Source of the DNA: Burkholderiales bacterium
GTDB lineage: Bacteria > Vulcanimicrobiota > Xenobia > Xenobiales > Xenobiaceae
NCBI GenBank assembly: GCA_012799975.1
Contig: JAAZKF010000108.1
Location: 1 to 35,378, forward strand
Length of the DNA stretch: 35,378 bases
Direction of reading: 5' to 3'
Part shown: one piece after another, positions 1 to 35,378 of the stretch
Layout of the letters: each line of letters starts with the position of its first letter
How positions within the stretch are numbered: the first letter of the stretch is position 1
Notes under the pieces: model-generated
The model's input: only the letters and a program-made list of their open reading frames with translations
The model's database searches: none
What the model was told of the DNA's origin: nothing
Position numbers and translations under genes: made by a program

Positions 1-25
1 CATTCGGCCGTCGATCCGTTGAGAC

Positions 26-51
26 CCCACCCACACCAGGGTGTGGGTGGG
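26..51. repeat. Inverted repeat/hairpin cccacccacacc-ag-ggtgtgggtggg
   Basis: Perfect 12-bp arms adjacent to the dispersed repeat; possibly part of the same element. Confidence 0.8.
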
Positions 52-86
52 AGGGGCCCGTCTGCGTCGTCAGGCGCACCTCTGCG

Positions 87-192
87 GTGCTCACGTAGTT
101 TCCAACTACGCTCCGCTCCTCGATGCCCGCCTTCCTGGCATCCAGACCCGCCTCGATGGCCTCGGTTCTCACGCCAGGCGGCGGATTCAGGC
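87..192 (+). repeat. Left copy of a ~106 bp dispersed repeat, inverted relative to the copy at 35273-35378
   Basis: gtgctcacgtagtttccaactacgctccgctcctcgatgcccgccttcctggcatccagacccgcctcgatggcctcggttctcacgccaggcggcggattcaggc is the reverse complement of 35273-35378 with 2 mismatches found by eye. Confidence 0.95.
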
Positions 193-214
193 AGGGTTTT
201 TCATCTTGTTGCCA

Positions 215-240
215 CCGTTATCTTCGTGCTAGGATAACGG
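215..240. promoter_or_regulatory. Mo-box-like palindrome CCGTTATC-N10-GATAACGG upstream of the ModE-like gene
   Basis: Perfect 8-bp inverted repeat ending 2 nt before the ATG at 243. Half-sites CGTTAT/ATAACG resemble ModE operator half-sites. Confidence 0.6.
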
Positions 241-242
241 AC

Positions 243-638
243 ATGCGCATCGAGGTGAAGGTGGCCCTGCTCGACTCGCAGGGCGAGCGCTTCATGGGGG
301 CGGGGCCCTTGTGGCTTCTGGAGGGGATCCGCCAGACGGGTTCCATCCGCCAGGCGGCCTTGGGTATGGGGATGTCGTACGCCAAGGCGCATCGCCTTTT
401 AGGGCGTCTGGAACAGGCTCTGGGAGTGCGTTTGCTTTCCCGGCGTATCGGGGGCGCCGAGCACGGGGGGGCGGGTCTGACGCCTGAAGGGGTCGAGTTC
501 CTCGAACGCTACACCCGGCTTTGTCAGACACTCCAGGCTCGGGCCCGGGAGGAGCAGGAGGCCTTCGGCGCGTTCTGCAGCGAGCTGGCTTCCCGCCAGG
601 CGCCCCTGGGGGCTGCGTCGGGGGAGGGCGGGGCGTGA
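243..638 (+). CDS. ModE-type winged-helix transcriptional regulator (N-terminal DNA-binding domain only)
   Basis: MRIEVKVALLDSQGERFMGAGPLWLLEGIRQTGSIRQAALGMGMSYAKAHRLLGRLEQALGVRLLSRRIGGAEHGGAGLTPEG matches the ModE wHTH pattern. AGGA upstream of the ATG. No molbindin domain. Confidence 0.85.
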   Translation: MRIEVKVALLDSQGERFMGAGPLWLLEGIRQTGSIRQAALGMGMSYAKAHRLLGRLEQALGVRLLSRRIGGAEHGGAGLTPEGVEFLERYTRLCQTLQARAREEQEAFGAFCSELASRQAPLGAASGEGGA

Positions 639-1222
639 GGCTGTTTTTTACGACCCGGGAGATGGCCACCCTGGCCATGCTGGTGGCCTGCAACGCGGCC
701 ATGGAGCTGACCCTGGGCAATCTTCTCCACGCCGTGCGTTCTCCCATGACCGGTTCCTTGCTGGTGGGCCTGAACCTGGTGGTCTACGCCATGGGCTACC
801 TGCGGGTTCCCCGCTTCGGGGCGATCCTGGTGATCGGGGTGGGGACGGCCTTCCTGAAGTTCGCCTTGGCGGGTTCCTTCAAGATGCTGGCCCTGCCGGC
901 CATCGTCCTGGAGGCGGCCCTTATCGATCTGCTGATCTCCCGCGGGGGCCTGAACAGGCTCACTTTGGTGCTCTCCGGGGTGATGGCCAGTATCTTCTCG
1001 CTGGGGTGGAGGCTGACCACGGCCTGGATCTTCGTCGGGATCGAGCCCGCGGTTACCCTGGCACGGTTGGTCCACGAGGACTTCGCGAGCAGGGTTCCCT
1101 TTCTGGGACTCCTGGGCGTGATGCTGGCCTCCCGGGCCCTGGCGGGGGGGCTCTTCGGCCTGTTGGCCTGGCGGGTCCTGGCCCTGGTGGAGTCGGCCCT
1201 GCACAGCGGGGCGGAGCCCTGA
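635..1222 (+). CDS. Multi-TM membrane protein, ECF transporter S-component-like
   Basis: Hydrophobic ORF. GTG start overlaps the upstream stop (GTGA). Several predicted TM helices. Confidence 0.65.
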   Translation: MRLFFTTREMATLAMLVACNAAMELTLGNLLHAVRSPMTGSLLVGLNLVVYAMGYLRVPRFGAILVIGVGTAFLKFALAGSFKMLALPAIVLEAALIDLLISRGGLNRLTLVLSGVMASIFSLGWRLTTAWIFVGIEPAVTLARLVHEDFASRVPFLGLLGVMLASRALAGGLFGLLAWRVLALVESALHSGAEP

Positions 1223-1223
1223 G

Positions 1224-1832
1224 GTGCAGGGCATCCGGATCCTTCCCGCGATTTTGCCCCAGCGCGCCGACAGTGACTTCTGGGCCTGGGAGGAGCGCTA
1301 CGCCGCACCGCGCCGCCGCCCGCGTGGTCCATCGGGCTGGCTGGTGACCCACGTGGATCGTCTGCCGGGGGGGCGGGCCCTGGACGTGGCCATGGGGGAG
1401 GGGCGCAACGCCCTGTTCCTGGCCCGGCGGGGCTTCGAGGTGACGGGGGTGGACCGCTCGCCGATGGCCTTGCGCACGGCTCGAGCCCGGGCCCGGGAGG
1501 AGGGGCTGGAACTCGATCTCCACCTGGCCGATCTCGAAGCCTGCGAGTTGCCCGCCGGTCCCTTCCAGGTAGTGGTGGTGATGCGTTATCTGCAGCGCAG
1601 CCTCTTCGCGCCGCTGGGACGGGCTTTGGCCCCGGGCGGGGTCCTGCTCTATGAGAGCTTCACCCGGGACTATCTGAAGTACGGGCCCCGGAATCCGGAA
1701 CATCTGCTGCGACCAGGCGAGCTGTGTGAAGCCTTCCGCGACCTGGAAATCCTCGACTATCGCGAGACGGAGGACCCCGAGCGCCGCGAGGTACGGGCCA
1801 GCCTGCTGGCCCGCAAACCCTTCGTCCCTTGA
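1224..1832 (+). CDS. Class I SAM-dependent methyltransferase (TehB-like)
   Basis: Motif I region ALDVAMGEGRNALFLARRGFEVTGVDRS. GTG start 1 nt after the upstream gene. Confidence 0.85.
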   Translation: MQGIRILPAILPQRADSDFWAWEERYAAPRRRPRGPSGWLVTHVDRLPGGRALDVAMGEGRNALFLARRGFEVTGVDRSPMALRTARARAREEGLELDLHLADLEACELPAGPFQVVVVMRYLQRSLFAPLGRALAPGGVLLYESFTRDYLKYGPRNPEHLLRPGELCEAFRDLEILDYRETEDPERREVRASLLARKPFVP

Positions 1833-1864
1833 GAGAGGCCCTCCCCGGAAGGGGAGGGCCTCTC
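1833..1864. terminator. Bidirectional terminator-like hairpin between convergent genes
   Basis: Perfect 14-bp inverted repeat gagaggccctcccc-ggaa-ggggagggcctctc directly after the stop codon; no strong U tract. Confidence 0.75.
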
Positions 1865-1870
1865 AGGAGG

Positions 1871-4513
1871 TCAGTCCTGCTCGTAGTGGGGCAGGGTGAT
1901 CGGGCAGGCCTCCAGGTCCCAGATCTCCTGGGCATACTCCTGGATGGTGCGGTCGGAAGAGAAGTGTCCCAGACGGGCCACATTGAGGATGGCCCGGCGG
2001 GTCCACTCCTCCTGGTCGCGGTAGATCCGGGAGGCCTCCTCCTGAGCCTGGAGGTAGGCGGCGAAGTCGGCCAGGACGAAGTAGGGGTCGCTGCCCACCA
2101 GGTTGTCCAGCAGCGGGCGGAACACGTCGGGTTGGCCGGGGGAGAACTCGTTGCGGTTCAGGCGGTCGATCACCTCGCGCAGCTCCGAGCAGGCCTGGAG
2201 GCAGTCCACCGGGTTGTAGCCTCGGGCCCTGCGCTCGGCCACCTCGGGAGCGGTAAGCCCGAACAGGAAGAAGTTTTCGGGACCCACCAGTTCGCGGATC
2301 TCCACGTTGGCCCCATCCAGGGTCCCCATCGTCAGGGCACCGTTCAGGCCGAACTTCATGTTTCCGGTTCCCGAGGCTTCCTTACCGGCGGTGGAGATCT
2401 GTTCGGAGAGCTCGGCCGCGGGGATGATCCGCTCGGCCAGGGTGACCGAGTAGTTCTCGAGGAAGACCACCTTGATCCGTCCGGCCACGTCGTGGTCGTA
2501 GTTGACCACCTCGCCGATGGCGTTGATCAGGTGGATGATCTTCTTGGCCATGAAGTAGCCCGGAGCCGCCTTTCCCGCGAAGATGAAGGTACGCGGGACC
2601 AGGTCGATCTGCGGGTTCTTCTTGATCTGGTTGTACAGGTGCACGATGTGCAGGGCATTCAGGTGCTGGCGCTTGTACTCATGGAAGCGCTTGACCTGGA
2701 CATCGAAGAGCGAGTCCAGGTTCACCTTCAGGCCGTTGTGGGTGCGAATCCAGTCCGCCAGCATGGCCTTGTTCTCTCGCTTGATGCGGCGGAATCGGGC
2801 CCGGAAGCGGGCGTCTTCGGCCAGGGGTTCCAAGTCCCGCAGCCGCGAGAGGTCGGTGATCCAACCCTCGTCTCCCAGGGCCTCGGTCAGAAGGCGAGCC
2901 AGTCGGGGATTGCACTGGGCCAGGAAGCGCCGGGGGGTGACCCCGTTGGTTCGGTTGTTGAAGCGCTCCGGCCACATCTCGGCGAAGTCCCGCAGTACGT
3001 CCGTCCTGAGAAGTTCGCTGTGCAGGGCGGCCACGCCGTTCACCGAGTGCGAGCCGACGCTGGCCAGGTGGGCCATGCGCACCAGCCGCGGGTGGTCCTG
3101 GAAGAGCGACATCCTCTGCACCCGGGCCTCATCGCCCGGGAAGCGTGCCCGGACCTCTTCCAGGAATCGGCGGTTGATCTCGTACATGATCTGCAGGTGG
3201 CGGGGCAGGAGCCGCTGGAACATCTCCACCGGCCACTTTTCCAGGGCCTCCGAGAGCAGGGTGTGGTTGGTGTAGCCGAAGCAGCGGACCGTGATGCTCC
3301 AGGCTACCTCCCAGGCCAGGCCATCTTCGTCCAGCAGCAGGCGCATCAGCTCAGCGATGGCGATGCTGGGATGGGTGTCGTTCATCTGGATGGCCGCCCG
3401 GTCCGGCAGCAGCTCCATCGACTTGTGGACCTGCCGGTAGCGCCGCAGGATGTCTTTGACCGAGCAGGAGACGAAGAAGTACTGCTGTTTGAATCGGAGT
3501 TCCTTGCCCTGCATCGAGTTGTCGTTGGGGTAGAGGACCTTCGAGATATTCTCCCAGATGGTCTTCTGGTGCACCGCGTCGGCGTAGTCGCCCCGGTCGA
3601 ATTCCTCAAAGTTGAACTCCTGGACCGCCCGGGCGCTCCACAACCTCAAGGTGTTGACCGTATTGTTGCGGTAACCTGGGATCAGGGTGTCGTAGGGCAG
3701 ACCCAGGACATCCTCGGTTCCCACCCAGCGGTAGCGGAGATTCCCCCACTCGTCCTGCCAGGGCTCTACGCTGCCGCCGAATTGCACCCTCTGGACATGC
3801 TCCGGGCGGGGGACCTCCCAGGGATTGCCGTAGCGCAGCCACTCGTCGGGTTGCTCGACCTGTTCGCCGTGGACGATGCGCTGGGCGAAGATCCCATACT
3901 CGTAGCGAAGACCATAGCCCATGGCAGGGTAGGCCAGGGTGGCCAGCGAGTCCAGGAAGCAGGCCGCCAGCCGCCCCAGACCTCCGTTACCCAGTCCTGC
4001 ATCGGGTTCGTTTTCCAGCAGGACCTTCAGGTCGAGGCCCAGGTCGTCCAGGGCTTGGCGGATCTCCTCGGTGATCCCCAGGGCCAGCAGGTTGCTGGCC
4101 AGGGATCGGCCCATGAGGAATTCGGCCGACAGGTAGTTCACCCGCTTGAGATCCTTGGCCTTGTAGGTCTGTCGGGTCCTGATCCAGCGCTGGATCAGGC
4201 GGTCCCGGATGGTATAGGCCAGGGCCATGTAGCGGTCGTGGGGCGTGGCGGAGTACTCGTCCTTGCCCTGCAGGTAATACAGGTTATCCTTGTAGGCTCG
4301 ACGCAGGACCGCCACGCTCATCCCGGTGCGATCGTCCTCGATCACCACGGAGACCTGGTGGTCCTCGGCCGGGAGGGGGGCCGTCTTCGGGTCTGAGCAG
4401 GCCGGCAGTTCCGAATCTACCTGGTCGGCCACCACCTGGGGCTTATGGATCGCACGGCGGGTCACCCGCCTTGCGGGGGAGGGGGCCTGCGAGCCCTCGG
4501 AATTCTTCGTCAT
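1871..4513 (-). CDS. glgP: Glycogen/starch/alpha-glucan phosphorylase
   Basis: YLSAEFLMGRSL, ENEPDAGLGNGGLGRLAACFLDSLATL, EASGTGNMKFGLNGALTMGTLDGANVEI signatures. Start set at MTKNSEG. Confidence 0.97.
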   Translation of the reverse strand: MTKNSEGSQAPSPARRVTRRAIHKPQVVADQVDSELPACSDPKTAPLPAEDHQVSVVIEDDRTGMSVAVLRRAYKDNLYYLQGKDEYSATPHDRYMALAYTIRDRLIQRWIRTRQTYKAKDLKRVNYLSAEFLMGRSLASNLLALGITEEIRQALDDLGLDLKVLLENEPDAGLGNGGLGRLAACFLDSLATLAYPAMGYGLRYEYGIFAQRIVHGEQVEQPDEWLRYGNPWEVPRPEHVQRVQFGGSVEPWQDEWGNLRYRWVGTEDVLGLPYDTLIPGYRNNTVNTLRLWSARAVQEFNFEEFDRGDYADAVHQKTIWENISKVLYPNDNSMQGKELRFKQQYFFVSCSVKDILRRYRQVHKSMELLPDRAAIQMNDTHPSIAIAELMRLLLDEDGLAWEVAWSITVRCFGYTNHTLLSEALEKWPVEMFQRLLPRHLQIMYEINRRFLEEVRARFPGDEARVQRMSLFQDHPRLVRMAHLASVGSHSVNGVAALHSELLRTDVLRDFAEMWPERFNNRTNGVTPRRFLAQCNPRLARLLTEALGDEGWITDLSRLRDLEPLAEDARFRARFRRIKRENKAMLADWIRTHNGLKVNLDSLFDVQVKRFHEYKRQHLNALHIVHLYNQIKKNPQIDLVPRTFIFAGKAAPGYFMAKKIIHLINAIGEVVNYDHDVAGRIKVVFLENYSVTLAERIIPAAELSEQISTAGKEASGTGNMKFGLNGALTMGTLDGANVEIRELVGPENFFLFGLTAPEVAERRARGYNPVDCLQACSELREVIDRLNRNEFSPGQPDVFRPLLDNLVGSDPYFVLADFAAYLQAQEEASRIYRDQEEWTRRAILNVARLGHFSSDRTIQEYAQEIWDLEACPITLPHYEQD

Positions 4514-4760
4514 CAGCCAATACCTCCGGCATTTTTCCCGAGAAAACGTCCTCCGGTCCGCTTCTTTTCCCGTCCACCCCGGGGGGGACCTCCCCACCAG
4601 CAGGCCTCGTCGACTTCTTCACGCGGGACCTGCTCGTATTCTCCGATCTCGCCTCTCCCCGGCGGGAGGAAACGCAGGCCATGGTGCCGGTAGCGTGGAA
4701 CCATTACCGGTTCAGGAAGCCAAGGTGCCTTCCATCGAAAGGGCTGTTTTGGAGGAACCG

Positions 4761-7700
4761 ATGCGCACGATTTCCAGCCGTGTTCTGGCCTTGCTGGGGG
4801 CCATCCTGGGAACCCTCTTCCTGGTGGTAGCCTGCGGACAGGGTGGGGGAGAACCCCCGGAGATTCCGGCCTTCCTGCTGCCTCAGGGGCCTCCTCGCCC
4901 CGTCGAGGTGGTCTTCGCCTCCCCTCAAGGCCAGCTCCAAAACCTCCCAGAAGGCGCCGCCGCCACCCTGGTTTTCAATCAACCCATGGTTCCCCTGGAG
5001 GGCCTGGGCCAGCCGGGACCGCTTCCCCCTGTGACGATCCAACCGCCGGTCGCCGGTACCTGGGAATGGAGGGGGACGGCCACCCTGGTCTTCAGGCCGG
5101 AAGGGGAATTGCCCCTGGCCACCCGCTTCGAGGTGAGCCTTCCCGCCGGCCTGAAGTCCTTCTCGGGACAGACCCTGGCCCAGGAGTATCGGTTCTCCTT
5201 TACGACACCCCGTCCCGACCTGGTCCGTTCAATTCCGACCAACAATACCAAGTTCGTGCGCCCGGAAGCCACCCTGCTACTGGCCTTCAATCAGCCCATC
5301 CAGGCCATGGCGGCGGCCGAGGCGATCTCCTTGCGGGCGCATAAGACCGACCTGGCGATTCAGGTCCGCCCTCCCTCCGATCAGGAATGGAAGGACTTCC
5401 AAGACCGCTCCACCGGCGATGAACCACCTCCCGAGTCGACCCGCAGGAATCTGCTGGTGGTCCAACCTTCCTCTCCGATGGCCCTGGGCACCGAGCACAT
5501 CCTGGAGATTCGAGCAGGCCTGAAGGGGGCTTCCGGAGCCGACCTGGGGCTGGAGAAGACCCGGACCATCCATTTCCACACCCTGAACAAGTTCTCCGTC
5601 TCGGACCTCTCCACCGAGTCGGACTGGCGTCCTGACGGGGGCCTGGTCCTGAAGTTCTCCAACCCCGTCTCGCCTAAAAAACTGGTGAGCAGCCTGCGCT
5701 TCGAACCCGAGATCCGGATTCCCGAATGGTACGCTGAGGATGAACACGCCCGGACGGATATCTACCTCTACCTGCCCATGAAGGCACGCACGGCCTATCA
5801 GGTCTCCCTGACAGCCGACCTGCAGGATGATTTCGGGAACGCGCTGGGTACCGCCTGGACGAAGTCCTTCACCACGACCGATTTCACACCGGCCCTGCAC
5901 CTCTCGGGAGGACAAGGAATCCTGGAAGCCCAGGGCGACCTTAGACTCCCGGTGGGTTTGAGGAATATCCAACGCCTGAGGGTCCGCATGGCGCGGATCG
6001 CTCCGGAGGACCTGGTTCCCCTGCTTCAGAATGGGGATGCCTTCTGGTCCGATCAGCCCTTCACCCCGCCGGAAGGCTACCAGGTCGACGAGGACTGGAC
6101 GCCGGTCGTTCCCCAGAACCAGATGGTGGATTGTCCCTTGGATCTATCCCGGGCGCTGGGGGAAAGCCGCACGGGCCTGGTCTATGTCCAGCTCCAGGCT
6201 GGCGAAGGAAAGTCGAAATGGGACCAGCGGGTGCTGGTTCAGGTGACCGACCTCGGGTTGACAGGCAAGTTCTCGGCTGAGGATACCCTGGTCTGGGCCA
6301 CCAGCCTGTCGGCGGCGCAGCCGCGGCCCGGCCTCTCGGTCGAGATCCGCGACGCCAAGAACCAGGTCCGCTGGAGTGGCCGTACCGACTCGAAGGGGCT
6401 GGCTACCGCACCGGGTTGGGGGGCTTTGGGACTGGACAAGGGCGGGAGCTGGGGGCTCCCAGACCACTACGTCCTGATCCGCGATGGGCAGGACCTGGCC
6501 TGCCTGAGCGCCGAGGGCTCGACCGGGATCTCGCCCTGGGACTTCGACCTGGACCATGACTGGGACCCTGAGGCCCGAATCTACCAGGCCCAGACCTTCA
6601 CCGAGAGGGGGCTGTACCGGGCCGGCGAGCAGGTTCATCTCAAAGGGACCTTGCGACGTTCCCAGGCCGGACGCTGGATCGTCCCCGAAGAGGTCCAGAC
6701 CCTGGAATATGTGGTCTACGACTCGCGAGACCAGAAGATCGGCAACGGCACGACGCCGGTCTCTTCCTTCGGTTCCTTCGACCAGACCTTGAAGCTGGAC
6801 CAGAATGCACCCTCCGGATTCTATCGCGTGCAGTGGAACCTGCCATCCAAGCTGAGTAAGGCCGCGGGCATCTCAGGGGTGCTCACGGGGACCACCTTCC
6901 GGGTCGAGGCCTATCGGCCCGCCCAGTTCGAGGTGACGGTCGAGTCCCCGGATTCGGCCTGCGTGCAGGGGGAATCGGCAGGCGCCACGATCCGCGGGCG
7001 CTACCTCTTCGGGGCTCCCATGTCGGGTGACAAGGTACGCTATTCAGCCCGCCTGGAGCCTGCGACCTTCCAGCCGGAAGCCTGGGAGGGTTTCGAGTTC
7101 GGAACCTTGCGCCTCTGGGGAGAGAACCAGCGCGACCAGGAACGGATCCTGCTGCGCGAGGAGGGCACCCTGGACGAGCAGGGGCAGCGAGAGCTCACAG
7201 TTTCTCTGGAGGGGATCTCGTTTGAAGGCCCGGCCCGGCTGGTCGTGGAGGGAACCGTCACCTCGGCCAGTCGTCAGGCGATCTCCGGGCGTACCTCTGC
7301 GATGGTCCATCCCGCCTCCCTGGCCCTGGGCTTGAAGACTGGGGGGAGCCTGCGCCAGGCCGGCACCCGGGTTCCCGTCGAGTTGGTGGCGGTCGATCCC
7401 CAAGGGAAGGCCGTCCCGGCCCGCCAGGTGCAGGTGAAGTTGCTGCGTCGTGAGTGGGACTCGGTTCGCAAGGCGGGCAGTGGTGGGCGCTATGAATGGG
7501 TCTCGGAAGCCCGCGACACCGAGGTCTCCAGCCAGACCGTCCGGGTCGGCAACAAGCCCGAGAACCTGAACTTGACTCCGCCGCGGGCCGGTCTGTACGT
7601 AGTCCAGGCCCTGGCCCGCGACTCCAAGGGCCGCCAGACGGTGGCCGAGAGCATGCTCTACGCCTGGGGTGGGGACTATGTAGCCTGGGATCGCCAGGAC

Positions 7701-10433
7701 GAGGACCGGATCGATCTGGTACCGGACCAGAAGAGCTACGCCCCCGGCCAGTCCGCCCGGATCCTGGTCAAGTCTCCCTACGAGAAGGCTCGGGCCCTGG
7801 TGACCGTCGAGAGGGAGACGGTCCTGGATCGTTTCGTGGTCGACGTGGAAGGCACTGCGGACACCGTCGAGGTTCCCATCAGCTCGGATCACGTGCCCAA
7901 TGTCTTCGTCTCGGTGATCCTGCTGCAGGGGCGCCTCCCCGACGCAGGGTTCGGGCCCGATGGCCTGGACCTGGGTAAGCCCTCTTTCAAGATCGGCTAC
8001 GTCAACCTGCCGGTGGAGTCTGTGGAACGGCGCCTGGAGGTCCAGGTTACCCCCTCCAAGGAGGTCTGGGAACCGCGCCAGCAGGTCAGCTTGCAGGTCC
8101 AGCTTCGCGATTCCCAGGGGCGCCCGGCCGCCGGAGAAGTGTGCCTGGCGGTGGTGGATGAGGGGGTCCTGAGCCTGATCGGCTACGATACACCGGATTA
8201 TTTCCCGGCCTTCTACGGCTCCCGGCCCCTGTCGGTGCGTACCTCCGAGTCCCGTCTGGACGTGATCGGACAGCGCTCCTACGGGGCCAAGGGGGCGAAC
8301 CAGGGCGGAGGCGGAGGGAGCCTGGTAGGTGACTACCGGGAGGACTTCGTGGCCACCGCCTTCTGGAGCCCCCGGCTTCTAACCGACTCGAAAGGGCGTG
8401 CCCAGGTCGATTTCCAGCTTCCGGACAGCCTGACGCGTTTCCGGGTCATGGCCGTGGCCCAGACTCGGGACGGGCGCTTCGGATCGGGGAAGGCGGCCCT
8501 GGAGGTTCGCAAACCCTTGCTGCTGCAGCCTTCAGTCCCTCGGTTCGCGCGTCGGGGGGACCGGTTCCAGGCAGGCGTGCTGGTCTTCAACAATACCGGC
8601 GGTTCGGGGGAAGTCCTGGTCGAGGCCGAAGCCGCGGGTGTCTCGCTGGTCGAGCGCAAGACGGCCCGGGTCCGACTGAACTCCGGCCAGAGCCGGGAGG
8701 TGCTCTTCGACTTCGAGGCCCCCGGTTCGGGTGACTCGGAGATCGGCTTCCGGGCCTCGCTGGGTTCGTACCGCGATTCCCTGAAGCTGCCTCTGCCGGT
8801 CCACCTCTCCCAGCGCCTGGAGACGGTGGCCACCAGCGGAACCGTCCCTGTGGACTCGCAGGTCGAGCGGGTGCAGGTTCCCGGAGGCGTGTTGCCGGGG
8901 ACGGCTGTCCTGGAGACCACGGTCTCCTCCTCGGTCCTCTCGGGGGTGGAGGAGGCGCTCAACTGGCTGGTCGACTATCCCTACGGTTGCCTGGAACAGC
9001 GTCTCTCTCGTCTGGTCCCCCTGCTTCTGGCCGGAGACCTGTTGACGGCCTCGGCTCGGGCGGATCTGGACAAGAAGGCCTTGAAGGCCCGGGCTCAGGC
9101 CGAACTGGATGAGCTGGCCTCCTTACAGGTCGAAGGAGGAGGCTTCGCGATGTGGGCGGGCTCGGACCGCGTCCACGACGAATTGACGGCCTCGGCCGTG
9201 CGTACGCTGTTGGAGGCTCGGGAGCGGGGCTTCCGGGTCGAGGAGGCCATGCTGACGCAGGCCCGAGCCGCCATGAAGAAGGCCTTGAACCAGAAAAACC
9301 GCGACTATCCGTTCAGTTCGACCGAGAATCTGACCGTCCGGGCCAGCCTCCTGGAGGCCCTGACGCGGATGGACTACAGTGACCCCGCTACCCTCTCGGC
9401 CCTCTTCAAGGAGCGCGACCAGCTCTCTGTGGACGCCAAGGTGCACCTGCTGCGGGCCGCCTGGAGGATGAAGAACTCCACCGTGGTCGACGAGTTGCGT
9501 CGGGATATCCAGAACCTGGCCCGGGTGGAGGCCCAGACGGCCTGGTTTGATGATCCGGTGCCTCAGCCCTGGCTCTTCTCCTCTTCGGTCCGGACCACCA
9601 GTCTGGTCCTGGAGGCCTTCCTGGAACAGGGGGAGTCCGCCCTGGCCCCCCGGATGGTTCGCTGGCTGATGGAGGCCCGCCGCGACGGTCACTGGGGGAC
9701 TACCCAGCAGGATGCGGCGGCGCTACGGGCCCTGTTGGCCTACCGTTCGCGCTTCGAGAGCCAGACCCCCGACCTGGAGGCCACCGTCCAGGTGGCCGGA
9801 CGGGGGATCCTACAGACCCGCCTGAACTCCAAGGCCCCCCTGGCTTCCAGCCAGACCACCCTGGAGGAGGGGAAGGTCGGGGAGGCCTTGGAGGTGCTTT
9901 TCGGGCGCCGGGGTCGGGGGACCTTGCACTACGACCTGAGGCTTCGCTATGCCCCCGAGAAGGATCTCCCCGCGCAGGACGAGGGTTTCACGGTCTTCCG
10001 GACCGTGCGACCCCTGGAGGGAGCCAAAGTCCATATCGGCCCCTTCCGGGCCGGGCAGACCTATAGGGTTACCCTGACGGTGCTGACTCCTCACGAACGT
10101 CGCTACGTGGTGGTGGAAGACCCGGTCCCGGCTGGCTTCGAGGTGGTCCAGACCACCTTCGAGACCGAGAGCGATGAGTTCCGCCAGGTGCTGTCGCAGG
10201 CCGGGATCGCCAAGCCCTGGATGGGGACCTTCAACCACTTCGAGATCGAGGACTCTCGGGTTCTGCTCTTCGCCGACGGCCTGGTGCCCGGCGAGCATAC
10301 CTTTGAGTACCTGGTCCGCGCCATGTTGCCCGGGAAATTCCGGCTTCCCGCAACCCGGGCCGAGGAGATGTACCATCCCGAGATCTTCGGGACCACTCCC
10401 GTCCAGGTGGTCGAGGTCCAGCCGGGGCAATGA
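4761..10433 (+). CDS. Bacterial alpha-2-macroglobulin family lipoprotein (YfhM/MagD-like)
   Basis: Lipoprotein signal (LGTLFLVVAC), repeated MG domains, thioester motif YPYGCLEQ, adjacent pbpC. Confidence 0.93.
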   Translation: MRTISSRVLALLGAILGTLFLVVACGQGGGEPPEIPAFLLPQGPPRPVEVVFASPQGQLQNLPEGAAATLVFNQPMVPLEGLGQPGPLPPVTIQPPVAGTWEWRGTATLVFRPEGELPLATRFEVSLPAGLKSFSGQTLAQEYRFSFTTPRPDLVRSIPTNNTKFVRPEATLLLAFNQPIQAMAAAEAISLRAHKTDLAIQVRPPSDQEWKDFQDRSTGDEPPPESTRRNLLVVQPSSPMALGTEHILEIRAGLKGASGADLGLEKTRTIHFHTLNKFSVSDLSTESDWRPDGGLVLKFSNPVSPKKLVSSLRFEPEIRIPEWYAEDEHARTDIYLYLPMKARTAYQVSLTADLQDDFGNALGTAWTKSFTTTDFTPALHLSGGQGILEAQGDLRLPVGLRNIQRLRVRMARIAPEDLVPLLQNGDAFWSDQPFTPPEGYQVDEDWTPVVPQNQMVDCPLDLSRALGESRTGLVYVQLQAGEGKSKWDQRVLVQVTDLGLTGKFSAEDTLVWATSLSAAQPRPGLSVEIRDAKNQVRWSGRTDSKGLATAPGWGALGLDKGGSWGLPDHYVLIRDGQDLACLSAEGSTGISPWDFDLDHDWDPEARIYQAQTFTERGLYRAGEQVHLKGTLRRSQAGRWIVPEEVQTLEYVVYDSRDQKIGNGTTPVSSFGSFDQTLKLDQNAPSGFYRVQWNLPSKLSKAAGISGVLTGTTFRVEAYRPAQFEVTVESPDSACVQGESAGATIRGRYLFGAPMSGDKVRYSARLEPATFQPEAWEGFEFGTLRLWGENQRDQERILLREEGTLDEQGQRELTVSLEGISFEGPARLVVEGTVTSASRQAISGRTSAMVHPASLALGLKTGGSLRQAGTRVPVELVAVDPQGKAVPARQVQVKLLRREWDSVRKAGSGGRYEWVSEARDTEVSSQTVRVGNKPENLNLTPPRAGLYVVQALARDSKGRQTVAESMLYAWGGDYVAWDRQDEDRIDLVPDQKSYAPGQSARILVKSPYEKARALVTVERETVLDRFVVDVEGTADTVEVPISSDHVPNVFVSVILLQGRLPDAGFGPDGLDLGKPSFKIGYVNLPVESVERRLEVQVTPSKEVWEPRQQVSLQVQLRDSQGRPAAGEVCLAVVDEGVLSLIGYDTPDYFPAFYGSRPLSVRTSESRLDVIGQRSYGAKGANQGGGGGSLVGDYREDFVATAFWSPRLLTDSKGRAQVDFQLPDSLTRFRVMAVAQTRDGRFGSGKAALEVRKPLLLQPSVPRFARRGDRFQAGVLVFNNTGGSGEVLVEAEAAGVSLVERKTARVRLNSGQSREVLFDFEAPGSGDSEIGFRASLGSYRDSLKLPLPVHLSQRLETVATSGTVPVDSQVERVQVPGGVLPGTAVLETTVSSSVLSGVEEALNWLVDYPYGCLEQRLSRLVPLLLAGDLLTASARADLDKKALKARAQAELDELASLQVEGGGFAMWAGSDRVHDELTASAVRTLLEARERGFRVEEAMLTQARAAMKKALNQKNRDYPFSSTENLTVRASLLEALTRMDYSDPATLSALFKERDQLSVDAKVHLLRAAWRMKNSTVVDELRRDIQNLARVEAQTAWFDDPVPQPWLFSSSVRTTSLVLEAFLEQGESALAPRMVRWLMEARRDGHWGTTQQDAAALRALLAYRSRFESQTPDLEATVQVAGRGILQTRLNSKAPLASSQTTLEEGKVGEALEVLFGRRGRGTLHYDLRLRYAPEKDLPAQDEGFTVFRTVRPLEGAKVHIGPFRAGQTYRVTLTVLTPHERRYVVVEDPVPAGFEVVQTTFETESDEFRQVLSQAGIAKPWMGTFNHFEIEDSRVLLFADGLVPGEHTFEYLVRAMLPGKFRLPATRAEEMYHPEIFGTTPVQVVEVQPGQ

Positions 10434-12874
10434 ACCGTCGCCGGTGGGGACTGGCCCTGGTGCTGGTCCTACTCCTGGTGGGGGTCCTGGTGGGCTGGCC
10501 GCTTCCTGAGGAATTGGCCCGGCCCCACCAGGAGGCCTCGCTGATCCTGCTGGATCGGCATGGCGAGGTGTTGCGGGAGGTGCCCTCCAGCCGCAACGGC
10601 GTCAGCCGCTGGGTGAGCCTGGACCAGGTGGCTCCGGTGCTCGTCCAGGCGACGATCCTGGCCGAGGACCGCCGCTTTCATCTGCATCCCGGCGTGGACC
10701 CCCTGGCCCTGCTGCGGTCCGCCTGGATCAACCTGCGGGCGGGCCGGGTCCTGACCGGGGGGTCCACCCTGACCCAGCAGTTGGTCCGCAATCTGCGCCC
10801 CCCTCGTTCCCGGGGGCTGGGGACCAAGATCCTGGAGGCCTGGGAGGCGGTGCGCATGGAGGTCCGCTTCTCCAAGACCGAGATCCTGGAAGCCTACCTC
10901 AACCGCATCCCATACGGGAACGGAGCATATGGGGTCGAGGCGGCTTCCCGGCGCTACTTCCAGAAGTCGGCCAGCCTCCTCTCGCCGGCCGAGGCGGCCG
11001 CCCTGGCGGTTTTGCCTCGGGCTCCCGAGGCCCTGGATCTGGTCAGTCGCCCCCAGGAGGTCGTCGTGCTGCAGCGGGACCTTCTGAAACGGATGGGGGA
11101 GGCGGGACTCCTCACCGAGGAGGATCTCCGAGAGGCCCTGGAGGTCCCTCTCCTGGCGGCTCCCTTGCACGAACGCTTCGCTGCGCCTCACTTCTGTGAT
11201 ATGGTCCTGGCCGAATTGCCACCGGCTGCGGGGGATCGGCAGGTGCGCACCAGCCTGGATGCTTCCTTGCAGAGCCTGGTCGAGGATCTGCTGGAGACCC
11301 ACCTGGAGCGTTTGGCGGGGCAGAATGTGGGCAATGGGGCCGTGGTGATCCTGGATGTGGCTACGGGTGAGATCCTGGCCCTGGTGGGCTCGCGGAACTA
11401 TTTCGATCCCGTGGCCGGGCAGGTCAACGCGGCCTTGGCGCTGCGCTCGCCAGGTTCGACCCTCAAGCCGTTCATGTATGGAATGGCCCTGGAACGGGGT
11501 AGGACTGCGGCCAGCGTGCTTCCCGATCTGGAGTTCCACCCCGACGGAGCCCGCGATGGCTTCCTCCCGCGTAACTATGACTGGACCCACCACGGTCCGG
11601 TCCGCCTGCGCACGGCCCTGGCCTGTTCCTACAACCTGGTGGCCGCCCGCACCCTGCAGGAACTGGGCCCTCAGTCCTTGTTGGAACGCCTGCATGAGCT
11701 GGGCTTCACCTGCCTGGACCGGCCGGCCAGCCACTACGGGACGGGCCTGGTCCTGGGTGACGGCGAGGTCTGCCTGTTGGATCTGGCCCTGGCCTATCGG
11801 ACCCTGGCGCGGGGCGGACTCTACGCTCCGGCTCGTCCGGTGTTGGCGATGGCGGAAGGGGGGAACTGGAAACCGATCCCGACTTTTCCCTCTAGGCGGG
11901 TCATGGACCCCGGCGTCTGCTTCGTGCTGAGCGACATCCTGGCTGATCCCGAGGCCCGGGCTCCGGCTTTCGGACGCTACGGGCCCTTGAGCCTGTCCTT
12001 CCCCTGCGCTGCCAAGACCGGAACCTCGAAAGACTACCGCGACAATTGGACCCTGGGCTACACCCCGCGTCACGTGGTCGGCGTCTGGGTGGGGAACTTC
12101 GACGGAAGTTCGATGGTCGGTGCCTCCGGAGTGACCGGCGCAGCTCCCTTGTTCCGAGACCTGATGCTGGCCTTGCGGGCCCGGGAGGAGGCCCAGGCAC
12201 CCCCCCGCGCCGCAGAAAAGGGTTTCCTGGTGCCGGCAGGCGTGGTGCAGGAGGCTATCTGCCCGGTCTCAGGGCAGGGACCAGGCCCCGATTGTCCAGG
12301 TTCCATGGCGGAATGGTTCCTGTCGGGGACGGTTCCGTCGGAACCCTGTTGCGTGCATCGCCGGGTTGTATTGGACCGGCGTACGGGCGGGCTTGGCGGG
12401 GCCTCCACGCCAGATTCGGAGCGCCTGGAGCGCGTCTACGAGGTCCACCCGCCCTTGTATCGGGCCTGGATGGCCGAGGTCGGTCTGCCCACGCCGCCTG
12501 AGGACTCCATCTCAGCTTCGCGCTCGCGCTCGACCCGTCCGGTCCTGCCCGCGGCCCGCCCCCGGGGCCGGAGCCCCGGCGAATATCCGGAGCCGCCCTC
12601 CACCAGGCCGGTCCGCCTGGCCATCGCCAGTCCGGAAGAGGGGGCGGTCTTCCGTCTGGATCCCGTGCTCCGCCGGGAATACCAGAAGGTAACCCTGCGG
12701 GCCGTCGTGCCCGAGGGGGTCCCGGAGGTGGAGTGGCTGGTCGATGGACAGATCCTGGAACGCTGTCCCCCCCCCTTCACGACCCGCTGGCAGTTGACAC
12801 CCGGCGACCACACCCTGGTCCTGAGGGCCGCTGGAGTGGGGGAGTCCTCGGTTCGGCTTACGGTGCTGGAGTAG
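10430..12874 (+). CDS. pbpC: Penicillin-binding protein 1C (glycosyltransferase + transpeptidase)
   Basis: GT51 motifs AEDRRFHLHPGVDP, GGSTLTQQLVRNL; transpeptidase region RSPGSTLKPFMYG, KTGTSKDYRDNW; C-terminal Ig-like domain. ATGA overlap with the A2M gene. Confidence 0.95.
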   Translation: MNRRRWGLALVLVLLLVGVLVGWPLPEELARPHQEASLILLDRHGEVLREVPSSRNGVSRWVSLDQVAPVLVQATILAEDRRFHLHPGVDPLALLRSAWINLRAGRVLTGGSTLTQQLVRNLRPPRSRGLGTKILEAWEAVRMEVRFSKTEILEAYLNRIPYGNGAYGVEAASRRYFQKSASLLSPAEAAALAVLPRAPEALDLVSRPQEVVVLQRDLLKRMGEAGLLTEEDLREALEVPLLAAPLHERFAAPHFCDMVLAELPPAAGDRQVRTSLDASLQSLVEDLLETHLERLAGQNVGNGAVVILDVATGEILALVGSRNYFDPVAGQVNAALALRSPGSTLKPFMYGMALERGRTAASVLPDLEFHPDGARDGFLPRNYDWTHHGPVRLRTALACSYNLVAARTLQELGPQSLLERLHELGFTCLDRPASHYGTGLVLGDGEVCLLDLALAYRTLARGGLYAPARPVLAMAEGGNWKPIPTFPSRRVMDPGVCFVLSDILADPEARAPAFGRYGPLSLSFPCAAKTGTSKDYRDNWTLGYTPRHVVGVWVGNFDGSSMVGASGVTGAAPLFRDLMLALRAREEAQAPPRAAEKGFLVPAGVVQEAICPVSGQGPGPDCPGSMAEWFLSGTVPSEPCCVHRRVVLDRRTGGLGGASTPDSERLERVYEVHPPLYRAWMAEVGLPTPPEDSISASRSRSTRPVLPAARPRGRSPGEYPEPPSTRPVRLAIASPEEGAVFRLDPVLRREYQKVTLRAVVPEGVPEVEWLVDGQILERCPPPFTTRWQLTPGDHTLVLRAAGVGESSVRLTVLE

Positions 12875-12951
12875 GACCAGCTTCCGAACACCGGGAGCCT
12901 TCCGGCCTTCTGCTTCCGCATGCCTGCCGGTTTCGTGTTAGAATGGCACCC

Positions 12952-13473
12952 ATGAAACGCCTTCTCACGATGACCTTGTGTCTCTTCTTGCTCGGCCTTC
13001 CCGCCTGGGCCGCACCCCCGGCCTGGGATGCCGAGGCCGCCTTGGACCTCAACGGCCTGAGCCTGCAGATGACCGAAGAGGAAGTCGTCTCTTCCCTGGG
13101 GGACCCCACCAAGGTGCTGGACGAGCAGTTGAAGCTCTATTCCGGCAACCTCCTGGTGCGGACCCGCGAGGGACGGGTCGTGAACCTCTCGGCTTTTGAC
13201 CAGGGCGGTCACTGGGCCTTGGGAGTCGCGGGCCGGCCGACCCTCCGAACAGGCAGTCCCGAGGCCGGATTGCGAGCCGGTCTGGGCGCGCCCTGGCGGA
13301 CCTTCGTGAACTCCGAGAAGGACCTTCAAGCCCTCCTGTATGTTTCGATTCGCTCGGATTTGGTGGTCCTTCTCCAGCACGGGCAGGTGGCCGCCCTCAT
13401 GTTGGCCGAGCCCGGGACCCTGGCCCAAAGCCTGCTCAGCCTGGGGTATGAGGTCCAGGAGGCCGCTGAATAG
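12952..13473 (+). CDS. Secreted hypothetical protein, possible tandem BamE/SmpA-like fold
   Basis: Signal peptide MKRLLTMTLCLFLLGLPAWA; two related halves (LSLQMTEEEVVSSLGDPTKV... and TGSPEAGLRAGLGAPWRTF...). Confidence 0.75.
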   Translation: MKRLLTMTLCLFLLGLPAWAAPPAWDAEAALDLNGLSLQMTEEEVVSSLGDPTKVLDEQLKLYSGNLLVRTREGRVVNLSAFDQGGHWALGVAGRPTLRTGSPEAGLRAGLGAPWRTFVNSEKDLQALLYVSIRSDLVVLLQHGQVAALMLAEPGTLAQSLLSLGYEVQEAAE

Positions 13474-13502
13474 CCCTGTCAAGCCTCCGAACACTGAAGA
13501 CC

Positions 13503-14183
13503 GTGAGCCTGTACGCTTGCCTGCATCCCCTGATCCGGATGGCTGCCTACGCCCTCTACCACGTCGCGGGTGGCTATCAGGTCTGCGGAACCGAGCACAT
13601 TCCCCGGTATGGGCCGGCGCTGGTGGCCTGCAACCACATCAGCCTGGCGGACCCCGTAGCCATGCTGGGGGCCAGTCCTCGTGCCCTGCACTACATGGCC
13701 GCCCAGGAGCTGCATGACCTGCCCATCCTGGGCCCCGCCATCCGTTTCATGCAGGCTTTCCCGGTCCGTCGCGGCCAGCAGGACCCGGAAGCCGTGGCCC
13801 GGTGTCGTGCCCTGCTGCGCGACGGTCAGGCCGTGGTCATCTTCCCGGAGGGCCGCTGCAGCCCCGATGGGCACCTGGGGCCCTTCTTCCCGGGGGTAGC
13901 CACCCTGGCCCTGCGTGAGGGATGTCCGGTGGTGCCTGCCGTGGTCCAGGGAACTGATCGCTTCCTTCCCCTGGGGGCCCGCATGCTGCGTTGCCGACCC
14001 AAGACCATGCGATTTGGTGCCCCCCTGGACCTGGGGCGCCTGCAGGCGGGTGTGCCGGTACGCCAGCAGGTCGACCAGGCACTGTCGAGGTTGCGGCAGG
14101 CCATGCTGGACCTGGGGGCGACCCCCAGGACCCCGGAGGTCTCCTACCAGGGCAGCGGTCGGCGCTTCCAGACCAGGTCGTAG
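13503..14183 (+). CDS. 1-acyl-sn-glycerol-3-phosphate acyltransferase family protein (PlsC-like)
   Basis: NHISLAD (HX4D) and FPEGRCSPDG motifs. GTG start. Confidence 0.9.
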   Translation: MSLYACLHPLIRMAAYALYHVAGGYQVCGTEHIPRYGPALVACNHISLADPVAMLGASPRALHYMAAQELHDLPILGPAIRFMQAFPVRRGQQDPEAVARCRALLRDGQAVVIFPEGRCSPDGHLGPFFPGVATLALREGCPVVPAVVQGTDRFLPLGARMLRCRPKTMRFGAPLDLGRLQAGVPVRQQVDQALSRLRQAMLDLGATPRTPEVSYQGSGRRFQTRS

Positions 14184-15052
14184 ACCTCCGTGAAGGGCGG
14201 CGTAGGGAATAACTCGGGTGAGCCGCCCTCTACGGGAACCGTGTAGAGCGCGGCCCCATTCCCCGTCCGGGCGGTAAAGAGCAACTGGCGGCCGTCCGGG
14301 GACCAGGCTGGATAGCTGGCGGACTCGGTCCCTTGCAGGAGCCGGCGGGGAACCCCTTCCGGCCCGATCACCGCCAGGAAGCCGCGCAGGTGGTTCCAAC
14401 TCCCATAGACCAGATGTCGGCTGTCTGGAGACCAGGCCGGGGTGACGTCAGCGTAGAAGTTTCTGGTAATTCGGGTGGCCCGGCCCGGATTCTCCGCAGG
14501 CGTCGTGTACAGGTCGGAAGACCCCTGTCTCCATCCCACGAAGGCGATTCGGCTTCCATCCGGCGACCAGGTGGGGAAGCGGTTGATCGTCTGATCCGAG
14601 GTCAACCGGCGAAGGTCCGTCCCGTCCGCCTTCATGATCGCCAACTCCTCCGCGCCCCAGCGGTTGGTCTCGAAGACTATCCGGGTTCCGTCGGGGGACC
14701 ACGAGGGATGTCGGTCATCAGAGGGGGAGCTGGTCAGGCGCTGGAGGTTCCGGCCCGACAGGTCGACCCGGTAGAGGTTCCAAGAGCCGTGTTCGTACAC
14801 TGCGAAGACTACCAGGCCGGTCCTGGAACACAGGTCGGGTTGGCGACAATACCCGCGGAGTCGGATCAGGAAACCCAGATCCCGGCCATCGGGGCGGACC
14901 ATCTGGATCTGGGTGTAGCGGTCCGTCTTGGCGGCGAAGAGGATCACCTCGGATAGAGGTCCAGCTCCTACCCGGTTCGGGGCGAGCATGACCAGGAGGG
15001 CCGGCAGCATGACCAGCACTGCGAGAAGCCCCATGGTGCAGGTTCGGGACAA
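14144..15052 (-). CDS. TolB-like WD40/PD40 beta-propeller secreted protein
   Basis: Repeated HPSWSPDGTRIVFET / FPTWSPDGSRIAF / TPAWSPDSRHLVY / YPAWSPDGRQLLF motifs after an N-terminal signal. 3' end overlaps the convergent acyltransferase. Confidence 0.88.
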   Translation of the reverse strand: MSRTCTMGLLAVLVMLPALLVMLAPNRVGAGPLSEVILFAAKTDRYTQIQMVRPDGRDLGFLIRLRGYCRQPDLCSRTGLVVFAVYEHGSWNLYRVDLSGRNLQRLTSSPSDDRHPSWSPDGTRIVFETNRWGAEELAIMKADGTDLRRLTSDQTINRFPTWSPDGSRIAFVGWRQGSSDLYTTPAENPGRATRITRNFYADVTPAWSPDSRHLVYGSWNHLRGFLAVIGPEGVPRRLLQGTESASYPAWSPDGRQLLFTARTGNGAALYTVPVEGGSPELFPTPPFTEVYDLVWKRRPLPW

Positions 15053-15125
15053 ATCCGCCGACCTCCGGTGGGCCTGGGTACAGCAAAGGGCCCTGGTCGC
15101 GAGCCAGGGCCGTCCAGGTGGGAAG

Positions 15126-15722
15126 CTACTTTTCGAGCTTGTTCATCACGGTCCGGGTGGAGGGATGCAGGTTGTTGATCACCCAGGCCACGTCTGCTTT
15201 CAGTCGGGTGTTCCAGCGGTTCTGGTAGGGCGTCCGCATCCAGACCAGGAACTGGATTCCGGCCCGTTCCACACCGTAGATCTCGAAGTAGTAGTTGCCG
15301 AAGACGTCGTTGCCCGAAGCCTTGAGGGCGGGGATCCCGGCTACGTTGGTCTGCTCCGGGGAGGTCCAGGTTCCGCCATGTGCCTTCTTGAGGTTGTCCA
15401 AGGTAGCCTGCAGGGCGTTGGCCGGGGACCAGCCGGAACCAGCCAGATGGGCCTCGACACCCAGACGTGCCTGGCGCTCGTCGCTGAGGAATTCCAGACC
15501 TTCTCCGGTGTGGTTGACGGCCCACTCGTCGTCGGTCATCAGCAGGACGATTGCCCCATCGGCCAGGTCGTAGCGGACGCCTTTGATGTCGCGCATCTTG
15601 TCCACCTGGGCTCCGTTGATGTCCCGGTGGGCGTCGGTTCCGGTCGAGAACTCCGCCGCTGCGACGGCAGTCGGAATCGCAAAGATAGCAATAGCCAGAA
15701 AAATCCGGGTCACCAGGTTCAT
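15126..15722 (-). CDS. Secreted hypothetical protein
   Basis: Signal peptide MNLVTRIFLAIAIFAIPTAVAAA; intact 198-aa ORF. Confidence 0.75.
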   Translation of the reverse strand: MNLVTRIFLAIAIFAIPTAVAAAEFSTGTDAHRDINGAQVDKMRDIKGVRYDLADGAIVLLMTDDEWAVNHTGEGLEFLSDERQARLGVEAHLAGSGWSPANALQATLDNLKKAHGGTWTSPEQTNVAGIPALKASGNDVFGNYYFEIYGVERAGIQFLVWMRTPYQNRWNTRLKADVAWVINNLHPSTRTVMNKLEK

Positions 15723-15882
15723 CCCGGGCCTCCTTATATATATTCAATTTCGTGGGGAGGGCCTTCGAGCTTGTTCCTCTACCTTCCTCCGGGGTATCTG
15801 GAGGGTTTTTCGGGGGGAGGCGGAGAATGCCCCGCCACCTGCCCCAGGGATCCGGACGACAGGGCCGGGAGGGGGGCACCCT

Positions 15883-15918
15883 ACACAAGAGGGCTCGGGA
15901 GCTTGAGCCCTCTTGTGT
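15883..15918. repeat. Perfect inverted repeat acacaagagggctc-N8-gagccctcttgtgt in a divergent intergenic region
   Basis: 14-bp perfect arms between divergent genes; no T-run. Confidence 0.8.
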
Positions 15919-15998
15919 GAGGTGTCCTGGCTTCCCAGTTGGGGATTCCGAGATTAGGGGAACGGCATTTCTCCAGGCCCAGCGGGAAGAGGAAGGGC

Positions 15999-17345
15999 AT
16001 GCAACCGAAGGTCTACCCGCGGACGCGACACCCCGTGTCTCGCAAGAACATCGATCCCGACGCTTTGAAGGTCCTCTACCGTCTGTATCGGGCTGGGCAC
16101 ACGGCCTATCTGGTCGGCGGCGGGGTGCGTGACCTGATCCTGGGCCGCGCACCCAAGGACTTCGATATCGCCACCTCGGCGCGGCCTTCACAGATCAAGA
16201 AGCTGTTTCGCAATTGCCGGCTCATCGGGCGGCGCTTCCGCCTGGCCCATGTTCATTTCGGAGGGGACAAGGTCCTCGAGGTCTCGACCTTCCGGCGGGA
16301 GCCGGACCTGGAGGATGGCCTTCCCGAAGCCGACGAGGACGGCTTCGTCGACCTGCAGATCAGGATGGACAACACCTTCGGCTCCCCGGAGGAGGACGCG
16401 CGGCGTCGGGACTTTACGGTCAACGGTCTTTTCTACGATATCGACGACTATTCGATCCTGGACTATGTGGGGGGGGTTGAGGATCTGCATCGCAGCATCA
16501 TCCGCACCATCGGGGACCCCGACCTGCGCTTCCAGGAGGACCCCGTCCGGATGATCCGGGCCGTCAAGTTCTGCGCGCGCCTGGGCTTCAAGATGGATCG
16601 CGCTACCTGGGAGGCCATGGTGGCTCATCGCTGGGCCATCGAGAGGGCGGCCGCCCCCCGAGTACAGGAGGAGATCGCGCGGTTGTTGGAGAGCGGTACG
16701 GCCTGTCGCTGCATGGAGCTTCTGGACGATTCGGGGTTGCTGGAAGTGATGGTTCCCGAGATTTTTGCCTACCTCGAGCGGGCTGACCATGGTCAGGTCG
16801 CGGAAGACCTCGACGGTCAGCTCTACTACCGTCTGCTGCGCAGCATGGACGAGTTGCCCAGAACCTCGAAGGCCCGCCCCCTGCTCTTCGCCATAATGCT
16901 GGCGCCGCTGTGCCTGGAGGCTGGCCTGCTGGGGACCGAGCCGCCCGACCCCTTGGTCCGCAAGGTGATGAAGGAACTCGGGCCCCGTCTGGGGATCTCC
17001 CGGAAGGATCAGGAACGCGTGACGCAGATCCTCCTGACGCAGCGTCGCATGCTGCCGCGCAAGCGGAAGCGAACCTTCCCCAAGGCGCTGGTCGCGCGCT
17101 CCTACTTCCCCGAAGCCTTTGTCCTGTATCGGATGCTGGTCCAGGCCACGGGGAGCGGAGAGGCAGAACTGGCCTGGTGGAACGAGAGACTGGGAGAATT
17201 CTGGGGAACCGGGCAGGTCTCGTCGCAACCCTCGCCGGGCTTCGCCCCTCCATATGGCGACCAGGCCGGGACGACCCGCCCCTATCGTCGTCGTAGACGA
17301 CGCCCCGGTCGAGGAGGACACCAGGAACTGGTGGCTGACTCCTGA
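15999..17345 (+). CDS. pcnB: Poly(A) polymerase I / CCA tRNA nucleotidyltransferase family (PcnB-like)
   Basis: YLVGGGVRDLILGRAPKDFDIATSARP, RRDFTVNGLFYDI, FQEDPVRMIRAVKF motifs; purine-rich SD ggaagaggaag. Confidence 0.88.
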   Translation: MQPKVYPRTRHPVSRKNIDPDALKVLYRLYRAGHTAYLVGGGVRDLILGRAPKDFDIATSARPSQIKKLFRNCRLIGRRFRLAHVHFGGDKVLEVSTFRREPDLEDGLPEADEDGFVDLQIRMDNTFGSPEEDARRRDFTVNGLFYDIDDYSILDYVGGVEDLHRSIIRTIGDPDLRFQEDPVRMIRAVKFCARLGFKMDRATWEAMVAHRWAIERAAAPRVQEEIARLLESGTACRCMELLDDSGLLEVMVPEIFAYLERADHGQVAEDLDGQLYYRLLRSMDELPRTSKARPLLFAIMLAPLCLEAGLLGTEPPDPLVRKVMKELGPRLGISRKDQERVTQILLTQRRMLPRKRKRTFPKALVARSYFPEAFVLYRMLVQATGSGEAELAWWNERLGEFWGTGQVSSQPSPGFAPPYGDQAGTTRPYRRRRRRPGRGGHQELVADS

Positions 17346-17377
17346 GTTCTAGTAAGATCCGGAAAGGTGGTCTGCAG

Positions 17378-18076
17378 ATGTCCGAGCAGCGCGAGAAGGC
17401 CAAGTGGGTAGCTGCCCGCGCCGCCTGTGGGATGGTGGAGTCGGGGATGGTCGTCGGTCTGGGTACCGGATCGACAGCCATCAAGTTCCTGGACCTGTTG
17501 GCGGAGCGGGTTCGTCAAGAAGGCTTGAAGGTCACCTGCGTGGCCACCTCCGAGAAGACCGGTCGGGAGGCTGGGCGGCGAGGCTTGGCCATGGTTCCCG
17601 GTTTTCCCGACTTTGGAGTTGTGGATCTGACCGTGGACGGGGCTGATGAGGTCGACCCGGCCGGCAATCTGATCAAGGGCGGTGGCGGAGCCCTCCTGCG
17701 CGAGAAGCTGGTCGCCTTGGCCAGTCGGCGGGTCGTTATCGTGGTGGACCCCGACAAGCACGTGGCCGAACTCGGACACGACTTCCGCCTTCCCGTCGAG
17801 GTGGTCCCGTTCGGCTGGTCGCGAACCCTCCAGGCACTTCGGGATCTGGGGGCTGAACCCGGGATGCGTCGGCAAGGTGACGAATTCTTCCGGACCGACC
17901 ATGACAACTACATTATCGATTGCCGGTTCGCGGGTATTCCCGAGCCGGCGGCTCTGCACGCCCGGATCAAGAGCCTCTCGGGCGTCGTTGAGACGGGGAT
18001 CTTCCCCGGCCTGGCGCACGCGATCCTGACTGGCCATCCGGACGGCACCTGGGATTTGCGCGAACTCCCGGTTTGA
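17378..18076 (+). CDS. rpiA: Ribose-5-phosphate isomerase A
   Basis: GLGTGSTA, DLTVDGADEVD, KGGGGALLREK motifs. Confidence 0.96.
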   Translation: MSEQREKAKWVAARAACGMVESGMVVGLGTGSTAIKFLDLLAERVRQEGLKVTCVATSEKTGREAGRRGLAMVPGFPDFGVVDLTVDGADEVDPAGNLIKGGGGALLREKLVALASRRVVIVVDPDKHVAELGHDFRLPVEVVPFGWSRTLQALRDLGAEPGMRRQGDEFFRTDHDNYIIDCRFAGIPEPAALHARIKSLSGVVETGIFPGLAHAILTGHPDGTWDLRELPV

Positions 18077-18278
18077 AGCCTTTGGAAGCCCAGGGGGACG
18101 GGGCCCGCCGGCTCCTGGAATCGGCCTGACACACCCACGAGGAATCTCGAGGTTCATTGCGAATACCCTGCCCGGATTCCTGCGCCCGGTTGCCTGGGCG
18201 GAGAGGCTCCGCCGCCGAGAGTCCGATACCGGTCTGTCCGGGGGGCTCCGCAGGGTGGCAATTGCCTGGAGGTGTTGG

Positions 18279-20006
18279 ATGCGAAGGAAATTCCTCGGTT
18301 GGATGACGGCCGCGGTACTCTCGGGGTGCCTGTTGGCTGGATGTGGTTCAGGGGGAGGCGACGCTTCGAGCTTCCATTACGTCCCGCCCCCGGGCCCGAT
18401 GCCCCCCCCTCAGCGCCCGGTGAGTTTCAGAATCCCCGCCTACAACGCAGGGGATCAGGCGGTCCTGGTCTTCACCCCGGTCAGCAAGGATGAGTTCGAT
18501 CAGTCCGGCAACACCATCCAGATCAACGCCGTCAATGCCCGTCAGAGCGAATGCGCTGAAGACCACTCTCACGCCAAGGGGACGTTTGCCGACAAGTGTG
18601 GGTTGAACGAGTCAATCCGCTCCTTTGACGAACGGGTCGGGCTGGAGCGGGTCCGCGAGCGATCCGAGCTGCTCCGGCCGCGCGAGATCCAGCCGCGCTG
18701 GGACGGACTGCCCAAGGGCACTCCCGGTGAGCTCTTCCATCCGCTGGCCGACAAAGTAGACTCCAAGATCGAGGTCGTCAAGATGCTGGACGACTCCCAG
18801 ACCGTCCACTGCAACATCCTGGCCGAGTCTGGGGTCATCACCGAGGCGGATGCCCTGCAACTGGCCCAGGTCTTCGACTCGGCCAACCCCTTCGACCCGA
18901 CCGCTCCCGGTACCATCGGTCTGTATGATCGGATCACCGGGATTTGTGGCCACGAGTGGCAGAACAACCCCGTGGGCGGCCGAGACGGCGACCTGCGCGT
19001 CAATCTGGTCATCTGTTCGGCCAGCACCATGGCCATCGAAGGTGGGTTCGTTTTTGGCCTGGTCCGCTTCGCTGACATCTTTGGGACTGATATCGACCCC
19101 GTCTCCAACGCCGGGGAGTATGTCTACATCAACTACGAAGCCCTCGCTGTCCCAGGCGGGAATCCGCTGCAGAATTACAGCCTCTACGGCACCCTGGCCC
19201 ATGAGTTCCTGCACTTGGTCCAGATGAACGCCAAGGTGGGCGAGGAAGGCACCTTCCCCCACTTCGACCCCCAGACGCCGGACCCCGCCCACAGTGCCTA
19301 CACGCTGTCCGAGCGCCGGACCATGGCAGAAGGTTTCGCCGAGACGATGGCCACCCTGTGTGGCTATGGGGTTCACAAGGCTCTGGACGCCTCGCCTACT
19401 GGTGGGGCCGACCTGCTGGCCTACGACCCGATCAACCTCTTCCTGGGAGGGGAGAGCCTCATCGCCCCGGGGATGACCGGCATCACCACGGTGGGCTCCA
19501 ACTTCTGGACACCATTCCTGGAAGAGGGCGACCCCTATGGGATCGGTCATCTCTTCGGCCTCTATCTGGTCGACCGCTATGGGGCCGAGAAGTGGGGTGA
19601 GCTGACCAGGTCGCGGCATCGCGGGCTGCTCAACCTCAACGCCGTCCTGGGGCTTGAACCCGAGGATGTCTTCCACGGATTCAACATCGCGCTGCACGCC
19701 TCGTCACTGGCCGGCGTCCCGCCCCAGTATGACTTGAGTCTGCTGCGTCCGGGCGGCTTGAACAACTATCGCCCCCTGCTTTCGGATGAACCTCCGATCT
19801 TCCATAACCTGCTGACCGCCGGCTTCGTCGTGTCGTCCGAGCCGACGGCCTGGATCGAGAAGGTCGTTCCGCCCTGGTCGACGTCGCTCTTCCGCTTCAT
19901 CGGTGGCGACGGCTCTGCTTTGAACCTCGATATAGTCCTGCCCCTGAAGTCCCGGGCCAGCCTGATCCATGAATCTCCGGCCGGAACCTTCTCGGATATC
20001 CAGTGA
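18279..20006 (+). CDS. Putative lipoprotein zinc metallopeptidase (HExxH, M30 hyicolysin-like)
   Basis: Lipobox LLAGC; TLAHEFLHLVQ motif followed by MAEGFAETMATL (candidate third ligand). SD ggaggtg. Confidence 0.8.
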   Translation: MRRKFLGWMTAAVLSGCLLAGCGSGGGDASSFHYVPPPGPMPPPQRPVSFRIPAYNAGDQAVLVFTPVSKDEFDQSGNTIQINAVNARQSECAEDHSHAKGTFADKCGLNESIRSFDERVGLERVRERSELLRPREIQPRWDGLPKGTPGELFHPLADKVDSKIEVVKMLDDSQTVHCNILAESGVITEADALQLAQVFDSANPFDPTAPGTIGLYDRITGICGHEWQNNPVGGRDGDLRVNLVICSASTMAIEGGFVFGLVRFADIFGTDIDPVSNAGEYVYINYEALAVPGGNPLQNYSLYGTLAHEFLHLVQMNAKVGEEGTFPHFDPQTPDPAHSAYTLSERRTMAEGFAETMATLCGYGVHKALDASPTGGADLLAYDPINLFLGGESLIAPGMTGITTVGSNFWTPFLEEGDPYGIGHLFGLYLVDRYGAEKWGELTRSRHRGLLNLNAVLGLEPEDVFHGFNIALHASSLAGVPPQYDLSLLRPGGLNNYRPLLSDEPPIFHNLLTAGFVVSSEPTAWIEKVVPPWSTSLFRFIGGDGSALNLDIVLPLKSRASLIHESPAGTFSDIQ

Positions 20007-20041
20007 CCTGAAGACCTCGGCCTTTTGAAGAACACCATATG

Positions 20042-20089
20042 GACACTCCCGTACAGCCCCGGAATGTGCTGGGGCCGTGCGGGGGTGTC
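20042..20089 (+). terminator. Terminator-like hairpin downstream of the metallopeptidase
   Basis: gacactcccgtacagcccc-N10-ggggccgtgcgggggtgtc: 19-bp arms with two G.U pairs and one A.C mismatch on the + strand, followed by cattttcc. Confidence 0.6.
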
Positions 20090-20548
20090 AGCATTTTCCG
20101 GGCTGGGGGCGACTGCTTCTAGTACCTGTGGGGGTTTGTGGGGGTTGCCGCTACCCCTCCAGGTTGCCGGAATGGTGAGCCTTGGCTTCCCTTCAGATGA
20201 GTCTCAGGCTAGAGGGATCCCGGCCACGAGTTGGTCCGGGCCTGGCGGAACAGTGCCCTCAAAGCATTTCGGTTCAGGCCTCTTCAAAGCCGTCTGCTTA
20301 TCTGATCTGGTACAGGGCCAGCAGCCTGTGTGAATATCGCGTCGGTCGCCCCGCCTCTTGATGGGGTTGCACCGCGCGGGGCAAAACAAGGCCCTCAGGC
20401 CATGCTGGTGGATGCTCACATAGGCTGCTGCTGGCGCAACACGTTTGCTCGGGTGGCACGCCAGGCGGCGATTCAAAGACGATCCAGGGACCTGGCCACC
20501 CCCCTGGCGGAGCAGGCTTGAGAAACCTCGCCGTTGTCGGGGGGTATT

Positions 20549-23272
20549 TCATTTTTGCCGGTTGCGCCAGGCCTTCTCGAGTGCCACCACCGGCAGGATG
20601 GTGGCACCTACCAGCGTGGCTTTCACCAAGTCGGCCGGTTTGAGCGGCACGGTGTCAAAGACCACGTTCATGGGGGGGAAGTAGATGAAAAGAGCCTGCA
20701 GGACCAACAGGAATGCGATTCCCAGGTAGAGCGGGGGGTTGCTCCACGCCCCGACCGTCAGGAAGGAGTGTTTCAGCGAGCGGCAGTTCAACAGATAGAA
20801 GACCTGAAAAAGGACCACCGTGGTGACCGCCATCGTCTGAGCCTCGGAGACGGCTGCAGCAGCGTTGATGCCAGAGATCAGAGCATCGGATCGCTCGTCG
20901 AGGAACATCAGGATGGCTCCAACCGTCATCAGGACCGCCACCATGACCGTCCGGTACAGGACGAAGGGGCCGAGGATAGGCTCTCCCGGTCGGCGGGGAG
21001 GACGTTCCATGAGGTCCTTCTCAGGAGCCTCGAAAGCCAGGGGAGTGGCCAGGAAGAAGGAGGCGATCAGGTTCACCCACAGCAACTGGGCTGGCAGCAT
21101 GGGGAGCAGCAGTTGGCCCGTGCGGGGGTCAAAGGGGAAGAAGGCGACGCCCCAGGTCAGGATCAGGGCCAGTCCCAGGTTGGTCGGCAGCATGAAGGCC
21201 AGGGACTTGATCAGGTTGTCGTAGACGCGGCGGCCCTCTTCGACGGCAGCCCGGATGCTGGCGAAGTTGTCGTCGGTAAGTACCAGGTCGGCTGCCTGCT
21301 TGCTGACCGAGGTCCCCGTGATCCCCATGGCTACGCCGATGTTGGCCTGTTTCAAGGCAGGGGCGTCGTTGACCCCGTCGCCCGTCATCGCCACTATCTC
21401 GCCCTGGGCCTGCAGGTTCTTTACCAGGCGCAATTTGTGCTCGGGGGCTACCCGGGCGAAGACATGGCAGCGGCGCAGCGCGTCGTCCAGGGTCGGATCA
21501 TCCATGCGACTGAGTTCCCGGCCGGAAATCACCGGGATCTCCGATTGCAGGCCGAGCTGCTCTCCGATGGACTGCGCCGTCGCCTGATGGTCTCCGGTGA
21601 TCATCTTGACCGTGATGCCGGCCTGGTGGCAGTCCCGGATGGCCGCGATGGCCTCGGCACGGGGCGGGTCGATCATCCCCTGAAGGCCCAGGAAGTGGAA
21701 CCCGGTGGCGGTGTCCTCCATGTCTACCTGGACCTGGTCTCCTGGCAGTTCCTTGCGGGCGAAAGCCAGGACTCGGATACCCCGGGAGGCCATCCCCAGC
21801 ACCTGGTTCTGGACCTCCTCGAGCTCGGCTCCCGGGCAACGCGACAGGATGATTTCGGGCGCCCCCTTCAGCAGCAGGATGCTGGCTTCTCCCATCCGAT
21901 GCAGCGTCGCCATGAACTGGTTTTCGCTTTCGAAGGGGATGGCATCCAGCCGGGGTGATTCCTGGCGCACCTCGGAGACCTTCAGCCCGGCCTTTTCGGC
22001 GGCCGTCAGGAGCGCTCCCTCGGTGGGGTCTCCCGTGACGGTCCAGCGCCCGGCTTCCTCCTGCAGGGAGGCGTCATTGCAGAGCACACCGGCTTCCAGC
22101 AGGCTGCGACCGGCCTCCGGGAGGTCTGGGGTGAAGCCGCCCACCGGCTCATAGCCGACACCGTCTACAGCGATCGTTCCGATCTGGGGGGACCACAGGG
22201 CCTGGACCGTCATTTCGTTGCGGGTCAGGGTGCCGGTCTTGTCGGTACAGATCACCGTGGTGCTGCCCAGGGTCTCGACGGCGGGAAGCTTGCGAATCAC
22301 CGCCTGACGCCGGGCCATCCGTTGCACTCCGATGGCCAGGGCGATGGTTACCACGGCCGGCAGGCTCTCGGGGATGGCACCCACTGCCAGGGCAATGGCA
22401 AAGGTGACGGTGCCTCGCACGGCATCGAAGAAGGCTGAGCCATTGGTCAGCATCTCTCGAGCGGTGCCCACAGCCAGCATCAGCGCTGCCAGAGCGACGA
22501 TCCCCAAGGTCAGCTTGCCGCCGATCTCCTGGAGCGCCCGGGTCAGGGGGGTCACCAGGTCGGTGGCTTCTGACAGCATGGTGGAGATGCGGCCCAGTTC
22601 GGTCGCGCTGCCCGTGGCTATCACGATTCCGGTCCCGGTGCCGTAGGTCACCAGGGTTCCAGCAAAGGCCAGGCACTGGCGCTCCCCCAGGGAGGCCTCG
22701 GAGTCCACCGGACCGGGCGCCTTGTCGACCGGGACCGACTCGCCCGTCAGGGCTGCCTCTTCGATCTGGAGGTTCCGGCTTGTCAGCAGGCGCAGGTCGG
22801 CCGGGACCTTGTCTCCGCTGGCCAGGAAGACCACGTCTCCCGGCACCAGGTCGGGCACGGGCACCGAGAGGCGCTGCCCCGAGCGCTGGACCGCAGCGAA
22901 TTCGGGGACCATGCCGGAGAGGGCCTCGATGGCCTGGCTGGCCCGGAACTCTTGGAAGAACCCGATGGCTGCGTTGAGGATCACCACGGCCAGGATGACC
23001 AGCCCGTTCTTGGTCCCATCGCGGGGATCCGCCAGCAGGGCCACCACCGAGGCTGCCAGGAGCACCCAGATCAGCGGGGTGTTGATCTGCCTCCAGAGGA
23101 GGACCCATATCGAGTCGCCTTTAGGGTGGGGAAGCAGGTTCGGGCCGTGCTTTTCAAGACGGGCCTTGGCCTGCTCGACAGTGAGCCCCCCCGGGTTGGA
23201 GTCCAGGGCGTGGAGAATCTCGTCTTCGGTTTGGGCGTGCCAGGGGAGGGAGGGGGGGGGAACAATCGACAT
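20549..23272 (-). CDS. P2-type cation-translocating ATPase (noncanonical ion site)
   Basis: DKTGTLTRNEM, TGESVPVDK, MTGDGVNDAPALK motifs, C-terminal cation ATPase domain. Start at MSIVPPPSLPWHA (longer ORF to 23317). Confidence 0.95.
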   Translation of the reverse strand: MSIVPPPSLPWHAQTEDEILHALDSNPGGLTVEQAKARLEKHGPNLLPHPKGDSIWVLLWRQINTPLIWVLLAASVVALLADPRDGTKNGLVILAVVILNAAIGFFQEFRASQAIEALSGMVPEFAAVQRSGQRLSVPVPDLVPGDVVFLASGDKVPADLRLLTSRNLQIEEAALTGESVPVDKAPGPVDSEASLGERQCLAFAGTLVTYGTGTGIVIATGSATELGRISTMLSEATDLVTPLTRALQEIGGKLTLGIVALAALMLAVGTAREMLTNGSAFFDAVRGTVTFAIALAVGAIPESLPAVVTIALAIGVQRMARRQAVIRKLPAVETLGSTTVICTDKTGTLTRNEMTVQALWSPQIGTIAVDGVGYEPVGGFTPDLPEAGRSLLEAGVLCNDASLQEEAGRWTVTGDPTEGALLTAAEKAGLKVSEVRQESPRLDAIPFESENQFMATLHRMGEASILLLKGAPEIILSRCPGAELEEVQNQVLGMASRGIRVLAFARKELPGDQVQVDMEDTATGFHFLGLQGMIDPPRAEAIAAIRDCHQAGITVKMITGDHQATAQSIGEQLGLQSEIPVISGRELSRMDDPTLDDALRRCHVFARVAPEHKLRLVKNLQAQGEIVAMTGDGVNDAPALKQANIGVAMGITGTSVSKQAADLVLTDDNFASIRAAVEEGRRVYDNLIKSLAFMLPTNLGLALILTWGVAFFPFDPRTGQLLLPMLPAQLLWVNLIASFFLATPLAFEAPEKDLMERPPRRPGEPILGPFVLYRTVMVAVLMTVGAILMFLDERSDALISGINAAAAVSEAQTMAVTTVVLFQVFYLLNCRSLKHSFLTVGAWSNPPLYLGIAFLLVLQALFIYFPPMNVVFDTVPLKPADLVKATLVGATILPVVALEKAWRNRQK

Positions 23273-23404
23273 GAGTTGGGAGTTCTCCTCGTCAAGTCGG
23301 GTCCAGGGGGGCTTCATCTGGTCTGTTCAGCCGGACCGGGTCCTCGCTGGATCCAGAAAACGGTTTTGACCGTGGAAGGGTTACCGGCACAGGTCCGGGT
23401 CAAG

Positions 23405-23442
23405 GCCATGCTCCCAGGCGGTGGTTGCCATGGGAGCATGGC
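23405..23442. repeat. Perfect hairpin between ygfK and the ATPase gene
   Basis: gccatgctccca-N14-tgggagcatggc, 12-bp arms; possible terminator or processing site. Confidence 0.7.
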
Positions 23443-23484
23443 TCGATGGTTTTGGAGGGCTCCTCCTTTAGAGGCGCCGTCGGC

Positions 23485-26475
23485 TCAGTCTACGCCTGCC
23501 TGGCCGGCCGGCAGAAGCCAGGCATGGTCGGTCAGCACGGCCCAGAGTATCTTCTCCAGAGCCGGGTCGATTCCGGGATCGGTCTCTTCGAGGTCCACCT
23601 CACGGGTCTGCTCGACCCGCAGGCGGAACCTCTTGCCGCCCAGGTGGTAGAAACCTGGCACGGCACTCTCCTCGAATTCTTTCTCGGTCGAGAAGAGGGT
23701 CAACTTCTCGAGGTAGGGGGAACTGTCGTAGGGGCAGAAGGCCGTGCAGTTCCCGCACTCGTTGCACATCCGGTCGATGTGCAGGATCTGTGGGTTCTTC
23801 AAACCCTTGACGGTCAGCGACACGTAGGCCCGGTTGGGACAGACCTGGACGCAGTTTTCGCAGATATCCCCACATTGCAGGCAGCGCTCGACTTCCCTGG
23901 AGCTGTCGTCATACAGTTTCAGGACTCCGCGTTTGGAGTGGCAGTCGCTGGTGCAGCCCGGGACTGAGTGGGTATAGGGGCCGGCGATGGCGTCGACCAC
24001 GCGGCGGGCATCGGCGATGGCCTCGACGATGGTGGCCGGGCCCAGGTGGGCGTCGCCAGCCACATAGACCCCGGGGACCGAGGTCTCCAGCGTCGCCGGG
24101 TTGACCTGCACTCGGCCTTTGTCGGTCATGGCCAGTCCGTTGGCTTGGAAGAAGCGGGAATCCACCTTCTCTCCGACGGCGGCGATCAGCGTGGTGCAGG
24201 GGAGCGAGACGGTCAGGTCGGTCTCCAGCGGAGTCCGCCGGCCGCTGTCATCCGGCGGGCCCAGCACCATCCTGCGGCACAGGAGCTTTTCATCCTCCCA
24301 GGAGATCGGGGCCAGAAGTTCCAGGAACTCGACTCCGTCCGCCAGCGCCAGGTGCAGTTCTTCCTCGTCGGCGGGCATGAAGCGCCGGGTCCGGCGGTAC
24401 ACCACCCGCGCACGCTGGACTCCCGGGGTCCTCTTGGCAGCTCGGGCAGCGTCCATGGCGGTATTCCCGCCTCCGATGACCAGCACGTCGGTCCCCAGGT
24501 CTTCGAGGGTCCCCGCCCGGTGGCGCTGGAGGAAGTCGATCACGTTGAGGGGTTCGCCTTGCTCCAGGGACAGGATTCCCGGGACCTGAGCACCCACGGT
24601 TAGGACCACGTGGGTGAACCCCTGGTCTTTGAGTTTTTGCACCCCGGGGGCCTCCTGGCCGGTCTGCACCTCGATTCCCATTTTCTGCATCAGGGCTACA
24701 TCGCAGTCCACGCTCTGGCTTGGGACGCGGAATTCCGGGACCACGTAGCGCACGATGCCGCCCAGTTGCTCCTGCTTTTCGAAGAGGGTAACCGGGACTC
24801 CCTGGCGGCCCAGGAAGAAGGCCGTCGACATCCCGGCCGGGCCTCCGCCCACCACGGCTACCCGATGTGGGGAAGTCTTGGGGGGAGTGGTGAGCTCGGC
24901 CATGAGCGCTTCGAAGCCGGCCTTGGCGGCCTGCAGTTTGACGTTGCGGATATATACGGGCTCTTCATAGAAGTTGCGTGTGCATTTGTCCATGCAGCGG
25001 TGGTTGCAGACCGTTCCGGTCATGAACGGCAAAGGGTTTTTCTCGATGATCAAGCGCAGAGAAGCCAGGGCGTCCCCTTTCCCGAAGAGTTCGATGTATC
25101 CCGGGATGTCCTGGTGGATCGGGCAGCCGTGGGTGCAGGGAGCGGTGAAACAGTCGACCAGTGGCACCTTGGTATCCAGCTTGCGCCGAGGAGCCGGCTT
25201 GAGGGCTTTGAGGTGCTGGGGATCGTGGAGGGCCTGCTCGGCCAGCCGGGTGACCCGTCCCACGGAGACGCCCTGGAAGGGCAGGATCGTCCGAGCGGAC
25301 AAGGCTCGGGCCATCTGGATGAAGCGCTCATAGCCGCCGGGCTTGAGCAGGGTGGTGGCCATGGTTACCGGCCAGATGCCGGCCGAGACCAGACCCTCGA
25401 TGTTGAAGGCCTCGACGCCGCCCGAGAACGACAGACGCATCTGGCCATCGAAATCCTGGCTGATGCGGCGGGCCAGTTCCATGGTCAGCGGGTACAGTGA
25501 GCGGCCGCTCATGTACATCTCTTCGCCCGGCAGCTCGCCCCGGGTGATGCTGACCGGGAACGTGTTGGTCAGCTTCAGCCCGAAGGTCAGGCGGTTCTCG
25601 ATGGCCAGTTCCTGAAGGCGTCGGAACATGGGCACTGCGTCGCGGTACTGCAGATCGTTGTTGAAGTGGAAATCGTCGAAGACCAGGTAGTCGTAGCCCA
25701 TCCGGTCCAGGGTGCGGCGGGCGAAGTCATAACCCAGCATCGTCGGGTTGCACTTGACGAAGGTGTGCAGTTTCTTGGCGCGGATCAGCCAGACGGCGAT
25801 CCGCTCGATCTCCTGGGGAGGGCATCCGTGCAGCGTGGACAGGGTGATGGAGGTGCATACCCTGGGCGAGATGCCCGCCAGATACTCCTCGTCTACCCGC
25901 TCGAAACAATCCAGGTTGGCTCGGGCCCAGGCCAGGCACTCTGTCCAGATGGGGGTGGCACTGGCGTTCTTGAGGCCTTCGATGAAGGTGTCGATCTTCT
26001 CCGAGGTGATGCCCTCGTAGTTGTAGCCCACGCTCATGTTGAAGATGAACCCGTCGGGATGACCCCAGCCGAACTCGTGACTCAGCAGTTTCAGGGCAAA
26101 CCAGGCCTTGACATACTCGTCGAAGGCCTCCTGGACTCGCAGTTCGGTGGACCACTCGACGTTGTAGCACTCGTCTTCGGCCAGGATGCAGGGTTTGGAG
26201 ACAGGCAGGTCCTCTCCGTCCAGGGTCTGCACGGTCTTGAGTTCGAAGAAGCGAGCTCCGGCGTAGTAGGCTGACAGGATGTTCTGGGCCAGTTGGGTGT
26301 GGGGGCCCGCCGCGGGTCCGAAGGGCGTCTCGAGGTGCTCGCCAAAGAGTTGCAGACTCTCCCCTGGAGGGGCGACGAAGCCATTGTGCAGGGCGAAGAA
26401 GGTGCCCTGCTTCCTCTCCTCGAGGATCCAGCGCATAAGTTCAGGGAAGGGGATGGGTGTCATGCGATCGGACAT
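23485..26475 (-). CDS. ygfK: Putative selenate reductase-type Fe-S/flavin subunit YgfK
   Basis: ~996 aa; N-terminal DHOD-like part (MRWILEERKQGTFFALHNGF), GltD-like FAD/NAD domain (AVVGGGPAGMSTAFFLGRQG), 4Fe-4S motifs CNECGNCTAFCPYDSSPY. Confidence 0.93.
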   Translation of the reverse strand: MSDRMTPIPFPELMRWILEERKQGTFFALHNGFVAPPGESLQLFGEHLETPFGPAAGPHTQLAQNILSAYYAGARFFELKTVQTLDGEDLPVSKPCILAEDECYNVEWSTELRVQEAFDEYVKAWFALKLLSHEFGWGHPDGFIFNMSVGYNYEGITSEKIDTFIEGLKNASATPIWTECLAWARANLDCFERVDEEYLAGISPRVCTSITLSTLHGCPPQEIERIAVWLIRAKKLHTFVKCNPTMLGYDFARRTLDRMGYDYLVFDDFHFNNDLQYRDAVPMFRRLQELAIENRLTFGLKLTNTFPVSITRGELPGEEMYMSGRSLYPLTMELARRISQDFDGQMRLSFSGGVEAFNIEGLVSAGIWPVTMATTLLKPGGYERFIQMARALSARTILPFQGVSVGRVTRLAEQALHDPQHLKALKPAPRRKLDTKVPLVDCFTAPCTHGCPIHQDIPGYIELFGKGDALASLRLIIEKNPLPFMTGTVCNHRCMDKCTRNFYEEPVYIRNVKLQAAKAGFEALMAELTTPPKTSPHRVAVVGGGPAGMSTAFFLGRQGVPVTLFEKQEQLGGIVRYVVPEFRVPSQSVDCDVALMQKMGIEVQTGQEAPGVQKLKDQGFTHVVLTVGAQVPGILSLEQGEPLNVIDFLQRHRAGTLEDLGTDVLVIGGGNTAMDAARAAKRTPGVQRARVVYRRTRRFMPADEEELHLALADGVEFLELLAPISWEDEKLLCRRMVLGPPDDSGRRTPLETDLTVSLPCTTLIAAVGEKVDSRFFQANGLAMTDKGRVQVNPATLETSVPGVYVAGDAHLGPATIVEAIADARRVVDAIAGPYTHSVPGCTSDCHSKRGVLKLYDDSSREVERCLQCGDICENCVQVCPNRAYVSLTVKGLKNPQILHIDRMCNECGNCTAFCPYDSSPYLEKLTLFSTEKEFEESAVPGFYHLGGKRFRLRVEQTREVDLEETDPGIDPALEKILWAVLTDHAWLLPAGQAGVD

Positions 26476-26489
26476 AAAAATGATCCTCC

Positions 26490-27818
26490 TCAGCCGTTGA
26501 TGGAATTCCAGAGCTTCAGGGCGCTCTCACGGCAGCGGGCCATCAGGTCCGCCTCATCGGTCACCAGGATCTGTCGGTCGCGCATGAGGATCTTGCCGTT
26601 GCACACTGTGCTGGTCACGTAGCGACCGTTCATGCCGAAGAGGATGTGCCCGTTGCAGTTGGCTCCGTTCATCGGTGTGAGGGGGTCGTAATCGGTCACG
26701 ATCACGTCGGCATAGGCTCCGGGCTTCAGGACGCCCAGGGGCTTGTTGAAGAAGCGTCCGGCGATTCGGGCGTTGTTCTCGAAGAGCATGGTCGGGATTT
26801 CGGCCCAGGCCACGGTGGGGTCACACAGGTGGTGCTTGTGGATCAGGTTGCCCACCTTGTAGCTTTCCAGCATGTCCGAGGTGTAGCCGTCGGTGCCCAG
26901 TCCGATCAGGACTCCGGCTTTGAAGAGATTCAGGACGGGGCCACAACCGACCGCGTTGCCCATATTCGACTCGGGGTTGTGGACGACCATCGTGTCGGTG
27001 GCCTTCAGCAACTCGATCTCGGCGCGGTTGACATGGACGCAGTGGATGGCCAGGGTCTTGGGACCCAGGATCCCGGCATCGAAGAGGCGCTGGACGATCC
27101 GCTTGCTGAAGCGCTGGAGCGAATCCTGCAGGTCGCCGGGGCCCTCGGCCACGTGGATGTGGTAGCCTGCCTCGCGACCCTGGTGCTCGGCGCAGAAGGC
27201 CAGCGTTTCATCGCTCAGGGTGAAAGCGGCGTGCAGGCCCATCATGCCTTTGAGCATGTCGGTGTCGTCGGCAGCCGCGCGTTGGATGAAGCGCTCGTTC
27301 TCCAGCACGGCCTCCTTCATCTTGGCCTCGCCGTCACGGTCCGAGACCTCATAGCAAAGGCAGGTGCGCACTCCGTACTCCCCGGCGGGCCGGGCGATCA
27401 TGTCCAGCGAGCCGGGAATCTCGTGGTAGGAGGCGTGGTGGTCGAATACCGTGGTGACACCGTTCTTGATGCAGTCCAGGTAGGTCGCGCAGGCCGAGAG
27501 GTGGGTGTTCTCCAGGGTCAACTGCCGGTCGAGCCTCCACCACATCCCCTCCAGGATGTCGTTGAAGTTCTTCGGATTATAGCCATCGATCGACAGCCCC
27601 CGGGCAAACGCGCTGTAGATGTGGTGGTGCGTGTTGATCAGACCCGGCATGATCGTACCGCCTCGAGCGTCCAGGAACTCCGCGTGGGGGTATTTCTGCC
27701 GCAAGGCGACGGTGGTGCCTACCTCCTGGATGAGGTTTCCCTCGATGACGACGGCTCCGTCGTCGAAGAAGCCTCCGTCGTCACGGGTGATGAGCCTGCC
27801 GTTGCCAATAAGTAACAT
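26490..27818 (-). CDS. ssnA: Putative aminohydrolase SsnA (amidohydrolase superfamily)
   Basis: PGLINTHHHIYSAFARGL, VVHNPESNMGNAVGCGPV, GLGTDGYTSDMLES; 14 nt upstream of ygfK. Confidence 0.93.
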   Translation of the reverse strand: MLLIGNGRLITRDDGGFFDDGAVVIEGNLIQEVGTTVALRQKYPHAEFLDARGGTIMPGLINTHHHIYSAFARGLSIDGYNPKNFNDILEGMWWRLDRQLTLENTHLSACATYLDCIKNGVTTVFDHHASYHEIPGSLDMIARPAGEYGVRTCLCYEVSDRDGEAKMKEAVLENERFIQRAAADDTDMLKGMMGLHAAFTLSDETLAFCAEHQGREAGYHIHVAEGPGDLQDSLQRFSKRIVQRLFDAGILGPKTLAIHCVHVNRAEIELLKATDTMVVHNPESNMGNAVGCGPVLNLFKAGVLIGLGTDGYTSDMLESYKVGNLIHKHHLCDPTVAWAEIPTMLFENNARIAGRFFNKPLGVLKPGAYADVIVTDYDPLTPMNGANCNGHILFGMNGRYVTSTVCNGKILMRDRQILVTDEADLMARCRESALKLWNSING

Positions 27819-28023
27819 GTCTTCGCCCCTTGGATAGGTTTACTTGGCGCGCTGGGTCGCGCAGCCCGGAGTGGGCCGAAACCCGGTTTCCGGAATTCCA
27901 TTGCCACACCCTTCCTCCCTGCCTTGGACTCGCGACCAGGAGGAGGAACGGGGTTTTCTTCTCCGGGAGGTCGGGGAAAAACTCCCTGTTAATGGGAATT
28001 GTGGCGAAATAGAAACAAAACCC

Positions 28024-28080
28024 TTGACCGCGCAGGCCCTCGAGGGGATAGGATCATCAGGGGTGGCCTGTGCACCCCTG
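28024..28080 (+). promoter_or_regulatory. Candidate promoter plus 5'UTR hairpin
   Basis: TTGACC (28024-28029), -10-like GATAGG/TAGGAT near 28047-28054, then caggggtg-N7-cacccctg hairpin 28058-28080. Confidence 0.4.
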
Positions 28081-28129
28081 GTCCGGTTACTCCGCAGCCT
28101 CCGGCCTCCCCCGCGAAGGAGAATCCTCA

Positions 28130-29179
28130 ATGTCCGACCCGACCAACCTGCAACGCGAGATCGATCGGCGTCCCATCCGACGCCTGGAGATTCGTCCCTT
28201 GGGCGAGGGCGCCTCTGCGGATCAGGATCGTTTTGAGACCGTCCTTACCGATCCCACCTCGCAATCGGTTGGAGGAACGGCGTGGCATGGGCCGCTTCCT
28301 CTTGAGGAGGCGGAAACCTGGCCTCCAGATGCTGAAGGGGTACGCCCCCGGGCGCCACGTGGCCGCTTGGCGGCCATGCTGGCAGTGCTTCTGTTGCTGG
28401 CCTTCTCCTTTCTCGGCCTGATGCTGGTCCGCTCCGCCGCTCTGCCGCCAGGCGAGGAGGGGGGCGAGACCATCGTCTCCACTTCCACTCCAGAACCCCT
28501 CGCTGATACCTGCTCCGTCGTTCCGCTTCCGGTCTATCCGGTGCCCGAGACCAGCTCGGTGAATTCTTCGGTCTCACCCATCCCCATGGCCCTACAGCAG
28601 CAGGCTTCCCACCCGGATCCGGCATCCGTGCGGGTCAGTCCGGTGGCGCAGGACCCTTCTCCAGTCCTTTCCGAAGAACCGTCGGCGCAGGCCCCGACTG
28701 ACGACAAGCCGGTCCCTGTGGAAGAGGTCGAGCAGGAGACCCCTCCGGCGGCTGAGACCTTGTCGACGGCCCCCGAAACGCGGACTCCCCAACTTCAGGA
28801 GAAGGCACCGGCTCCCTTGCGGCTCCAGCCCCCCCAATCGGCGCCCCCGCCCCCGGAACGCTCCGCGTCAGCGGCTCCGCAGCCTGGAAGGCCGGATATG
28901 CTGGTTTCCGCTCTGCAGCCCAAGCCTTCCAACGCTTCAAGGCCTTCGCCCCGGCCCGTATCTGTCCAGCCCCGTCCGACCCCGCCGCCGGCTTCTAAGG
29001 CTCCGCTCCAGGTAGCCTCGGCCACGGGCCTGAAAGCCCCCCGGTCCCAGCCGGTGCAGCCCCCTGCTCCGCCCCAGTCTGCCGAGAAGAGACCCGGTAC
29101 TTCGGAAGGGTCACACACCCTGGCCACCTACCTCAGCAATCCCTGGTTGTTGTTACCTCCGTTGCGGGGCGAGCATTGA
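28130..29179 (+). CDS. Pro/Ala/Ser-rich single-TM protein of unknown function
   Basis: Cytosolic ~80 aa, one TM (LAAMLAVLLLLAFSFLGLMLV), long proline-rich tail, C-terminal HTLATYLSNPWLLLPPLRGEH. SD gaaggaga. Confidence 0.75.
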   Translation: MSDPTNLQREIDRRPIRRLEIRPLGEGASADQDRFETVLTDPTSQSVGGTAWHGPLPLEEAETWPPDAEGVRPRAPRGRLAAMLAVLLLLAFSFLGLMLVRSAALPPGEEGGETIVSTSTPEPLADTCSVVPLPVYPVPETSSVNSSVSPIPMALQQQASHPDPASVRVSPVAQDPSPVLSEEPSAQAPTDDKPVPVEEVEQETPPAAETLSTAPETRTPQLQEKAPAPLRLQPPQSAPPPPERSASAAPQPGRPDMLVSALQPKPSNASRPSPRPVSVQPRPTPPPASKAPLQVASATGLKAPRSQPVQPPAPPQSAEKRPGTSEGSHTLATYLSNPWLLLPPLRGEH

Positions 29180-29192
29180 GGGTTTTCCAGAG

Positions 29193-29227
29193 CGAACCGG
29201 GGCCGGTGCTTCTGCACCCCGGGTTCG
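29193..29227. terminator. Imperfect terminator-like hairpin
   Basis: cgaaccggggccggtgc-ttct-gcaccccgggttcg with internal asymmetry, downstream of the stop at 29179. Confidence 0.4.
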
Positions 29228-29361
29228 GCATGGCGCGTTTGGGCAGGCAGAGCCTTCTTGAAGAAGGGACTGAGCCCCCGGTCTAGTATCCCTTGCTTTC
29301 TTTCCGATGGCCGACCTGTCAGGAATGCAGGGAGTGCCGCATGCGACTGGAGGAGACGACG

Positions 29362-30360
29362 ATGGTGAAGTGTGATCATGGCAACGGCACGCAGGGGCGA
29401 ATCCTGGTTGCGGGGTCACTGGCCTTCGACTTCATAATGGGTTTCCCCGGTCGTTTCCAGGAACACATCCTTCCCGATAAGCTGCACATCATCAACCTCT
29501 CCTTCCTGGTGGACCGCATGCGCAAGCAAAGGGGGGGGTGCGCAGGGAATATCGGGTACACCCTGGCACTGTTGGGCGAAAAACCGCGTCTGGTGGCGGC
29601 CGCCGGGAGCGATTTCGGGCCCTATCGCAGCCACCTGGAGGGGATGGGTGTCGATACCTCGTGCGTCGAGCAGCATTCGGACGAGATGACGGCCACGTGC
29701 ATGATCACCACTGACAAGGCCAATAACCAGATCACCGGTTTCTACGTCGGAGCTATGGCGCGGGCCCGAGAGATCAGCCTCAAAGCCTGTGTCACCCCTT
29801 CTACCCGCTTCGCCGTGGTGGCACCGGACGACCCGCCGGCCATGCTTCGCCACGCCTGCGAAGCCCGCGAGGCGGGTGTCCCGGTCATCTTCGACCCCTC
29901 CTTCCAGGTGATCGCCCTGGACGGAGAGGAATTGATGCAGGGGGCCGATGGGGCCAAGGCCCTGATCCTCAATGACTATGAGTTTGCTGTCTTCCTGGAG
30001 AAGACCGGCCAGACGCTGGACGAGTTGCGCCAGCGCATCGATCTGGTCGTGGTGACCCTGGGTGAGAGGGGGAGCCGGATCCATACCCGCGAGGGGCGTG
30101 ACATCGAGGTGCCCCCCGCGCGGATTAAACAGGTCGTCGACCCTACCGGTGCGGGGGATGCCTACCGCGCCGGCTTCGTGCACGGCCTGTTGCACGGTGA
30201 GGAATTGGAGGTCTGCGGGCGCAAGGGCAGCGTGGCTGCAGCCTATGCCATCGAGAACTACGGCACCCAGAGCTTCACCTTCACTATCGAGGAGTTCAAC
30301 CAGCGCTACTACGAGAACTACGGCGTCATGCCGCCCGCCCGGGCCCTGGCCGCCTGCTGA
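29362..30360 (+). CDS. PfkB-family carbohydrate/nucleoside kinase
   Basis: RGGCAGNIGYTLALLG and DPTGAGDAYRAGF signatures. Start chosen at the ATG after ggaggag. Confidence 0.92.
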   Translation: MVKCDHGNGTQGRILVAGSLAFDFIMGFPGRFQEHILPDKLHIINLSFLVDRMRKQRGGCAGNIGYTLALLGEKPRLVAAAGSDFGPYRSHLEGMGVDTSCVEQHSDEMTATCMITTDKANNQITGFYVGAMARAREISLKACVTPSTRFAVVAPDDPPAMLRHACEAREAGVPVIFDPSFQVIALDGEELMQGADGAKALILNDYEFAVFLEKTGQTLDELRQRIDLVVVTLGERGSRIHTREGRDIEVPPARIKQVVDPTGAGDAYRAGFVHGLLHGEELEVCGRKGSVAAAYAIENYGTQSFTFTIEEFNQRYYENYGVMPPARALAAC

Positions 30361-30448
30361 GCTCCATGCCCAGCAACACCAAGGTTATGGTCTTCTGCCC
30401 GGAGGGCTGGTATTCCAACATCTGGTAGGGTCCGAGTCGGTTCCGACG

Positions 30449-30477
30449 TTGACAGTTGCCCTGCCCCTGGCTATCCT
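30449..30477 (+). promoter_or_regulatory. Candidate sigma70-type promoter for the CNNM/CorC gene
   Basis: TTGACA-N17-TATCCT about 50 nt upstream of the ATG. Confidence 0.55.
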
Positions 30478-30529
30478 TGCCCCAAGGGAAGAATGGAAGA
30501 GCTGACAGGACTGAGATACCTCCCGATTG

Positions 30530-31888
30530 ATGGATGACGCCCCTTTGAATATCGGCCTGCGCCTGTTGGGCGTGGCCTTCCTGGTCCTGGTCAATGGTTT
30601 CTTCGTCGCTTCGGAATTTGCCCTGGCCACGGTCCGGCGAACTCGAATCGAACAACTGGTCCGGGAAGGACACCGCGGGGCTTCTGCCGTTCAACGCGGA
30701 TTGGACCAACTGGAGGATTTCGTCGCCGCGGCGCAGTTGGGGATCACCATGGCCAGTCTGGGCCTGGGCTGGTTGGCCGAGCCGGCTTTTGCCGCCCTCT
30801 TCCTCCCCTTCTTCCAGGGCCTGGGGTCCTGGTCTGCTACCGCTGCACACTCGTTGGCATTTGCTCTGGCCTTCACCCTGGTCACCACGCTTCACATCGT
30901 CGTGGGCGAACAGGCTCCCAAAATCATGGCCCTGCAACATCCGGAGCGCACGTCCTTGTGGTCGGCAGCCCCCACCGAACTCTTCCTGATTTTCTTTAAA
31001 CCCTTCATCCGCCTGCTCTCCCAGGCCTCTTCGGGTCTGGTCCGCCTGCTGAGGGTGGCTCCTCGAGACAACATCTCTACGGTCCACAGCGAAGAGGAGA
31101 TCAAGATGCTTTTGGCAGCCCGCGAGGAGGCGGGACTGCTGGACCCCATCGAGAAGGAGATGATCGGCCGGATCTTTTCGTGTTGTGATCTGGTGGCCGG
31201 GCAGGTGATGGTGCCGCGGACTGAAGCGGTATGCATTCCACACGATTACCGCCTGAAGGATCTGTTGGCCGTGGCGGCTCAGGAGAGTTTCGATCGCTTC
31301 CCTGTATTCCGGGAGAATCTTGACGACATCGTAGGTGTAGTCCATGTCCGGGAACTCCTGGCCGCCATCCAGGACCTCAAGCCCAAGGCAGGTCTGGAAC
31401 GGCCGATTTCCTCCCTCATCCGCCCCATCACCAGCGTGCCCCACAGTCTTCCGGTGCCTCAGTTGTTGGCTCGGATGAGGCAAGAAGGGGCCAGGATGGT
31501 CTTGATCCTGGACGAGTATGGAGGGACCGACGGCATCGCGACCTGGGGGAGCATCCTGGAACGCATCGTCGGTGAAATGCACGACATGGTCGAGACCCAG
31601 GAGCCTCCCGACATCGAAGGGTTGCCCGATGGTTCGTATCGGCTCTCAGGTCTGCTGTTGACCGAGGAGGTCGGCGAGCACCTGGGCGTTTCCATTGAGG
31701 ACCCCCACAACGATACCATCGGGGGAGTGGTCTTCAGCCGCCTGGGTCGCAAACCCGAGGTGGGCGACACTGTGGAGGTGGAAGGTTTCCACTTCCGAGT
31801 TGAGGCCCTGGACGGGCTGCGCATCGATCGCCTGGTGGTTTTGCCACCTTCCGGTTCAGGGCCGACCTCCATCGCAGTGGCGGGCTGA
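30530..31888 (+). CDS. CNNM/CorC-family (HlyC/UPF0053) membrane protein with CBS pair
   Basis: NGFFVASEFALATVRRTRIEQLV; HSEEEIKMLLAAREEAGLLDPIEKEMIGRIF; DEYGGTDGIATWGSILERIVGEM. Confidence 0.93.
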   Translation: MDDAPLNIGLRLLGVAFLVLVNGFFVASEFALATVRRTRIEQLVREGHRGASAVQRGLDQLEDFVAAAQLGITMASLGLGWLAEPAFAALFLPFFQGLGSWSATAAHSLAFALAFTLVTTLHIVVGEQAPKIMALQHPERTSLWSAAPTELFLIFFKPFIRLLSQASSGLVRLLRVAPRDNISTVHSEEEIKMLLAAREEAGLLDPIEKEMIGRIFSCCDLVAGQVMVPRTEAVCIPHDYRLKDLLAVAAQESFDRFPVFRENLDDIVGVVHVRELLAAIQDLKPKAGLERPISSLIRPITSVPHSLPVPQLLARMRQEGARMVLILDEYGGTDGIATWGSILERIVGEMHDMVETQEPPDIEGLPDGSYRLSGLLLTEEVGEHLGVSIEDPHNDTIGGVVFSRLGRKPEVGDTVEVEGFHFRVEALDGLRIDRLVVLPPSGSGPTSIAVAG

Positions 31889-31896
31889 ATCCGGCC

Positions 31897-32256
31897 TCAG
31901 ACCGCCTGCAACTCCTGGACCATCTCCAGCAGGGTGTGCATGCGGAAAGGTTTTTTCAGGATGGGGATGCCCCTGCGAAGAACCTCTTTCATCATCGGGC
32001 AGCCTTCATGGGCGGTAATGACCAGTGTCGGTAGCGACGAACCGCGGGAGCTGATGTAGTCGAGAAGCTCCAGGCCCGACATTCCCGGCAGGGCCAAATC
32101 CGTCACCAGGATGTCGGCCTCGTCGATGTGGGGCAGGGCATGAACCGCTCGAGAAAAGGCCTGGACCTCTCCGACCTGTTCCAGGGCCAGGGCGAAGAGT
32201 TCCAGGAGGCTCTGGTCATCCTCCACCAGCAGGATCTTGGGGCGTTCAGGGTGCAT
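31897..32256 (-). CDS. Single-domain response regulator (CheY-like receiver)
   Basis: KILLVEDDQSLLELF, phospho-Asp in LVTDLALPGMSG, conserved Lys in LKKPF; no output domain. Confidence 0.9.
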   Translation of the reverse strand: MHPERPKILLVEDDQSLLELFALALEQVGEVQAFSRAVHALPHIDEADILVTDLALPGMSGLELLDYISSRGSSLPTLVITAHEGCPMMKEVLRRGIPILKKPFRMHTLLEMVQELQAV

Positions 32257-32257
32257 G

Positions 32258-32307
32258 ACACTGCTCCGAGCCGAACCCGACGATTGGATTCTGGCTCGGA
32301 GCAGTGT
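32258..32307 (-). promoter_or_regulatory. Perfect 15-bp hairpin abutting the response-regulator start codon
   Basis: acactgctccgagcc-N20-ggctcggagcagtgt; the last stem base is 1 nt from the ATG at 32256 (minus strand). Confidence 0.7.
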
Positions 32308-32335
32308 TCCCGGTCTGTAAGCCAGGACACAGTCC

Positions 32336-32363
32336 CCTGCCTGTACCCCGGGGCACAGGCAGG
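32336..32363 (-). terminator. Hairpin just downstream of nrdJ
   Basis: cctgcctgt-N10-acaggcagg, 7 nt after the nrdJ stop. Confidence 0.5.
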
Positions 32364-32370
32364 AGACGGC

Positions 32371-34968
32371 TCAGCACTCCGAGTGTCCGCAGGAGTAGCA
32401 GGTGGTGCAGCCTTCGGTGAAGACGAAGCTGGTGTTGCCGCACTCCGGGCACAGGTCGACGAAGGCTTCCAGGCCCAACGAGTCCCGGGTCTCACCCAGC
32501 AGTTCCTGGCGGTAGGCGGGAGTGGCCACGTCCAGCTCCTCTTCGGCACCCAGATAGTTCTCTTCCAGGGCCTGCGACAGGGCGTCCGGCAACGAGCGCA
32601 CGCGGGTCTTGCCGAATCCGGTCGAACGCGGTCCCCCGATACCGCCCAGTTGTTTGACGATTTCCTGGACGCGCTCCTTGGGACTCAGGGGAGAACTCAC
32701 CCTCAGGACCAGAGAGGCCAGGCGACCCAGGGCTTCGGCCATGGCCTTGATGTCACTGCCACCCTTGCCGATCTCGATGAAGAGTTCGAAGGGGCGCCCG
32801 TCCTCGTCATCGTTCATCACGATGTGGGCAGTGCCGGCGGGAGTCGCCTTGGAAACCGTAACGCCACGCCTTTTGTAAGGGCGGGGACGTACCTTGGGCT
32901 TGGAAGTTTCCGCTGGCTTGGGGGCCTCCTGGACGTGCAGGACCTGTTCGTCGCGGGACTTGTCGCGATAGATCGTCCCTCCCTTGCAGCCCAGGCGGTA
33001 CATCAGCTCATACAGTTCGCGGGTCTGCTCGATGGTGTAGTTGGAAGGGACGTTACAGGTCTTGGATATCGCCGAGTCCACCCAGCGCTGCGTGGCGGCC
33101 TGGACTCGGACGTGTTCTTCCGGGGTCAGGTCCATGGCGTTGACGAAGTAGTCCGGAAGGGGCTGACCGGGATGAGCCTGCTGGAACTCCTCGACCACGC
33201 TGACCTTCTCCTCATGGACTCCCAGGCGGCTCTTGCGCAGGTAGGACCAGAAGTAGAAGGGTTCGATGCCGGTTGAGGTGCCGACCATGGTGCCCACGGT
33301 CCCGGTCGGGGCCTGGGTCAGCAAGGTGACGTTGCGCAGGCCCTGTTCGGCAACCTTCTGGCGGACCGACTCGGGCATGCGCTGCATGAACCCGCTTTGC
33401 AGCAGTTTCTCGGCGTTGAAGCGGGGGAATTTCCCCTTCTCGACAGCCAGATCGCTGGAGGCTTCGTAGGCCTGGGTGGCGATGAACTCGTACAGTCTCT
33501 CGATGAAGGCCACCGATTCGGAAGAACCGTAACGTATCCCCAGACGGATCAGCATCTCGGCCAGGCCGATGGTGCCCAGGCCCACGCGGCGTTCATCCTT
33601 CTGTTGGCGAGCATTCTGCTCGAAGAAGTAGGGCGTGGCATCGATCACGTTGTCCAGGAACCGTACCGCGTAGCGTACCGTTTGTCCCAGGGTGTCCCAG
33701 TCGACTTCGCCCTTGTGGACCATTCGCGACAGGTTCACGTGTCCCAGGTTGCACACCGCCCAGGCCGGCAGGGGCTGTTCGCCACAGGGGTTGGTGCAGA
33801 CCAGTCGGCCTTCGGGATAGTACCACGAATTGGCTTCCTTGTTGCATCGGTCCACGAACCAGATTCCCGGTTCGGCGGATGCCCAGGCGCTTTCGATGAT
33901 GCCGTTCCAGATCTCGCGGGCTTTGACCGTCTTGTGGGTAACCACCGTGCCCCCCATGGTCTGCCAGGCTTCCATGTCTCCGTTCCAGTGCTCGGCATAC
34001 CGGATGTCGGTGGTGTCGGGGAAGACCAGGTCCCAGTCCAGGTCTTCCTCCACGGCTTGCATGAAGCGGTCGGTGATGCCTACGGAGATGTTGGCGTTGG
34101 AGATCTTGCCAGCTTCCCTCTTCGAGCGGATGAACTCCAGGATATCCGGGTGCCAGACGTTCAGGATCAACATGAGGGCGCCCCGGCGCGATCCCCCTTG
34201 TTCGATGAGTCCGGTCACGAAGCTGAAAAGACCGCCCCAGGAGACCGAGCCGGAGGAACGTCCGTTCACTCCGCGGACGTAAGCGTAGCGCGGCCGCAGG
34301 GTGGACAGGTTGATGCCTACTCCGCCTCCCCGGCTCATGATCTCCGCCATCTGCGAGAGGGTCTCGATGATGCCGTCGCGGGAGTCTCCCGGACTGGGGA
34401 CCACGTAGCAGTTGTAGAAGGTCAGGTTCTGGTCGGTGCCGCAGGCCGTCAGGATTCGCCCACCCGGCACGAACTTCCACGAGTCCAGGAGCCAGCGGAA
34501 GTTCTCTGACCACTTCTGACGTTCAGGAGTGCTGGTCTCGACGGCGGCGGCCCCCCGGGCGGCCCGGTCCATCATCTGCTCGACCGTCAACTCGACGGGT
34601 TTGTCCACGTGTTCGAGGGGAAGCTCCAGCGTGGTCCCATCGCGTAGGACGACCTGCACGTTCCCCTCGTTGAAGGCCAGTGCGGTTCCGATCTCGCGCT
34701 GACCCGTGGCCGAGTCGACCAAGGCTACCACCAGGTCGTTGGTTTGAAGCGTGCTTTTCGATCCGTCCTTCAGGGCGTAGCGATCCAGGAAAATCTTCTC
34801 GCCCAGGGGCGAGAGGGTGTTGTTGCCCAGCAGTGGGAGTCGGTCCAGGATGCTCCCGTTTGACGGCTTATGCACGAAAGTTGCCCTCCGATCTGTTTCG
34901 GATCCGACCGTTTCGGGACCGGGCGAGAGGTTCGCCGGACGAGGATCGGACTTGAAAAATTTTGCCAT
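32371..34968 (-). CDS. nrdJ: Vitamin B12-dependent (class II) ribonucleoside-diphosphate reductase
   Basis: LSPLGEKIFLDRYALKD, FVPGGRILTACGTDQNLTFYNCYV, NPCGEQPLP, TCNVPSNYTIE, C-terminal Cys-rich tail CPECGNTSF...CTTCYSCGHSEC. Confidence 0.97.
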   Translation of the reverse strand: MAKFFKSDPRPANLSPGPETVGSETDRRATFVHKPSNGSILDRLPLLGNNTLSPLGEKIFLDRYALKDGSKSTLQTNDLVVALVDSATGQREIGTALAFNEGNVQVVLRDGTTLELPLEHVDKPVELTVEQMMDRAARGAAAVETSTPERQKWSENFRWLLDSWKFVPGGRILTACGTDQNLTFYNCYVVPSPGDSRDGIIETLSQMAEIMSRGGGVGINLSTLRPRYAYVRGVNGRSSGSVSWGGLFSFVTGLIEQGGSRRGALMLILNVWHPDILEFIRSKREAGKISNANISVGITDRFMQAVEEDLDWDLVFPDTTDIRYAEHWNGDMEAWQTMGGTVVTHKTVKAREIWNGIIESAWASAEPGIWFVDRCNKEANSWYYPEGRLVCTNPCGEQPLPAWAVCNLGHVNLSRMVHKGEVDWDTLGQTVRYAVRFLDNVIDATPYFFEQNARQQKDERRVGLGTIGLAEMLIRLGIRYGSSESVAFIERLYEFIATQAYEASSDLAVEKGKFPRFNAEKLLQSGFMQRMPESVRQKVAEQGLRNVTLLTQAPTGTVGTMVGTSTGIEPFYFWSYLRKSRLGVHEEKVSVVEEFQQAHPGQPLPDYFVNAMDLTPEEHVRVQAATQRWVDSAISKTCNVPSNYTIEQTRELYELMYRLGCKGGTIYRDKSRDEQVLHVQEAPKPAETSKPKVRPRPYKRRGVTVSKATPAGTAHIVMNDDEDGRPFELFIEIGKGGSDIKAMAEALGRLASLVLRVSSPLSPKERVQEIVKQLGGIGGPRSTGFGKTRVRSLPDALSQALEENYLGAEEELDVATPAYRQELLGETRDSLGLEAFVDLCPECGNTSFVFTEGCTTCYSCGHSEC

Positions 34969-34994
34969 CAGGAGGGCCTGATGTCAACCCTTTA

Positions 34995-35041
34995 GCCCAA
35001 GATCTTGTGTTTATTTTTATTTTGGTCCCGAGATGTTGTGG
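34995..35041 (-). promoter_or_regulatory. Two tandem NrdR-like boxes upstream of nrdJ
   Basis: cccaagatcttgtgtt (34996-35011) and cccgagatgttgtggt (35027-35042) share 13/16 bases with exactly 31-bp spacing. Confidence 0.6.
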
Positions 35042-35050
35042 TTATCCACA
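35042..35050 (+). promoter_or_regulatory. Consensus DnaA box TTATCCACA
   Basis: Perfect 9-mer match; weaker 7/9 matches at 35107-35115, 35122-35130 (minus strand) and 35134-35142. Confidence 0.5.
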
Positions 35051-35272
35051 GCGCCATCCCGAGGCGATCCGGGACCGATTCCCGGTTTGCTGAGGGGTTG
35101 CAGCAGGTTTCCACAGGGGCCTGTGGATGTTTTTCAACCACAGGGTCGGCGGAGGCCCCCCGGAGCTCGTGGGCCACTGGTAATCCACTCTTCGGTCTCG
35201 TAGCAGGCTGGCCTCGGCAGGGGATCCCGAAGGACCCGTCAAAAATGATGGAGTGTCAAGATCTGAGGGCAG

Positions 35273-35378
35273 GCCTGAATCCGCCGCTTGGCGTGAGAAC
35301 CGAGGCCATCGAGGCGGGTCTGGATGCCAGGAAGGCGTGCATCGAGGAGCGGAGCGTAGTTGGAAACTACGTGAGCAC
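35273..35378 (-). repeat. Right copy of the ~106 bp dispersed repeat (inverted), truncated by the window end
   Basis: Reverse complement of 87-192 with 2 mismatches. Confidence 0.95.

Follow-up and report, generated by a model that had tools for sequence, protein, structure and literature searches.

The nrdJ gene and its control region

The window (the whole stretch of 35,378 nucleotides analysed here, contig C336 of a 3.65-Mb assembly in 452 contigs, G000) carries on its minus strand an open reading frame, called at 32371–34968, whose product matches TIGR02504 (NrdJ_Z) with 594 bits for a cut-off of 400, which places it in the class II ribonucleotide reductase (RNR) family. This nrdJ is 95% identical to its counterpart in UBP9 bacterium UBA6111 (L002) and 93% identical to that of L009; more distant relatives show 70–77% identity, some of them under record titles that read Candidatus Eremiobacterota. 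We refer to the group as Xenobia-like, as we take it to be the class Xenobia of the Eremiobacterota (UBP9). The elements recognized at the locus, from the gene outwards, are the following:

32371–34875, minus strand: nrdJ, adenosylcobalamin-dependent (class II) ribonucleotide reductase, 834 aa from the GTG
34873–34889, minus strand: Shine-Dalgarno sequence GGAGGG and probable GTG start (GTG at 34873–34875), conserved
34959–34964, minus strand: candidate −10 element CAAAAT, 17 bp after the −35 element
34982–34987, minus strand: −35 element TTGACA of the nrdJ promoter
34995–35010, minus strand: NrdR box 2 (proximal), ACACAAGATCTTGGGC
35011–35025, minus strand: A/T-rich spacer between the NrdR boxes, 15 bp
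35026–35041, minus strand: NrdR box 1 (distal), CCACAACATCTCGGGA, with counterparts in order-level relatives
35037–35045, minus strand: weak DnaA-like 9-mer ATAACCACA overlapping NrdR box 1, two mismatches to the consensus, in the register of the sister-genus DnaA-like box
35042–35050, plus strand: perfect DnaA box TTATCCACA abutting NrdR box 1, identical in both congeners
35107–35128, both strands: inverted pair of weak DnaA-like 9-mers, GTTTCCACA (plus) and ACATCCACA (minus), forming the palindrome CCACAGGCCCCTGTGG, near-invariant in three congeners

Translation of nrdJ probably starts at the GTG codon at 34875, since in L009 an in-frame TGA interrupts the 31 codons upstream of this GTG and since GGAGGG and the closely following GTG are kept in all three congeners. 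The ATG at 34968 was discarded as a start because the L009 stop lies in frame downstream of it. With translation starting at the GTG, TTGACA and CAAAAT become readable as a candidate nrdJ promoter, on the grounds of spacing and conservation: the former is invariant among congeners and the latter reads CAGAAT in them. In the g5 genomes of the sister genus, TTGACT occupies the corresponding −35 place, with a TA...T hexamer 18 bp further on. A cobalamin riboswitch-type RNA element was also considered upstream of nrdJ and rejected, as neither it nor any other RNA element gave an Rfam match at E ≤ 1 across 34300–35378.

nrdJ appears to be the only RNR gene of the cell: it was the sole class I/II RNR match in the assembly searched, which is incomplete, and a search of the genus for class III NrdD found none (with the same incompleteness of assembly).

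Note that a short interspersed repeat (about 105–140 bp) lies at both ends of the contig, at 87–192 and 35273–35378. The assembly has at least 40 copies of it, many of them at contig ends, and copies were found in all three congeners searched. In the adjacent segment, 35150–35272, most of the tail of the gene that precedes nrdJ in L002 and L009 has been lost or replaced, a candidate rearrangement or assembly join near the repeat.

Paired NrdR boxes upstream of nrdJ

A preliminary description of this DNA had pointed to two 16-bp motifs 31 bp apart upstream of nrdJ; both are present, separated by a 15-bp spacer. Its estimate of about 12 matches out of 16 to the NrdR consensus (acaCwAtATaTwGtg, PMC4009431) is correct for box 2, box 1 matching at 10 of the 16 positions. 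Scored against the published core, C-w-A-.-A-T-.-T-w-G (8 positions), boxes 1 and 2 reach 7/8 and 8/8, respectively. The distance of 31 bp between the box centres corresponds to an integral number of helix turns, and the spacer length falls within the range of 14–17 bp at which NrdR binds best, both boxes being required (PMC12051234). Among the three congeners, the first 12 bases of box 1 are identical and the core of box 2 is conserved, while the sequence of the spacer diverges, its A-richness excepted. The box starts are 31–33 bp apart in relatives.

The pair is not a chance occurrence, as judged from pattern searches, from which all genome-wide counts given here derive. A pattern built from the boxes (CACAABMTVTNGN{21,23}CWABMTVTNG) had exactly one match each in the window's assembly and in the congeners G001 and G002, always at nrdJ, and a reversed-pattern control had none in 11 genomes. 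The literature core, which is independent of these data, gave two NrdR pairs in 353 kb (two long contigs of relatives, one pair each), both again at nrdJ. Matches in G008:C18 and G014:C179 were set aside as chance-like, lying in or beside unrelated coding sequence. Most of those in the CPR1 genome (G009) were also rejected, being copies of an interspersed repeat. The latter element, found in about two dozen copies (L105, L112–L127), has inverted arms (CTAGAAGTCCGGCCG...CGGCCGGACTTCTAG) and contains an NrdR-pair-like stretch (CACAAGATATTGTAGG...CACAATATGTTG), probably by coincidence; the same genome has an NrdR-pair-like site upstream of mraZ (L128, G009:C437:961–1004).

The gene downstream of the pair encodes an RNR, and the genome also encodes the regulator, on whose presence the earlier proposal depended: nrdR was found in the assembly, and its product has a CPxC zinc ribbon and an ATP-cone. 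The expectation that the paired boxes would recur in orthologous promoters was likewise borne out, as 10 of the 11 readable nrdJ promoters of the order carry the NrdR pair (the genomes compared are related, and such counts do not represent independent events). It is also present at nrdJ in G017, which belongs to the same class. G004, a family member that also has a class III RNR, has neither NrdR nor DnaA sites at nrdJ (L046). At the nrdR loci themselves, DnaA boxes are not conserved: a perfect box was found in G008 only, and another lies 866 bp before the match in G004.

DnaA boxes beside the NrdR pair

The perfect DnaA box said to abut the distal motif does adjoin NrdR box 1 and is the only perfect one in the nrdJ promoter of the window. 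It is unchanged in three species, with diverging sequence on its upstream side, and TTATCCACA occurs just six times in the 3.65-Mb assembly. At the level of the order, 9 of the 11 readable nrdJ promoters have DnaA boxes that are perfect or differ by one base, in keeping with the conservation anticipated for these 9-mers. Shuffle statistics were computed on 10 of these promoters: they contain 8 perfect boxes, where shuffling gave a mean of 0.022, and 17 boxes when one mismatch is allowed, where it gave 0.97; none of 500 shuffles reached either count. At least one consensus DnaA 9-mer is, in other words, both conserved and enriched. In a scan of nrdJ promoters at the phylum level that took the orientation of the loci into account, DnaA boxes were absent or rare in the NrdR-paired promoters of other phyla, none of which has a perfect box. 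Within the order, CPR1 has the NrdR pair at nrdJ without DnaA boxes.

TTATCCACA is likely the group's own DnaA site, because the dnaA promoters of most genomes of the order carry it, often paired. dnaA was not found in the fragmented assembly of the window; it was found in the congeners G001 and G002, and DnaA has an intact DHTTV signature in G002, G008 and G009. In four genomes of the genus, nrdJ and dnaA are among the loci whose perfect boxes are common to species; the others are the beginning of a MerR-like gene, the stretch separating holB from a PSP1-like gene, and two more sequences. At the start of the MerR-like regulator gene (L131, L132 and L151, near position 1500; in G003, G000 and G002), the conserved TTATCCACA is accompanied by several DnaA-like 9-mers and an inverted repeat.

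The DnaA and NrdR sites are arranged in several ways among relatives. In the window's genus, the perfect box abuts box 1 in an orientation opposite to that seen in the sister genus (G008, G011, G012 and G013), where a DnaA-like box shares 5 bp with the distal NrdR box (for example TTATCCACAATCTGTAGTGG of G012). The overlapping box is perfect in G011 and G012 and has one mismatch in G008 and G013. Some overlap is intrinsic, CCACA belonging to both motifs. The g5 genomes have other DnaA boxes 36–80 bp upstream of box 1. Tandem DnaA-like boxes also occur upstream of box 1, 2 bp apart in G011 (TGTGGATAA-GG-TGTGGAAAA) and 3 bp apart in G017 (TTACCCACA-GAG-TTGTCCACA); E. coli DnaA prefers such a tandem double box, with a gap of 2–3 bp (PMC11317965), and none is found in the window or its congeners.

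Possible joint control of nrdJ by NrdR and DnaA

The arrangement is, in our judgement, probably best explained by a class II nrdJ promoter that receives two inputs, from NrdR and from DnaA, and the joint control put forward in the preliminary description is supported as a reading of the sequence. We also infer that nrdJ may be controlled in a replication-coupled manner. Predicted from sites that are present, conserved and enriched in a genome that encodes nrdR, binding and its sign would be as follows. A dATP-loaded NrdR tetramer would sit on both boxes, immediately before the −35 element, and repress nrdJ when dNTPs are plentiful; DnaA would occupy the perfect box beside box 1 together with the weak boxes upstream, and would adjust transcription to the replication-initiation state in the manner of E. 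coli nrdAB. Competition between the two proteins for the site is probable, since the DnaA box abuts NrdR box 1 in the window and overlaps it by 5 bp in four sister-genus genomes, and a dNTP surplus could then override the DnaA signal. Whether competition would go as far as mutual exclusion on overlapping DNA, making a direct switch that joins dNTP level and initiation state at the only RNR, is a more speculative extension, which we propose tentatively and with some doubt.

The order of sites is that of the E. coli and Salmonella nrdAB promoters (class Ia), i.e. distal DnaA boxes, two NrdR boxes about 31–32 bp apart, and the gene (PMC8203912, PMC2892513). Scanned in the same way and numbered from the ATG, E. 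coli nrdAB showed its DnaA boxes at −162 and −150, followed by NrdR boxes at −125 and −93, which agrees with the literature. In that system low DnaA-ATP or DnaA-ADP activates, whereas high DnaA-ATP represses (PMC8203912). The window differs in that its enzyme is of class II and comes from a distant phylum, in that it has no tandem double DnaA box, and in the position of the DnaA box: about 17 bp separate the end of the E. coli pair from box 1, whereas the Xenobia-like box abuts or overlaps it.

In P. aeruginosa and Streptomyces, class II nrdJ is an established target of NrdR: nrdJ of Pseudomonas aeruginosa and Streptomyces coelicolor has, like that of the window, two upstream NrdR boxes in a genome with nrdR (PMC4409342), but a DnaA input is unreported in that paper and the related literature examined. 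S. pneumoniae nrdHEF shares with the window a −35 and a −10 element that are both downstream of box 2; its NrdR spacers, however, are 24–26 bp long, compared to 15 bp here (PMC12051234). Outside class Ia, DnaA has been seen, as a ChIP-seq peak, at the E. coli nrdDG promoter (PMC11317965), although this is a class III system, whose regulators include FNR (PMC2892513). In the open literature, which covers part of the field, no account of DnaA at the promoter of a class II nrdJ came to light. DnaA coupling of dNTP synthesis to replication is documented mainly for E. coli class Ia nrdAB, and here its order of sites recurs on a class II gene of a distant phylum whose members are mostly uncultured. 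Provided that the sites function, such an arrangement either evolved on more than one occasion or has a greater age than supposed. The overlap of the DnaA and NrdR boxes provides a simple, testable competition model.

The DnaA-like 9-mers could instead be by-products of the shared CCACA half-site, or inconsequential sites, with NrdR acting alone. Indeed, the NrdR boxes of the group begin CCACAA and have five bases in common with the DnaA box, CPR1 retains its NrdR pair with no DnaA boxes, and in E. coli only 13 of 32 perfect single DnaA boxes are bound (PMC11317965). We nevertheless regard this as improbable: the DnaA box of the window sits outside NrdR box 1 and has stayed identical in three species despite the divergence of the sequence upstream, the g5 genomes have additional boxes well upstream of box 1, and perfect boxes are in large excess over the shuffled expectation. 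A further proposal, that the boxes are a datA/DARS-like locus for titration or timing, or belong to a replication origin adjoining nrdJ by chance, draws on a 153-kb contig of G013 in which the nrdJ locus is the densest cluster of DnaA boxes. It seems to us very improbable, as the GC skew of G013 passes from plus to minus near nrdJ (G013:C3, about 50–80 kb; L174–L175), as at a replication terminus, that of G002 (200 kb) does not switch at nrdJ in the way expected of an origin, dnaA is located on other contigs, where it has paired boxes of its own, and the window has a single perfect box. An origin at nrdJ was rejected on the basis of GC skew and of the location of dnaA.

Within the reading that involves both NrdR and DnaA, the inverted pair at 35107–35128 is the weakest part, each arm having two mismatches to the DnaA consensus. 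Three weaker DnaA-like 9-mers had been described upstream of the perfect box: the palindromic pair (palindrome ccacaggggcctgtgg at 35111–35126) stood up to the comparison, being near-invariant in the genus, but the third 9-mer (tcaaccaca, about 35136–35144) is not conserved in the two congeners. Such a near-perfect and near-invariant palindrome, which in L002 and L009 comes directly after the upstream gene's stop codon, might also be the operator of a different regulator or the terminator of that gene instead of two weak DnaA boxes. We hold this to be unlikely. The palindrome is not followed by a T-tract, and in G010 its arms are found again with more distance between them (ACATCCACA...TGTGGAAAA), one of them as a one-mismatch DnaA box; this wider gap suggests two independent 9-mers rather than one operator. 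In the g5 genomes, a one-mismatch DnaA box, TTTTCCACA, is found at a similar place.
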